Shown one piece after another: positions 1 through 64,000 of a stretch of 64,000 bases of DNA (its first letter is position 1; each line of letters begins with the position of its first letter). Location: assembly GCF_001428685.1 (NCBI RefSeq), contig NZ_LMIK01000009.1:153242-217241 (forward strand), given 5' to 3'. The DNA is from Lysobacter sp. Root76. Lineage in GTDB: Bacteria > Pseudomonadota > Gammaproteobacteria > Xanthomonadales > Xanthomonadaceae. The notes under the pieces were generated by a model, which saw only the letters and a program-made list of their open reading frames with translations, made no database searches and had not been told where the DNA came from. A program made the translations under genes and the position numbers.

Positions 1-52
1 TCCTACAGGAGGCAGGCGGGTTACGAAACTGGCGCGGCGGGCGGGAGGCGGG

Positions 53-76
53 GTCGCGGCTTACGCCGCTCCTACC
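53..76. repeat. REP-like half element
   Basis: This stretch reads gtcgcggcttacgccgctcc, the same core seen in the paired REP palindromes near 21.7 kb and 57.2-57.6 kb. Only one arm is clear, with a short tcctac match at the window edge. The rest of the first 120 bases shows no gene. Confidence 0.6.
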
Positions 77-122
77 CCAAAGCCGGGAGCGTTCGTTGGC
101 GCTTGGGGGACGCCAGAAACGA

Positions 123-147
123 CGAAGCCCCGCATTGCGGGGCTTCG
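123..147 (-). terminator. Terminator after tRNA-Thr
   Basis: A perfect 11-bp stem (cgaagccccgc / gcggggcttcg) with a 3-nt loop lies just 3' of the tRNA on the minus strand. The downstream tract is only weakly T-rich, so termination is inferred from stem strength and position. Confidence 0.7.
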
Positions 148-154
148 AGGTGTT

Positions 155-230
155 TGGTGCCGGAAATAGGAATCGAACCTACGACCTCATCATTACGAAT
201 GACGCGCTCTACCAACTGAGCTATTCCGGC
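155..230 (-). tRNA. tRNA-Thr (anticodon CGT)
   Basis: The minus strand folds as a 76-nt cloverleaf with the CCA end encoded. The acceptor stem is GCCGGAA/TTCCGGC, the D-loop has AGTTGGTAGA, the anticodon stem is CGTCA/TGATG with loop TTCGTAA, and the T-arm carries GGTTCGATTCC. The CGU anticodon reads the Thr codon ACG, which is useful in a genome this GC-rich. A strong hairpin follows. Confidence 0.97.
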
Positions 231-361
231 GGTGTTGCGTGGCCCGGCCTTGCGGCGTGGGCCTCCGCGGACGGGCCGCGGGGGTGTGGATTGTAGGGTT
301 AGGCAGCAGGGCGGGTCAATTCAGACGGGGCGTTCGAGCGCCCTGCCCGGCCGCGGGCCGC

Positions 362-1312
362 TCAGCTGACCAGGCGCAGGCGCAGTTCCTTGGGCAGGGC
401 GAAGACCATGTCTTCGGGCTCGCCGTCGAGCTCGTTCACGCGCTCGGCGCCGAGTTCGCGCAGGCGTTCGATCACGCCGCGCACCAGCACTTCCGGGGCG
501 GAGGCGCCGGCGGTGATGCCGATGCGCTTGCGGCCCTGCACCCATTCGGGGTCGATCTCGACGGCGCCGTCGATCAGGTAAGCCTCCACGCCTTCGCGCT
601 CGGACAGTTCGCGCAGGCGGTTGGAGTTGGAGCTGTTGGGCGAGCCGACCACCAGCACCAGGTCGCAGTGGGCGGCCAGTTCGCGCACGGCGTCCTGGCG
701 GTTCTGGGTGGCGTAGCAGATGTCGTCGTGGCGCGGGCCCTGGATGGCGGGGAACTTGCTGCGCAGGGCCTCGATCACGCTGCGGGTGTCGTCCACCGAC
801 AGCGTGGTCTGGGTGGTGTAGGCGAGGTTTTCGGGCTGGTCGACCACGAGCGCGGCGACGTCGTCGGTGTCTTCGACCAGATAGATCCGGCCGGAACCGT
901 CTTCGCGCCGCCACTGGCCCATGGTGCCTTCGACTTCGGGGTGGCCTTCGTGGCCGATCAGGACCACGTCGCGGCCGGCGCGGCAATGCCGCGAGACTTC
1001 CAGATGGACCTTGGTCACCAGCGGGCAGGTCGCGTCGAAGATCTTGAGCGCGCGCCGTTCGGCTTCCTCGCGCACGGCCTTGGACACGCCGTGGGCGCTG
1101 AAGATCACGGTGGCGCCGTCGGGCACTTCGTCGAGTTCTTCGACGAAGATCGCGCCGCGGTGCTTGAGGTCGTCGACCACGAAGCGGTTGTGCACGACTT
1201 CGTGGCGCACGTAAATGGGCGCGCCGAGGGTCTCGATGGCGCGCTTGACGATCTCGATGGCGCGGTCGACGCCGGCGCAGAAGCCGCGAGGGTTGGCGAG
1301 CAGGACGTCCAT
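362..1312 (-). CDS. ispH: 4-hydroxy-3-methylbut-2-enyl diphosphate reductase
   Basis: This is the last enzyme of the MEP isoprenoid pathway. It reduces HMBPP to IPP and DMAPP in the cytoplasm using a [4Fe-4S] cluster. The 316-aa product opens with [18 protein letters not shown], which contains the first cluster Cys. The other two ligands lie in ATCPLV and CYATQNRQ, and the substrate-binding SSNSNRL is present. Length matches the family. It is the last gene of a minus-strand run murJ-ribF-ileS-lspA-ispH and starts 21 nt after the lspA stop, so it is probably cotranscribed. The lspA-ispH pairing is common in proteobacteria. Confidence 0.97.
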
Positions 1313-1333
1313 GGGGCCGATTGTACTCCTGGC

Positions 1334-1846
1334 CTAGGCGGCGGGCTTGGAGGTGGGCTTGGCCGGCGCCGCGAACAGGCCGACCAGGGCGATGCCCACG
1401 GCGCCGGCGACGATCGCCGAATCGGCCAGGTTGAACGCGGGCCAGTAGTGGTCGCCCCAATGCCACTGGATGAAGTCGACCACGTGGCCGTGCATCAGCC
1501 GGTCCAGCACGTTGCCCAGGGCGCCGCCGATCACCAGCGCGTACGGCAGCGCGGTTTTCCAGTCGGTGCGTTCGGTGCGGCGCAGCCAGCTGGCCAGCAG
1601 GGCGCTGATCGCCACGGCCAGGACCACGAAGAAATACTTCTGCCAGCCGCCGGCATCGCTGAGGAAGCTGAAGGCGGCGCCGGTGTTGTAGGTGCGGTAC
1701 CAGTTCCAGACCCCTTCGATCACCGGGATCGCGGTGTACTCGGGCAGCGACGACAGCACCCACCACTTGCTGAGCTGGTCGAGCACGATCACCACGACCG
1801 AGACGATCAGCCAGGGCAGCGCGTTCTTGCTGGGGAGTTGCGGCAT
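1334..1846 (-). CDS. lspA: Lipoprotein signal peptidase (signal peptidase II)
   Basis: This inner-membrane aspartyl protease cleaves the signal peptide of diacylglyceryl-modified prolipoproteins, just before the lipidated Cys. The 170-aa protein has four hydrophobic segments. The catalytic Asp motifs are visible in GNVLDRL and FNLADSA. An in-frame ATG 33 codons upstream exists, but [12 protein letters not shown] is preferred because AGGAG stands 9 nt before it and it gives the normal family length. The window encodes several lipoprotein substrates (OmpA-like protein, second PstS, two immunity candidates). Confidence 0.95.
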
Positions 1847-1970
1847 CGTGTTGCGCTCCTGGTTGCGGTCGCGACCGGTCACCGGATGGAGGGATCCGCG
1901 CGCGGCGGATCCGGGGAGGTTGGGCTGCCGGCCCGCGTGGTTCAAACGCGGACCGGCGGTGGACGGCGGC

Positions 1971-4904
1971 TCAGAACCAGCGACGGTCCTCGCCGGCGCC
2001 GGCGACGTTGCTCACGCAGCGGCCGCACAGGTCCGGATGCGCGGCGTCGACGCCGACATCGGCACGGTAATGCCAGCAGCGCACGCACTTGGTCTTGGTC
2101 GTCGGCGCGGCGAGCACGGCGATGTCCTTGACCGCGTCGTCGGCGACGATCTCGACGTCGCCGCTGATGAACAGGAAACGCAGTTCGTCGGCGAACGGCG
2201 CCAGCCAGTTCTGGTCGGCGACGCCGCAGCGCAGCGCGATCTCGGCTTCGAGCGCGGCGCCGATCTTGCCTTCGGCGCGCATCGGTTCCAGGGTCTTGCT
2301 GACGTCGTCGCGCAGCGCGAGCAAGCGCGCGAAGTCTTCGGCCGACAGCGCCGCGTCGTCCGACAGCAGGGCCAGGCCGTCGTACCAGGTGGTGAACAGC
2401 ACGTTGCCTTCGCGCGCGCCGTGCTCGGTGTTGGCCGGCAGGTGGCGCCACATTTCGTCGGCGGTGAAGGCCAGGATCGGCGCGATCCAGCGCACGAAGG
2501 CCTCGGCGATGCGGTACATCGCGCTCTGCGCCGAGCGGCGGCCGCGCGAATCCTCCTGCATGGTGTACAGGCGGTCCTTGGTCACGTCCAGGTACAGCGA
2601 GCCCAGGTCGACGCTGCAGAAGTTCGACAGCGCCTGCACGATCTCGGCGAAGTCGTAGCGCTCGTAGGCGGCGGCGATGCGGTCCTGCAGTTCGGCGGCG
2701 CGGTGCACGATCCAGCGGTCCAGCGCGACCATGTCGTCGATCGCGACCAGGTGCTTCGCCGGGTCGAAACCGCTGAGGTTGCCGAGCAGGAAGCGCGCGG
2801 TGTTGCGGATGCGGCGGTAGACGTCGGCGTTTTGCTTGAGGATCTTGTCGGAGACCGTCATCTCGTTGCGGAATTCGGTCGAGGCCACCCACAGGCGCAG
2901 CACGTCCGCGCCCAGGGTGTCGGTGACCTTCTCCGGCGCGAGCGCGTTGAACATCGACTTCGACATCTTCTTGCCGTGTTCGTCGACGGTGAAGCCGTGG
3001 GTCAGCACCTGCCGGTACGGGGCGACGCCGTCCATGGCCACGCCGCTGAGCAGCGCGCTGTGGAACCAGCCGCGGTGCTGGTCGGAGCCTTCCAGGTAGA
3101 GGTCGGCCGGCTTGCGCAGGCCGTCCTGCGGGCGCTGGGCGAGCACGCATTCGTGGCTGGTGCCGGAGTCGAACCAGACGTCGAGGATGTCGTTGACCTT
3201 CTCGTAGTCGCCGGCCTCGTCGCCGAGCAGTTGTTCGGCGGTCATCGCGTACCAGGCGTCGGCGCCCTGCCCTTCGACCGCGTCGGCGACCTGGCGCATG
3301 ATCTGTCCGGTGCGCGGATGCGGCAGCCCGGTTTCGCGGTGGAAGAACAGCGCGATCGGCACGCCCCAGTAACGCTGGCGCGAGATCGTCCAGTCCGGAC
3401 GGCCTTCGATCATGTTGTAGATGCGCGCCTCGCCCCAGCCCGGCACCCAGGACACGCCCGGGATCGCGGCCAGCGCGTCGCGGCGCAGGCCGGCCTGCTC
3501 CATCGAAATGAACCACTGCGGCGTGGCGCGGAACACCACCGGCGTCTTGTGGCGCCAGCAATGCGGGTAGCTGTGCTTGATGCGGCCCATGGCCAGCAGC
3601 GCGCCGCGCTCGCGCAGCACTTCGACGATCAGCGGATCGATCTTGAAGATGTGCTGGCCGGCGAGGTCGCGGCCGGCGGCCGGCGGCGTCGACGGCAGGT
3701 ACAGGCCGCGCGCGTCGACCGGGTTGATCTGGGCGGCGGTGTAGCGCTCGACCAGGCCGTACTTCAGGCCGACCGCGTAGTCCTCCTGGCCGTGGCCGGG
3801 CGCGGTGTGGACGGCGCCGGTACCGGCGTCGATGGTGACGTGGTCGCCCAGCAGTACCGGGATCTCGCGCTCGTAGAACGGATGCTGCAGGCGCACGCCT
3901 TCGAACTCGGCGCCCTTGACGATCGGCGAGTCGTTGGCCTTGACGCTGTCGCCGTGCTTCAGCGCTTCGCGCTTGGCCAGATGGCCGAGGAAGTTCGCGG
4001 TCAGGTCGAACGCGACCAGCAGGTATTCCGGCCGCTGGCCGTCTTCCTTGAACAGGTCTTCGGCGCCCGGCTGCACCTTCACCAGCACGTAGTCGACCTC
4101 CGGCCCCAGCGTCACCGCCAGGCTGGCCGGCAGGGTCCACGGCGTGGTGGTCCAGATCGGCACCGACAGCGGTGCGCCGTCGTCTTCGAGCCCGAACGCG
4201 TCGAACACGCGCTTGCGGTCGAGCACCGGATAGCGCACGTAGATCTCGGTGGATTCCTTGTCCTGGTATTCGATCTCGGCTTCGGCCAGGGCCGAGCCGC
4301 AATCGAAGCACCAATGCACCGGCTTGGAGCCGCGCACCAGGTGGCCGCGATCGACGATCTTGGCCAGCGAACGCATGATGTCCGCCTCGTAGCGGAAATC
4401 CATGGTCCGGTAGGGGTTATCCCAATCGCCGGTCACGCCCAGGCGCTTGAAGCCGCGGCGCTGGATGTCGATCTGGGTGGTCGCGTATTCGCGGCACTTG
4501 GCGCGGAATTCGGCGGCGTCGAGTTTTTCGCCGACCTTGCCGAACTCCTTCTCGACCTTGTGCTCGATCGGCAGGCCGTGGCAGTCCCAGCCCGGCACGT
4601 AGGGCGCGTCGAAGCCGGCCAGCAGCTTGGACTTGATCACGATGTCCTTGAGCACCTTGTTGACCGCGTGGCCGACGTGGATCTCGCCGTTCGCGTACGG
4701 CGGGCCGTCGTGCAGCACGAAGCTGCGCTCGCGGCCGCCGGTCTTCTCGCGAATGCGCTGGTACAGACCCTCGCTCTCCCAGCGCGCCAGGGTTTCCGGC
4801 TCGCGCTTGGGCAGGTCGCCACGCATCGGGAAATCGGTCGCCGGCAGCAGCAAGCTGGCCTTGTAGGCGTTGCCGGGGGCGGATTGGCTCGGGTCGTTGG
4901 TCAC
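1971..4904 (-). CDS. ileS: Isoleucine--tRNA ligase
   Basis: This class Ia aminoacyl-tRNA synthetase charges tRNA-Ile and edits misactivated valine. The 977-aa product has the HIGH-type motif ([11 protein letters not shown], about residue 80), the editing domain in the middle, the KMSKS loop (KKMSKSMFN, about residue 640), and a C-terminal zinc finger made of CVRCW and CGRC. The length is slightly above the E. coli enzyme (938 aa), owing to small insertions. It starts 8 nt after the ribF stop and the next gene is lspA, the usual gammaproteobacterial order. Confidence 0.97.
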
Positions 4905-4912
4905 AGCGGGTC

Positions 4913-5944
4913 TCAGGCAGTTTTCTCGGCCGCGCTCGCGGCCTGGGCCGGCGACGCGGACGCACGTCGAAGGTCGGGGGACGAATGCGGTGCGGGGAAT
5001 GGGCGGCGTTGCGCATCGAGCAGCAGCGACTCGCGCGCCTGGGCGGCGTCGCGGTGCATCTGCTGGGTCAGCGACGCCAGATCGGGGAACTTGAGTTCGG
5101 CGCGCAGGTGCGCGACGAACTCGACTTCGATCCTGCGACCGTACAGGTCGCCGTCGAAGTCGAACAGATGCGCTTCGAGCAAGGGCTCGACGCCGTCGAC
5201 CGTGGGCCGCGTGCCCAGGCTGGACACCGAGGCCCAGGGGTGATCGCCGACGCCGTGCACCCAGGTCGCGTAGATGCCCGACAGCGCCGGGGTCTTGCCG
5301 CCGAAGCGCAGGTTGGCGGTCGGGAAACCCAGGGTGCGGCCGAGCTGCCGGCCGCGCACCACCCGCCCGCCGATCGCGTACGGGCGCCCGAGCAGCGGCG
5401 CGGCGGCGGCGAAATCGCCGGCCAGCAGCGCGGCGCGGATGCGGGTGCTGGAGACGCGTTCGCCGTCGTGATGGACCGGATCGATCTCGTGGGCGCCGAA
5501 GCCGCAGCTTTCGCCGAGGCGGCGCAGCAGGTCGATGTCGCCGCCGCGGGCCTTGCCGAAACGGAACTCCGGACCGACCCAGACCTCGCGCGCGCCCAGC
5601 CGCTCGACCAGGACCTTGCGCACGAAATCCTCGCCGCTCAGGCCGCTGAGGCGGGTGTTGAAGCGCAGCAGGCCGACCTGGTCAGCGTCCAGCGCCAGCA
5701 GGCCCTCGGCCTTGGCGCGCGGCAGCAGCAGGCGCGGCGGCGGCGCGGACGGGGCGAAGAATTCGCGCGGCAGCGGTTCGAAGCTCAGCGCCACCGCCTG
5801 CACGCCCAAGGCGCGCGCACGCGCGACCGTGTGGCGCACCAGCGCGCGATGCCCGAGGTGCAGGCCATCGAAGGCGCCGATGCAGACCACACTGCCGTGC
5901 GGGCAACGGAGCCCGCCCTCGACGTCACGAAACAGCCTGCTCAT
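4913..5944 (-). CDS. ribF: Bifunctional riboflavin kinase / FAD synthetase
   Basis: It phosphorylates riboflavin to FMN and adenylates FMN to FAD. The 343-aa protein has an N-terminal nucleotidyltransferase domain with [14 protein letters not shown] (residues about 23-36) and SSTRIR, and a C-terminal riboflavin kinase domain with GRPYAIGG and LGFPTANL. The C-terminal tail of about 30 residues is Ala/Ser-rich and looks like a lineage-specific extension. It lies between murJ and ileS, as in many proteobacteria. Confidence 0.96.
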
Positions 5945-6045
5945 TGAATTTGGCGTGGGGGACCGGCTCGAAACAGCCAGTTAGAAGGATGAATGAGGAA
6001 GTATAGCCGCCGCGGGCGGCTCTCAAGCCGCCCGCCGCCGCTCGT

Positions 6046-7677
6046 TCAATGTCCGCGCAGGTGGTGCGGGCGGATGCCCTGCAGCCACAGCGCCGCGCCG
6101 TAGACCGCACCGCCGGCGCCCACCACCACCGCCAGCTTCCAGCCGCGCTCCCACCACGGCCAGCCGGTCCAGCCCTGCCACAGCCACAGCAGGGCCAGCA
6201 CCACCGCGCTCATCGCCAGCGCCGCGATCCCGATCTGACGCAGGAAACGGCCCCAGCCGGGCTGGCGCGCATAGACCCTGGCGCGGCGCAGGTACCAGGC
6301 CAGTTGCAGCGCGTTGGTCCAGCCCGCGATCGCGATCGCCAGCGCCAGGCAGGCGTGCGCGCCCGGGACTTCGCCCAGGGCCTCGCGCAGATGGCCGCCG
6401 CTGCGCGCGAGCGCGGCCTGGCCGACGTCGGTGAAGTACAGCGCGCTCAGCAGCAGCGCCACGGTCGCGGTCAGGTTCACGATCACCGACACCACCGCCG
6501 ATTTCACCGGGGTCTTGGTGTCCTGGCGCGCGTAGAACGCCGGCGCCAGCACCTTGACCAGCAGGAAGGCCGGCACCGCGGTCGATTGCGCCATCAGGCT
6601 CAGGCGGATCATCGCGGTGTCGCCGGGGCTGAGGCGGCCGTACTGGAATAGGGTCGCGATCAGCGCCTCGGCGCACAGCACCAGGCCCAGGCAGGCCGGC
6701 ACGCCGATCAGCAGGCACAGCCGGAAACCCCAATCCAGGCCCTTGGAGAAGCCCTGCGGGTCGGTCGCGGCATGGCGCTTGGACAGGTGCGGCAGGATCA
6801 CCGTGCCGATCGCGACGCCGAACATGCCCAGCGGGAATTCCAGCAAGCGGTCGGTGAGGTACAGCCAGGTCACGCTGCCGGCGATCAGGAACGAGGCCAG
6901 TGCGGTGTTCAGCAGCAGGTTGAGCTGCGCCACCGAGGAGCCGAACAGGGTCGGCACCATCAGCCGCATGATCTTGCGCACGCCGGCATGCGCGGCGCCC
7001 CAGCGCGGCCGCGGCAGCAGGCCCAGCTTGGCCAGCGCCGGCAATTGGAACGCCAGCTGCAGGACGCCGGCGACGAACACGCCCCAGGCCAGCGCCAGCA
7101 CCGGATTCAGCCCCCATGGCTTCATCAGCGGCACCGCGCTGACCGCCGCGGCGATCATCGACAAGTTCAGCAGCACCGGCGACAGGGCCGGGATCGCGAA
7201 GCGCTCGTAGCTGTTGAGGATGCCGCCGGCCAGCGAGGCCAGCGAGATGAACAAGGCGTAGGGGAAGGTGATCTGCAGCATCTGGGTGGCGAGCCGGTAC
7301 TGCTCGCTGCCCGGCTCGAAGCCCGGCGCGAACAGCTGCATCACCCAGGGCGCGGCCAGCACCACCACCGCGGTCAGCACCAGCAGCGCGGCCGCCAGGG
7401 TGCCGGCGACGCGATCGACCAGGTCCTTGACCGCGGCGTGGTCCCGGTTCTCCTTGTACTCGGCCAGGACCGGCACGAAGGCCATCGAGAACGAGCCCTC
7501 GGCCGACAGCCGGCGCAGGAAATTCGGGATGCGGAACGCGATGAAGAACGCGTCCATGGCCGGGCTGGCGCCGAACTGCCAGGCGTAGACCTGGTCGCGG
7601 ACCAGGCCGGAGACCCGCGAAATCAGGGTCATGGCGCTGAAAATGGCCGAAGACCGCAGCAGACCGCCCTTGCTCAT
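6046..7677 (-). CDS. murJ: Lipid II flippase MurJ
   Basis: This integral membrane MOP-superfamily flippase moves lipid II across the inner membrane for peptidoglycan synthesis. The 543-aa product begins MSKGGLLRSSAIFSAMTLIS and carries the family signature SRVSGLVRDQ, with about 14 hydrophobic segments. The reading frame extends upstream to 7968, but that extension would overlap the rpsT promoter and start and is not MurJ-like. MSKGG gives the family length. It is the first gene of the murJ-ribF-ileS-lspA-ispH run, divergent from rpsT. Confidence 0.94.
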   Translation of the reverse strand: MSKGGLLRSSAIFSAMTLISRVSGLVRDQVYAWQFGASPAMDAFFIAFRIPNFLRRLSAEGSFSMAFVPVLAEYKENRDHAAVKDLVDRVAGTLAAALLVLTAVVVLAAPWVMQLFAPGFEPGSEQYRLATQMLQITFPYALFISLASLAGGILNSYERFAIPALSPVLLNLSMIAAAVSAVPLMKPWGLNPVLALAWGVFVAGVLQLAFQLPALAKLGLLPRPRWGAAHAGVRKIMRLMVPTLFGSSVAQLNLLLNTALASFLIAGSVTWLYLTDRLLEFPLGMFGVAIGTVILPHLSKRHAATDPQGFSKGLDWGFRLCLLIGVPACLGLVLCAEALIATLFQYGRLSPGDTAMIRLSLMAQSTAVPAFLLVKVLAPAFYARQDTKTPVKSAVVSVIVNLTATVALLLSALYFTDVGQAALARSGGHLREALGEVPGAHACLALAIAIAGWTNALQLAWYLRRARVYARQPGWGRFLRQIGIAALAMSAVVLALLWLWQGWTGWPWWERGWKLAVVVGAGGAVYGAALWLQGIRPHHLRGH

Positions 7678-7716
7678 CGGGCGCCCCCGGCCGTTTCCGG
7701 CAGGGCGGCGGCGCAG

Positions 7717-7745
7717 TTGACGCAAGTCACTGAATCGGCCATACT
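7717..7745 (+). promoter_or_regulatory. Sigma-70 type promoter of rpsT
   Basis: TTGACG and CATACT are separated by exactly 17 bp, about 80 nt before the rpsT start and in the divergent region with murJ. This is one of the better consensus matches in the window. Confidence 0.6.
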
Positions 7746-7825
7746 TTTGGGTCTGATTTTCCGCAATTGCATTTTTGCACCCAGTTCCATCACAGCTTTC
7801 AACCAAATTTTCCAGGAAACCACCC

Positions 7826-8095
7826 GTGGCAAACATCAAGTCCGCCAAGAAGCGCGCCAAGCAGACGGTCGTCCGCAATGCCCGTAACGCCAGCCAGCGT
7901 TCGATGCTGCGTACCGCCGTGAAGAAGGTGCTGAAGGCCCTCGGCGAGAACGACGCCGCCGGTGCCAAGTCCGCGTTCGACGTCGCTCAGCCGATCCTCG
8001 ACCGTTTCAGCTCCCGTGGCCTGATCCACAAGAACAAGGCCGCGCGCCACAAGAGCCGCCTGACGGCTCGCATCAAGGCGCTGTCCGCCGCCTGA
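7826..8095 (+). CDS. rpsT: 30S ribosomal protein S20
   Basis: This 16S rRNA-binding protein of the small subunit is 89 aa, Lys/Arg/Ala-rich and helical. It starts [13 protein letters not shown]. The start is GTG at 7826, with AGGA about 8 nt before it; the frame also has an upstream ATG at 7775 that would add 17 non-S20 residues. The sequence ANIKSAKKR is characteristic of the family N-terminus. It is monocistronic, with its own promoter and terminator. Confidence 0.96.
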
Positions 8096-8130
8096 TGCAG
8101 CGCTCGCGGCTACGGTCGCGACGGTCCGCG

Positions 8131-8155
8131 AAAACCCGGCTTCGGCCGGGTTTTT
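8131..8155 (+). terminator. Intrinsic terminator of rpsT
   Basis: A 10-bp stem AAAACCCGGC/GCCGGGTTTT with a TTCG loop is followed by a short T tract, 35 nt after the rpsT stop. The remainder of the gap to 8360 shows no gene. Confidence 0.85.
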
Positions 8156-8360
8156 GCTTTTCCGGGTCGGGTGGGCCGCGGCACTCGCCGCTGCGGATGC
8201 GGACATGCGGCCGATCATCGGCCGCATCGGTGAAGCGATCGAGAAGTCGCGCACGCGCGGTCGTGCGCCCTCGCCCGTTGCGCCCGTAGCGGCGCGCGCG
8301 AATACGCATGGCGCGCGCTGCGCGCCGGATCGGATCGGATCGGAAAGTCGAGCCCGCGGC

Positions 8361-9557
<1,197 letters not shown>

Positions 9558-9566
9558 CCTTGAAAC

Positions 9567-9589
9567 AAAAAGCCCCGCCGAAGCGGGGC
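9567..9589 (-). terminator. Terminator of rplU-rpmA
   Basis: On the minus strand, a 7-bp stem GCCCCGC/GCGGGGC with a TTCG loop is followed by five T residues, 24 nt after the rpmA stop. Confidence 0.8.
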
Positions 9590-9613
9590 CCTTCGCGAAC
9601 CAGCGCTTCGGGA

Positions 9614-9868
9614 TTAGCCGACGACGCTGACGGTGCGGCGCTTCTTCAGGCCCTTGACCGAGAACTCGACCTTGCCGTCGACCAGCGCGAACAAGGTGTG
9701 GTCACGGCCGAGGCCGACGCCGGCGCCCGGGTGGAACTGGGTGCCGCGCTGGCGCACGATGATGTTGCCGGCCTCGATGGCCTGGCCGCCGTAGATCTTC
9801 ACGCCCAGGTACTTCGGGTTGGAGTCGCGGCCGTTGCGGGTAGAACCTACGCCCTTTTTATGTGCCAT
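9614..9868 (-). CDS. rpmA: 50S ribosomal protein L27
   Basis: L27 is a large-subunit protein whose N-terminus reaches the peptidyl transferase centre. The 84-aa product begins [19 protein letters not shown], typical of the non-processed gammaproteobacterial form (no Firmicutes-like N-terminal extension). It lies 12 nt after rplU and is cotranscribed with it. Confidence 0.97.
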
Positions 9869-9880
9869 GGCTGCTGCTCC

Positions 9881-10201
9881 TTACTTGTTGTCACCACCGG
9901 CGATGCCGGTGATTTCGATTTCGGTGTAGTGCTGACGGTGGCCCATCTGCTTGCGATGGTGCTTACGACGGCGGAACTTGACGATGCGCACCTTGTCGGC
10001 GCGGCCGTGGCCGACGACCTTGGCGGTGACGCTGGCGCCCTTGAGCGCGTCGCCGAGTTTCACGCCTTCGCCATCGCCCAGCATCAGGACGGTGTCAAAC
10101 TTGATCTCGCTGCCGGCTTCGACATCGAGCAGCTCGACGCGGAGCGTCTCGCCTTGCATCACGCGGTATTGCTTACCGCCGGTGACCAGTACTGCGTACA
10201 T
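9881..10201 (-). CDS. rplU: 50S ribosomal protein L21
   Basis: L21 is a 23S rRNA-binding large-subunit protein. The 106-aa product starts [14 protein letters not shown], the family signature, and contains the basic segment [15 protein letters not shown] that binds rRNA. It is the first gene of rplU-rpmA, with a clear promoter about 65-95 nt upstream. Confidence 0.97.
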
Positions 10202-10266
10202 GACCGGTATTCCTCTGTAGTTATTTTGGTCGCTGCCGCACCCAAACGCGGGCGGACAGAAGCGGA

Positions 10267-10295
10267 ATTGTAGGCGCTTCAGCTAGTTGGAGCAA
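10267..10295 (-). promoter_or_regulatory. Sigma-70 type promoter of rplU-rpmA
   Basis: On the minus strand, TTGCTC and TACAAT are separated by 17 bp. The predicted start leaves a leader of roughly 60 nt before rplU. Confidence 0.6.
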
Positions 10296-10414
10296 CTACC
10301 CCCTGCCCCGGAACCCGGGCCTGGCCGCCTGCCGCGGCCTTAACGCGTCTCATGTTGTATTGAAGACGCTGCGAAGGACCCCGTGGCAGGCCTATCCGCG
10401 CGGGGGACCGATTC

Positions 10415-11104
10415 ATGTTCGAACATCTGCTGGACCAGGTCGCGAGCCGTTACGGCCTCAACCCGGACCAGGCCCTGCGCCTGCTGGCGGCCTGGAAGGA
10501 CCGGATCTTCGACCCCGCGCGCGGCGGCCCGTCGGGCTTCGTGCAGGCCTTCCGGGCCCAGGGCCTGGAGGACCTGGCGGCGTCCTGGATCGCCCCCGGC
10601 CCCAACCGCCCCTTGACCGCGGACCAGCTGGAGCGGGTGTTCGGCGAGTCGGAGATCGCCGCCCTGGCCCGGATCCTGGACCTGCCGGCCGCGGCCGTGG
10701 CCAGCGCCTCGGCCGCGATCCTGCCCGAGGCGGTCGACAGCCTGGGCGAGGACGACCGCTGGCACGGCGGCCATGACCTGGGCCGCGAAGGCGAGTGGCC
10801 GGACCCGCAGGAGCCGGGATCCGGTTTCGAATCGTCGTGGCCGGGAGCGCTCGCAGCGGGATCGCCCGTAACAGGGTCGGCGGCGACCAGCTCCGACGAG
10901 CCGGTCGAACCCGCACCCATCGGCCTGCATCCGGTACGCGACACCGGCCCCAGTCCGTTCGCGGCCAGCGACGCCCCGCTCTACCGCGCCGAAGACGATC
11001 CGCTGCCGCGACCGCGGCATCGACATTCGTACTGGCGCCGCCTGTGGCCGTGGCTGTTGTTGTTCGCGCTGCTGGGGGCAATCGCGTTGCTGCTGCGCGG
11101 TTGA
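10415..11104 (+). CDS. DUF937 / YidB-like protein with C-terminal membrane anchor
   Basis: The function is not known. The 229-aa product has an N-terminal region of about 110 residues resembling the YidB/DUF937 family: paired helical segments with GESEIAALARILDLP and an ILPEAVDSLGEDD end that matches the usual LPEvvD pattern. A Pro/Gly-rich linker follows, and then a single C-terminal transmembrane helix (WPWLLLFALLGAIALLL) behind an Arg-rich stretch, suggesting a cytoplasmic N-terminus tethered to the inner membrane. A gggga ribosome site precedes the ATG. Confidence 0.7.
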   Translation: MFEHLLDQVASRYGLNPDQALRLLAAWKDRIFDPARGGPSGFVQAFRAQGLEDLAASWIAPGPNRPLTADQLERVFGESEIAALARILDLPAAAVASASAAILPEAVDSLGEDDRWHGGHDLGREGEWPDPQEPGSGFESSWPGALAAGSPVTGSAATSSDEPVEPAPIGLHPVRDTGPSPFAASDAPLYRAEDDPLPRPRHRHSYWRRLWPWLLLFALLGAIALLLRG

Positions 11105-11923
11105 ATGGGGCGATCGAACACCGCGATCGCGCCGGCTGACTATGCGCATCGCGACAGCCAGCGCGACGCAGTTCACACAATCGACATCGCATACGCATGC
11201 GCAGACGAGTGCACACAAAGTGTGCCTAACGCCTATTCGCGTTTGTGAACACGCCGGTTTTCGCCGGGAATTCGGCCTTGCGCGCGAACGCCACTTCAAG
11301 GTGCCAATACGTTACATGGCGCGTTACATATCGATGTATAGACCATGCCTGCTTTAGTCGTAGTGCGTGCCACTTGCGCACGTCGCCAGTGTTGAATTAG
11401 CTTGCCAACTGGCGCGCCGCAGGGGGTCGCGCCAGACGGAACACAGCAAGGATGCTGAGTCGCGACGCATTGCGCGCGAACACGGCAGGCCATGCCGGTT
11501 CCACCTACAGGGGCCCTCTGCATGCGACTGGAATCCTCCAGCCTTCCCGCGTTTCGCAGCGACGTCGCGACTATCGCGCTCGCATTTTTCCTGGACCGGC
11601 ACGTCGCCGACCGACGCCTTGCCGGCCGGCACCTCAGCGACTTGCACGCCACCTGCTTGCACGCCACCGATCGGCACGCGCATTCGCTGCGCGCAACAGA
11701 TTTTCCGCGTGTCGCAGTCACCGAGACAGTGCCGCGCGATCCTGCTTTCCACAGGTTCCACCACCCCATTACCGCGATTGCGCGCCGCCCCGGATGGGCG
11801 TCCGCGCGCAGCTCGCGCACCGAAGTCCCGCGGCGAGGAAAGATGCCATAGCCGCGGACCAGCGCCCGACGCCATCAGGGGATGCGCCGGGGATCATGAG
11901 CTACGAAATCAAGGATGTTTGTC
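11105..11923 (+). other. 819-bp gap with a 15-bp periodic segment
   Basis: No convincing gene is seen between the DUF937 gene and the protease. The segment 11595-11684 consists of six degenerate 15-bp units (such as acttgcacgccacct and gcttgcacgccaccg). The AT-richer stretch around 11320-11345 (tacatatcgatgta) may hold promoter elements, but no clear -35/-10 pair was found. Confidence 0.5.
11492..11851 (+). CDS. Doubtful ORF with degenerate pentapeptide repeats
   Basis: This 119-codon frame reads through the 15-bp periodic segment as ADRRL-AGRHL-SDLHA-TCLHA-TDRHA-HSLRA-TDFPR, close to the pentapeptide-repeat consensus [STAV][DN][LF]xx. There is no good ribosome site, and the flanks are not protein-like (Pro/Arg/His-rich). 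It may be a decayed pentapeptide-repeat gene or chance periodicity. Confidence 0.2.
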   Translation: MPVPPTGALCMRLESSSLPAFRSDVATIALAFFLDRHVADRRLAGRHLSDLHATCLHATDRHAHSLRATDFPRVAVTETVPRDPAFHRFHHPITAIARRPGWASARSSRTEVPRRGKMP

Positions 11924-14011
11924 ATGACTCGCAAAGTACGTTCGATGAAATGGACCGCACTGGCCATCGCCACCGCGATCGTGGTCGCACCGGCGGCCTA
12001 TTCCGGCGGCAAGTTGCCGACGGCCAACAAGACCAAGGTCTCGACCTTGTCCCCGCAGGCGGCGCAGTCGGCTAAGGAGCAGCCGGCCCAACACGACCGC
12101 TTCATCATCACTTTCAAGAGCTCGGCCAACGCCAAGAGCCTGGCCGCCACCCAGGTCGGCACGCAGCTGGCCAGCGCATCCAAGGCGCTGGGCCTGGGCA
12201 TCGCGCCGATGCGCACGCTCGCCACCGGCAGCGCGCTGATCCGCACCGATCGCAAGCTCGACAGCGCCGCCAGCAAGGAGCTGATGATCGAGCTGATGAA
12301 GGATCCCAACGTGCTGGCGGTCGAACCCGACCGTCTGCGCCAGAAGCTGCTGGTCCCGAACGATCCGGGCTATGCCCAGCAGTGGCATTACAAGAACGGC
12401 CCCGGCGGCATCAACGCCGAACCGGCCTGGGACCTGAGCACGGGCAGCGGCGTGGTGGTCGCGGTGCTCGACACCGGCATCACCCCGCACGCCGATCTGG
12501 TCGGCAACCTGGTGGCCGGCTACGACTTCATCATCGATCCGGACGTCAGCGTCGACGGCGACGGCCGCGATGCCGATCCGAACGATCCGGGCGACTGGCA
12601 CGACGGCGAGTGCAACATCTTCGGCATCCCCGAGGACAGCAGCTGGCACGGCACCCACACCGCCGGCACCGTCGCCGCCTCGACCAACAACGGCGTCGGC
12701 GTGGCCGGCGTCGCGTTCGGCGCCAAGGTCCAGCCGGTGCGCGTGCTGGGCAAGTGCGGCGGTTACGAGTCCGACATCATCGACGCGGTGACCTGGGCCT
12801 CCGGCGGCACCGTCGCCGGCGTGCCGGCCAACGCCACCCCGGCCGAGGTCATCAACCTCAGCCTCGGCGGCAGCGGCGCGTGTTCGGTGGCCGAACAGGC
12901 CGCGTACACCGCGGCGGCCGCGCGCGGCACCACGGTCGTGGTCGCTGCGGGCAACTCCTCGGCCGATGCGGCCGGCTACTCGCCGGCGAGCTGCAACGAC
13001 GTGATCACCGTGTCCGCGGTCGGACCGACCGGCGCGCTGGCGGGTTACTCGAACTTCGGTGCCGTGGTCGACGTGGCCGCGCCCGGCGGTTCGGGCGTCA
13101 CCCCGGCGGCCGACAACATCCTGTCGACCCTCAACCTGGGCCTGCAGGGCCAGGAAGGCGACGGCTACGCCTGGATGGCGGGCACCTCGATGGCGGCCCC
13201 GCACGTCGCCGGCGTGGTCGCGCTGATGCAGGCCGCCGCGGCCACGCCGAAGACCCCGGCGCAGATCAAGAAGATCCTCGAGAACACCGCCTACGCGTCC
13301 GGCGGCTTCGCGGGCGGCTGCAACTACGACAAGCCCTGCGGCGCCGGCATCATCGATGCCCGTTACGCGGTGGCCGTGGCCTCCGGTGCCGAACCGCTGC
13401 CGGCCGATCCGCCGCCGCCGCCGGCCCCGCCGCCGGCGATCGAGCTGTCCAACGGCGTCACCGTCACCGGCATCGAAGTGCTGGCCGGCGGCAACGTCCG
13501 TTACCAGCTGCTGGTGCCCAACGGCGCGTCCAACCTGCTGTTCGCCATGTACGGCGGCACCGGCGACGCCGACATCTACGTCAAGCGCGGCACCCCGCCG
13601 ACCAACACCTCCTACGACTGCCGTCCGTTCAGTTCCGGCAACAACGAGAACTGCTTCTTCCCGGCACCGCAGGGCGGCATCTGGTACGTGACGATCAAGG
13701 GCTTCAGCAACTCGGCCGGCGTGTCCTTGTACCCGAGCTTCACCGACGCCAACTGGCCGCGCGCGGTCGAGGCCGAGGCGACCCCGCTCACCAACCACCG
13801 CACCCGCGTCGATCTGACCTGGCTCAAGGGCAAGCGCAACATCGACGTCTACCGTAACGGCGCGATCCTCAAGACCGTGCGCAACAACGGCGCCACCACC
13901 GATACCTTCCGGATCATCGGTACCGGCACCATGAGCTACAAGCTGTGCAACAACGGTACGCAGGAATGCGCCGACCCGGTGGAGATCGAGTACGCCTCCG
14001 CCAAGCGCTGA
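11924..14011 (+). CDS. Secreted subtilisin-like serine protease (S8) with PPC domain
   Basis: This is a secreted endopeptidase of the kind lytic Lysobacter species export. From the chosen start the 695-aa product has a signal peptide (MTRKVRSMKWTALAIA to about residue 27), an inhibitor-I9-like prodomain (about 57-137), and the S8 catalytic domain with Asp183 (VLDTG), His242 (HGTHTAG), oxyanion Asn343 (AAGN) and Ser422 (GTSMAAPH). A Pro-rich linker leads to a pre-peptidase C-terminal (PPC) domain (about 505-600, GDADIYV) and a C-terminal beta domain of about 85 residues. The ATG at 11924 is preferred over 11915 because AAGG lies 9 nt before it. Confidence 0.92.
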   Translation: MTRKVRSMKWTALAIATAIVVAPAAYSGGKLPTANKTKVSTLSPQAAQSAKEQPAQHDRFIITFKSSANAKSLAATQVGTQLASASKALGLGIAPMRTLATGSALIRTDRKLDSAASKELMIELMKDPNVLAVEPDRLRQKLLVPNDPGYAQQWHYKNGPGGINAEPAWDLSTGSGVVVAVLDTGITPHADLVGNLVAGYDFIIDPDVSVDGDGRDADPNDPGDWHDGECNIFGIPEDSSWHGTHTAGTVAASTNNGVGVAGVAFGAKVQPVRVLGKCGGYESDIIDAVTWASGGTVAGVPANATPAEVINLSLGGSGACSVAEQAAYTAAAARGTTVVVAAGNSSADAAGYSPASCNDVITVSAVGPTGALAGYSNFGAVVDVAAPGGSGVTPAADNILSTLNLGLQGQEGDGYAWMAGTSMAAPHVAGVVALMQAAAATPKTPAQIKKILENTAYASGGFAGGCNYDKPCGAGIIDARYAVAVASGAEPLPADPPPPPAPPPAIELSNGVTVTGIEVLAGGNVRYQLLVPNGASNLLFAMYGGTGDADIYVKRGTPPTNTSYDCRPFSSGNNENCFFPAPQGGIWYVTIKGFSNSAGVSLYPSFTDANWPRAVEAEATPLTNHRTRVDLTWLKGKRNIDVYRNGAILKTVRNNGATTDTFRIIGTGTMSYKLCNNGTQECADPVEIEYASAKR

Positions 14012-14026
14012 TCGCAGCGTGCAACA

Positions 14027-14054
14027 CGGAGGGCCCGGTACGCCGGGCCCTCCG
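14027..14054 (+). terminator. Strong hairpin after the protease gene
   Basis: A perfect 12-bp stem (cggagggcccgg / ccgggccctccg) with a 4-nt loop lies 15 nt after the protease stop. No T tract follows, so it could be a terminator or a 3'-end stabilising hairpin. Confidence 0.5.
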
Positions 14055-14129
14055 CTACCGGAGCGGAGCGACCGCCTTCGCGGCTACGCCCGCCGTCCGT
14101 CGTTTTCTACGTAACGCCCTGGAGCCTGC

Positions 14130-14999
14130 ATGCATCCACGCCCCATTCTTCCGCGCCGGCATCGCACCGGCGCCTTGCTGCTGACCCTGGCCTGCGTCGC
14201 CGGCCTGGCCGGCTGCAACCGCGGCCCCGCCGGCGCCGATGCCGAGGCGGCCAAGACCGCCGCGGCCGCACCGGTGCCGCGCTACGAGGCCAAGCTCAGC
14301 CTGGTCAACAACAACGGCAGCCTGCGCTACGACGGCAACGTCGACAGCGAGGCCACCAAGCAGGCGGTGATCGCCGCGCTTGCCCATGCCTACGGCGCCG
14401 AGAAAGTGTCCGGCGACCTCGCCGTCGATCGCTACGCGCGTCCGGCCGCCTGGGCCGCCAACCTGCCCAAGTTCGTCGCCGCCTTCACCCAGCCCGGCGC
14501 CGCGGTCAGTTTCGAAGGCCAGCGCATCCAGCTGTCCGGCCAGGTCGCCGAGGCCGACCGCGCCGCGCTGCTGGAACAGGCGCGCACGCTCTATCCCGGC
14601 TACGCCTACACCGGCCTGTTCGAAGGCGTGGGCGCGGCGCCGGCCAATGCCGCCCTGGCCTCGCTCGGGGACCAGGCCAGCGCCGCCGAGGTGGTCAAGG
14701 CGCTGAACCAGACCCCGATCGCGTTCGAAGGCGACAGCGCGCGCATCGCCGCGGGCAGCCTGGACGCGCTCAGCGATGCGGCCCAGGCGATCCAGTCCGC
14801 GCCGGCGCAGACCCGGGTCGAGATCTATGGCCCGGCCGGCGGCAGCGGCGTGGCCGAGGACGACCTGGCCCTGTCCAAGCAGCGCGCCGAGGCGGTCAAG
14901 GTGCTGCTGATCGTGAACGGCGTCAGTCCGGGCGCGATCGAAACCAAGCCCTCCGGGCCCGACGGCGGCCGCGGCATCAGCTTCAAGCTCGTCAAATGA
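14130..14999 (+). CDS. OmpA-family lipoprotein with BON-like N-terminal region
   Basis: This is probably an envelope lipoprotein that binds peptidoglycan. The 289-aa product has a lipoprotein signal peptide with lipobox LAGC (Cys29). Two BON-like segments follow: SLVNNNGSLRYDGNVDSEATKQAVIAAL is the first by position (about 53-80), and GQRIQLSGQVAEADRAALLE the second. The C-terminal region (about 195-289) is OmpA-like, with PIAFEGDSARIAAGSLDALS and LSKQRAEAVKVLL; the usual TD..G..xxNxxLSxxRA core is partly changed. A strong T-tract terminator follows. Confidence 0.75.
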   Translation: MHPRPILPRRHRTGALLLTLACVAGLAGCNRGPAGADAEAAKTAAAAPVPRYEAKLSLVNNNGSLRYDGNVDSEATKQAVIAALAHAYGAEKVSGDLAVDRYARPAAWAANLPKFVAAFTQPGAAVSFEGQRIQLSGQVAEADRAALLEQARTLYPGYAYTGLFEGVGAAPANAALASLGDQASAAEVVKALNQTPIAFEGDSARIAAGSLDALSDAAQAIQSAPAQTRVEIYGPAGGSGVAEDDLALSKQRAEAVKVLLIVNGVSPGAIETKPSGPDGGRGISFKLVK

Positions 15000-15060
15000 C
15001 CCGGCGGCCGGCCTCGCAGCGGCCGCCGCCGATTACGTAACCGGCCTCTCTCCAGGCCCT

Positions 15061-15092
15061 CGCCGGCGATCGGTTTGCGCCGGCGTTTTTTT
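15061..15092 (+). terminator. Intrinsic terminator after the OmpA-like gene
   Basis: An 8-bp stem CGCCGGCG/CGCCGGCG with a 9-nt loop is followed by seven T residues. Confidence 0.9.
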
Positions 15093-15374
15093 GGCGGTGG
15101 GAATACCCGATTCGCGCAGAAGCCAGTCCCCTGCCCCCATTTCAAAGGGAGGGAACCGCAGAGCCATGGCGGCCCCTGCCGCCTCCGTTTGGCTTCCCTG
15201 CTGAGGGGCCAGCCCGCTTATCCGCAACGAAACCCACCGTCGCGATCGAGCCTGCGACGACGCCCCGCACGGCCCTTCCGTTCCGGGGATTTGCCCCCAT
15301 GTTCCCCACTCGCTACGCTCTTCTGTTCGCCGTCGCCTCGCGCGCCGGCCGCCCTCCCCCATTGCAGGCAAACG
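15093..15374 (+). other. uvrA upstream region, no gene seen
   Basis: The segment lies between the terminator and uvrA. It has low-complexity C/G-rich sequence with a ccccatttcaaaggg-type motif that resembles the gap at 41.7-41.9 kb (ccctttaaaaatggg). No clear SOS box (CTG-N10-CAG palindrome) was found by eye. Confidence 0.4.
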
Positions 15375-18286
<2,912 letters not shown>

Positions 18287-18290
<4 letters not shown>

Positions 18291-18706
18291 CCGAAGCCAC
18301 CGATACCGCCGGCGACGTGCTGTTCCGCATGCCGATCGCGCTGCGCTGGCGCGACCTGGATGCGTTCAACCACGTCAACAATTCCAACTTCCTGACCTAC
18401 CTCGAGGAAAGCCGCATCCGCTGGTTCGCGAGCTGGGGCGGCGAATGGGTCAACGACGAGATCGCGCCGCTGCTGGCGGCGGTGCAGCTCAACTACCGGC
18501 TGCCGATCCCGTACCCGTCCGAGGTCGTGGTGGAACTGTTCGCGCAGCGCGTGGGCAGCACCAGCATGACCATCGGTCACCGCATCGTGTCCGAGGACGG
18601 CAGCGCGCTGTACTGCGACGGCCACGTGGTCGTGGTCTGGATCGACCGCGCCAGCGGCCGTCCGGTGCCGCTGCCGGCGGCGGTGCTGGAAGCGATCAAG
18701 CGCTGA
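18287..18706 (+). CDS. Acyl-CoA thioesterase (hotdog fold, 4HBT type)
   Basis: The product probably hydrolyses acyl-CoA thioesters in the cytoplasm. It has 139 aa, one hotdog domain. The signature [20 protein letters not shown] (residues about 20-39) carries the Asp and the HVNN catalytic loop typical of YbgC/FadM-like enzymes. The substrate is not deducible. Translation is coupled to uvrA through an ATGA overlap, although no functional link is obvious. The last 23 codons and the downstream flank recur in degraded form at 20.2 kb. Confidence 0.85.
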
Positions 18707-18786
18707 GCAGGCGCGGTGCGGCGATGTGGTCGCCGCACCCATCCATCGCGACGCCGTAGGGTGCGGTGACAACCGCACCGATCGGA
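18636..18786 (+). repeat. Direct repeat copy A (thioesterase 3' end and flank)
   Basis: This segment, comprising the last codons of the thioesterase gene and about 80 bp beyond, matches 20195-20331 imperfectly in the same orientation. Shared landmarks include gcggccgtccggtg, gcgatcaagcgctga and a gcgacgccgta/gcgacaccgta flank. Confidence 0.7.
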
Positions 18787-18846
18787 ATCGAGAAGCCCGC
18801 GCCCCCAAGATCGGCGTGCAGGGCGGACACGTAGCGCGATAAGGAT

Positions 18847-19890
18847 TCACAGACGAGTGGCGTCGATCACGGCCTGCACGAATTCGCCGGGCGCTTCCTG
18901 CGGCGGGTTGTGGCCGATGCCTCCGCTGAAGGTACGGTGCTCGTACTTGCCGATGAACTTGCCGGCATAGGCCTCGGGCTTCGGGTGCGGCGCACCGTTG
19001 GCATCGCCTTCGATGGTGATCGTCGGCACGGCGATCGCCGGGGCCTCCGCCAGGCGTTGTTCCAGCGCGGCATACTTCGGCTCGCCTTCGGCCAGGCCCA
19101 GGCGCCAGCGGTAGTTGTGCACGACGACGGCGACGTGGTCCGGGTTGTCGAGCGCGACGGCGCTGCGCTCGAACGTGGCATCGTCGAACTTCCACTGCGG
19201 CGACGCCAGTTGCCAGATCTGTTTGGCGAAGTCGTGCGTGTACTGCGCATAGCCCGCCTGGCCGCGCTCGGTGGCGAAGTAGTACTGGTACCACCACTGC
19301 AATTCCGCCTGTGGCGGCAGCGGCTTGCGGCCCGCCTCCTGGCTGCTGATCAGGTAGCCGCTGACCGATACCAGCGCCTTGACGCGCTCCGGCCACACGG
19401 CCGCGACGATGTCGGCCGTGCGTGCGCCCCAATCGTAGCCGGCCAGCGTCGCGCGATGGATCTTCAGCGCGTCCATCAAGGCCACGATATCGGAGGCCAG
19501 CGCGGCGGGTTCGCCGTTGCGCGGCGTATCGGGCGAAAGGAAACGCGTGCTCCCGTAGCCGCGCAGGTGCGGCACGATCACGCGATAGCCCCGCGCGGCC
19601 AATCGCGGCGCGACCTCGGCGTAGCTATCGATGCCGTACGGCCAGCCGTGCAGCAGGATCACCACTTCGCCGCGCGACGGCCCCAGTTCGGCGTAGCCGA
19701 TGCGCAGGTCGCCGGCATCGACGTGTTTGTCGGCCACCAAGGCCGCGGGCAAGGCCGCGCCGGCCGGCGCGGGTTCCGGCGTAGCGGCGACGGCGGCGCC
19801 GGCCAACAGCAGTTGCGTGGCGAACAGCCATGGGGCGAGGCGCGGTCTGCGGCGCGCAGCGGAAAGGAATGAAGCGAGAGCGGTAAACAT
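18847..19890 (-). CDS. Exported alpha/beta hydrolase, epoxide hydrolase-like
   Basis: The 347-aa product has a long signal peptide (to about residue 35, ending AGAAVAA), so it probably acts in the periplasm. The alpha/beta hydrolase core shows the oxyanion motif HGWP, nucleophile Asp in GYDWGA and the catalytic His in GIGHNPPQEAP. The Asp nucleophile places it with epoxide hydrolases and haloalkane dehalogenases rather than esterases. MFTALASF is chosen over the ATG five codons upstream because GGAGG lies 8 nt before it and overlaps the upstream ATG. It sits between two copies of a duplicated flank. Confidence 0.82.
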   Translation of the reverse strand: MFTALASFLSAARRRPRLAPWLFATQLLLAGAAVAATPEPAPAGAALPAALVADKHVDAGDLRIGYAELGPSRGEVVILLHGWPYGIDSYAEVAPRLAARGYRVIVPHLRGYGSTRFLSPDTPRNGEPAALASDIVALMDALKIHRATLAGYDWGARTADIVAAVWPERVKALVSVSGYLISSQEAGRKPLPPQAELQWWYQYYFATERGQAGYAQYTHDFAKQIWQLASPQWKFDDATFERSAVALDNPDHVAVVVHNYRWRLGLAEGEPKYAALEQRLAEAPAIAVPTITIEGDANGAPHPKPEAYAGKFIGKYEHRTFSGGIGHNPPQEAPGEFVQAVIDATRL

Positions 19891-19900
19891 GGGTGGGTCC

Positions 19901-19914
19901 TCCAACGCGTTGGA
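19901..19914. promoter_or_regulatory. Perfect 14-bp palindrome over the hydrolase leader
   Basis: tccaacgcgttgga is fully palindromic with a central CG. It lies 11-24 nt before the hydrolase start and overlaps the ribosome site. It could be an operator for a dimeric repressor, but no regulator gene is adjacent. Confidence 0.3.
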
Positions 19915-19942
19915 AATCGGGAAGCGGAACGAAGCGTGCGTG

Positions 19943-20035
19943 CTAGATCAGATAGCCGCCGTCGAAGGTCAGGCTGGTCGGCGATGGGGTCATTGCGCGC
20001 CTGAGGCGTATCGCCCATGTGTTTGGCCAACCGTG
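19943..20035 (-). pseudogene. C-terminal remnant of a short-chain dehydrogenase
   Basis: On the minus strand an open frame ends TPSPTSLTFDGGYLI followed by TAG. The LTFDGGY(L/T) ending is typical of SDR-family oxidoreductases. Only about 30 codons are open and no start fits, so it looks like the tail of a gene whose body has been lost. It lies 52 nt before the hydrolase start, as if once in the same operon. Confidence 0.4.
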
Positions 20036-20193
20036 GATTCGTCAGCCAATGACGCCAATCCGCCCCCCGACACATTCGGATACAAAGCGGGCAGGTAGCA
20101 CCTGCTCGCAGTCCATGAGGTCCGCGAGATTCACTTGCACATCAGAAATGGGCTCTGCCAGGGGGAACGACGCCCTGGGAGCTATCTCTAGAC

Positions 20194-20253
20194 ATCTGGG
20201 TCGACCGCGTCGGCGGCCGTCCGGTGGCGGTGTCGGCAGCGATCAAGCGCTGA
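20194..20253 (+). pseudogene. Thioesterase C-terminal remnant (second copy)
   Basis: This in-frame tail reads IWVDRVGGRPVAVSAAIKR then TGA. The intact thioesterase at 18287-18706 ends [22 protein letters not shown]. The copy has substitutions and a 9-nt deletion. No body of the gene precedes it. Confidence 0.65.
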
Positions 20254-20331
20254 ACATGCGCGGAGCGGTGGTCACCGCACCCTAAGCTTCGCGACACCGT
20301 AAGCCGCGGTGGCAACCGCAGAAATCGGGAC
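20195..20331 (+). repeat. Direct repeat copy B
   Basis: This is a degraded copy of 18636-18786 in the same orientation, on the far side of the hydrolase gene. The two copies bracket about 1.4 kb holding the hydrolase and the dehydrogenase remnant. Confidence 0.65.
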
Positions 20332-20369
20332 CGGGCCGGCGGCTCCCGGATCGAAACGCGCGCCGCGCC

Positions 20370-20831
20370 TCAGGGCTTGCGCGCTTCCAGTTCACCGCGC
20401 AGCACGCCGCCGTCCTTGAGCGCGAACTCGACCACGACCTTGCTGCCCGGCTTCAGCGGCGCGTGCGGCTGCATCAGCATCAGGTGCATGCCGCCGGGCT
20501 TGAGGGTGGCCGCGGCGTCGGGCGCGATGCGCAGTTCCGGCAGCGCGCGCATGCGGCTGACGCCGTCGACGATGCGGGTCTCGTGCAGAGAGCTGTCGCC
20601 GAAGGCCGGGCTGCTGACGCCGACGATGACGATCGGCTGCGGGCAGCGGTTCTCGATCCGGCCGAAGCCGGCCATCATCGGCATCTGCGCCGGCGGCAGC
20701 CGGACCCAGCCGTCGACGAGGCGCGCGGCGCAACCGCGGGCCAGCGCCGGCGGGGCGGCGCACAAAGCGGGAATCAGGGCCAGCAGCAGGGCCGGAACGA
20801 GGACGGCGGTGCGGTAGCGGAGCGGCTTCAT
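20370..20831 (-). CDS. Periplasmic copper chaperone, PCu(A)C family
   Basis: Proteins of this family bind Cu(I) in the periplasm and help load copper into cytochrome oxidase or buffer it. The 153-aa product has a signal peptide (to about residue 31, ending PPALA) and the conserved metal motif H-(X10)-M...H-X-M: HETRIVDGVSRM followed after about 20 residues by GGMHLMLM. Two Cys (GCAAR, NRCPQP) may form a disulfide. It stands alone, divergent from the isomerase gene. Confidence 0.88.
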   Translation of the reverse strand: MKPLRYRTAVLVPALLLALIPALCAAPPALARGCAARLVDGWVRLPPAQMPMMAGFGRIENRCPQPIVIVGVSSPAFGDSSLHETRIVDGVSRMRALPELRIAPDAAATLKPGGMHLMLMQPHAPLKPGSKVVVEFALKDGGVLRGELEARKP

Positions 20832-20888
20832 CGGCCTATGATAGCGCTTGAAGTTTCCGTCCCGAACCGCCGCGCAAGGAGCCTCCCC

Positions 20889-21647
20889 ATGAGCCTAGTC
20901 ACCGCCACTCCCCACGGCGAGATCGTCGAACTGCAGCTGACCCGCGCGCCAGTCAATGCGCTCAACCCAGCCTTGTGCCAGGAGCTGCGCGGCGCGCTCG
21001 CCGATGCGATCGGCAACGGCGCCCAGGGCATCGTCCTGGCGGGCGGGCCGAAAGTGTTCTCGGCCGGCCTCGACGTGCCGCACCTGCTGTCGCTGGGCGA
21101 AGACCGGCATGCGCTGATGGCGGCGTGGCAGGCCTTCTTCGACACCGCGCTGGCGCTGGCCGCCAGCCCGGTGCCGGTAGTGGCCGCGATGGCCGGGCAC
21201 GCCCCTGCCGGCGGCTGCGTGCTGGCGCTGTGTTGCGACTACCGGATCATGGCCTCCGGCCCGTTCCGGATCGGCCTCAACGAAACCCAGGTCGGCCTGG
21301 TCGCGCCGGAAGGCATCCAGCGCCTGATGCGGCGCGTGGTCGGCACCTACCGCGCCGAGCGCCTGCTGGTCGCGGGCGAAATGCTGGAGGCCGAGCAGGC
21401 GCTGCAGGCGGGCCTGGTCGACGAGCTGACCGACATCGACGATGTCGCCACGCGTGCCCGGGTCTGGCTGGAACAGCTGTTGGCGTTGCCGCGCCACGCC
21501 ATGCTGCAGACGCGCTCGATCGCGCGCGCCGACCTGATCGAGGCGCTGCAACCGGAGTACATCCACCTGCAGCGCTTCATCGAAGCCTGGTATCAGCCTT
21601 CGACGCAGGCGGCGTTGCAGGCATTGGTCGCGCGGCTGGGCAAGTAA
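20889..21647 (+). CDS. Delta3,Delta2-enoyl-CoA isomerase-like crotonase
   Basis: A crotonase-fold enzyme, 252 aa. The active-site region GGCVLALCCDYRIMASGPF then GLNETQVGLVAPEG keeps only one of the two acid residues of enoyl-CoA hydratases: the first Glu is Val here and the second is present (NETQVG). This pattern and the GLNETQ-G motif match mitochondrial-type enoyl-CoA isomerases (ECI1/DCI), which shift double bonds of unsaturated fatty acids for beta-oxidation. The oxyanion FSAGLD motif is present. AAGGAG precedes the start by 8 nt. Confidence 0.82.
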   Translation: MSLVTATPHGEIVELQLTRAPVNALNPALCQELRGALADAIGNGAQGIVLAGGPKVFSAGLDVPHLLSLGEDRHALMAAWQAFFDTALALAASPVPVVAAMAGHAPAGGCVLALCCDYRIMASGPFRIGLNETQVGLVAPEGIQRLMRRVVGTYRAERLLVAGEMLEAEQALQAGLVDELTDIDDVATRARVWLEQLLALPRHAMLQTRSIARADLIEALQPEYIHLQRFIEAWYQPSTQAALQALVARLGK

Positions 21648-21695
21648 GACGCGCCTGCCCGTTCGCGACGTCCTCTTGGAGCGTCGCCCGCGTCC

Positions 21696-21839
21696 TGTGG
21701 GAGCGGCGTGAGCCGCGATCCGGCAACGACGCAGCATCGTCCGCGAAACGCGGCACGCATGCGTTGGTCGGTTGCGGCGCTACGACGCGGATGCGAAGCG
21801 ATCGGCTGCCGCGCGATCGCGGCTCACGCTGCTCCCACA
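21696..21839. repeat. Inverted pair of REP elements
   Basis: tgtgggagcggcgtgagccg (21696 on) and its inverted partner gatcgcggctcacgctgctc (21815 on) lie about 95 nt apart between two convergent genes. The same unit recurs at 57.2-57.6 kb. Confidence 0.8.
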
Positions 21840-21881
21840 ACAGCTTGCAGCGCGCGCTTGGACGCGCTCAGCCGTATGACC

Positions 21882-22733
21882 TCAAGCCTCGCCCGTCGCC
21901 ACCGGGCGCGAGGGATCGTCGACCCAACCGCTCCACGAGCCGGTGAACAAGCCCGCGCCGCGCAGGCCCGCGTGCTCCATGGCCAGCAGGTGATGGCAGG
22001 CGGTGACGCCGGAGCCGCACATCACCACGGTCTGCTGCGGCAGGTAGTCGCCCATCACCGCGGCGAAACCTTCCACCAGTTCGGCGGCCGGCTTGAAGCG
22101 GCCTTGCTGCAGGTTCTGCGCATAGGGGCGGTTGCGAGCGCCCGGCACGTGGCCCGCGACGCGATCCAGGGGCTCGACTTCGCCGCGGAAGCGCTCGGCC
22201 GCGCGCGCGTCGATCAACAGCCCGCCCGCGTCGAGATGCGCGCGCACCGCGTCGGCGTCGAGCAAGCGGTTCTGATCGAAACTGCCGGGATAACGCGTCG
22301 GCTGCGGTGTCGGCAGCGCGTCGTCGGTCGGCAGGCCGAGCTCGCTCCAGCGTTGCCAGCCGCCGTCGAGCACGGCCACGCGCCGGTGGCCGAGCAGACG
22401 CAGCAGCGCCCACAACCGCGCCGCGGCCAGCGCGCCGTCGCCGTGGTCGTAGGCCACGACCTGGTCCTCCGGCGACACGCCCCAGCGTTCCAGCGCGGCG
22501 GTGAAATCCGCGGCCTCGGGCCAGGGATGGCGGCCGGCGTTGCGCTTGCGGTGATCGGACAGGTCGTGATCCAGGTGCGCGTAGCGCGCGCCCGGGATAT
22601 GCGACTGCGCGTAGGCCGCCGCACCCGCGTCGGGATCGGCGAGGCCGGCGCGCGCGTCGATCACGACCAGGCCGTCGCGGCCGAGTTGCGCGGCCAAGTC
22701 TTCGGCCGACACCAAGGTGGTCCAGTCCATCAT
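21882..22733 (-). CDS. sseA: 3-mercaptopyruvate/thiosulfate sulfurtransferase
   Basis: A two-domain rhodanese of 283 aa. The C-terminal domain carries the catalytic loop CGSGVTA (about residue 238), the form typical of mercaptopyruvate sulfurtransferases (thiosulfate sulfurtransferases usually have CRKGVT). The N-terminal domain is inactive, as in the family, and keeps the SHIPGA motif. The ATG at 22733 overlaps the nudL stop as ATGA, so the three-gene run is translationally coupled. A role in cysteine catabolism or sulfane sulfur transfer is likely. Confidence 0.92.
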   Translation of the reverse strand: MMDWTTLVSAEDLAAQLGRDGLVVIDARAGLADPDAGAAAYAQSHIPGARYAHLDHDLSDHRKRNAGRHPWPEAADFTAALERWGVSPEDQVVAYDHGDGALAAARLWALLRLLGHRRVAVLDGGWQRWSELGLPTDDALPTPQPTRYPGSFDQNRLLDADAVRAHLDAGGLLIDARAAERFRGEVEPLDRVAGHVPGARNRPYAQNLQQGRFKPAAELVEGFAAVMGDYLPQQTVVMCGSGVTACHHLLAMEHAGLRGAGLFTGSWSGWVDDPSRPVATGEA

Positions 22734-23362
22734 GCGATCGCCTCCAGTCGTTGCCGCAGGTTCAACAGCATGGACGCGGTCGCGCCCCAGATGCGCTGGT
22801 CCGGATAACGGAACTCCAGCACCTGTCGCGCGCGGCCGCGGTAGTCGAGCGTGTGCGCGTCCAGGTTGGACGGGTCCATCAGATAGGCCAGCGACACTTC
22901 GAATACGTCGGCGACTTCGTTCGGGTCCGGCCGCGCCACGTAGTCGCTGTCGACGATCGCCACCACCGGCAGCACGCGGTAGCCGGTGATGGTCGCGAGC
23001 GGATCCAGATAGCCCAGCGGCGCGATCTGCGCCGGCATCAGGCCGATCTCCTCGCCGGTTTCGCGGATCGCCGCGGCGACCGCATCGGCGTCGTCGGACT
23101 CGATGCGGCCGCCCGGGAAGCTCACCTGGCCGCCATGTTGGCGCAGCGCGTCGGTGCGGCGCGTGAGCAGCACGCGGGTGCCGTCCTCGCGCGGCACCAG
23201 GCCGACCAGGACCGCGGCGCGCGCGGGCTCGGCGGCCTCGGGCAGCAGGCCGTGCAGTTCGTCCAGGTTCCAGGCGGCGCCGGCGGGCTCGATCGCGAGC
23301 GGATACAAGGCATCGCGCAGCCGCGGATAGTCGGGCGGATAAAGGGGCGGCAGCGCGTTCAC
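22730..23362 (-). CDS. nudL: Nudix hydrolase, NudL-type CoA pyrophosphatase
   Basis: It probably hydrolyses CoA and acyl-CoA at the pyrophosphate. The 210-aa product has the CoA-specific lead-in LLTRRTDALRQHGGQVSFPG and the Nudix box G(X5)E(X7)REUXEEXGU visible as GGRIESDDADAV...RETGEEIGL. The start is GTG at 23362, overlapping the upstream stop as GTGA. An in-frame ATG at 23476 would run through the DUF1289 gene and adds no family-like sequence. Confidence 0.9.
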   Translation of the reverse strand: MNALPPLYPPDYPRLRDALYPLAIEPAGAAWNLDELHGLLPEAAEPARAAVLVGLVPREDGTRVLLTRRTDALRQHGGQVSFPGGRIESDDADAVAAAIRETGEEIGLMPAQIAPLGYLDPLATITGYRVLPVVAIVDSDYVARPDPNEVADVFEVSLAYLMDPSNLDAHTLDYRGRARQVLEFRYPDQRIWGATASMLLNLRQRLEAIA

Positions 23363-23544
23363 CGGCTGCGCGACACGCGTTCGGGCAGCACGTGTTCCAT
23401 CAGCCGCAGGCGCTCGTCGTCGTTCATCTGCGACCAGCGCGCGATCTCGGCGCTGGTGCGGTGACAGCCCTCGCACAGGCCCTGCTCATCCAGCGAGCAA
23501 ACGCCGATGCAGGGACTGAGGACCGCCCGGAATTGGAAATTCAT
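23359..23544 (-). CDS. DUF1289 small Cys-rich protein
   Basis: The 61-aa product starts MNFQFRAVLSPCIGVCSLDE and has the family pattern CIGVC...CEGCHRTSAEIARW. The clustered cysteines suggest a metal or Fe-S site, but the function of DUF1289 is not established. It is the first gene of a run with nudL and the sulfurtransferase, joined by a GTGA overlap. Confidence 0.85.
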   Translation of the reverse strand: MNFQFRAVLSPCIGVCSLDEQGLCEGCHRTSAEIARWSQMNDDERLRLMEHVLPERVSRSR

Positions 23545-23693
23545 TTCGCCACACCACCAAGCCGCGCAGCCTCGCGCGGCCGTCAGGGCGGCCCGCAGGC
23601 CGCATCGCACCGGCCGGGGCCGGGTTCAACGCCTCGCCGGCGACGCCGGCGGGTGAGTCCCAAAACTACGCCGGCCAAGCCGGTGGACTGCTC

Positions 23694-23724
23694 AAAAAAG
23701 TTGCGCCCGCAGAGCCGGCGCAAC
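23694..23724 (-). terminator. Terminator of the FKBP-like gene
   Basis: On the minus strand, an 8-bp stem GTTGCGCC/GGCGCAAC with a 9-nt loop is followed by six T residues, about 20 nt after the stop at 23745. Confidence 0.88.
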
Positions 23725-23744
23725 CTGACGACTCACTGATCGGC

Positions 23745-24431
23745 TTACTTGGTGCTGATCAGCTTGATTTCGAACTGCACCGCCACGTTCGGCGGGAACG
23801 GCGTGCGCGGATCGGCGCCGTAGGCGGCGGCCGGCGGCAGGGTCACTTCCCACTTCGAGCCGGTCGGCATCTGCAGCAGCACTTCGCGCATCGCCTGCAT
23901 TTCGATCTCGCTGACCTTGATGGCCGGGATCGCCTGCGGCGGACGCGCCGTGGCCGGACGCTCGCCCCAAGCGTAGGGGCCGGCGACTTCCAGCTGCACG
24001 GTGTTGGTCTGGGTCGGCTTGGCGCCGGTGCCGGCTTCGATCACGCGGTACTGCACGCCGCTGGGCAAGGTCTTCACGCCGGCCTTGGCCTTGTTCTGGG
24101 CCAGGTAGGTGTCGCTCTTGGTCTTGTTCTCGGCGGCGGCCTTTTCCCACTCGGCCTTGGCCTTGGCCTGCTGGCGCTGCTGCATGTTCTGCACGGCGGT
24201 GCGCAGCTGGTCGACCGCGACGGCCGGCTGCTTCTTGCCGTAGCCGTCCTGCAGACCCTTGATGATGGTGTTCACATCGACCTGCTCGCCGCTTTCGATG
24301 GCGTTACGGCCCAGGTCGTAGCCCAGCGCGTAGCTCAGCTTGCCTTTCTCGGACGAAGTGTCCTGCGCGACGGCGTTGCCGGCGGTCAGAGCCAGGGCCG
24401 CGACAGCGGCAGCAATCAAACGCAACTTCAT
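23745..24431 (-). CDS. Periplasmic FKBP-type protein with degenerate PPIase domain
   Basis: The 228-aa product has a signal peptide (to about residue 22, ending NAVA), a Mip/FkpA-like helical dimerisation domain (about 28-110, KLSYALGYDLGRN), and a C-terminal FKBP domain (about 125-228). That domain keeps the end pattern (MPTGSKWEVTLPPAAAYG) but lacks the usual VxYxGxLxxGxxFDSS strand; the place is taken by VQLEVAGPYAWGERPATARP. It probably acts as a periplasmic chaperone, with isomerase activity doubtful. Confidence 0.82.
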   Translation of the reverse strand: MKLRLIAAAVAALALTAGNAVAQDTSSEKGKLSYALGYDLGRNAIESGEQVDVNTIIKGLQDGYGKKQPAVAVDQLRTAVQNMQQRQQAKAKAEWEKAAAENKTKSDTYLAQNKAKAGVKTLPSGVQYRVIEAGTGAKPTQTNTVQLEVAGPYAWGERPATARPPQAIPAIKVSEIEMQAMREVLLQMPTGSKWEVTLPPAAAYGADPRTPFPPNVAVQFEIKLISTK

Positions 24432-24645
24432 TCGTTGGAATCTCCGGTAATGACACGGGGCGGTTTGGACCGCCCCGACGATAAGGCCCAGTGGGTCGAA
24501 TACGCCCAGATGGACGGGGTAGGATAGCGGCCGCAGAGCTTAACCGCCACTGACATCCAGGGCTCAGACCCCGCGCAAGCGCCGGAGTTCCGTCGCAGCA
24601 ACCGGTTCAGGCCCCTCCCCCGCACCTATTCATACGACCCCACCC

Positions 24646-25428
24646 ATGTCCTCATCGCCCCTGCTGACCACCGATCGCGGCGCCGTGCGCGTGATCGCCG
24701 TCAACCGCCCCGACAAGCTGAACGCGCTGAACGCGCAGACCCTGGACGCGCTGTACCAGGCCTTCGAGGCCGCGGCCGCCGACCCGGCGGTGCGCTGCGT
24801 GGTCCTGACCGGCTCCGGCCCCAAGGCCTTCGTGGCCGGCGCCGACATCTCGGAAATGAACGGCCTGACCCCGGTCCAGGGCCGCGATTTCTCGTTGCGC
24901 GGGCAGAAGCTGATGCGCCGGATCGAGAAAATGCCCAAGCCGGTGATCGCGATGGTCAACGGCTTCGCCCTCGGCGGCGGCCTGGAACTGGCGATGGGCT
25001 GCCACCTGCGCATCGCCGCCGACACCGCCAAGGTCGGCCAGCCCGAGATCAACCTCGGCCTGATCCCGGGTTTCGGCGGCACCCAGCGCCTGCTGCGCCT
25101 GGCCGGGCGCGCCGCGACCCTGGAACTGTGCCTGGTCGGCACGCCGATCGACGCCGAACGCGCGCGCCAGCTCGGCATCGTCAACCGCGTGGTCGCGGCG
25201 GCCGAACTGGAAGCCGAAACCTTCAAGCTCGCCGAGCAGCTGGCCGCGGCCGCGCCGCTGGCGCTGCGCGGCGTGCTCGACTGCGTCGCGGTCGGCGGCG
25301 AATGCGGGATCGAGGAAGGCCTGGAATACGAGACCGCGCAGTTCGGCCTGATGTTCGCGACCGACGACATGCGCGAAGGCACCGGCGCGTTCCTGGAACG
25401 CCGCAAGCCGGTGTTCTCCGGCACGTGA
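24646..25428 (+). CDS. Enoyl-CoA hydratase
   Basis: This crotonase hydrates trans-2-enoyl-CoA in beta-oxidation or related pathways. The 260-aa product keeps both catalytic acids, in GGGLELAMGC and QPEINLGLIPGFGGTQRL, and the oxyanion segment FVAGADISEM. The sequence is close to short-chain (FadB1x/PaaF/Crt-like) hydratases. It is the first gene of a coupled run: its stop overlaps the next GTG as GTGA. Confidence 0.92.
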   Translation: MSSSPLLTTDRGAVRVIAVNRPDKLNALNAQTLDALYQAFEAAAADPAVRCVVLTGSGPKAFVAGADISEMNGLTPVQGRDFSLRGQKLMRRIEKMPKPVIAMVNGFALGGGLELAMGCHLRIAADTAKVGQPEINLGLIPGFGGTQRLLRLAGRAATLELCLVGTPIDAERARQLGIVNRVVAAAELEAETFKLAEQLAAAAPLALRGVLDCVAVGGECGIEEGLEYETAQFGLMFATDDMREGTGAFLERRKPVFSGT

Positions 25429-25841
25429 GCGCGGCGGCGCCCTGCCGCTGCGGCTGCGCGCGCGCCGACGGCGCCGCGGCGCACGCGATCGTGGCCGCGC
25501 TGGCCGCGGACGATCTCGATCGCGCGCTGGCGCTGGGTTTGCTCGACGCCGCGGCCTGCAGCGCATGCACGCCGGATTGCACGGCGATGCTGATCGACGC
25601 ACGCGTGGCGCGCAGCAAGGCGCTGGCCGCGCGCGCACGCTATCGCGCCCGCAACGCGCGCCTGGCGCAGCGCGCGCAGGAGCGCGCGGCGCAACGCGCG
25701 GGCGCTCGCGCGCCTGAGGCCGCGACGCGCGACGGCGCCATGACCCCGGCCGCCGAGCCGTCACGCCCGACGCTGCCGTCCGCGGCAGCGGCCGCGCTGG
25801 CGCGCGCCAAGGCCAAAGCCGCGGAGCGCAACAAGTCGTGA
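25425..25841 (+). CDS. Cys-rich protein between hydratase and nth (possible RnfB-related remnant)
   Basis: I do not recognise this 138-aa product with certainty. It starts GTG overlapping the hydratase stop. The N-terminus has PCRCGCARADG and a CSACTPDC cluster, reminiscent of Fe-S ligands. The C-terminal 70 residues are Ala/Arg-rich helix ending AALARAKAKAAERNKS, similar in style to RnfB/RnfC tails. In E. coli and relatives nth follows the rnf/rsx genes, so a shortened RnfB descendant is possible, but the full 4Fe-4S motifs are missing. The stop overlaps the nth start. Confidence 0.6.
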   Translation: MSAAAPCRCGCARADGAAAHAIVAALAADDLDRALALGLLDAAACSACTPDCTAMLIDARVARSKALAARARYRARNARLAQRAQERAAQRAGARAPEAATRDGAMTPAAEPSRPTLPSAAAAALARAKAKAAERNKS

Positions 25842-26635
25842 GTCGAGTCGGCAAGAACGCTACGGCCGTCGCGAAACGTCGCCCGGGCCCGAAGACAACC
25901 GCGGCCGGCGAAAAACCGGCGGCTGCCAAGCCCAAGGCCGCGAAGGGCCCCGCCGCCAAACCCAGGCGCGCGGTCCGAATGACCCCGGCCGAAGCCGAGG
26001 AGATGTTCGCCCGGCTCAAGGCGCTGAACCCCAAGCCGGCCACCGAGCTCGAATACAGCTCGCCGTACGAACTGCTGGTCGCGGTCGCCCTGTCCGCGCA
26101 GGCCACCGACGTCGGCGTCAACAAGGCCACCCGCAAGTTGTTCCCGGTCGCCAACACGCCGCAGGCGATCGCCGCGCTCGGGGTCGAGGGGCTCAAGCCC
26201 TATATCGCCACGATCGGGCTGTACAACACCAAGGCCGCCAATGTGGTCGCGCTGTCGCAGCAGCTGATCGATCTGCACGGCGGCCAGGTCCCGCGCGAGC
26301 GCGCCGCGCTCGAGGCCCTGCCCGGGGTCGGCCGCAAGACCGCCAACGTGGTCCTCAACACCGCCTTCGGCGAACCGACCATGGCGGTCGACACCCACAT
26401 CTTCCGGGTCGCCAACCGCACCGGCCTGGCGCCCGGCAAGAACGTGCGCGCGGTCGAAGACAGCCTGCTCAAGCGCGTACCGCCGGCCTACCTGCACGAC
26501 GCGCACCACTGGCTGATCCTGCACGGACGTTACGTTTGCAAGGCACGAAAGCCGGACTGCCCGCACTGCGCGATCCGCGATCTTTGCCACTACCCGGACA
26601 AGACCCCAGGCCAGCCGGAGCCCGTCGCCGCTTGA
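25838..26635 (+). CDS. nth: Endonuclease III
   Basis: This base-excision repair glycosylase/AP lyase removes oxidised pyrimidines. The helix-hairpin-helix with the catalytic Lys is LPGVGRKTANVVLN, the catalytic Asp is in VDTHIFR, and the 4Fe-4S ligands are C-X6-C-X2-C-X5-C near the end (CKARKPDCPHCAIRDLC). The 265-aa form starts GTG, overlapping the previous stop; it has a Lys/Ala/Pro-rich N-terminal extension of about 47 residues. An ATG at Met48 would give 218 aa, close to the E. coli 211, so both starts are possible. Confidence 0.95.
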   Translation: MSRVGKNATAVAKRRPGPKTTAAGEKPAAAKPKAAKGPAAKPRRAVRMTPAEAEEMFARLKALNPKPATELEYSSPYELLVAVALSAQATDVGVNKATRKLFPVANTPQAIAALGVEGLKPYIATIGLYNTKAANVVALSQQLIDLHGGQVPRERAALEALPGVGRKTANVVLNTAFGEPTMAVDTHIFRVANRTGLAPGKNVRAVEDSLLKRVPPAYLHDAHHWLILHGRYVCKARKPDCPHCAIRDLCHYPDKTPGQPEPVAA

Positions 26636-26665
26636 TTTGCGGCTATCGGCGGGCGCTTGGCGGGA

Positions 26666-26683
26666 CCGTCATGGATCGGTCAT
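26666..26683 (+). promoter_or_regulatory. Pho-box-like site before the porin gene
   Basis: CCGTCAT-ggat-CGGTCAT is a direct repeat of 7-mers with a 4-bp spacer, the PhoB architecture (consensus CTGTCAT-N4-CTGTCAT). Another half site, CTGTCAT, lies at 26704-26710. It is about 90 nt before the porin start. Confidence 0.6.
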
Positions 26684-26770
26684 GCCGGCGAAATAAGTCA
26701 GTCCTGTCATATTTACGCAACTTTCACACCCTAGCCTGCGCGGCATCCAACCACGCCCTAGGGCCACGCC

Positions 26771-27988
26771 ATGAAACTCTCCCGCAGCACCCTGTCCGTC
26801 GCGCTGCTCGCCGCGCTCGTCGCTCCGGCCGCCCACGCCGAAGTCGCGCTCGACGTGATCGGCGACTCCGAAGTCAGCTTCGAAGGTCTGCTCCAGGCCG
26901 ACTACTACAGCTACGGCAACGACCTCAAGAACCTCAACGTCGACGCCCCGGACGGCAGCGATTCGGACAACGAACTGCGTCGCGCCGAGCTGGTGCTGAA
27001 GGGCAAGGGTCCTGGCAACTTCGAGTGGGTGCTGGGTTACGACGCCAAGGACGACAAGTTCCTCGACGCCAACGTCAAGTACAAGTTCGGCAACAACGCC
27101 AACCACTTCATCCAGGTCGGCCAGTTCAAGCAGCCCAACAGCCTGGAAGAGCTGTCCTCGACGAAGAACAACGACTTCGTCGCCAAGGGCTCGATCACCA
27201 ACACCTTCGGCATCGCCCGTCGCGTCGGCGTCGGCTACTACTACGGCGACGTCAACTGGGGCGTCAACGCCACCTACTTCAGCCGCGAGCTGACCCGTAA
27301 CCGCAAGCACGGCAACGGCTTCGGCCTGCGCGGCACCTGGGCTCCGATCCTGGAGACCGGCAACGTCCTGCACTTCGGCCTGTCGCATGTCGATTACGAC
27401 GCCGACCTGGGCGGCACCGCGGGCACCGGCGACACGGTTTCGTTCAGCGCCCGTCCGCTGGCCGACATCTCGCAGACCCTGGTCAGCACCGGCTCGATCA
27501 CCCGCTCCGACCGCGTCGCCACCACCGGCGTCGAAGGCCTGTGGGTGCACGGCCCGTTCAAGCTGCAGGGCGAGTACATGAAGACCAGCGTCAAGCGCTA
27601 CGGCGTGGCGCCGGACGTGGACTTCGACGGCGGCTACATCAGCGGCCTGTGGAACATCACCGGCGAGACCTGGGGCTACAAGGCCGGCACCCCGACCACC
27701 CCGCTGCCCGACGCGCCCGAGAAGGGCCTGTGGCAGCTCGGCCTGCGTTACGACACCGTCGATCTGAACGACGGCAGCGGCAACGTCACCACCGGCGCCA
27801 CCACCGGCGTGCTCGGCGGCGAGCAGGATGCCTGGACCCTGGGCGTCAACTGGTACTGGCGCTCGAACTTCAAGTTCATGCTGAACTACGTCAAGGTCGA
27901 CAGCAGCAAGTGGGTCGGCGGCACCACCCGTCGCTACGTCGACGACAACCCGAACATCACCGAAGTGCGCATGCAGTTCTACTGGTAA
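26771..27988 (+). CDS. Phosphate-selective outer-membrane porin (OprP/OprO family)
   Basis: This trimeric porin probably passes phosphate or polyphosphate under starvation. The 405-aa product has a signal peptide (to about residue 23, PAAHA) and alternating-strand beta-barrel sequence with typical OprP segments (RRAELVLKGKGPGNFEWVLGYD, shown in positions 66-87; VGQFKQPNSLEEL). It ends with an aromatic residue (QFYW), the Bam signal. It stands before pstS and carries a Pho-box-like site, which supports phosphate rather than another anion. Confidence 0.9.
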   Translation: MKLSRSTLSVALLAALVAPAAHAEVALDVIGDSEVSFEGLLQADYYSYGNDLKNLNVDAPDGSDSDNELRRAELVLKGKGPGNFEWVLGYDAKDDKFLDANVKYKFGNNANHFIQVGQFKQPNSLEELSSTKNNDFVAKGSITNTFGIARRVGVGYYYGDVNWGVNATYFSRELTRNRKHGNGFGLRGTWAPILETGNVLHFGLSHVDYDADLGGTAGTGDTVSFSARPLADISQTLVSTGSITRSDRVATTGVEGLWVHGPFKLQGEYMKTSVKRYGVAPDVDFDGGYISGLWNITGETWGYKAGTPTTPLPDAPEKGLWQLGLRYDTVDLNDGSGNVTTGATTGVLGGEQDAWTLGVNWYWRSNFKFMLNYVKVDSSKWVGGTTRRYVDDNPNITEVRMQFYW

Positions 27989-28037
27989 GCCGTACCGCTT
28001 CTCTCCCCCCACTGGCAGCAAATTCGCGAATCGCCTC

Positions 28038-28066
28038 GGGGCGCGGCCTACGCCGCGCCCCTTTTT
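28038..28066 (+). terminator. Terminator of the porin gene
   Basis: A perfect 10-bp stem GGGGCGCGGC/GCCGCGCCCC with a CTAC loop is followed by five T residues. Confidence 0.9.
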
Positions 28067-28117
28067 GCGTCCGGTCACCGGCCTCGCCGGCGGTCCAGCG
28101 CTTCAGCCAAATGTCGC

Positions 28118-28168
28118 GTGTCACCGGTTTGTCACATCTACGACCCGCGACTGTCATCGAACCGTTAT
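28118..28168 (+). promoter_or_regulatory. Two Pho boxes in helical phase before pstS
   Basis: GTGTCAC-cggt-TTGTCAC (28118-28135) and CTGTCAT-cgaa-CCGTTAT (28151-28168) are two 7-4-7 direct repeats. Their starts are 33 bp apart, three 11-bp steps, so all four half sites fall on one 11-bp ladder, as expected for tandem PhoB dimers. Confidence 0.75.
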
Positions 28169-28220
28169 GAAATTCGCAGCGAGCGGGCCATTGCCCGCCG
28201 TCTCTCTCCAGGAGCCCTCC

Positions 28221-29246
28221 GTGTTCAAGTCCTTCCGCTTCCGTCTCGCCGCGCTCGCGCTCGCGACCGCCGCCATCGTTCCGGTGGCCGCCCAGGCCGC
28301 CGACGTCACCGGCGCCGGCGCGTCCTTCGTCTATCCCATCATGTCCAAGTGGTCGGCCGACTACGCCCAGGCCTCCCAGAAGAAGGTCAACTACCAGTCG
28401 ATCGGTTCCGGCGGCGGCATCGCCCAGATCAAGGCGGCGACCGTGGACTTCGGTTCCTCCGACGCGCCGTTGAAGCCCGATGAGCTGGCCAAGTTCGGCC
28501 TGGCCCAGTTCCCGTCGGTGATCGGCGGCGTGGTGCCGGTGATCAACGTCCCGGGCGTGGCCTCGGGCGCGATGAAGCTCGACGGCGAGACCCTGGCCAA
28601 GATCTTCCTCGGCAAGATCACCATGTGGAACGACCCGGCGATCGTCGCCCTCAACGGCGGCGTGCAGCTGCCGGCGAAGAAGATCACCGTCGTGCACCGC
28701 TCGGACGGTTCGGGCACCACCTTCAACTTCGTCAACTACCTGTCCAAGGTCAGCGGCGAGTGGAAGAGCTCGGTCGGCGAAGGCACCGCGGTCAAGTGGC
28801 CGGTCGGTATCGGCGGCAAGGGCAACGAAGGCGTGGCCGCCTACGTCAAGCAGATCCAGGGCGGCATCGGCTACGTCGAGCTGTCCTACGCGCTGCAGAA
28901 CAAGATGACCTACTCGCGCATGAAGAACGCCGCCGGCAACTTCGTGCTGCCCAGCGACGAGACCTTCCAGGCCGCCGCCGCCAGCGCCGATTGGGCCAGC
29001 GCCAAGGACTTCTACCTGGTGATGACCAACGCGCCGGGCGAGAAGTCCTGGCCGATCACCGCGACCAACTTCATCCTGATGTACAAGCAGCCGAAGAACG
29101 CGCCGGGCGCCAAGAACGCCAAGGAATTCTTCCGCTGGGCCTACGCCAACGGCGACGCCCAGGCCAAGGCCCTGGACTACGTGCCGCTGCCGGACGCGCT
29201 GGTCAAGCAGATCGAAGCCTACTGGTCGGCGAACATGAACTACTGA
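28221..29246 (+). CDS. pstS: Phosphate ABC transporter substrate-binding protein (first PstS)
   Basis: This periplasmic protein binds phosphate and delivers it to PstCA. The 341-aa product has a Sec signal peptide (to about residue 29, AAQA) and the conserved start ADVTGAGASFVYPIMSKW; the phosphate loop regions SIGSGGG and HRSDGSGTTFNF are intact. The start is GTG at 28221 with AGGAG 6 nt before it. An in-frame ATG at 28167 lies inside the Pho box and is unlikely. A second PstS paralogue follows. Confidence 0.93.
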   Translation: MFKSFRFRLAALALATAAIVPVAAQAADVTGAGASFVYPIMSKWSADYAQASQKKVNYQSIGSGGGIAQIKAATVDFGSSDAPLKPDELAKFGLAQFPSVIGGVVPVINVPGVASGAMKLDGETLAKIFLGKITMWNDPAIVALNGGVQLPAKKITVVHRSDGSGTTFNFVNYLSKVSGEWKSSVGEGTAVKWPVGIGGKGNEGVAAYVKQIQGGIGYVELSYALQNKMTYSRMKNAAGNFVLPSDETFQAAAASADWASAKDFYLVMTNAPGEKSWPITATNFILMYKQPKNAPGAKNAKEFFRWAYANGDAQAKALDYVPLPDALVKQIEAYWSANMNY

Positions 29247-29271
29247 TCCCCCGCGGATCGGGTTGCACGGG

Positions 29272-29299
29272 ACGGGCCTTCGGGCCCGTTCTGCGTTTT
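29272..29299 (+). terminator. Hairpin terminator after first pstS
   Basis: A 7-bp stem ACGGGCC/GGCCCGT with a TTCG loop is followed by a short, interrupted T tract. It would separate the first pstS from the rest of the cluster. Confidence 0.6.
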
Positions 29300-29320
29300 G
29301 GGGCTCGATTCACGCCCAAT

Positions 29321-29490
29321 GCCCCTCCCCCGCCATAGCCCTTCTCCCGCCGCAGCCCTTCTCCCGCTTGCGGGAGAAGGTGGCCCGAAGGGCCGGATGA
29401 GGGCGCGCGAAAGCGAAGCGGCGACGCAAGCTCGTTGCTGCGCGGGCCCTCACCCCAACCCCTCTCCCGCGAGCGGGAGAGGGGCTAAAG
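29321..29490. repeat. Intergenic CCCTCTCCCG-type palindromic repeat
   Basis: The segment contains cttctcccgcttgcgggaga (hairpin), ggtggcccgaagggccgga and, about 80 nt on, gccctcaccccaacccctct with cccgcgagcgggagaggggc. This repeat type is widespread between genes of Xanthomonadaceae. No gene is seen between the two pstS genes. Confidence 0.7.
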
Positions 29491-29630
29491 CCGCGAGGGC
29501 TGAAGATCCCGGCACGGCCTTCTTTACGTCGCGCTCACGGCGCTACACCAGCCCGGCCTCGCCCCCAAAGCCCTCGCAAAGCCCGCCGCTACGGCCTTTC
29601 AGCCTTTCACTACAAATTCGTTACCGAACG

Positions 29631-29648
29631 ATGTCATAGCGCTGTAAC
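29631..29648 (+). promoter_or_regulatory. Pho-box-like site before the second pstS
   Basis: ATGTCAT-agcg-CTGTAAC fits the 7-4-7 direct-repeat pattern of PhoB sites, 65 nt before the second pstS start. Confidence 0.6.
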
Positions 29649-29713
29649 AAAAAGATCATCAAATGACACAGCCCCGCCGGCGAGCCTCGTCGGCACCCCT
29701 CATGGAGTTGCGC

Positions 29714-30808
29714 ATGAAATCGTCGCCGGCCCGCATCGCCGCCCTGTCCCTCGCCCTGACGCTGGCCGTGGCCGCGTGCAAGCCCGGCACCGACGCGCCG
29801 AAGGCCGCCGCCGACGGCGCCGCTCCTGCGGACGCCGCTGCTGCGGCCGGCGACAAGACCGCCGCCCTGATCACCGGTGCCGGCGCGACCTTCATCTACC
29901 CGCTGCTGTCGAAGTGGTCCGACGACTACAACAAGGCCACCGGCGCCAAGGTCAACTACCAGTCGATCGGCTCGGGCGGCGGCATCGCCCAGATCAAGGC
30001 CGGCACGGTCGATTTCGGCTCCTCCGACAAACCGCTGACGGCCGAAGAGCTCGCCGCGGCCGGCCTGGGCCAGTTCCCGTCGGCGATCGGCGGCGTGGTG
30101 CCGGTGGTCAACATCGACGGCCTCGACGCCGGCAAGCTGCGCCTGACCGGCCCGCTGCTGGCCGAGATCTTCCTGGGCAACATCAAGGTCTGGAACGATC
30201 CGGCGATCGCTGCGGTCAACCCGGGCACCGCGCTGCCGGCGACCAAGATCAACATCGTCCACCGCTCCGACGGTTCGGGCACCACCTTCAATTTCGCCAA
30301 CTACCTGTCCAAGGTCAGCCCGGCCTGGAAGACCAAGGTCGGCGAAGGCACCTCGGTGCAGTGGCCGGGCGGCGTCGGCGGCAAGGGCAACGAAGGCGTG
30401 GCCTCGTACGTGAAGCAGATCAAGGGTTCGATCGGCTACGTCGAACTGGCCTACGCACTGCAGAACAAGATGAGCTACGCGCAGCTACAGAACGCGTCCG
30501 GCAACTTCGTCCAGCCCAGCGCCGAGGCCTTCCAGGCCGCCGCCGCCAGCGCCGACTGGGCCAACGCCAAGGACTTCAACCTGGTGATCACCAACGCCAG
30601 CGGCGCCAACGCCTGGCCGATCACCGCGACCAATTTCATCCTGATGTACAAGCAGCCCAAGGACGCCAAGCGCAGCGCCGATACCCGCGCCTTCTTCAAG
30701 TGGGCGTTCGAGAACGGCCAGGCCCAGGCGAGCTCGCTGGACTACGTGCCGCTGCCGCCGGAACTGGTGAAGCAGGTCGAGGCCTATTGGGCGGCGGAGT
30801 TCAAGTGA
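29714..30808 (+). CDS. pstS: Second PstS, lipoprotein form
   Basis: A paralogue of the preceding PstS with the same core (TGAGATFIYPLLSKW, SIGSGGG, HRSDGSGTTFNF). It differs in export: MKSSPARIAALSLALTLAVAAC has a lipobox-like end (VAAC), so this copy is predicted to be lipid-anchored, with a 30-residue Ala/Asp-rich linker after Cys22. It has 364 aa. GGAG precedes the ATG; other in-frame ATGs lie 12 and 51 nt upstream. It has its own Pho-box-like site and leads into pstCAB. Confidence 0.9.
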   Translation: MKSSPARIAALSLALTLAVAACKPGTDAPKAAADGAAPADAAAAAGDKTAALITGAGATFIYPLLSKWSDDYNKATGAKVNYQSIGSGGGIAQIKAGTVDFGSSDKPLTAEELAAAGLGQFPSAIGGVVPVVNIDGLDAGKLRLTGPLLAEIFLGNIKVWNDPAIAAVNPGTALPATKINIVHRSDGSGTTFNFANYLSKVSPAWKTKVGEGTSVQWPGGVGGKGNEGVASYVKQIKGSIGYVELAYALQNKMSYAQLQNASGNFVQPSAEAFQAAAASADWANAKDFNLVITNASGANAWPITATNFILMYKQPKDAKRSADTRAFFKWAFENGQAQASSLDYVPLPPELVKQVEAYWAAEFK

Positions 30809-30809
30809 G

Positions 30810-30848
30810 CCATCGGTCCGGGCGCGCAGCGCCCGGCTTTGCCGATGG
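30810..30848 (+). terminator. Two-part hairpin between pstS and pstC
   Basis: CCATCGG pairs with CCGATGG around an inner ccgggcg/cgcccgg stem. There is no long T tract, so it may cause partial termination and keep pstS transcript in excess of pstCAB. The rest of the 200-bp gap shows no gene. Confidence 0.45.
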
Positions 30849-31008
30849 GCCATCCCGCACCCCAAGCGCCCCGCCTCGATGGAGCCCGGATGTTCGGCGC
30901 CGCCGAAATAAAGCAGAGCCCGCCTGTGCGGGAACGACGTCCGCCACCAAGACCACAACGTTCTAGCGCACCGCACGCACGCCCCGCCCTCACGGACTCC
31001 TACTCGCA

Positions 31009-31977
31009 ATGAACGCGACCGCCCTACCCACGTCCGCACCGCTAGCGCGCGACCACGCCGACGCGCGCAACGACCGTCTGTTCCGCTATGTCCTGACCGC
31101 GACCGTGATCTTCGTCCTGATCGCGCTCGCGGGTGCCGCGCTGTCGATGCTCTGGGGCGGCCGCGCCGTACTCGCCAAGGAAGGCATCGACTTCTTCATC
31201 ACCGCCGAATGGAATCCGGTCGAGGACCAGTACGGCGCGCTGGTACCGATCTACGGCACCATCGCCACCGCGATGATCGCGATGATCATCGCCGTGCCGG
31301 TCAGCTTCGGCATCGCCTTCTTCCTGACCGAAGTCGCGCCGCGCTGGGCGCGCGGCCCGATCGGCACCGCGATCGAACTGCTGGCCGGCATCCCCTCGAT
31401 CATCTACGGCATGTGGGGCCTGTTCGTGCTGGTGCCGGTGATGACCGAATACGTGACCCCCTGGCTCAACGACCACGTCGGCACCTGGCCGGTGATCGGC
31501 CGCCTGTTCCAGGGCCCGCCGCTGGGCATCGGCATGCTCACCGCCGGCATCGTGCTGGCGATCATGGTGATCCCCTTCATCTCCTCGGTGATGCGCGAAG
31601 TGTTCCTGACCGTGCCGACCCGGCTCAAGGAATCGGCCTACGCGCTGGGCTCGACCAAGTGGGAAGTGAGTTGGGACATCGTCCTGCCCTACACGCGCTC
31701 GGCGGTGATCGGCGGCGTCTTCCTCGGTCTCGGCCGCGCGCTGGGCGAGACCATGGCGGTCGCGTTCGTGATCGGCAACTCGGTCAACTTCTCGGCCTCG
31801 CTGCTGGAGCCGGGCACCACCATCGCCGCGCTGATCGCCAACGACTTCGGCGAAGCCACCGAGACCTACCGCTCGGCGCTGCTGCTGCTGGGCTTCGTGT
31901 TGTTCATCGTCACCTTCGTGGTCCTCGCCGCGGCCCGCTTCATGCTGATGCAACTCTCGCGCAAGGAGGGCAACTGA
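31009..31977 (+). CDS. pstC: Phosphate ABC transporter permease PstC
   Basis: One of the two inner-membrane permeases of the high-affinity phosphate importer. The 322-aa product has six predicted membrane segments and the EAA-type loop (RLKESAYALGSTKWEVSWDI) that contacts PstB, plus the GRALGETMAVAFVIGN segment typical of PstC. It overlaps pstA by one base (TGATG). Confidence 0.95.
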   Translation: MNATALPTSAPLARDHADARNDRLFRYVLTATVIFVLIALAGAALSMLWGGRAVLAKEGIDFFITAEWNPVEDQYGALVPIYGTIATAMIAMIIAVPVSFGIAFFLTEVAPRWARGPIGTAIELLAGIPSIIYGMWGLFVLVPVMTEYVTPWLNDHVGTWPVIGRLFQGPPLGIGMLTAGIVLAIMVIPFISSVMREVFLTVPTRLKESAYALGSTKWEVSWDIVLPYTRSAVIGGVFLGLGRALGETMAVAFVIGNSVNFSASLLEPGTTIAALIANDFGEATETYRSALLLLGFVLFIVTFVVLAAARFMLMQLSRKEGN

Positions 31978-32861
31978 TGGCCGTCGCCACCGCCAAGGAA
32001 CTGCGCACCGCCGACGGCCTGTACCGTCGACGCCGCATCGGCAACACCATCGCGGTCGCACTGGCCTGTGCCGCCGCCGCATTCGGCCTGTTCTTCCTGG
32101 GCTGGATCCTGTGGACCCTGATCGCCAAAGGCCTGGGCGGCATCAACCTGGCGCTGTTCACCCAGAACACGCCGCCGCCGATGCAGGAAGGCGGCCTGCT
32201 CAACGCCTTCTTCGGCAGCGCGGTGATGTGCGCGATCGCGATCCTGATCGGCACCCCGCTCGGCGTCGCCGCCGGCACCTGGCTGGCCGAATACGGGGTC
32301 GGCCGCAAGATCGGCACCGTGGTCCGCTTCGTCAACGACATCCTGCTGTCGGCGCCGTCGATCGTGCTCGGCCTGTTCGTCTACACCCTGGTGGTGATGC
32401 AGACCGGCGGCAACTTCTCGGCCCTGGCCGGCGCGATCTCGCTGGCCTTCATCGTGCTGCCGGTGGTGGTGCGCACCACCGACGAGATGCTGCGCCTGGT
32501 GCCCTCGCAGATGCGCGAGGCCGCACTGTCGCTGGGCGTGCCGCAGTGGAAAGTGATCGTGCAGGTGCTGTACCGCAGCGCTTCGGCCGGCATCGTCACC
32601 GGCATCCTGCTCGCCCTGGCGCGCATCTCCGGCGAAACCGCACCGCTGCTTTTCACCGCCTTCGGCAACCAGTACTGGAGCACCAACGTGCTGCAGCCCA
32701 TGGCCAGCGTCCCGGTGGTGATGAACCAGTTCGCCGGCAGCCCCTATGAATCCTGGCAGACCCTGGCCTGGGCCGGCGCTCTGGTGCTGACCTTCTTCGT
32801 CCTCGTCGTCAGCTTGATCGCGCGCACCCTGGTGCTGCGGAATCGGATTTCCAATGACTGA
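31977..32861 (+). CDS. pstA: Phosphate ABC transporter permease PstA
   Basis: The second permease, 294 aa, with six predicted membrane segments. The coupling loop [20 protein letters not shown] and the [19 protein letters not shown] segment are family hallmarks. The start ATG overlaps the pstC stop, with AAGGAGG about 8 nt before it. The frame is open further upstream inside pstC, but that part is a shadow. Confidence 0.95.
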
Positions 32862-33711
32862 CCTGACCCTTCATACCCTCGACCGGACTCCGGCCATGAA
32901 CGACGCCCGCCTCACTCTCGCCACGCCCGAGCGGGACAGTACCGCCGCCGCCTCGGCGCCGGTCAAGCTCGCCGCACGCGGGCTGGACTTCTACTACGAC
33001 AAGTTCCACGCGCTGAAGAGCATCAACCTGGAGATTCCCGAGAAGCAGGTCACCGCGCTGATCGGCCCTTCCGGTTGCGGCAAGTCGACCCTGCTGCGCA
33101 TCTTCAACCGCATCTACGCGCTGTACCCGAAGCTGGAAGCGCGCGGCGAAGTGTTGCTGGACGGCGAGAACATACTCGACGCCAAGTACCCGATGAACCG
33201 CCTGCGCAGCAAGGTCGGCATGGTGTTCCAGAAGCCGGTGCCGTTCCCGATGACCATCTTCGAGAACGTGGCCTACGGCATCCGCCACCACGAGAAGCTG
33301 TCGAAGTCGGAAATGAACGACCGCGTCGAGCACGCCCTGCGCCAGGGCGCACTTTGGGACGAGGTCAAGGACAAGCTGGGCCAGAGCGCGCTGGGCCTGT
33401 CCGGCGGCCAGCAGCAGCGTCTGTGCATCGCCCGCGCGGTCGCCCTGCGTCCGGACGTGCTGCTGCTGGACGAGCCGACCTCGGCGCTGGACCCGATCTC
33501 GACCAGCCGCATCGAGCAGTTGGTCGAGGAGCTCAAGAAGGACTACACGATCGCGATCGTGACCCACAACATGCAGCAGGCCGCGCGCGTGTCGGACTTC
33601 ACCGCCTTCATGTACCTGGGCGATCTGATCGAGCACGCGCCGACCGAAACCATATTCTCCAAGCCGAGCAAGCAGCAGACCGAGGATTACATTACCGGGC
33701 GGTTTGGGTGA
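32854..33711 (+). CDS. pstB: Phosphate ABC transporter ATPase PstB
   Basis: The ATPase that powers PstCA. Walker A is GPSGCGKST, the signature is LSGGQQQRL, and Walker B is [12 protein letters not shown], with [14 protein letters not shown] as the H-loop region. The 285-aa form starts at the ATG overlapping the end of pstA by 8 nt. A start at Met15 (32896) would give 271 aa, nearer the usual length. Neither has a strong ribosome site. Confidence 0.95.
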
Positions 33712-33862
33712 GGGACCGCGCTTAGCCGATGCCCTATCGGCATCGGCTGCGGTACCGAACGCCCGGCCAGGATGGCCGGGCCGGACCATCCGGAGACCGA
33801 GTGTCTCGCCATGGATGGCAATGCAGTACAAACCAGAATTGGAACGAAATTCGGACACTCCC

Positions 33863-34573
33863 ATGAGCACCCATATGCACGACCATATCGTCAAGAGCTA
33901 CGACGACGAGCAGCGCCGCCTGCTCGACGAAACCCTGCGCATGGGCGAGATGGCCGCGTCCCAGCTCGAAGCCGCGCTCGACGTGGTCGAACGCCGCGAC
34001 GACAAGGCCGCCGAGCGCATCATCGCCAACGACGAGGCGATCGACACGCTGGAGCAGGAAATCAGCCACGACGTGATGAAGCTCGCCCTGCGCGGGCCGA
34101 TGGCGCGCGACCTGCGCGAGATCCTGGCCGCGATCCGCATCGCCGCCGACATCGAACGCGTCGGCGACTACGCCGCCAATGTCGCCAAGCGCTCGACCGC
34201 GCTCAATCTGTCGCCGCCGCTGCCGCACATCGCCGGCCTGCACGCGCTGGGCACGCTCGCGGTCAAGCAGCTGCGCGACGTGCTCGCCGCCTATCGCGAG
34301 AACGACATCGAACTGGCCCAGCGCGTGCGCGCACGCGACGCAGAGATCGACACCGCCTACACCGGCCTGTTCCGCGAGCTGCTCACCTACATGATGGAGG
34401 ACGCGCGCAGCATCACCCCCTGCACGCATCTGCTGTTCATGGCCAAGAACATCGAACGCATCGGCGACCACGCCACCAACATCGCCGAAAACGTCTGGTT
34501 CCTGGTCAAGGGCGAGGAACTGCTGCCGCCGCGCGAGAAGCGCGACGACACCAACACCACCGGCGTCGTCTGA
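33863..34573 (+). CDS. phoU: Phosphate signalling protein PhoU
   Basis: PhoU links the Pst transporter to the PhoR kinase and represses the Pho regulon when phosphate is plentiful. The 236-aa product is all-helical with two PhoU repeats; the metal-binding motifs are ERVGDYAANVAKR and ERIGDHATNIAEN. MSTHMHDHIVKSYDDE matches the family N-terminus; the frame is open upstream. It is the last gene of the Pst cluster. phoB and phoR are not in the window. Confidence 0.94.
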   Translation: MSTHMHDHIVKSYDDEQRRLLDETLRMGEMAASQLEAALDVVERRDDKAAERIIANDEAIDTLEQEISHDVMKLALRGPMARDLREILAAIRIAADIERVGDYAANVAKRSTALNLSPPLPHIAGLHALGTLAVKQLRDVLAAYRENDIELAQRVRARDAEIDTAYTGLFRELLTYMMEDARSITPCTHLLFMAKNIERIGDHATNIAENVWFLVKGEELLPPREKRDDTNTTGVV

Positions 34574-34584
34574 TACGAAGCCGT

Positions 34585-34612
34585 GCCCGGCTCCGCGATC
34601 GCGGGGCCGGGC
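34585..34612 (+). terminator. Hairpin after phoU
   Basis: A 12-bp stem (gcccggctccgc / gcggggccgggc, one G-T pair) with a GATC loop lies 12 nt after the phoU stop. It has no T tract. The gap from here to 34820 holds no gene. Confidence 0.45.
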
Positions 34613-34820
34613 TGCGGGCGCCTCCCGGGCGCCGATCCGTCTCGCTGCAGCGCAGCAAAACTGCAAACGTTTCCAGCACTCGCTAACTGAACGCACGCCC
34701 AACAAAACCGATCCGGCTGCCTCCGCCGCGAACCGTTTGCCGTAACCCCTAACTCTTGGTACATGTTCGCAGCGCCCCGCTGCGGTTTATGTAGCAAGGA
34801 TTCGGAGGGATACGAAGGGC

Positions 34821-35336
34821 ATGAGCGTGACGTCGGCCTATGGCGATTTGGAAGCGGCCCGTGCGGGCGACCGCGGCGCGCTCGAACGCGTGCTGGTGCG
34901 CTCGCGCCAGGACCTGCGCCGTTACGCCGAATTCCACTGCGTCATCAACGACGTCGAGGATGCGGTCCAGGAAACCCTGATTGCGGTCTCGCGCAAGCTG
35001 TGCGACCTGCGCTCGCTGGAGTGCTTCGCCTCCTGGACCTTCCGCATCGTCAAGCGCGAGTGCAACCGCCTCAAACGCTGCATGCGCCTGCTCACCGGCG
35101 AGGCGATCACCGAGGACATCCTGGCGGTGGCGCTGCCCGAGCCCTGCCAGTGGCGCCACGATGTCGCCGCCGCGCTCGAATCCCTGCCCGCGCACTATCG
35201 CGAGGTCGTGCTGCTGCGCGATCTGCAGGGCCTGACCATCGCCGAAATGGCCGAACGCCTGTCGCTCACGCGCGAAGCGGTCAAGGCGCGCCTGCACCGC
35301 GCGCGCATGCTGGCGCGCGAATATCTGGATCCATGA
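34821..35336 (+). CDS. ECF sigma factor upstream of the bufferin operon
   Basis: A 171-aa sigma-70 family regulator. Region 2 is visible as [16 protein letters not shown] with [14 protein letters not shown], and region 4 as [20 protein letters not shown] with [20 protein letters not shown]. No anti-sigma gene is adjacent. It lies 107 nt before the RiPP precursor, in the same direction, so it probably controls that operon, perhaps in response to copper or redox stress. The signal is not deducible from the sequence. Confidence 0.88.
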
Positions 35337-35442
35337 ACAGTTTTCGAACAAGGAACCGGGCACACTGCGCCCGCTTCCGCCCTGTGTTTTTCACCGGCGG
35401 GTCGATCCCGTCATCATCGCCAACGTAATGGAGAGCAAGCGC

Positions 35443-35880
35443 ATGTCCAAGCAGATCAAGAAACCCGTCGCCCTCGCGCTCGGCGCCGCCCTGGTCGGCG
35501 GTTTGACCCTGTCCACCTCCGCCTTCGCCATGAGCGACCTCGCCCAGGGTTACCTGCTCGGCGCCCAGCAGGCGCAGACGGCCGATAAGGCCGCCGATGC
35601 CAAGGCCACCGACGCCAAGGCCGCTGAAGGCAGCTGTGGCGCCGACAAGAAACATGCCGAAGGCAGCTGCGGCGCCGACAAGAAGCATGCCGAAGGCAGC
35701 TGCGGCGCCGACAAGGACAAGAAGGCCGCAGAAGGCAAGTGCGGCGAAGGCAAGTGCGGTGCCGACAAGAAGAAGACCGGCGAAGGCAAGTGCGGCGCCG
35801 ACAAGGACAAGAAGGCTGCCGAGGGCAAGAAGGCCGCCGAAGGCAAGTGCGGCGAAGGCAAGTGCGGTGGCTCGGTCTGA
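35443..35880 (+). CDS. Bufferin/HvfA-type RiPP precursor with EGxCG repeats
   Basis: The 145-aa precursor has a Sec signal peptide (to about residue 29, TSAFA), the family segment [11 protein letters not shown], and then a Lys/Ala/Gly/Cys-rich core. The core holds eight Cys, each in an EGxCG motif: three EGSCG followed by five EGKCG, with ADKKHA or ADKDKKAA spacers. In the HvfA/BufA family such Cys are converted by a DUF692 enzyme to thiooxazole/oxazolone-thioamide-type groups that chelate Cu(I). The start Met6 of the open frame is chosen because GGAGAG lies before it. The DUF692 gene follows after 7 nt. Confidence 0.88.
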
Positions 35881-35887
35881 TCCACGC

Positions 35888-36745
35888 ATGGAAGGCGTGC
35901 GTCCGCTGAACGCGGACGCCGTCGGCCTCGGTTTGCGGCGGGCCCTGCTGGGCCCGCTGCGATCGGCCGCGCCCACCGATTTCGACTTCCTCGAGCTCGC
36001 GCCGGAGAACTGGATCGGGGTCGGCGGCCGCTACGGCGACGCCCTGGGCGAACTCGCCGCGCGCCATCCGCTGGTCTGCCACGGCCTGTCGCTGTCGCTG
36101 GGCGGCACCGAGCCCCTGGACGAAACCTTCCTGATCCGGGTCCGCCGCTTCCTCGACCAGCACCACGTGCGCCTGTACAGCGAACACCTGAGCTACTGCA
36201 GCGACGACGGCCACCTCTACGACCTGCTGCCGATTCCGTTCACCGAGGAAGCCGTGCACCACGTCGCCGCGCGCATCCGCCAGACCCAGGACATCGTCGG
36301 CCGCCGCATCGCGGTCGAGAACACCTCGACCTACGCCACGCCGCATCAGGAAATGAGCGAGATCGACTTCACCCAGGCCGTACTGGCCGAAGCCGACTGC
36401 GACCTGTTGCTCGACGTCAACAACGTCTACGTCAATTCGATCAACCACCGCTACGACGCGAGCGCGTTCCTGGCCGCGCTGCCGGGCGAACGCATCGCCT
36501 ACATCCACGTCGCCGGCCATTACGAAGAAGCCGACGACCTCAAGATCGACACCCACGGCGCCCCGGTCAAGGACGCGGTGTGGTCGCTGCTGGGCGAGGC
36601 CTACCGGCGCTTCGGCGCGCGCCCGACCCTGCTCGAACGCGACTTCAATTTCCCGCCCTACGCCGAGCTGGTGGCCGAACTCGACACCGTGCGCGCCGTC
36701 TTGCGCGAACACGCGCCCGCCGCCGCGCGCCAGGCCCATGGCTGA
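35888..36745 (+). CDS. MNIO-family (DUF692) RiPP maturase, HvfB/BufB type
   Basis: Predicted multinuclear non-haem iron enzyme that modifies Cys of the upstream precursor. The 285-aa TIM-barrel protein shows the family ligand motifs in order: [58 protein letters not shown] and LLERDFNFP. The length fits the family. No strong ribosome site precedes it, and it sits 7 nt after the precursor stop, so coupling is likely. It overlaps the partner gene by 8 nt. Confidence 0.92.
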
Positions 36746-37520
36746 GCCGCGCGCCGACGCGCCCGCGCGATTGCGCGCGCAGCAGTTCGAACTGACCCGG
36801 CACCTGCGCGACCCGCATGCCAGCCCCGCCCCGGCCGGTATCGAAGAGCGGCGCCTGGCGGTCTATCGCGACCTGCTGTTCAACAACATCGAAGGCCTGC
36901 TGGCCGGCAACTTCCCGGTCGTCAGCGAACTGCTGGGCGAACAACGCTGGACTGCGCTGGTGCGCGACTTCTACCGCGAGCACCGCTGCCGCACGCCGCT
37001 GTTTCCCGAGCTCGCGCGCGAGTTCCTGCGCTACCTCGAAGACCGCGACGAACTCGAGCCGGCGTTCCTGCTCGAACTGGCGCACTACGAATGGGTCGAG
37101 CTGGCCCTGCAGCTGTCCGATGCCGCGCTCGATCCGGCCGAGTTCGACGCCGATGCCGACCTGCTCGACGGCGTGCCGGTGCTGTCGCCGCTGGCCTGGC
37201 CCCTGGCCTACGTCTGGCCGGTGCATCGGATCGGCGCGCAGTTCCAGCCGGAGGCCCCGCCGCCGCAACCGACCCTGCTGCTGTTGCGGCGCGAGGCCGA
37301 CGGCGAGGTCCGTTTCTCCGAACTCAGTCCGCTCGCCTATCGCCTGGTCGAACGCCTGGGCGAGTCGCCCGAACTCAGCGGCCGCGAGCAGTTGCAGGCG
37401 CTGGCCGCCGAGGCCGGCAGCGACGACCTGGCCAGTTTCGTCGTCCAGGGCCGCGCCCTGCTCGAACAGATGCGCAGCAACGGCGTCGTGCCAGGCGCGC
37501 GCGCCGACCGTTCCGTCTGA
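36738..37520 (+). CDS. DUF2063 partner protein of the MNIO maturase, HvfC/BufC type
   Basis: The 260-aa product has the DUF2063 N-terminal helical domain ([20 protein letters not shown], about residues 38-57, then [14 protein letters not shown]) and an alpha/beta C-terminal part ([11 protein letters not shown]). In MNIO systems such partners bind the leader or core of the precursor and the maturase. Its gene overlaps the maturase gene by 8 nt, completing an ABC operon. No DoxX-type fourth gene is present. Confidence 0.88.
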
Positions 37521-37696
37521 TCGCGGCCCTGCTTGGGTGGCGCCGGCGCTAGCGGCGCGTTTCCTGCCGTGCCGGCGCGCCGCATGGCCGTCCCGAAGAC
37601 CGCAGACCCCGGAGCCCGCAGCGCTGGCTGCGCCTCGGCGAGGCCGCATACGGCCCTGCAGACGGGTCTGCCATCGCCGTCTGCTAGGCTTTCCGC

Positions 37697-38344
37697 ATGA
37701 TCGATGCCGGCACCGCCCCCAAACCCGCCACCGCCCCGCCCCGTCTGAACACCCGTTTCCGCGGCTTTCTGCCGGTCGTGGTCGATGTCGAAACCGGTGG
37801 TTTCGATTGGAACCGCCACGCTCTGCTCGAGATCGCCGTGGTTCCGCTGGAGCTCGACGAAAACGGCCTGCTGATTCCCGGCGTCACGGCCAGCGCGCAC
37901 GTGGTGCCCGCGCTCGGCCTGGAGATCGATCCCAAGTCGCTGGAAGTGACCGGTATCGACATCGACCATCCGTTCCGCGACGCCAAGCCCGAGCGGATCG
38001 CGCTGGAAAACGTGTTCGCGCCGGTGCGCGAGGCGGTCAAGCGCCACGGCTGCCAGCGCGCGATCCTGGTCGGCCACAACGCCCACTTCGATCTCAACTT
38101 CCTCAACGCCGCGGTCGCGCGCAGCGGCCACAAGCGCAACCCCTTCCATCCCTTCAGCGTGTTCGACACCGTGACCCTGGGCGGCCTGGCGTATGGCCAG
38201 ACCGTGCTCGCGCGCGCGGTGCAGGCCGCGGGCTTCGAATGGAACGCCGAAGAGGCGCACTCGGCCGTCTACGACGCCGAGCGCACCGCGCAATTGTTCT
38301 GCAAGGTCGTCAACGCCTGGCCCTTGCCGCTGCCCGGCGCCTGA
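37697..38344 (+). CDS. rnt: Ribonuclease T
   Basis: This DEDDh 3'-5' exoribonuclease trims the CCA end of tRNA and matures other stable RNA. The 215-aa product shows the acidic motifs [20 protein letters not shown], and the final [11 protein letters not shown] with the catalytic His and Asp. It lies 176 nt after the bufferin operon and is probably separately transcribed. Confidence 0.93.
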
Positions 38345-38386
38345 GTCCCGCGACCGGCCCACCCTGACGCAAGGAACGCGCAGCGC

Positions 38387-38929
38387 ATGCAAACGATTTT
38401 TACCGCCCTGATCGCACTCGCGCTCGCATTGCCGGGCGCGGCCTGCGCGCAAGCGGGCTGGATCGACCGCGAAGGCAATCGACTGCCGCAGACCGAGTCG
38501 ATGCGCACGGTCCAGGAGTTCAGCGGCCGCCTGCTGATCACAGCCGACGGCGACTGGCAGGAAAAGTGGGACACCCCGGCAGAGCACACGCCGACCTTCA
38601 CCGCCGCCGAGGAAGTCAGCAGCGGCGGCACCCTGACCATGCTCACCTTCCTGGCCAATCCCAAGGTCGGCGCCGACGGCATGACCGATGTCGCCTGCGA
38701 CTTCCTCATGCTGCGCCCCGACGGCACCGCGAGCACCGGCGCCAAGGATCTGCCCTGTTTCAAGGTCAAGCTGGAAGGCAGTCCGGCCCACACCTACCTG
38801 ACGACGACGAACCTGCAGTTCGTCGCCGAACCCGGCGACCCGCCGGGCCGCTGGACCCTGCGGGTCACGCTGAAGGACCGACTGCGCGGCGTCGAAGTGC
38901 CGCTGAGCGCGAGCTTCGTCCTCAAGTAA
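38387..38929 (+). CDS. Secreted protein of unknown function
   Basis: I do not recognise this 180-aa product. It has a Sec signal peptide (MQTIFTALIALALALPGAAC then AQA), so it is probably periplasmic; the Cys at 20 sits near a lipobox-like position, but AQA cleavage after it fits better. The rest is predominantly beta (TADGDWQEKW, GTLTMLTFLANP, RWTLRVTLKD), with two Cys (VACDF, LPCFK) that could pair. AAGGA lies before the start. Confidence 0.6.
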   Translation: MQTIFTALIALALALPGAACAQAGWIDREGNRLPQTESMRTVQEFSGRLLITADGDWQEKWDTPAEHTPTFTAAEEVSSGGTLTMLTFLANPKVGADGMTDVACDFLMLRPDGTASTGAKDLPCFKVKLEGSPAHTYLTTTNLQFVAEPGDPPGRWTLRVTLKDRLRGVEVPLSASFVLK

Positions 38930-38992
38930 GCGATCGCTTCGCAAGCACGAGCCGGATCGCGATGCGAACCGGCCCTGCCGCTCGCTCTGGGC

Positions 38993-39454
38993 TCAAGCCC
39001 AATCGCCCACCGGCTGCCGCACCGCGACGTTGAGGCGGTTCCAGACGTTGATGTTGGCGATCGCCAACACCAGCGCGGCCAGCGCGGGCTCGTCGTAGTG
39101 ACGCTGCGCCTCTTCCCAGACCTTGTCCGATACCGCATCGGAACGGTCGCAGATGCGCGTCACCGATTCGGCCAAGGCCAACGCCGCGCGTTCGGCTTCG
39201 TTGAAGTACGGCGTCTCGCGCCAGGCCGCGACCGCGAACAGGCGCTCATCGCTTTCGCCGTCCTTCTTGGCCTTGCGCGAATGCATGTCGACGCAGGCGC
39301 TGCAGCCGTTGATCTGGCTGGCGCGCAACTCGACCAGATCGAAGGTCGTGCTCGGCACTCCGTTCTGCTCGGTCGATTTCTTCAGCGCCCACAAGGCCTT
39401 CATGGCATCGGGCAGGAGCACGGCGGGATTGTTCATACGGGCATGGATTTGCAT
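38993..39454 (-). CDS. AhpD-like carboxymuconolactone decarboxylase family protein
   Basis: The 153-aa product has the AhpD active-site pattern CSACVDMHSRKAKKDGE (about residues 51-67): a redox CxxC followed by the conserved His. Such proteins act as peroxidases or disulfide reductases. AAGGAG precedes the ATG. It is divergent from a SigJ/ECF41-type sigma factor; this pairing (COE gene plus ECF41) is characteristic, and the gene is the predicted target of that sigma factor. Confidence 0.9.
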   Translation of the reverse strand: MQIHARMNNPAVLLPDAMKALWALKKSTEQNGVPSTTFDLVELRASQINGCSACVDMHSRKAKKDGESDERLFAVAAWRETPYFNEAERAALALAESVTRICDRSDAVSDKVWEEAQRHYDEPALAALVLAIANINVWNRLNVAVRQPVGDWA

Positions 39455-39468
39455 GGCAGGTTTCTCCT

Positions 39469-39495
39469 TGTCACATTGAGGGATGCAGGTGCGTC
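39469..39495 (+). promoter_or_regulatory. ECF41-type promoter toward the sigma gene
   Basis: TGTCACA-N16-CGTC matches the published ECF41 promoter signature exactly. It lies 35 nt before the sigma gene, indicating autoregulation. Confidence 0.7.
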
Positions 39496-39503
39496 ATAGA
39501 GAT

Positions 39504-39530
39504 GACGCGCCACGAATCGGAAACGTGACA
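39504..39530 (-). promoter_or_regulatory. ECF41-type promoter toward the AhpD-like gene
   Basis: On the minus strand, TGTCACG-N16-CGTC matches the ECF41 signature with one change. The -10 elements of this and the opposing promoter are only 8 bp apart, so the two promoters overlap. Confidence 0.7.
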
Positions 39531-40429
39531 TGAGCAATCAAGACTGGCTGGCCACGCAATTCGAGGCCCATCGCGATCATCTGCGGGCGGTAGCCCAGCG
39601 CATGCTGGGGTCGCACAGCGAGGCCGAGGACGTGGTCCAGGACGCCTGGCTGCGCATGAGCCGCGCCGACACCAGCGAAGTCGACAACCTCGGCGGCTGG
39701 CTGACCACGGTGGTCGCGCGCGCCTCGCTAGATGTGCTGCGCTCGCGCAAGACCCGCGCCGAGGAATCGCTGGACGCGCAGCCGGTCGAACACGACTACG
39801 GCAGCGACGATCTGGAAGGGCCCGAAGACCAGGTGCTGCTGGCCGATGCGATGGGCCCGGCGCTGCTGGTGGTGCTGGATCGGCTGACGCCGTCGGAGCG
39901 GATCGCATTCGTGCTGCACGACTTGTTCGGCATGTCGTTCGAGGACATCGGCCCCATCGTCGGGCGCAGCGACATCGCCGCGCGCCAGCTCGCCAGCCGC
40001 GCGCGCCGCCGCGTCCAGGGCGCGGTCACGCCGGACCCGGACCTGGCGCGCCAACGCAAGGTCGTCGACGCGTTCCTGGCGGCTTCGCGCGGCGGCGACC
40101 TGCTCGGCCTGCTGTCGGTACTGGACCCGAACGTGGTGCTGCGCGCCGACGCCGTCGCCGTGCTCACCGCCAGTGCCAACCAGTCCGACGGCGCACCGCG
40201 CCTGGCGCCGGAACTGCGCGGCGCCAAGACGGTCGCCGAAACCTTCGTCGGTCGCGCGCAAACCGCCCGAGCCGCCATTGTCGCCGGTGCCGCGGGCGCG
40301 GCCTGGGCACCGGACGGCGCCCCACGCGTCGCTTTCGCCTTCAGGGTGGTCGGCGAACGCATCGTCGCGATCGAGATCATTGCCGACCCCGCGGGGATCG
40401 CGAACGCGAATGTGGCGCTGCTGGACTGA
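39530..40429 (+). CDS. SigJ/ECF41-like sigma factor with SnoaL-like C-terminal domain
   Basis: The 299-aa product has sigma regions 2 (AEDVVQDAWLRMSR) and 4 (LTPSERIAFVLHDLFGMSFE), and then a C-terminal NTF2/SnoaL-like extension (about 185-299). In ECF41 factors this extension takes the place of an anti-sigma factor. The usual ECF41 DGGGK and NPDKL motifs are not recognisable; the corresponding regions read LRADAVAVL and ADPAGIANANV. It probably drives itself and the divergent AhpD-like gene. Confidence 0.88.
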   Translation: MSNQDWLATQFEAHRDHLRAVAQRMLGSHSEAEDVVQDAWLRMSRADTSEVDNLGGWLTTVVARASLDVLRSRKTRAEESLDAQPVEHDYGSDDLEGPEDQVLLADAMGPALLVVLDRLTPSERIAFVLHDLFGMSFEDIGPIVGRSDIAARQLASRARRRVQGAVTPDPDLARQRKVVDAFLAASRGGDLLGLLSVLDPNVVLRADAVAVLTASANQSDGAPRLAPELRGAKTVAETFVGRAQTARAAIVAGAAGAAWAPDGAPRVAFAFRVVGERIVAIEIIADPAGIANANVALLD

Positions 40430-40491
40430 GCCGTCGCGCGACTCGGCGGCCGTCTCCGGCCGCCGCAGCGAGACTCAAGGCGGGGCGAAGT

Positions 40492-40809
40492 TCAAGGCGT
40501 AGCCAGCTTGAGCCCGACCAGCCCCGTCACGATCAGCGCCACGCTGATCACGCGCAACGCGTTCAGGGGCTCCTGGAACAGGACGATGCCGAGGATGACG
40601 GTGCCGACCGCGCCCACGCCGACCCAGATCGCGTAGGCAGTGCCGACCGGCAGCGACTTCATGGCGATGCCGAGCAGGCCCAGGCTGATCGCCATCGCGG
40701 CGGCCGTGCCCACGGTGGGCCAGAGTTTGCTGAAACCGTCGGTGTATTTGAGGCCGATGGCCCAGCCGATCTCGAACAGACCGGCGAGTACGAGAATGAT
40801 CCAAGGCAT
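40492..40809 (-). CDS. gdx: Guanidinium exporter, SMR family (Gdx/SugE)
   Basis: A 105-aa inner-membrane antiporter with four hydrophobic helices. The motif GLFEIGWAIGLKYTDGFSKL includes the conserved Glu (residue 13) that exchanges guanidinium for protons; GWA-GLKYT is typical of the Gdx/SugE subgroup rather than multidrug QacE/EmrE. A guanidine-II riboswitch lies directly before its ribosome site, which fixes the substrate assignment. It follows rlmB on the same strand. Confidence 0.94.
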   Translation of the reverse strand: MPWIILVLAGLFEIGWAIGLKYTDGFSKLWPTVGTAAAMAISLGLLGIAMKSLPVGTAYAIWVGVGAVGTVILGIVLFQEPLNALRVISVALIVTGLVGLKLATP

Positions 40810-40829
40810 GACAGGTCTCCTTTCGCGAT

Positions 40830-40871
40830 GGGGCCGTCCCCGGGCGATTGGAGCGGCGGGGTCGTCCCCGC
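40830..40871 (-). promoter_or_regulatory. Guanidine-II (mini-ykkC) riboswitch
   Basis: On the minus strand two hairpins carry the diagnostic ACGR tetraloops: GCGGGG-ACGA-CCCCGC (40856-40871) and GGGG-ACGG-CCCC (40830-40841), joined by 14 nt. The second ends about 8 nt before the AAAGGAG ribosome site of gdx, so ligand binding would free translation, as known for this class. Confidence 0.93.
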
Positions 40872-40888
40872 TTCCTGATGCCCGTGGA

Positions 40889-41656
40889 TTATTTCACGGG
40901 GACCAGGCGCTGGCGCACCGCTTCGAACAAGGTCACGCCCGCGGCTACGGACACGTTCAGGCTCTCGACCGCGGAGCCGTCGGCGCCGCCGGGCATCGGG
41001 ATCTTCACCAGTTGATCACAATTCTCGCGGGTGAGCCGGCGCAGGCCGTCGGATTCGCCGCCCAGCACCAGGCCGACGTTGCCGCGCAGATCGATGCTGT
41101 AGAACGAGGCCTCGGCTTCGCCGGCCAGGCCGTACAGCCATACGCCCAGCTGCTGCAGTTCGCGCAGGGTACGCGCGAGGTTGGTGACCGGAATGATCGG
41201 CACGCTGTCGGCGGCGCCGGCCGAGGTCTTGCGCACGGTCGCGTTGACCTGGACCGCGCGGTCCTTGGGAATGATCACCACGGTGGTGCCGGCCGCGGCC
41301 GCGCTGCGCAGGCAGGCGCCGAAGTTGTGCGGGTCCTGCACGCCGTCGAGTATCAGCACCAGCGCGCGGCCTTCGGCGGCCTCGATCAGGCCCTGCAGCT
41401 CGTTCTCGTCCCAGGTCTTGGCGGCGGCGTAGCGCGCGACCACGCCCTGATGGCGCAGACCGCCAGCGACGCCGTCCACGGCCTGGCTCGCGACCTTGCG
41501 CACGTCGATGCCGACGCGGCGCGCATTGCTTTCGATCTCGGCCAGGCGCGGGTTCTTGGCGCCGGCTTCGATCAGCACTTCACGCACGTTGTCGGCGTCG
41601 TGCTCGATCGCCGCCGAGACTGCGTTGATACCGGCGATCCATTGTTTCTGGCTCAT
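40889..41656 (-). CDS. rlmB: 23S rRNA (guanosine-2251-2'-O-)-methyltransferase
   Basis: A SPOUT methyltransferase, 255 aa, that modifies G2251 in the peptidyl transferase P loop. It has the N-terminal L30e-like substrate domain (WIAGINAVSAAIEH) and the catalytic knot with LDGVQDPHNFGACLRSA, VLGGESDGLRR and ESLNVSVAAGVTLFE. The rnr-rlmB order is the same as in E. coli, although 341 bp lie between them here. Confidence 0.96.
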   Translation of the reverse strand: MSQKQWIAGINAVSAAIEHDADNVREVLIEAGAKNPRLAEIESNARRVGIDVRKVASQAVDGVAGGLRHQGVVARYAAAKTWDENELQGLIEAAEGRALVLILDGVQDPHNFGACLRSAAAAGTTVVIIPKDRAVQVNATVRKTSAGAADSVPIIPVTNLARTLRELQQLGVWLYGLAGEAEASFYSIDLRGNVGLVLGGESDGLRRLTRENCDQLVKIPMPGGADGSAVESLNVSVAAGVTLFEAVRQRLVPVK

Positions 41657-41997
41657 GGGGGTTCCGTATGCGGGAGCGACCGCCGACCGGGCGCGAGCCG
41701 GGCCGACGGGAGGACAAGGGGGGAGATTCTAAGCCAGCGAGGGCCCTGAGGCCTGTTCCGGCCCCGTCCCGCGCCCCCAAGGCGCGGTTTCCCCCTTTAA
41801 AAATGGGCCAACGGCATTTGCCCTTGGCTTGCCTGCACGGCGAAGCCAATCCCGCGCTGCGGTTCCGTCGCATGAATCGGAACCGGGTTCGGGCGCTCGC
41901 CCCCACTTCAAGGGGGCACCCTGGCGCTTGTTTCGCCCGCTTCGGGCGCGGGGCGCCTCCGTCCGGGAAAGAAGCCCGCGAACTCGCTCCTACCCGT
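41657..41997. other. 341-bp gap between rnr and rlmB
   Basis: No gene is seen. It holds C/G-rich repeats with ccccctttaaaaatgggcca and cacttcaagggggcaccctg, resembling the 15.1-15.2 kb gap, so these may be copies of a small intergenic repeat. Confidence 0.5.
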
Positions 41998-44484
41998 TCA
42001 ATACTTCTGCTTGCTGCGCTTGGCCGGCTGCCCGCGCGGCGGCAAGGGTTTGGCGCCGCGTTCCTCGACCAGTTTGAAGTCGATCTTGCGGTCCTCGACG
42101 CTGGCCTTCATCACCACGATCGAGACCCGGTCGCCGAGCCGGAACTCGCGCGCGGTGCGTTCGCCCTGCAAGGTCTTGCGGATCGGATCGAAGTGGTAAT
42201 AGTCGTGCGGCAGCTGGGTAACGTGGATCAGGCCGTTGACCTTGGACTCGTCGAGCTCGACGAACAGGCCGAAGCTGGTCACGCCGCTGATGGTGCCCTC
42301 GAACTCGCCGCCGACGTGCTGCTCCATCCAGGCGGCGCGGTAGCGCTCGTCGACCTCGCGTTCGGCCTCGTCGGCACGCCGTTCGCGCTCGGAACATTGC
42401 AGCGCCAATGCCGCCATCTCGCGCGGCGAGTACAGGAACTGATCGGGGCGCGCGCCGCTGAGCGCGTACTTGATCGCGCGGTGCACCAGCAGGTCGGGAT
42501 AGCGGCGGATCGGCGAGGTGAAGTGCGCGTAGGCCTCCAGCGCCAGGCCGAAGTGGCCGAGGTTGTCCGGCGCGTACACCGCCAGACTCTGGCTGCGCAG
42601 CAGTACCGACTCGATCAGGGCCGCATCGGGACGCTCGCGCACCTTCTTCAGCAGCTCGGTGAAGTCGCGCGGCTGCACTTGCGGCCACGGCGGCATGCGC
42701 AGCTTGAACTCCTTGAGGAACTCCTGCAGGTCGGCGTACTTCTGCTCCGGCGGCCGTTCGTGGTTGCGGTACGGCGCCGGCACGTGCGCGCCGATCAAAT
42801 ACTTCGCGGCTTCGACGTTGGCCGCGATCATGCATTCCTCGATCAGCTTGTGGGCGTCGTTGCGCTGGAGCATGCCGGCCTGGACCACTTCGCCGCGCTG
42901 GTCGAGCACGAAACGCACTTCGCTGGATTCGAACTCGATCGCGCCGCGGCGCTGGCGCGCCTTGGACAGCACGCGGTAGAGCTGATGCAGGCGCTGGATG
43001 GCGGGCAGCAGCGAGCCGATCTGGGCCAGCGCGTCCGCGCGCGCTTCTTCCTCGATGCCCTCGCCTACCGCGCTCCAGACCTGGGTGTAGGTCAGGCGCG
43101 CATGCGAGTTCATCACCGCTTCGTAGAACTTCGATTCGGTCACCTGGCCTTCGCGGTCGATCTGCATGTCGCAGACGAAGCACAGCCGGTCGACCTTGGG
43201 CTTGAGCGAACAGATACCGTTGGACAAGGTCTCCGGCAGCATCGGCACCACGAAGCCGGGGAAGTAGACCGAGGTCGCGCGGCGGGTCGCCTCTTCGTCC
43301 AGCGGCGTGCTGGGACGGACGTAGTGCGAGACGTCGGCGATCGCGACCACCAGGCGGAAACCGTCGCGGTTGGGTTCGCAATAGACCGCGTCGTCGAAGT
43401 CCTTGGCGTCTTCGCCGTCGATGGTGACCAGCGGGGTCGAGCGCAGGTCGACGCGTTGCGCGGCCAGTTCGGGCGGCACGGTCAGCGCGACGCCGGCGGC
43501 TTCGTCGAGCACGGCCTGCGGGAATTCGTGCGGCAGTTCATGGCCATGGATCGCGGCCTGCACCGCCAGCGAGGCGGTCAGGCGTTCGCCCAGCACCGTC
43601 AGCACGCGGCCGATCGGCGGGCGCTTGGCGTCCGGCGCCTGCACCAGTTCGCAGACCACCAGTTGACCGTTCTGCGCTTCCAGGCGCGCATCGGGCGGGA
43701 TCTGCACGTTGCGCTGGATACGGCGATCGTCGGGCACGACGTAGCTGATGCCGGACTCCACGGTAAAGCGCCCGATCAGACGGTTGAGGCGGCGCTCCAG
43801 CACTTCGACGATCGCGCCTTCGCGGCGGCCGCGGCGGTCGACGCCGGTGACGCTGGCGAGCACGCGGTCGCCGTGCATGGCCTTGCGCATTTCGAACGGC
43901 GGCAGGAACAGATCGTCGCCGCCGCCGGCTTCCGGACGCAGGAAACCGAATCCGTCGGGGTTGGCGATCACCACGCCCGGGATCAGGTCCATGCGCGCGG
44001 CCGGGGCGAACTCGCCCTTGCGGTTCTGCAGCAGCTGGCCTTCGCGCAGCATCGCCGCCAGGCGCTTGCCGAGCGCGTCGAAACGGTCGGGCTCGCTCAG
44101 GCCCAGGGTCTCGGCCAGGACCTCGGCGCGCATCGGGCCGTCGGCCGCGGCCAACAGTTGCAGGATCGCTTCGCGGCTGGCGATGGGCTGCTCGTAGCGG
44201 CGCGCTTCGCGCTCGGCGTAGGGATCGTTGTAGGCCGACGGCGCATTGCGCGCGCGCGGCGCGGGCGGCGCCGCCGCATCGGCCTTGCCGCGCTTGCCGC
44301 CCTTGCCGGGTGCGCCGTGCTGCAGGTTCTCCGGCAGCCAGGCCGGGCGCGGGGCGGCGGTCTTCTTGCCGCCTCCGCTCTTGCCGGCGCCTTGCTTGCC
44401 GCTCGCCGGCTTGGCGCCGGCCTTCGCGCTAGGAGCGCGGGTGGATTTGCCGGGCTTGCCCCCGGCCGGGGTCTTCTTGCTCAT
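41998..44484 (-). CDS. rnr: Ribonuclease R
   Basis: This RNB-family 3'-5' exoribonuclease degrades structured RNA. The 828-aa form has a Lys/Ala/Gly-rich N-terminal extension (about 75 residues), the winged-helix domain, cold-shock domains (GVVIANPDGFGFLRPE), and the RNB catalytic centre with TIDGEDAKDFDDAVYCE. A C-terminal S1 domain (FEGTISGVTSFGLFVELDE) and a short basic tail follow. MSKKTPAGGK is taken as start; an upstream ATG adds 20 codons and neither has a good ribosome site. rlmB follows. Confidence 0.96.
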   Translation of the reverse strand: MSKKTPAGGKPGKSTRAPSAKAGAKPASGKQGAGKSGGGKKTAAPRPAWLPENLQHGAPGKGGKRGKADAAAPPAPRARNAPSAYNDPYAEREARRYEQPIASREAILQLLAAADGPMRAEVLAETLGLSEPDRFDALGKRLAAMLREGQLLQNRKGEFAPAARMDLIPGVVIANPDGFGFLRPEAGGGDDLFLPPFEMRKAMHGDRVLASVTGVDRRGRREGAIVEVLERRLNRLIGRFTVESGISYVVPDDRRIQRNVQIPPDARLEAQNGQLVVCELVQAPDAKRPPIGRVLTVLGERLTASLAVQAAIHGHELPHEFPQAVLDEAAGVALTVPPELAAQRVDLRSTPLVTIDGEDAKDFDDAVYCEPNRDGFRLVVAIADVSHYVRPSTPLDEEATRRATSVYFPGFVVPMLPETLSNGICSLKPKVDRLCFVCDMQIDREGQVTESKFYEAVMNSHARLTYTQVWSAVGEGIEEEARADALAQIGSLLPAIQRLHQLYRVLSKARQRRGAIEFESSEVRFVLDQRGEVVQAGMLQRNDAHKLIEECMIAANVEAAKYLIGAHVPAPYRNHERPPEQKYADLQEFLKEFKLRMPPWPQVQPRDFTELLKKVRERPDAALIESVLLRSQSLAVYAPDNLGHFGLALEAYAHFTSPIRRYPDLLVHRAIKYALSGARPDQFLYSPREMAALALQCSERERRADEAEREVDERYRAAWMEQHVGGEFEGTISGVTSFGLFVELDESKVNGLIHVTQLPHDYYHFDPIRKTLQGERTAREFRLGDRVSIVVMKASVEDRKIDFKLVEERGAKPLPPRGQPAKRSKQKY

Positions 44485-44593
44485 CGCGGCATGGTCGCAC
44501 ATCGCCATGAACGCGGTGTCGTCGGCCCGGCACCGCCGATGCATACCGGGCCACGCCGTTGCGGCGCCGCCCGGCTGCGAAACGGGCCCTGGC

Positions 44594-46390
44594 TCAGCCC
44601 ATCCGCTGTGCGCCGCGACCCGGCGACTCCGGCCCGCTCAGGCCCTGTGCCTGCTGCTGCGTCTGCTGCGCGCTGATCTGGGCCAACTGGTCGAAACTCT
44701 GCGCGGCCGGAATGCGTGCCGCCTGATTGGCCTCGACCTGGGCATGGAAATGCGGGCCGCGCTCGCCGGACGGCGAATACATCGCGAACACGTGGACCTC
44801 GCCGTTCGCGGTCGGTCGGCCGATGGCGACGCGGTCGATGCCGTGGCTGAGCGGATCGGCCTTGTGCCGGCACAACAGCTGCGCCGAAATGTTGTCGCAT
44901 TGCTCGGCGTTCCAGCGTCCGTCGGCGGCGAGCACACCGCGGATGTTGCCGAAGGCGGCGTGGTCGGGATGGTTGCGGTCGCGCGCATCGTTCGCGCCCA
45001 GCGGCTGGCCGGCGGGACGCGGCGCGCCCGGCGCCGGGATCGGCCCGATCTCGTTGCCGCGACGATCGAGTTCGGCCGGCGTCGGCCGGTGCGGCGCCGG
45101 CTGCGCGGGGCCGGCCGGGTTGGCGATCGGCGGCGTCGCCACGGGCGCGGGCTGCGCCGTCACCGGCGCCGGCTCGGCGCGCAGCGCGGGCGCGTTGCGA
45201 TCCACCCGCAACAGACGCTCGGACGCGCCGTTGCGGTCGATGTTGAGATCGACCACGCGGTTGGCCTGATTGACCCGCGACAGGTCCTCGCGGTCGACCT
45301 CGCTCCAGGTGCCGCGCACGAAGGCGTGGCCGTTGCCCTTGCGGTCCCAGGTCACGAAGTCGTTGCCGGCCGCGTACACGCCGTTGTCGTTGAAGCGGCC
45401 CGGCTCGGTCTGGCTGGTGCGCGCCTGCTGGTAGGCGCCGCCGCGGTCCAGCGCGTGGATGAAGGGCTCGGCCTGCTCGTAGTTCACGAACAGGCGGCGC
45501 ACGGTCGCGTACTCGCCGGGCAGGTTCGGATGGGCGCGGTCCTGGTCCAGGCGCGTGGGGTTGATCAGGGGATTGGCGGTGACGTGTTGCCAGACCGGAT
45601 GCAGCGGGCTGTCGGGGTGGGAATTGCGCAGCGCGTTGACGACGTCGGCGCCGTGCAGGGCTTTGTCGCGACCGGTTTGGAAGTAGTCGGTCGCCGCCGG
45701 GCTCAAGTTACCGATGGCATCGCTGACGTCGTTCACGCTGTGGTACTGGCCGCGCTCCAGCGCGGCCAGGATCGGGCGCGCTTTCGCTTCATTCTGGTTG
45801 TAGACCTTGGCCACCATCGCGGCCAGCTTGACCTGATCGTCGCCCGAGGCGTCGCGGTACACCTGAGAACGTTGCAGCGGAGCGATCGCGCGATCCATGA
45901 GCTTGTCGACTTGGGCCACGTCGCGGTCATGCACCCAGGTCACACCAGCGTCCGACGCGAGAAAACTATCCAGGTGCGAGCGCACCGTAGCGTCGATGTC
46001 GCGCCCTTGTTCGTCACGAATGGCCGTACCCTTACGCCCGAGGTCCGCCGTGGTTTGATTCACCGGTGCCTGATTCAAGACCCAATCCGAATGATGGGTC
46101 CGTGCCCAGGCCTGGTAGGCGTTGACCAGATCGGCAGGTACGTTCTCGCCACCGGGGACGTTGGGTTGATAGTGCTGCCCTAGATCGGTCTGGATCGTAC
46201 CTATGGTGTAGCCGCTGCGATCGGCCGTTTCGATCCGCGCGGTATCGGCCAGATCGCCGGCCACGGCGAGTCCGTAGGCCTTCTCGCCACTCTCGGAACT
46301 CACGCCCATAGCGAAATAGATGGTGGCGCGTAGTTCGGCGTTTGTCAGGCCAGGCCGCGCTGCAGGACGATGTTGGGGAGTATCGGTCAT
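44594..46390 (-). CDS. XVIPCD-type T4SS effector, probably lysozyme-like
   Basis: Predicted antibacterial effector of the xanthomonad VirB/VirD4 secretion system. The 598-aa product has an N-terminal domain (about 20-290) with SGYTIGTIQTDLGQHYQ, which recalls the GxxQ region of lysozyme-like enzymes. A middle segment and a Pro/Ala-rich linker (about 400-475) follow. The C-terminal region (about 483-590, RNHPDHAAFGNIRGVL, HGIDRVAIGRP, VEANQAARIPAAQSFDQLAQ) matches the XVIPCD layout and ends in a Gln-rich tail. AGGAGG precedes the ATG, and the gene starts 18 nt after a lipoprotein immunity candidate. No T4SS genes lie in the window. Confidence 0.78.
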   Translation of the reverse strand: MTDTPQHRPAARPGLTNAELRATIYFAMGVSSESGEKAYGLAVAGDLADTARIETADRSGYTIGTIQTDLGQHYQPNVPGGENVPADLVNAYQAWARTHHSDWVLNQAPVNQTTADLGRKGTAIRDEQGRDIDATVRSHLDSFLASDAGVTWVHDRDVAQVDKLMDRAIAPLQRSQVYRDASGDDQVKLAAMVAKVYNQNEAKARPILAALERGQYHSVNDVSDAIGNLSPAATDYFQTGRDKALHGADVVNALRNSHPDSPLHPVWQHVTANPLINPTRLDQDRAHPNLPGEYATVRRLFVNYEQAEPFIHALDRGGAYQQARTSQTEPGRFNDNGVYAAGNDFVTWDRKGNGHAFVRGTWSEVDREDLSRVNQANRVVDLNIDRNGASERLLRVDRNAPALRAEPAPVTAQPAPVATPPIANPAGPAQPAPHRPTPAELDRRGNEIGPIPAPGAPRPAGQPLGANDARDRNHPDHAAFGNIRGVLAADGRWNAEQCDNISAQLLCRHKADPLSHGIDRVAIGRPTANGEVHVFAMYSPSGERGPHFHAQVEANQAARIPAAQSFDQLAQISAQQTQQQAQGLSGPESPGRGAQRMG

Positions 46391-46408
46391 GGTCAGCCCC
46401 TCCTGGGC

Positions 46409-46924
46409 TTATTCGCCGGCGCAGGTTTCCGCGGGATCCAGGGGCGCGGCCTGGAATCGGGGCTGTCGACTGAGCGTGAGATAGCGATCGATCACTTTGC
46501 TGTATTGCTGGTACCACACCAAATGCTCGCCTTCGCGTTCGAAATACCCGACCTTGCGGGTGAACTTCGGACACACCTCGTAACCGCCGTTCTGCGCGAC
46601 CTCGCTGCAAGCGTCGTATTCCAGCTTCTTGCCGCGCACATGGCCTTCAAACTTTCCGTCCGAACCGCTGAGGTCCGACCCGTCGGTCCAGGACCCCATA
46701 TAGAGATCGCCTTCGCGCTTGAACGTAATGCCAACGTAGTGCCCCTTGGAGCAACGCGTACTGAAACCCCAGTCGCCGGCGAACGGATCGGCGCCTGCTT
46801 CGGTCGCCGCCGTCGTCGTCGCGGTAGGTCGCTCGTTCTGTGCCGAACAAGCGCTGCCCGACAAAGCCAATCCGGCCAGGCACAGCATTGTCCAGGCTTT
46901 GCGCTGGACGGATCGATCGAACAT
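46409..46924 (-). CDS. Lipoprotein, immunity candidate (X-Tfi) 1
   Basis: The 171-aa product has a lipoprotein signal (MFDRSVQRKAWTMLCLAGLA, lipobox SGSAC, Cys25) and a small beta-rich domain with GDWGFSTRC, KGHYVGITFKREGD and four or more Cys. Effectors of this secretion system act in the periplasm of target cells and are usually encoded next to a periplasmic lipoprotein inhibitor; this gene ends 18 nt before the effector start. MFDR is chosen because AGGAG lies 6 nt before it; the open frame upstream is an effector remnant. Confidence 0.75.
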   Translation of the reverse strand: MFDRSVQRKAWTMLCLAGLALSGSACSAQNERPTATTTAATEAGADPFAGDWGFSTRCSKGHYVGITFKREGDLYMGSWTDGSDLSGSDGKFEGHVRGKKLEYDACSEVAQNGGYEVCPKFTRKVGYFEREGEHLVWYQQYSKVIDRYLTLSRQPRFQAAPLDPAETCAGE

Positions 46925-47086
46925 TCCGCTCTCCTTGTGGGCCTTCGATTTTCGCCTCGGAACCGTATGCAGCCCCGCTCCACTGATCAAAAGAATAGTG
47001 CCGCCCAGCCTGCGCAGCCGTCGCGCCAATTCGGCATTGGTGAGTCCCGGTCGTGCTGCGGGATGCTGATTCGGCGTATCGGTCAT
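46925..47086 (-). pseudogene. Remnant 5' end of a second effector gene
   Basis: The segment starts with an ATG and encodes MTDTPNQHPAARPGLTNAEL, nearly the effector N-terminus (MTDTPQHRPAARPGLTNAEL). It is preceded by the same gcccaggaggggc ribosome site and 18-nt spacing after a lipoprotein stop. After about 22 codons the similarity ends, and the sequence joins the leader of the first lipoprotein gene. It looks like the scar of a deleted effector gene. Confidence 0.7.
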
Positions 47087-47104
47087 GATTCGCCCCTCCT
47101 GGGC

Positions 47105-47617
47105 TTACTCGTCGCATACTTCCGTCTGATCGACGACAGGAACTTGTTGTTGGGGTTGATGATCCAGGATTAGGTATTCGGTCCTTACGGCGCCGTCCCG
47201 GAGATACCACACCAGTTGTTCACCACGGCGGACGAAATACCCGGCGCCGCGGGTATACGAGGGACAACGTGCATACCCACCCCGTTGCTCGGTTACGGTG
47301 CATACGTCGTACTTGAGCTTGTCGTCGTCCTGCATTCCCTTGAACTCGCCGCTCGAGCCCCAGATGTCGGTGCCATCGCTCCAAGTGCCGGTATAGCGAT
47401 CGCCTTCGCGCTTGAGCGTGATGCCGACGTAATGCCCCTTGTAGCAGCGAGTGCTGAAACCCCAGTCGCCGGCGAACGGATCGGCGCCTGCGTCCGTTGC
47501 CGCCCTCGTCGTCGCGGTAGGTCGCTGGTTCTGCGCCGAACAAGCGCTGCCCGACAAAGCCAGTCCAGCCAGGCACAGCATCGTCCAGGCTTTGCGCCGG
47601 ACGCATCGATCGAACAT
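47105..47617 (-). CDS. Lipoprotein, immunity candidate (X-Tfi) 2
   Basis: A 170-aa paralogue of the neighbouring lipoprotein, with an almost identical signal (MFDRCVRRKAWTMLCLAGLA, lipobox SGSAC) and first 65 residues; the C-terminal half has diverged (YDVCTVTEQRGGYARCPSYT). AGGAG precedes the ATG. It is the first gene of the cassette and is followed at 18 nt by the remnant effector start, so its own effector seems lost. Confidence 0.72.
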   Translation of the reverse strand: MFDRCVRRKAWTMLCLAGLALSGSACSAQNQRPTATTRAATDAGADPFAGDWGFSTRCYKGHYVGITLKREGDRYTGTWSDGTDIWGSSGEFKGMQDDDKLKYDVCTVTEQRGGYARCPSYTRGAGYFVRRGEQLVWYLRDGAVRTEYLILDHQPQQQVPVVDQTEVCDE

Positions 47618-47766
47618 TCCGCTCTCCTTGTGGGCTCTCGACTTGCGCCTCGGAGCCGTATGCGGTTCCGCTCCAATGATCATAAGAATAGCGTCGCCCA
47701 GCATGCGCGGACGTGTATGCGGCGACATTGCGGCGAATCGAAGCAGCGATGTGATTATTCGTGTGA

Positions 47767-48198
47767 CTAACTACGCGCGAAGCGTGCCCGCAGTCGGCCA
47801 TTCCAGTCGTTGACCGCGACGAGCAAGCGTTCGCGCAGCTTCGCGACGTCCTGGTCGGTGCCGACGACGGCCAGGCTGCGGGCGTGGCAGACCAGCGCGC
47901 CGCCCGCGCTTTCCTCGATGCGCCAGCGATGCTGGCCGGGCCAGGGGCCTTGCAGCAGGTCCCATTCGAGCCGGCGGCCGGGTTCGACGCAGGTCAGGCG
48001 CGCGACCGAGAGCGTTTCGTGTTCGCGCCAGCACAGCGCGGAGCCGGGCTGCGCCGGGCCCAATAAGTTGGAGGCCGAGATCCGGTCGTGCCATTGCGGC
48101 CAACAGGCGATGTCGATCAGGCAGGTCCAGATCGCGGCGGGGCTGGCATCGACGCGAGTACAGGCGCCGATGGCGATGGAAGTGGGAGGCGGTGTCAG
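47767..48198 (-). CDS. SRPBCC-family protein with apparent CTG start
   Basis: A polyketide-cyclase/START-like ligand-binding protein. From CTG at 48198 the product would be 143 aa: (M)TPPPTSIAIGACTRVDAS, then CWPQWHDRI, GSALCWREHETLSVARLTCV, PGRRLEWDLLQGPWPG and a final helix VAKLRERLLVAVNDWNGRLR. This is a complete SRPBCC layout. AGGAG stands 7 nt before the CTG, and no in-frame ATG, GTG or TTG lies near. The next possible start, TTG at 48063, would remove the first strand and helix. Confidence 0.65.
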   Translation of the reverse strand: MTPPPTSIAIGACTRVDASPAAIWTCLIDIACWPQWHDRISASNLLGPAQPGSALCWREHETLSVARLTCVEPGRRLEWDLLQGPWPGQHRWRIEESAGGALVCHARSLAVVGTDQDVAKLRERLLVAVNDWNGRLRARFARS

Positions 48199-48633
48199 AG
48201 GCGAACTCCTGTGCGGAATCGTGGGTGGTTGGTTCGGAACGAGGATGCGGCGCGAGCGACACCGGCTTCGGCGCCGCGCATGCGAGCAGACTCGGCATGG
48301 CGATGACCTCGCGCAGCGGCACGGGATCGGAAAGCTGGGTGTCCGGCGGCGAGCGCGCGGCGGCCTGTAACGCGATGCGATGCCGCGCGTGAGCGGCGGC
48401 GCAGGACGGCGTGTGGCGTGGGATACAGCGACCGGGATCGAGCGACCCGGTTGGAACCGTCGGGCGTTACCCGGCAGGGGACGCGGAAACCGAAGCCGAG
48501 GCCTGCGCCGGCCGAGTCTAGGCCGGCCGGATCGGCGACGGTTGGAAGAACATCGAAGCCCAGGCTGCGGCCGGAGCCGGGGCCAGTGCGGCAGCTGCGG
48601 CCGCGGAATCGGGCCGGAACGGACTCTGAAAAC
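48199..48633. other. 435-bp gap, no gene seen
   Basis: The region between the SRPBCC gene and the tRNA-Leu terminator is GC-rich with short repeats such as aggccggccgg. The open frames have no ribosome sites and no protein-like composition. A promoter for the SRPBCC gene should lie near 48200-48300, but none is clear. Confidence 0.5.
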
Positions 48634-48659
48634 GAAAAACCCCTGATTTCTCAGGGGTT
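48634..48659 (-). terminator. Terminator of tRNA-Leu
   Basis: On the minus strand a 9-bp stem AACCCCTGA/TCAGGGGTT with a GAAA loop is followed by a T tract, 11 nt after the tRNA. Confidence 0.9.
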
Positions 48660-48670
48660 CTTCTGAAGAG

Positions 48671-48755
<85 letters not shown>

Positions 48756-48789
48756 CTATCGCGACGCTGTGGGCGCTGCGAGGAGGCGT

Positions 48790-48818
48790 ATGTTGCGTTG
48801 CGGTGAGGCGGCTGTCAA
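48790..48818 (-). promoter_or_regulatory. Promoter of tRNA-Leu
   Basis: On the minus strand TTGACA is followed after 17 bp by CAACAT (or 18 bp by AACATA). The start would lie about 28 nt before the tRNA. Confidence 0.55.
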
Positions 48819-49044
48819 CGGTTTTGTCACAACGCCGGCTCAACGCCGGACTCGGCAAGGCCGCCCCCTGGCGCCCGCTCGGGCCGGCGCGGCGCGCGCC
48901 CGTGCCGCGGCCCCGATCGCCCCATGCCTTGGCGCCGGCACGTGCGCCGACTTGCGCGAGCACATAAGCCGAGATCGCGGCTCCGGCCCGGTACAGCGAC
49001 GGGTAGAATCGCGAGGTCACGCCTTAGCGAGTTGATTGCGTTCC

Positions 49045-51288
49045 ATGACTGAATCCGTACGTCCGGTGTTCCACGGCTTCGAACAGATCCCGCTGCGCGA
49101 GTACGCCGAGCGCGCCTACCTCGATTACTCGATGTATGTGGTGCTCGACCGCGCCCTGCCCTTCCTCGGCGACGGTCTCAAGCCGGTACAGCGCCGCATC
49201 ATCTATTCGATGAGCGAGCTCGGCCTCAACGCCGGCGCCAAGCCGAAAAAATCGGCGCGCACCGTCGGCGACGTGATCGGCAAGTACCACCCGCACGGCG
49301 ACAGCGCCTGCTACGAAGCGATGGTGCTCATGGCCCAGCCGTTCTCGTACCGTTATCCGCTGGTCGAGGGCCAGGGCAACTTCGGTTCCAGCGACGATCC
49401 CAAGTCGTTCGCGGCGATGCGCTACACCGAATCCAAGCTGACCCCGATCGCCGAAGTGCTGCTGGGCGAGCTCGCCCACGGCACGGTCGACTGGGTGCCC
49501 AACTTCGACGGTACCCTGGAAGAGCCGACCTGGATGCCGGCGCGCCTGCCGCATCTGCTGCTCAACGGCACCACCGGCATCGCGGTCGGCATGGCCACCG
49601 ACGTGCCGCCGCACAACCTCAACGAAGTCGTCAGCGCCTGCGTGCGCCTGCTCGACGACCCGGACGCGACCACCCGCGACCTGTGCGAGCACGTGCTCGG
49701 CCCGGACTATCCGACCACGGCCGAGATCATCACCCCGCGCGCCGACCTGCTCGCGATGTACGAAACCGGCCTGGGCAGCGTGCGCGCGCGCGCCACCTGG
49801 GTGAAGGAAGCGCAGAACTTCGTCATCACCGCGCTGCCCTACCAGGCCTCGCCGGGCAAGATCATCGAGCAGATCGCGCAGCAGATGCGGGCCAAGAAGC
49901 TGCCCTGGCTGGAAGATCTGCGCGACGAATCCGACCACGCCAATCCGACCCGGATCGTGCTGGTGCCGCGCTCCAATCGTGTCGATGCCGAACAGCTGAT
50001 GGGCCATCTGTTCGCGACCACCGACCTGGAAAAGAGCTACCGCGTCAATGTCAACGTGATCGGCCTGGACGGCCGTCCGCAGGTCAAGGGCCTGAAGGCG
50101 CTGCTGAGCGAGTGGCTGGTGTTCCGCACCGACACCGTGACCCGCCGTCTCACCCATCGCCTGGAGAAGGTCGAGCGCCGCCTGCACCTGTTGGAAGGTT
50201 TGCTGGTCGCGTTCCTGAACCTGGACGAGGTGATCCGCATCATCCGCAGCGAGGACGAACCGCGTCCGGTGCTGATGGCGCGCTTCGGGCTCAGCGAGGA
50301 GCAGACCGACTACATCCTCGAAACCAAGCTGCGCCAGCTGGCACGCCTGGAAGAGATGAAGATCCGCGGCGAGCAGGACGAACTCGCCGCCGAGCGCGAG
50401 AAGTTGATCGCCACCCTGGGCAGCAAGTCCAAGCTCAAGAAGCTGGTCAAGGACGAGCTGCTGGCCGACGCCAAGAAGTTCGGCGACGCCCGCCGTTCGC
50501 CGCTGGTCGCGCGCGATGCCGCCCAGGCGCTGTCGGAAACCGAACTGGTCGCCAGCGAACCGATGACCGTGGTGCTCAGCGAAAAGGGTTGGGTGCGCGC
50601 GGCCAAGGGCCACGACATCGACGCGTCGACCTTGAGTTATCGCGACGGCGACGGCCTGCTCGGCTCGGTCAAGAGCCGCAGCACCCAGCAGGTCGCGTTC
50701 CTGGATTCGACCGGACGCTCGTACTCGACCGTGGTCCACGGCCTGCCTTCGGCGCGCGGCAACGGCGAGCCGCTGACCGGGCGCTTCTCGCCCGCGGCCG
50801 GAGCCTCGTTCCAGGCCCTGGCCAGCGGCGACAACGACAGCCGCTTCGTGCTCGCCTCCAGCCACGGCTACGGCTTCGTCACCCGCTTCGAGAACCTCAC
50901 CGGCCGCAACAAGGCCGGCAAGGCGATGCTGTCGCTGACGCCGAACGCCAAGGTCCTGCAGCCGGCCGCGGTCGGCACGGTCGAGCAGGACCGCGTGGCC
51001 GCGGTGACCAACGTCGGTCACCTGCTCGCGTTCCCGGTCTCGGAGCTGCCCGAACTCGACAAGGGCAAAGGCAACAAGATCATCGACATCCCCAAGGCCA
51101 AGCTCGGCACCGAGCGCGTGGTCGCGGTGGCGGTGGTCGCGCCCGGCACCACGCTCAGCGTCCGCTCCGGCAGCCGCAGCATGAGCTTGTCGTGGAAGGA
51201 CCTGGACGCCTACGTGGGCGCGCGCGCCACCCGCGGCGGTCTGCTGCCGCGCGGCTGGCAGAAGGTCGAAGGCCTGTCGGTGGAATGA
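49045..51288 (+). CDS. parC: DNA topoisomerase IV subunit A
   Basis: ParC with ParE decatenates daughter chromosomes. The 747-aa product has the winged-helix/tower breakage domain with [15 protein letters not shown] and the catalytic Tyr in [10 protein letters not shown] (about residue 124), and a shorter C-terminal beta-propeller. The length (E. coli 752) and [20 protein letters not shown] start distinguish it from GyrA. The first ATG (49045) is preferred over an in-frame TTG three codons upstream. Confidence 0.95.
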
Positions 51289-51298
51289 GCCCGCCCTA

Positions 51299-51955
51299 AT
51301 GGAAGCTCAGTTCTGGCACCAGCGCTGGCGCGACAACCAGATCGGCTTCCATCAGGACCGGCCCTCGCCGTTGTTGCTCAAGCACTGGCCATCGCTGGGT
51401 CTGGCGCCGGGCAGCCGCGTATTCGTACCCTTGGCCGGCAAGACCCTGGACATGCCCTGGCTCGCCAGCCAGGGCCATCGGGTGCTCGGCGTGGAACTGT
51501 CGCGGATCGCGGTCGAGGATTTCTTCGCCGAGCATGATCTGCGGCCGGAGATCGTCGAGTCGCGTTATGGCCGCCACTACCGCGCCGGCGCGATCGAACT
51601 GATCTGCGGCGATGCTTTCGCGCTGGACAGCGAAGCGCTGGCCGGCTGCGCGGCGGTGTACGACCGCGCGGCATTGATCGCGCTGCCGCCGCCGCTGCGC
51701 CGGCGCTACATGCATGACCTCTATCCGCGCCTGCCCGCCGGCTGCCGCGGTCTGCTGATCACCCTGGAATATCCGCAGCACGAGAAGCAGGGACCGCCGT
51801 TCTCGGTGACCCAGCCCGAAGTGTTCGAGGGTTACGCCGAAGATTGGAAGGTCGAGGTACTCGAACGCCGCGACATCCTCGCCCAGCAACCCGGTTTCGT
51901 CTCCGAAGGCGTGACTCGCTTGGAAACGGTGGTGTACCGGCTCGAACGGACGTAA
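51299..51955 (+). CDS. tpm: Thiopurine S-methyltransferase
   Basis: A SAM-dependent methyltransferase, 218 aa, of the bacterial TPMT family, which methylates thiopurines and also selenium or tellurium compounds. Family motifs are FWHQRWRDNQIGFHQ at the N-terminus, VFVPLAGKTLDMPWLASQGH (SAM site), GVELSRIAVEDFF and VYDRAALIALPP. It starts 10 nt after the parC stop, so it is probably read from the parC transcript. Confidence 0.93.
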   Translation: MEAQFWHQRWRDNQIGFHQDRPSPLLLKHWPSLGLAPGSRVFVPLAGKTLDMPWLASQGHRVLGVELSRIAVEDFFAEHDLRPEIVESRYGRHYRAGAIELICGDAFALDSEALAGCAAVYDRAALIALPPPLRRRYMHDLYPRLPAGCRGLLITLEYPQHEKQGPPFSVTQPEVFEGYAEDWKVEVLERRDILAQQPGFVSEGVTRLETVVYRLERT

Positions 51956-52180
51956 AAGCCGCAACTCTCGATGGTCGCCCTGCCAAGCGACGAATGCGAT
52001 CCGACGAAACCCGGTTTTCGAGCGACGAGTCCGAGTGACAGCGTCACGGAACAGGCCAGACACTGAGCGCGACGGCCAGCTGGCCGTCGTTTGCCGCCGG
52101 CGACGGCACCGGCGCGGAAGCGCCGGCGAACCCAGGCCGCCGTCGGCTCCATCCACTCAAGCACGCAAGGATCTGCGTCC

Positions 52181-52648
52181 ATGAAGCTCACCTGCTCCAA
52201 CACCGCGCTGTTCGCAGCGGCTCTGTTGCTGTCCCCGATCGCCGCCGCCTCGCCGCCGCCGGATGCCAGCGCGCGCATACCGATCTGCAACGGCGGCTAT
52301 TTCGCCGAGATGTCGCTGGACTTCGGCAATACCGGCACCACCGCGACCGTCGTGGCCAAAGCCACGGTGGTCAGCACACCGTTCAGTCCGTTCCCGCCGC
52401 CGCCCCCGTACTACAACGTCTACGCCGCCGCCTCGCACCGCCCGGACGCGAGCTCGGGCTGGGTCACCAACGACCAGAACCTCGAAGGCTACGGCGCGTA
52501 TCCGGCATCGCCGGCCAGCGCGACCAAAATGGTGTTGCGCAGCCCGACCTGCGAACTGGCCGGCAACGCCGTGGTCAGCGTGCATTGCCCTGCCGGCAAT
52601 TGGGAATACAAGACCCTGGAGCGGACCTGGGTCGGCTGCGGTCTGTAG
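52181..52648 (+). CDS. Small secreted Cys-containing protein, unknown function
   Basis: I do not recognise this 155-aa product. It has a Sec signal peptide (to about residue 23, IAAA) and a mature domain with NGGYFAEMSLDFGNTG, a Pro-rich loop (FPPPPPYY), and four Cys (ICNGG, PTCELA, VHCPAG, VGCGL) that could form two disulfides. AAGGA lies before the ATG. A strong terminator follows. Such short exported beta proteins of unknown role are frequent in Lysobacter. Confidence 0.65.
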   Translation: MKLTCSNTALFAAALLLSPIAAASPPPDASARIPICNGGYFAEMSLDFGNTGTTATVVAKATVVSTPFSPFPPPPPYYNVYAAASHRPDASSGWVTNDQNLEGYGAYPASPASATKMVLRSPTCELAGNAVVSVHCPAGNWEYKTLERTWVGCGL

Positions 52649-52698
52649 GCACGCGAGAACACCGCAGCGGAATGCGGCGGCCGCACCGCCGCCACGAA

Positions 52699-52727
52699 CG
52701 GGCGCCGCCATCGCGGCGCCCGTTTCG
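52699..52727 (+). terminator. Terminator between convergent genes
   Basis: A 10-bp stem CGGGCGCCGC/GCGGCGCCCG with a CATC loop is followed by tttcgtt. It may serve both the secreted-protein gene and asnB. Confidence 0.75.
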
Positions 52728-52741
52728 TTCGCACGCCGGGC

Positions 52742-54421
52742 TCAGCCCAGCGCAGCCTGGTGCACGCCCGCGACCGCACGCCCCGACGGGTCGGCCGCGT
52801 TCGCGAACGCCGCGTCCCAGGCGATCGCGGCCGGCGACGAGCAGGCGATCGATTTGCCGCCGGGCACGGTCTCGGCGCAGGCGGTGCCGGGGAAGTGGCG
52901 TTCGAAGATCGAGCGATAGTAGTAGGCCTCCTTGGTCTGCGGCGGGTTGATCGGGAAACGCCCCGCCGCCGCGGCGAACTCGCGGTCGCTGACGTGGGCT
53001 TCGGCGTGCGCCTTGAGCCCGTCGATCCAGCCGTAGCCGACGCCGTCGCTGAACTGCTCCTTCTGCCGCCACAGGATCTCGTCGGGCAGATAGCCCTCGA
53101 AGGCCTCGCGCAGCACGGCTTTCTCGATCCGGCCCTTGCCGGCCATCTTGGCCTGCGCGTCCATGCGCATCGCCACGTCCAGGAACTCGACGTCCAGGAA
53201 CGGCACGCGCGGTTCCACGCCCCAGGCCATCATCGACTTGTTGGCGCGCAGGCAGTCGTAGCTGTGCAACGCGTCGAGCTTGCGCACCAGCTCCTCGTGG
53301 AACTCGCGCGCGTTCGGCGCCTTGTGGAAATACAGGTAGCCGCCGAAGATCTCGTCGCTGCCCTCGCCCGACAGCACCATCTTCACGCCCATCGCCTTGA
53401 TCCGCCGCGCCAGCAGGAACATGGGCGTGGAGGCGCGGATGGTGGTCGTGTCGTAGGTCTCGATGTGCTGGATCACGTCCGGCAGCACATCCAGGCCTTC
53501 TTCGAAGGTATAGGTGAAGCCGTGATGCACGGTGCCCAGCGCCTTGGCAGCGATCTCGGCCGCGGCCAGGTCGGGCGAACCCTCCAGGCCGATCGCGAAC
53601 GAGTGCAGGCGCGGCCACCAGGCCTCGGCCTGATCGTCCTCTTCGATGCGGCGGCGCGCGAAACGCGCCGCGCAGGCCGCCACCAGCGACGAGTCCAGGC
53701 CGCCCGACAACAGCACGCCATAGGGCACGTCGCTCATCATCTGCCGGTGCACGGCACGCTCGAAGGCGTTGCGCAGTTCTTCCTTGCCGACTTCGACACC
53801 GCGCGTGGCCTCGTAGTCGCGCCAGGGCTTGTCGTAGTACTTCACCGGCACCCCGACTTCGCTGTCGTAGTAGTGACCGGGCGGGAACGCGGCAACGTCG
53901 TCGCACAAGCGCGCCAGCACTTTCATTTCCGAAGCCACCCACAGGCGGCCGTCGGCATCGTGCCCCCAGTACAGCGGGCACACGCCGAGCGGGTCGCGCG
54001 CGATCACGTAGCGCCCGCGCGCCGCGTCCCACAGGGCGAAAGCGAAGATGCCGTTGAGGCGGTTGAGCAGTTCGCCCAGGTCGCCGCCCTCGCGGTACAG
54101 CGCGTTGATGACCTCGCAATCGGACTTGGTCTGGAAGGCGTAGGGCGCAGTCAGCTGCTGCTCGAGCTCGCGGTGGTTGTAGATCTCGCCGTTGACGGCC
54201 AAGGCGAGCTCGCCGTCCGCCGAACGCAAGGGCTGCGAGCCGCCGGTGGGGTCGACGATGGCCAGGCGCTCATGCACCAGCAGCGCGCGCGGATCGACGC
54301 TGACGCCGGACCAGTCGGGGCCGCGGTGGCGTTGGCGCGCCGACAGGGACAGGGCCAGCGGCCTGAGCGGTCTCAGGTCGGCGCCGGGGCGGAGGTCGAA
54401 CAGGCCGAGGATCGAGCACAT
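52742..54421 (-). CDS. asnB: Asparagine synthetase (glutamine-hydrolysing)
   Basis: It makes asparagine from aspartate, glutamine and ATP. The 559-aa product has the class II glutaminase domain with the N-terminal nucleophile Cys2 (MCSILGLFDL), RHRGPDWSG and NGEIYNH, and then the synthetase domain with the PP-loop LLSGGLDSSL (about residue 232) and LSGEGSDEIFGGY. The length matches E. coli AsnB. An Asn-rich leader peptide and a terminator precede it on the same strand, pointing to attenuation by Asn-tRNA supply. Confidence 0.96.
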   Translation of the reverse strand: MCSILGLFDLRPGADLRPLRPLALSLSARQRHRGPDWSGVSVDPRALLVHERLAIVDPTGGSQPLRSADGELALAVNGEIYNHRELEQQLTAPYAFQTKSDCEVINALYREGGDLGELLNRLNGIFAFALWDAARGRYVIARDPLGVCPLYWGHDADGRLWVASEMKVLARLCDDVAAFPPGHYYDSEVGVPVKYYDKPWRDYEATRGVEVGKEELRNAFERAVHRQMMSDVPYGVLLSGGLDSSLVAACAARFARRRIEEDDQAEAWWPRLHSFAIGLEGSPDLAAAEIAAKALGTVHHGFTYTFEEGLDVLPDVIQHIETYDTTTIRASTPMFLLARRIKAMGVKMVLSGEGSDEIFGGYLYFHKAPNAREFHEELVRKLDALHSYDCLRANKSMMAWGVEPRVPFLDVEFLDVAMRMDAQAKMAGKGRIEKAVLREAFEGYLPDEILWRQKEQFSDGVGYGWIDGLKAHAEAHVSDREFAAAAGRFPINPPQTKEAYYYRSIFERHFPGTACAETVPGGKSIACSSPAAIAWDAAFANAADPSGRAVAGVHQAALG

Positions 54422-54523
54422 CGGGGAATCTCCAAGCTGAGGGGGAACCGCTTTTCTTCAGATCCCCGGCCATGGATGGCCGGGCTCTTGTTCAAGGACG
54501 AACGACTGATAAACCCTGGAAAT

Positions 54524-54552
54524 GAAAAAGCCCGCGCTGGTCGGCGCGGGCT
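54524..54552 (-). terminator. Attenuator terminator before asnB
   Basis: On the minus strand a 9-bp stem AGCCCGCGC/GCGCGGGCT with a 6-nt loop is followed by TTTTT. It lies 30 nt after the stop of the Asn-rich leader peptide and about 100 nt before asnB. There is no other gene upstream for it to terminate. Confidence 0.8.
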
Positions 54553-54582
54553 TCGTGAGCGATTGAGCGTGTGTTGCGCGCG

Positions 54583-54702
54583 CTAATCGCCGGCCCGCGG
54601 GAGGCTGGCGTTATTGCGATTGTTATTGTTCGACGCAGCCACGGCCGCGCGGCCGCGCAGGGCGGCGCTGCGGATCGGGACGAGGGCGAAAGGACGGGAC
54701 AT
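54583..54702 (-). CDS. Asn-rich leader peptide of asnB
   Basis: A 39-codon ORF: MSRPFALVPIRSAALRG, then Arg/Ala-rich, then SNNNNRNNAS and a short end. Six of seven consecutive codons (25-31) are Asn codons, which is far from the composition expected here. AGGA lies 7 nt before the ATG. It is followed by a terminator hairpin and then asnB. This is the layout of ribosome-mediated attenuation: stalling at Asn codons under low Asn-tRNA would favour an antiterminator. The region 54422-54835 holds no other gene. Confidence 0.8.
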   Translation of the reverse strand: MSRPFALVPIRSAALRGRAAVAASNNNNRNNASLPRAGD

Positions 54703-54835
54703 GACCCGATCCTGCTTGAGGCCGGGACGGTTTGCAAGCGGCCGCCGCCGCGGCCCGCCCCGGCCGCCTGCCGCGGACCGCCGCGGCCCCGGAACGGAGC
54801 GGCCAATCGGCTAAGCTGCGGCGCGGAGGGAACTC

Positions 54836-57199
54836 ATGGCCAAATGGATCAAGCGCGGCCTGCTCGCGCTGGGGGTGGTGGCGTTGCTCGCGGTCGCGGG
54901 CGCCTGGTGGCTGCTGCGCGGCAGTCTGCCGCAGCTGGACGGCGAACTGAGCCTGCAAGGCCTGTCGGCGCCGGTGACCGTGCAACGCGACGCCCAGGGC
55001 GTGGTCACCATCGACGCCGCCAGCGAAGCCGACGCGATCCGCGCGCTGGGCTACATACACGCCCAGGAACGCTACTTCGAGATGGACCTGCTGCGCCGCA
55101 CCGCGGCCGGCGAGCTGTCGGCGCTGTTCGGGCCGATCGCGGTCGAAGTCGACCAGCGCCGGCGCATGCACCGGCTGCGCGCGCGCACCGAACAACACCT
55201 GGACAGCTTCGCCGGCGAGCAGCGCCCACTGCTGCAGGCCTACACCGACGGCGTCAACGACGGCCTCGCCGCGCTGCGCGCCCGGCCCTGGCCCTACCTG
55301 CTGCTGGGCACCGAACCGGCGCGCTGGCAGTTGGCCGACTCGGCCCTGGTCGGCTACGCGATGTACTTCGACCTGCAGGACGCCGACAACCTGCGCGAAC
55401 GCGCCTTGTGGAAGCTGCGCCCGGCCCTGCCCGCGAGCCTGTACGCCTTGCTGACCCACGACGGCAGCACCTGGGACGCGCCGCTGTTCGGCAACGCCCG
55501 CGGCGACGCCCAGCTGCCCGACGCGGCCACCCTGAACCTGCGCGCCCTGCCCGCACCCGGCAACGAAACCCTGACCGAAGCGCCGCGCCGCAACGAGGTC
55601 GGCAGCAACAACTTCGCCATCGCCGGCACGCGCACGCGCGACGGCCGCGCCATCGTCGCCGACGACATGCACCTGGGCCTGCGCGCACCCAACCTGTGGT
55701 TCCGCGCGCGCCTGCGCTACGCCGACCCGCGCGTGCCCGGCGGCCGCATCGACGCCGGCGGCTTCACCCTGCCCGGCCTGCCGGCGCTGGTGGTCGGCAG
55801 CAACGGCCGCATCGCCTGGGGCTTCACCAACAGCTATGGCGATTGGCTGGATTGGGCGATCGCGCCCGGTTGCGCCGGCGCCGCGCCCAAGGCCTGCGCC
55901 GGACTGCGCACGTATGAGGAGCGCATCGAGGTCAAGGGCGAGGCCGCACGCGTGCTGCGCGTGCGCGAGACCGCCTGGGGCCCGCTGATGCACGACAACG
56001 CCGACGGCAGCGCGCTCGCGCTGCGCTGGTCGGCGCACCTGCCCGGCGGGCTCAACCTGGGCCTGGCGAAACTGGTGCGCGCGCAATCGCTGGACGAAGC
56101 CATGCGCGACGCCCAGAGCGTGGCGATGCCGGTGCAGAACCTGGTGGTCGGCGATCGCACAGGCCGGATCGGCTGGCGCCTGCTCGGCCCGATCCCGCAG
56201 CGCGCGCCGGCCTGCACCGGCGCGGTGCCGCTGGCCGCCGACGCGGCCGCTGCCTGCCCGCCGTGGGGCGTGCGCACCGATGTCGCGCCGCAACTGCTCG
56301 ACCCGCCCGGCGGACGCCTCTGGACCGCGAACTCGCGCACCCTGGAACGCGCGGAGCTGGCGCGCATCGGCGACGGCGGCCTGGTGCTGGGCGCGCGCGC
56401 GCAGCAGATCCGCAACGACCTGATGTCCAAGCAGCGTCTCGACGAACGCGACCTGCTGCGCATCCAACTCGACGACCGCGCGATCTTCCTCGCGCGCTGG
56501 TGGACCCTGCTGCGCGACCAGGCGGCACGCTCGAAGAATTCGCCGGCGCTGACCGAACTGGCGGCCGCAGCCGCGCATTGGGAAGGCCGGGCGGTGCCGG
56601 AATCGGTGAGCTACCGGCTGGTGCGCTCCTGGCGCCTGGCCGTGCACGACCGTCTGATCGACGGCCTGACTGCGCCGGCACGGGCGCGGCAGGGCCGCGA
56701 TTTCGAGATGCCGGAACTGCCGCAGTTCGAAGGCGTGGCCTGGCCGCTGGTCACGCAGCGGCCGCCGCACCTGCTGCCGCGCCGCTATCCGAGCTGGGAG
56801 GCGCTGTTCGAGGACGCCGCACGCCAGGTTCGCGACGATCTCGCCAAACAGGGGCCGCTGAGCGAGCGGCGCTGGGGCGAACGCAATACCGCCGCGATCT
56901 GCCACCCGCTGTCGCGGGCGCTGCCCGACTTCGCCAAGCCGGTGCTGTGCATGCCCGCGGACGAACTGCCCGGCGACGTCGCCATGCCGCGCGTGCAGCG
57001 CAAGGATTTCGGCGCCTCCGAGCGCATGGTGGTCGCGCCCGGACACGAGGCCGAGGGCATCATCCATATGCCCGGCGGCCAGAGCGGCCACCCGCTGTCG
57101 CCGTACTGGGGCGCGGGCCACGACGATTGGGTGCAGGGCCGGGCGTCGCCGTTCCTGCCCGGGGCGACGCGCTATACGTTGAAGTTCAAGCCGCGCTGA
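54836..57199 (+). CDS. Penicillin acylase family protein (possible AHL acylase)
   Basis: An Ntn-hydrolase that cleaves amide-linked acyl groups. The 787-aa precursor has an N-terminal membrane helix or uncleaved signal (LLALGVVALLAVAGAWWLL), the alpha chain (GYIHAQERYFEMDLLRR), a spacer, and the autocatalytic junction with the nucleophile Ser in EVGSNNFAIAG (about residue 260). The beta chain has DDMHLGLRAPNLWFRARL and ends near GGQSGHPLSPYW. Substrates could be N-acyl homoserine lactones or beta-lactams. Its last 18 codons are duplicated downstream. Confidence 0.88.
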   Translation: MAKWIKRGLLALGVVALLAVAGAWWLLRGSLPQLDGELSLQGLSAPVTVQRDAQGVVTIDAASEADAIRALGYIHAQERYFEMDLLRRTAAGELSALFGPIAVEVDQRRRMHRLRARTEQHLDSFAGEQRPLLQAYTDGVNDGLAALRARPWPYLLLGTEPARWQLADSALVGYAMYFDLQDADNLRERALWKLRPALPASLYALLTHDGSTWDAPLFGNARGDAQLPDAATLNLRALPAPGNETLTEAPRRNEVGSNNFAIAGTRTRDGRAIVADDMHLGLRAPNLWFRARLRYADPRVPGGRIDAGGFTLPGLPALVVGSNGRIAWGFTNSYGDWLDWAIAPGCAGAAPKACAGLRTYEERIEVKGEAARVLRVRETAWGPLMHDNADGSALALRWSAHLPGGLNLGLAKLVRAQSLDEAMRDAQSVAMPVQNLVVGDRTGRIGWRLLGPIPQRAPACTGAVPLAADAAAACPPWGVRTDVAPQLLDPPGGRLWTANSRTLERAELARIGDGGLVLGARAQQIRNDLMSKQRLDERDLLRIQLDDRAIFLARWWTLLRDQAARSKNSPALTELAAAAAHWEGRAVPESVSYRLVRSWRLAVHDRLIDGLTAPARARQGRDFEMPELPQFEGVAWPLVTQRPPHLLPRRYPSWEALFEDAARQVRDDLAKQGPLSERRWGERNTAAICHPLSRALPDFAKPVLCMPADELPGDVAMPRVQRKDFGASERMVVAPGHEAEGIIHMPGGQSGHPLSPYWGAGHDDWVQGRASPFLPGATRYTLKFKPR

Positions 57200-57242
57200 G
57201 GCGTGGCGGAGGTTGGGGTCGCGCAGCCGTTCGGGGTTGCGC

Positions 57243-57314
57243 GATCGCGGCTTACGCCGCTCCCACAGCATGCAGGCACCGCCGCTCTCTGTGGGAGCGG
57301 CGTAAGCCGCGATT
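57243..57314. repeat. REP inverted pair, first copy
   Basis: gatcgcggcttacgccgctc and the inverted gagcggcgtaagccgcgatt, each flanked by cccaca/tgtggg, form a palindromic pair around 22 nt. Confidence 0.85.
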
Positions 57315-57497
57315 ACGACACCTCATCCGGTGCGGAGCCAGCCACACGCCCATCGATGCAGTCGAGCGGCTTACGCCGCCTGCAGCAGCAACCGCTGGCG
57401 TCGCCGTTCCTGCCGGGGGCGACGCGCTACACGCTGACGTTCAAGCCGCGCTGAAGCGTGGCGAATGTTGGGGTCGCGCAACCATTCGGGTTTGCGC

Positions 57498-57569
57498 GAT
57501 CGCGGTTCACGCCGCTCCCACAGAATGCAGGCACGGCCGCTCTCTGTGGGAGCGGCGTAAGCCGCGATT
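57498..57569. repeat. REP inverted pair, second copy
   Basis: The same pair as at 57243-57314, duplicated with the surrounding 255 bp. The left arm has one change (ggttcacg for ggcttacg). Confidence 0.85.
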
Positions 57570-57624
57570 ACGGCACTTCATCCGGTGCGAAGCTGGCCGC
57601 ACGCCCATCGACGCAGTCGAGCGA

Positions 57625-58779
57625 TTACGCCGCCTGCAGCAGCAAGCGCTCGATCAAGGCCAGATACAAATCCGGCAACGCTTCCAGATCGGCGACCGAC
57701 ACGTTTTCGTCGACCTTGTGGATGCTGGCGTTGATCGGGCCGATCTCGATGCATTGCGCACCCAGCGGAGCGATGAAGCGCGCGTCCGAGGTGCCGCCGC
57801 CGGTGCTTTCTTCCGGCGCCGCGCCTGCGAAGCCCGTCAGTACCTCGCGCGCAGCGGCGCGCAGCGGCCCTTCCGGCGTGTAGAACGGTTCGCCACCGCG
57901 GAACCAGCGGATCTCGTATTCCAGCCCGTGCATGCGCAGCACCTGCTCGCACTCGCGCTCCAGGCTCTCCGCGTTCCAGCTCGGGTTGTAGCGCAGGTTG
58001 AACAGCACTTGCAGCTCGCCCGGGATCACGTTGTTGGCGCCGGTGCCGGCATGCACGTTGCTGATCTGCAAGCTGGTCGGCGGGAAGGTCTCGTAGCCTT
58101 CGTCCCAGCGGCGCGCCACGAGTTCCGACAGCGCCGGCATCGCCTGATGGATCGGATTGCGCGCCTTGTCCGGGTAGGCGACATGGCCCTGCACGCCGAT
58201 TACGTTCAAGGTCGCCGACAAGGTGCCGCGACGGCCGACGCGCAGCAGGTCGCCGAGCTTGCGCGTCGATGAAGGTTCGCCGGTCACGCACCAGTCGATG
58301 CGCTCGCCGCGGGCGCGGAAGGTGTCGGCGACGCGGCGCACGCCGTCGATGGCGTCGCCCTCCTCGTCCGAGGTCAGCAACAGGGCGACCCGGCCGGGAT
58401 GCTGCGGATGCGCAGCGGCGAAGCGTTCCAGCGCGACCACGAACGCGGCCACGCTGCCCTTCATGTCGGCCGCGCCGCGGCCGTACAGCACGCCGTCGCG
58501 TATTTCCGGCAGATAGGGATCGCTAGCCCAGGCATCGACCGGACCGGACGGAACCACGTCGGTATGGCCGAGCAGCACCAGCGTCGGCCCCGCATCGGCG
58601 CCGTGCACGGCCCAGAGATTGTCGACCTCGCCGTAGCGCAGGTGTTCGCAGGCGAAACCCACGCGGGTCAGGCGTTCGGCGATCATGCGCTGGCAGCCCA
58701 GGTCGTCGGGCGTGACCGAGGGACGCGCGATCAAATCGCAGGTCAGCGCCAACACCTCACTGGCCGGCGCCGCGCTCAC
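57625..58779 (-). CDS. dapE: Succinyl-diaminopimelate desuccinylase
   Basis: A dizinc amidohydrolase of lysine/meso-DAP synthesis. The 384-aa product has the metal ligands in [22 protein letters not shown] and [11 protein letters not shown], later TGEPSS, and the last His in [22 protein letters not shown] is a family signature. The start is GTG at 58779, overlapping the upstream stop as GTGA; the ORF extends upstream without family similarity. dapD lies two genes upstream. Its last codons are in the tandem duplication. Confidence 0.96.
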
Positions 58780-59135
58780 GAACCGATCCCGAAGCGCTGC
58801 TTGAAACCGTTGTCGCTGAAGCCCTGGGTGACCGTGCCGTCGTCGGCGACCACGACCGGGCGCCGGATCAGCTGCGGGTATTCCTTCAGCAACAGCTTCC
58901 ACTCCGCGTCCGAGGCCGGTTCCTTACGGTTCGGCGGCAGCGTGCGCCAGGTGGTCGAGGATTTGTTGATCATCGTGTCCCAGCCGCCGAGCTGGTCGCG
59001 CCAGCCGAGCAGCGTCTCCGGCGTCTGCCGGTTGTCGCGGTAATCGACGAAGGTATGCGCGACGCCGAAGCGGTCCAGCCACTTGCGGGCCTTCTTGCAG
59101 GTGTCGCAGTTGTTCAAGCCGTAGAGCGTGGTCAT
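58776..59135 (-). CDS. yffB: ArsC/Spx-family protein YffB
   Basis: The 119-aa product has a thioredoxin-like ArsC fold with [18 protein letters not shown] (CxxC at about residues 10-13) and RRPVVV near the end. YffB proteins are glutathione-dependent thiol reductase candidates; arsenate reduction is not established. The yffB-dapE pairing is as in E. coli, here overlapping by 4 nt. Confidence 0.88.
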
Positions 59136-59147
59136 GCGGCGCCGCCC

Positions 59148-60037
<890 letters not shown>

Positions 60038-60041
<4 letters not shown>

Positions 60042-62725
60042 CGGTGGTCTCCTTCCAGGCAGGCGAGCAGCGCGTCGCGCAGTGCCTGCTGTTGCGTTTC
60101 GTCGAGCGCGCGGTCGCGCCCGTCGGTGTCGGGGCTGGTGATCTGGAACACGTCTTCGGCGCGTTCGCCGAAGGTGGCGATGCGCGCGTCGTGCACGCGC
60201 AGCGCCTGGTTGCGCAAGGTCATGGCGACGTCGGCGAGCAGGCCCGGCCGGTCGGTGCAGACCAGGCTGAGCAGCGTGCGTTCGCCGCCGGCGCTGTCGC
60301 TGCCGGATTTGTCGACGGTGTTGAAACCGATCTGCGGCACGATGCGGAAATGCTTGAGGTGGCGCGGCTGGGCGCGGCGCGCGGGTTTGACCCGGTCCAG
60401 CGGCGCGGCCAGGGTCGCGGCGAGGCGGCGTTCGACTTCTTCGGCCGACGGCGGATGGCGCGGGTCGGTGGGTACGACTTCGAAGGTGTCGAAGATCGTG
60501 CCCTGCGGGCCGTCGAGCACGCGCGCCTGCTGGATCGCCAAGCCCAGGCGGTCGAGCGTGGCCACGATCGCGGCGAACAGGCCGTCGCGGTCGGGCGAGT
60601 GCACGAACACCTCGAGCGCGCCGGCGAGCGCGCTGACCGGACGCGCACGCACGCGGGTCTCGCCGACCAGTACGCCGCGCAGCGAGGCGGCCTGCCAGGC
60701 GATCTGGTCGGGGCGGCCGCGCTGGAAGCCGATCTCGGGCATGCGCGCGAACAGCGCCGCGATTTCGTCGTCGCCGCTGCCGAACGCGGCCAGCATGGCG
60801 TGCGCGGCGGCGCGGGTTTCGGCGGCGCGCTCGGCGCCGGCGACCGGGTGTTCCAGGCCGCGCCGCAGCGCCAGGCGGGTGGCGGTGTAGAGGTCGGCCA
60901 TCAGCCGGTCCTTCCACGCGTTCCACAGTTTGGGCGAAGTGCCGGCGATGTCGGCGCAGGTCAGCAGATACAGATGATCCAGGCGTTCGCGATCGGCGAC
61001 CTTGCCGGCGAAGCGGTGGATCACTTCCGGATCGGCGATGTCCTGCTTCTGCGCGGTCACCGACATCAGCAGGTGTTGGCGCACCAGCCATTCGATCAGC
61101 GCGGTGTCGGATTCGCTCAGGCCCATGACCGTGCCGAACACGCGCGCGTCTTCGCCGCCGAGTTCGGAATGGTCGCCGCCGCGGCCCTTGGCGATGTCGT
61201 GGAACAGGCCGGCCAACAGCAGCAGTTCCGGCTTGCGCAGGCGCGGCCAGACTTCGTGGGCGATGCTGAAACGCTCGTCGGCCACGCCCGAAGCGAAGCG
61301 CGCCAGATTGCGCAGCACCGCCAGGGTGTGCTGATCGACCGTGTAGACGTGGAACAGGTCGAACTGCATGCGCCCGGAGACTTTCGAGAACGCCGGAATC
61401 CAGCGCCCGAGCACGCCCAGGCGGGCCATGCGTTCGAGCGCGTGGACCGGATGCGGGCCGCGCAGGATCGCCAGGAAGCGCTCGCGCAGGGCTGGTTCGG
61501 CCGTGTCGAAACTGGGGATGCGCGCCAGCGATTCGGCCAGCGCGCGCGCGGTGCGCGAATGCAGGCCGCGCACCGCGTCGTGCTCGGCCCAGGCCGCGAA
61601 CAGGGCGAAGATATCGTCGGCGTCGCGCGGCCATTGCGGCGAGCGCGCGGCGATGTAGTCGCGGCGCAGTTCGAAGTCCGCGAACGCGCCGCGCAGCGGC
61701 ACCGGCGCCGGCTCGCCTTCGATCTGCTCCTCGTAGCGCTGCAGCAGGCGCTCGCCGATCCGCAGCACCAGCGCGGCGCTGCGGTAGAAGCCCTGCATCA
61801 TCTGTTCGACGGCGAGGTTGTCGGCGTTGTCGACGTGGCCCAGGCGTTCGGCCAGCAGCTTCTGGTAGTCGAAGCGCAGGCGTTCCTCGCGCTTGCGCGC
61901 GACCAGGTGCAGGCCGAAGCGCAGCCGCGACAGGGCGCGGCGTTCGCGTTCCAGGGTGGTCAGCTCATCGATGCCGAGCTGGCCGATCGCGACCAGCGAT
62001 TCCAGATCGGCGGTGCCGATGATGCGCAGCGCCATCCAGTGCAGTGTCTGGACGTCGCGGAGGCCGCCGGGGCCTTCCTTGAGGTTGGGTTCGAGATTGT
62101 CGGCGGTGTCGCCGTAGCGGGCATGGCGCTGGCGCAGTTCTTCGCGCTTGGCCAGGAAGAACTCGCGCGCCGGCCACACGTACAGCGGCGCGATCGCAGC
62201 CTGCAGGGTCGCGCCGGCGTGGTGGTCGGCCGAGAGCGGGCGCGCTTCCAGCATCGCGGTGAGCACGGTGATGTCGGCCGCGGCCTCGGTGCACTGCGCG
62301 GCCGAGCGCACGGCGTGGCCGACCGGCAGGCCGGCGTCCCACAGCAGGGTGAAAAAGCGGCCCAGGGCTTCGGCCTGGGCGGTCTGGGCCTCGGGCTCGG
62401 CCAGCACCAGCAGGTCGATGTCCGATTGCGGAAACAGCTCGCCGCGGCCGTAGCCGCCGACCGCGAACAGCGCCAGCGGCGCGTCGGCGGCGATGCAGTC
62501 GCGCCAGGCCGCGCGCACTTCGGCGTCGACGGCGTCGGCGCGCACGCGCAGCAGGCGGTCGATGTCGATGCCGTCGACGGGCGTGTCGGCGCCGGCGTCG
62601 AAGCGTTGCGCCAGCGCCGCGTCGACCGCGCTCAAGGCGGCGCGGATCGATGCCGCCCGCTCGGCGCCGTGCGCCGTTGCACCCGGCTCCGCCGGGCCCG
62701 AGCCGGCGGCGGCGCTACCGGTCAT
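60038..62725 (-). CDS. glnD: PII uridylyltransferase / uridylyl-removing enzyme
   Basis: The glutamine sensor of nitrogen control: it uridylylates PII when glutamine is low and removes UMP when it is high. The 895-aa product has the nucleotidyltransferase motif [19 protein letters not shown] (about residue 78), the HD domain with [17 protein letters not shown], and two C-terminal ACT domains ([20 protein letters not shown] and [17 protein letters not shown]). The chosen ATG overlaps the map stop as ATGA. Confidence 0.96.
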
Positions 62726-63498
62726 AGATCGTTGTCGTCGCCGGGCAGCCGGGTGAGGATCTCGACGCCGTCGTCGGTCACCGCGACCGTGTGCTCCCAC
62801 TGCGCCGAGAGCTTGCGGTCCTTGGTGACCACGGTCCAGCCGTCGGGCAACAACTTGGTGTGGCGCGCGCCTTCGTTGATCATAGGTTCGATCGTGAAGG
62901 TCATGCCCGGCTTCAGCACCAGGCCTTCGCCGGCGCGGCCGTAATGCAGCACCTGCGGGTCTTCGTGGTAGATGCGGCCGATGCCGTGGCCGCAGTACTC
63001 GCGCACCACGCTGAAGCGTTCGGATTCGGCGTACTGCTGGATCGCCGCGCCGATGTCGCCCAGGGTCGAACCCGGCTTGACCGTGCGGATGCCGCGGAAC
63101 ATCGCTTCGCGGGTCACGTCGACCAGGCGCTTGGCCATGACCGAGGGCGCGCCGACGATGTACATGCGGCTGGTATCGCCGTGCCAGCCGTCCTTGATGA
63201 CGGTGACGTCGATATTGACGATGTCGCCTTCCTTGAGGACCTTGGATTCGCTCGGGATGCCGTGGCAGATGACGTTGTTGACCGAGGTGCAGACCGTCTT
63301 CGGGAAGCCCTTGTAGCCGACGTTGGCCGGAATCGCGTGCTGCACGTTCACGATGTGGTCGTGGCAGAGCTTGTCCAGGGCCTCGGTGGTGACGCCGGGC
63401 TTCACGTGCGGGGCGATCATCTGCAGCACTTCGGCGGCCAGGCGGCCGGCGACGCGCATCTTCTCGATCTCGTCCGGGGTTTTGATGGTAATGGGCAT
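62722..63498 (-). CDS. map: Methionine aminopeptidase, type I
   Basis: It removes the initiator Met from nascent proteins. The 258-aa product keeps all five metal ligands: VNIDVTVIKDGWHGDTSR (two Asp), CGHGIGR (His), TIEPMI (Glu) and AQWEHTVAV (Glu). The active-site His is in NNVICHGIP. It is the first gene of the map-glnD-dapD-yffB-dapE run, in which most neighbours overlap by 4 nt. Confidence 0.97.
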   Translation of the reverse strand: MPITIKTPDEIEKMRVAGRLAAEVLQMIAPHVKPGVTTEALDKLCHDHIVNVQHAIPANVGYKGFPKTVCTSVNNVICHGIPSESKVLKEGDIVNIDVTVIKDGWHGDTSRMYIVGAPSVMAKRLVDVTREAMFRGIRTVKPGSTLGDIGAAIQQYAESERFSVVREYCGHGIGRIYHEDPQVLHYGRAGEGLVLKPGMTFTIEPMINEGARHTKLLPDGWTVVTKDRKLSAQWEHTVAVTDDGVEILTRLPGDDNDL

Positions 63499-63594
63499 GC
63501 CGGCATTATCGCCTATTCACGCCCTTCGATCATGGCGACGCGCGGTCCACAGCGTGCCGTCGCCGCCTTCAGCCGCCCAATCGGAGCAATCCGC

Positions 63595-64000
63595 ATGCCG
63601 TCGCGCCGCGTTTCCACCGCCCTGATCGCCCTCGCCCTGGTGCTGAACGGCCCGGTCCATGCCGCCGACCCGGCGCCGTCCTGGGTCGAGCTCGCGCCCG
63701 GGCTGTCGGCCTGGAGCGGGCCGGCCACCACCGTGTTGCTGGCCGAATCCGAGCACGGCGCGCTGTTGGTGGACAGCGAAACGGCCAAGGCCGCGCCGGC
63801 GCTGGCCCAGGCCCTGGCCGGCCGCAAGCCGCTGCGCTATGTGGTCAACACCCATTGGCACGGCGACCATGCCGGCGGCAACGAGGCTCTGGCCGCGACC
63901 GGCGCCATCCTGATAGCGCACGAGAACGCGCGCCGGCGCATGGCCGAGCCCACTTTCCTAAAGCACCACAACCGGGTGGTTCCGCCCCTGCCCGCGGCCG
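63595..64000 (+). CDS. Metallo-beta-lactamase-fold hydrolase (5' part)
   Basis: The gene runs off the window after 135 codons. It starts ATG at 63595 with GGAG about 8 nt before it. The product has a signal peptide (MPSRRVSTALIALALVLNGP then VHAA) and the MBL metal motif HXHXDH as NTHWHGDHAGGNE (about residues 84-96), so it is an exported zinc hydrolase. The QuiP/SoxH-like type with VNTHWHGDHAGGNE is common in proteobacteria; beta-lactamase activity cannot be claimed from this part. It is divergent from map. Confidence 0.85.
   Translation, partial: MPSRRVSTALIALALVLNGPVHAADPAPSWVELAPGLSAWSGPATTVLLAESEHGALLVDSETAKAAPALAQALAGRKPLRYVVNTHWHGDHAGGNEALAATGAILIAHENARRRMAEPTFLKHHNRVVPPLPAA

Follow-up and report, generated by a model that had tools for sequence, protein, structure and literature searches.

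The classical attenuators of Proteobacteria are the his, thr, leu, ilv, trp and phe leaders, and a comparative study on attenuation was reportedly made by Vitreschak et al. in 2004. In such systems a leader ORF with tandem codons for the regulated amino acid precedes an intrinsic terminator and a competing antiterminator, and the target is a biosynthesis gene. Asparagine genes are also controlled by T-box riboswitches for tRNA-Asn, which sense the charging of tRNA-Asn. T-boxes work through direct binding of the tRNA, without translation of an ORF. Leaderless leader peptides have been described in two other groups. According to sections of PMC7298713, the trpL leader RNA of Sinorhizobium (S.) meliloti begins with the ATG of the leader peptide and is part of a terminator attenuator, and a trans action is reported there for the RNA as well as for the peptide. 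The leuL, trpL1, ilvL, metL and thrL leader peptides of Streptomyces lividans are likewise leaderless, according to sections of PMC8079986. The whole word Asn is absent from the text of PMC8079986, and the main text of PMC2965389 contains no word beginning with asparagin. No asparagine-specific attenuator was found in an open-access library, judged by titles and abstract openings, and an earlier prediction elsewhere is possible.

The locus analysed here lies on the minus strand of a 64,000-nt stretch of DNA from Lysobacter sp. Root76, referred to as the window. A leader ORF, an intrinsic terminator and asnB follow one another in that order (Table 1). Comparison of sequences, which supplies the parts, their conservation, their frame, the alternative pairings and the wiring of the enzymes, makes it highly probable that asnB is under an asparagine-specific, ribosome-mediated transcription attenuator. 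The leader ORF encodes the 39-residue peptide MSRPFALVPIRSAALRGRAAVAASNNNNRNNASLPRAGD. It alone, among the 564 window ORFs of at least 20 amino acids, has at least 5 Asn in 7 codons. The terminator hairpin reads GAAGCCCGCGC-CGACCA-GCGCGGGCTTTTT, and 105 nt separate the terminator from the ATG of asnB. The asnB product scored 845.6 bits against NF006949 (cut-off 499) and also matched PF00733. The original prediction had placed a 39-codon ORF with six Asn in seven codons ahead of a GC-rich hairpin, a T tract and asnB, and all of these were found where it had put them. The divergent neighbor of the asnB upstream region is a penicillin-amidase-family gene (54836-57199, plus strand; PF01804), which sits between dapE (58902-57625, minus strand) and asnB. 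Because this divergent gene intervenes, the leader terminator cannot end a dapE transcript in the window. In one relative (L013) asnB comes after a dapE-like end.

Table 1. Features of the asnB leader and its predicted target in the window
Feature	Position	Strand	Basis or remark
Predicted -35 element TTGCAA of leader promoter	54737-54732	-	17-nt spacer to -10
Predicted -10 element CAGGAT	54714-54709	-	Ends 6 nt before leader ATG
Leader peptide ORF, 39 codons	54702-54583	-	ORF translation; predicted leaderless
Putative regulatory codons NNNNRNN, Asn in 6/7	54630-54610	-	Near end of leader ORF
Antiterminator strand (region 2) GCGGGC, pairs with 54551-54546	54598-54593	-	In last codons of leader ORF
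Possible stop-straddling hairpin (54590-54581 with 54569-54559)	54590-54559	-	Suggestive only; register varies by clade
Intrinsic terminator hairpin (5' arm 54554-54544, loop 54543-54538, 3' arm 54537-54527)	54554-54527	-	Rule-based search, covariation
U-tract of terminator	54529-54525	-	Sequence
Shine-Dalgarno GGAG of asnB	54433-54430	-	Sequence; SD-like 4-mers common before homologous asnB starts
asnB, glutamine-hydrolysing asparagine synthetase B, predicted regulated gene	54421-52742	-	NF006949, PF00733

This arrangement would share with the classical attenuators the leader ORF with tandem codons for the regulated amino acid, the intrinsic terminator, the competing antiterminator and the biosynthesis gene as target. 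It differs from them in that the specificity is for asparagine and the target is asnB. Like the tRNA-Asn T-boxes, the asnB leader would sense the charging of tRNA-Asn and control an asparagine gene, but it would rely on a translated ORF, unlike those riboswitches. It resembles S. meliloti trpL in combining a predicted leaderless leader peptide with a terminator attenuator; the trpL leader is specific for tryptophan and belongs to an alphaproteobacterium, and its RNA and peptide reportedly act in trans (sections of PMC7298713). The S. lividans leaders share the codons of the regulated amino acid and the leaderless start, which is predicted here, but belong to Actinobacteria and to other amino acids (sections of PMC8079986). 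What would be new is therefore the asparagine specificity and the asnB target, combined with a predicted leaderless start, the mechanism itself being classical. A described RNA family was considered for the leader locus and rejected, since no Rfam family reached its gathering score there; the scores were 24.1 against 50 for Leu_leader and 19.6 against 55 for Thr_leader. No T-box matched the leader locus in Rfam either.

To examine conservation, asnB loci came from two sources: genomes of named species, where the best 80 of 591 confirmed stretches were taken, and genomes of the order, of which 299 were searched for asnB and 214 matched. 179 of these 214 were used, namely all members of families f1 (73), which is the window's own family within the order, f12 (68) and f2 (3), and 35/70 of the other families. 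The 260 loci gave 248 distinct upstream regions, 178 of which had at least 3 Asn in 9 codons, and 167 were kept as leaders. L055, L057, L059 and L075 were excluded on account of a TTG start, and L045, L062, L067, L068, L080, L081 and L248 were excluded by hand. The 167 leaders were thus selected on Asn content; the following count starts from asnB instead. In 138/138 examined genomes with main-lineage asnB, an Asn-rich leader ORF lies upstream of the gene (71 f1, 64 f12, 3 f2). By family, leaders are present in 71/73 genomes of f1, 64/68 of f12 and 3/3 of f2, including L101, whose leader lies 470 nt upstream of asnB and was found by a wider scan. The 6 genomes of f1 and f12 that have no leader all carry a diverged asnB (64-67% identical). 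Together with the 35 genomes of other families, they bring the examined genomes of the order with diverged asnB to 41; one likely leader (L248) was found among them, and no Asn-rich leader was seen before the gene in the other 40/41. Among the best 80 of 591 named records, leaders were found in Lysobacter, Stenotrophomonas, Xanthomonas, Pseudoxanthomonas, Luteimonas, Thermomonas, Arenimonas, Rhodanobacter, Dyella and Fulvimonas. Because of these genera, f1 and f12 are probably Lysobacteraceae and Rhodanobacteraceae. The Asn run and the terminator are conserved in relatives, a check that could have overturned the attenuator reading and did not. With the leader present in 138/138 genomes and accompanied by a terminator and a competing strand, the comparative data support the original prediction of an Asn attenuator of asnB.

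The 167 leaders encode 153 distinct peptides, in which Asn makes up 19.0% of 5729 residues. Some leaders have only 3 Asn codons. The distance from the start to the Asn run varies from 5 to 30 codons (21 different values), and the run is still in frame with the start that the promoter places. From this conservation of frame we infer that the leader is translated. A T-ending -10-like hexamer with a TTG hexamer 16-19 nt upstream of it is followed, at a distance of 5-8 nt, by an in-frame start in 167/167 leaders, where the best of several in-frame starts was used for each leader. The starts so placed are ATG in 164 leaders and GTG in 3. The spacer between the -35 and -10 elements is 17 or 18 nt in 166/167, and the gap from the -10 element to the start is 6 or 7 nt in 161/167. 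As a control, out-of-frame ATG and GTG codons of the same regions were given the same promoter test, which 31/1230 passed. In a fairer control, the other two frames had at least one such start in 14/167 and 6/167 leaders, with an average of 1.6 and 2.2 candidate starts per leader as against 3.7 in the leader frame.

Because the in-frame start sits just past a -10-like hexamer in every leader, the leader mRNA is predicted to be leaderless, most likely with transcription from A54702 or an adjacent base. A conserved Shine-Dalgarno sequence for the leader was rejected: SD-like 4-mers precede only 22/167 leaders, as against 160/167 asnB starts of the same set. The original prediction had given the ORF its own ribosome site. 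This part did not hold, as the AGGA before the ATG belongs to the -10-like CAGGAT.

The target gene asnB makes the amino acid whose codons fill the leader, and the rest of the genome was searched for other routes to asparagine and Asn-tRNA. The genome has one full-length asnB match; a second match reached 22 bits over 119 residues. asnA was not found in this genome by a search that finds it in 2/14 control genomes, and gatB was not found by a search that finds it in 12/14. asnS scored over its cut-off. Since AsnRS is present and GatB was not found in these searches, tRNA-Asn would be chargeable from free asparagine only. With new asparagine coming only from AsnB and charging only from free asparagine, a leader that reads Asn-tRNA would close the loop. 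AsnRS is present in 270/299 genomes of the order, so its presence alone does not predict a leader.

A covariance model was built from 67 leaders and searched in the 299 genomes of the order. Main-lineage asnB genomes accounted for each of the 137 places that it found at E ≤7.5e-9, and no genome had more than one of them; the best match in the 138th main-lineage genome (G238) had an E of 6.0e-7. As the model was trained on members of the set, this recall is partly circular, and the strict filters, which were also applied to the class sample below, lose weak matches. No strong second copy of the leader was found by the model in any of the 299 genomes. In a sample of the class (369 genomes, 5 of them of this order), nothing stronger than 5.6e-7 was found outside the order.

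The nature of the signal was considered in the light of codon usage. Asn is encoded by AAU at 525/1091 positions in the leaders, as against 76/570 in 66 asnB genes of the same set. The excess of AAU may keep the Asn run unstructured or slow the ribosome there. tRNA-Asn carries queuosine, and it can be imagined that the leader is a general sensor of translation. Whatever slows the ribosome over the AAC and AAU codons, such as a loss of queuosine from tRNA-Asn, would then produce read-through, and the supply of asparagine would not be the principal signal. The AAU enrichment speaks for this explanation but could be accounted for by a need for an unstructured run. Although asnB is downstream by design of the search, a general sensor is at odds with the lack of a strong second copy elsewhere in the 299 genomes. 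Furthermore, other amino acids are less consistently clustered than Asn: at least 4 in 7 codons was found for N in 152/167 leaders, for A in 44 and for R in 7. We therefore regard a general sensor as very unlikely and asparagine supply as the probable main signal of the proposed attenuator.

By the rule used, a terminator had to have 6 or more consecutive pairs in its stem and a tail rich in T. Such a hairpin was found 19-36 nt past the leader stop in 165/167 leaders, and the remaining two were found by eye. Covariation was examined in an alignment of 67 diverse leaders that was built without structure. In the 7-pair core of the terminator, 469/469 cells pair and 50 are changed on both sides, a score that 0/500 shuffles reach.

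Part of the terminator 3' arm recurs in the final codons of the leader ORF, which are therefore able to form a helix with the 5' arm. GCGGGC is the strand conserved for this pairing, in place of the segments ccggcg and gcgcgcgc that the original prediction had named for this role. Measured back from the last base of the stop codon, the antiterminator helix begins at 16-20 nt in 120/165 leaders and at 26-30 nt in 30/165. Its pairing energy averages -16.0 kcal/mol as against -11.1 kcal/mol in shuffles. The mean z is -2.41; it is below -2 in 107/165 leaders and not in 58/165, and in some Rhodanobacteraceae-type leaders (L210 and L218, for example) the pairing is at the level of shuffles. In the alignment, 89.3% of 402 antiterminator cells are paired, as against 26.6-48.5% when the strand is slid. 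Exchanges from G-C to A-U occur in two sequences and from C-G to U-A in ten. The cells changed on both sides number 12, as against 6.4 in shuffles (1/500). Two pairs of the helix are changed on both sides, which 25/500 shuffles equal, and the number of further pair types (4) is not above that of shuffles (500/500 reach 4). When arms were swapped among leaders, own arms paired better than swapped ones, and 0/5000 permutations of the 57 distinct arms were as good. By calculation, the antiterminator is mutually exclusive with the terminator and is masked by a ribosome at the stop codon, and it is weak in some leaders. A helix of at least 6 pairs that includes the stop codon was found in 62/165 leaders, as against 18/165 shuffled ones (mean z -1.40). 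Such a stop-straddling hairpin would extend the antiterminator; its register shifts across clades, and we treat it as suggestive. The fold of the window's entire leader is not unusual (z -1.13).

The promoter, ORF and terminator make a complete unit, and in the window 105 nt follow before asnB. It could be supposed that this unit is an independent small gene, producing a small mRNA or sRNA, and that asnB has a promoter of its own downstream of the terminator. In relatives the interval argues against such an arrangement, as the terminator ends 26-40 nt from asnB in 35/165 leaders, which suggests that little space is left there for a separate promoter. A promoter-like score of at least 8/12 was reached in the terminator-asnB interval in 3/165 cases, as against 38/165 before the leader. 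A competing antiterminator, moreover, would have no purpose in an independent gene, which we consider very unlikely. The possibility that the Asn run arose by chance, as low-complexity sequence within GC-rich DNA ahead of the gene, has nothing in its favor apart from the small size of the ORF and was rejected as next to impossible: when the region upstream of asnB was shuffled 5000 times with dinucleotides preserved, the maximum was 4 Asn in 7 codons (2/5000; none exceeded 4), and the leader is conserved in all main-lineage genomes with its many distinct peptides.

The interval between terminator and asnB also contains a palindrome, CCCGGCCATCCATGGCCG (window 54484-54467, minus strand), whose 16-base core occurs twice in the genome. 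In Rhodanobacter (L018) three units similar to this palindrome are found at the equivalent place. These observations suggest that it is a mobile palindromic repeat.

A mechanism for the attenuator can be proposed from these parts. RNA polymerase would start on the A of the leader ATG or on a neighboring base, giving a leaderless mRNA for translation of the leader. When Asn-tRNA is sufficient, the ribosome would reach the stop codon and cover region 2; region 3 and region 4 would then pair, the terminator would form and asnB would be left untranscribed. When Asn-tRNA is scarce, the ribosome would stall on the Asn codons before it reaches region 2, which would then capture region 3 before region 4 exists, and the polymerase would continue into asnB. 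What we infer in this scheme is the site of transcription start, the capture by kinetics and a response to asparagine.

Ribosome positions were modeled with the edge of the ribosome placed 12 nt past the first base in the A site. In this model, region 2 stays free for stalls at 1032/1078 Asn codons. With the ribosome at the middle such codon and the 3' arm not yet made, the core of the 5' arm is paired upstream with a probability above 0.5 in 165/165 leaders. A ribosome at the stop codon gives the terminator a probability above 0.9 in 164/165. At full-length equilibrium with a stalled ribosome, upstream pairing exceeds 0.5 in 41/165 only, and in the window's own leader the terminator has a probability of 0.998. 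Since the terminator wins at equilibrium in most leaders, read-through would need the antiterminator to form first. That it does so is the customary assumption for attenuators.

If the proposed attenuator is real, asparagine joins the amino acids that are sensed by leader-peptide attenuation. It would provide a regulator of asparagine synthesis for many bacteria, among them Lysobacter, Stenotrophomonas, Xanthomonas, Rhodanobacter and Dyella. The 153 distinct leader peptides among the 167 homologues would be a natural library for leaderless translation coupled to transcription.

Three loci outside the main lineage have Asn codons and a terminator 21-25 nt past the stop. In L248, from family f7, several Asn codons are clustered in a short ORF (NTINTTNN), a terminator lies 21 nt past the stop and asnB comes close behind; the covariance model matched its genome (G082) with an E of 2.8e-5 only. 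Its promoter-like elements are TTGACA and GATAGT, and GATAGT lies 25 nt before the ATG, so that by the test of promoter placement this leader would not be leaderless. L045, from a Lysobacterales MAG, has an asnB that is 71% identical. L055, on a 4.8-kb contig labelled Rubrivirga (positions 2000-2217), has NLTNANRN, a terminator with eight T and a strand complementary to it. These three are likely to be Asn attenuators before asnB, judging by their codons and terminators, and they offer leads for an older or a repeated origin. In the most extended reading, an asparagine attenuator on a leaderless mRNA, the first to be described, would be all but fixed in two large families, and the scattered lineages represented by L248, L045 and L055 would have the same device by older origin or convergence. 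Besides its cis role, the terminated RNA (~175 nt) and the Asn-rich peptide would build up under ample asparagine and affect other genes in trans, as is reported for the trp leader of S. meliloti. Taken jointly, this whole reading is unlikely.

L007, L017 and L034 have no leader before asnB. Their asnB genes are 75-85% identical to that of the window and lie on contigs whose labels (Holophagales, Deltaproteobacteria and Rhodococcus) fall outside the order, which suggests mis-binned contigs or transferred genes. Elsewhere in the window, a Guanidine-II riboswitch scored over its gathering score at 40829-40873 (minus strand). It lies directly upstream of a small membrane-protein ORF (40809-40492), which we take to resemble known guanidinium exporters.
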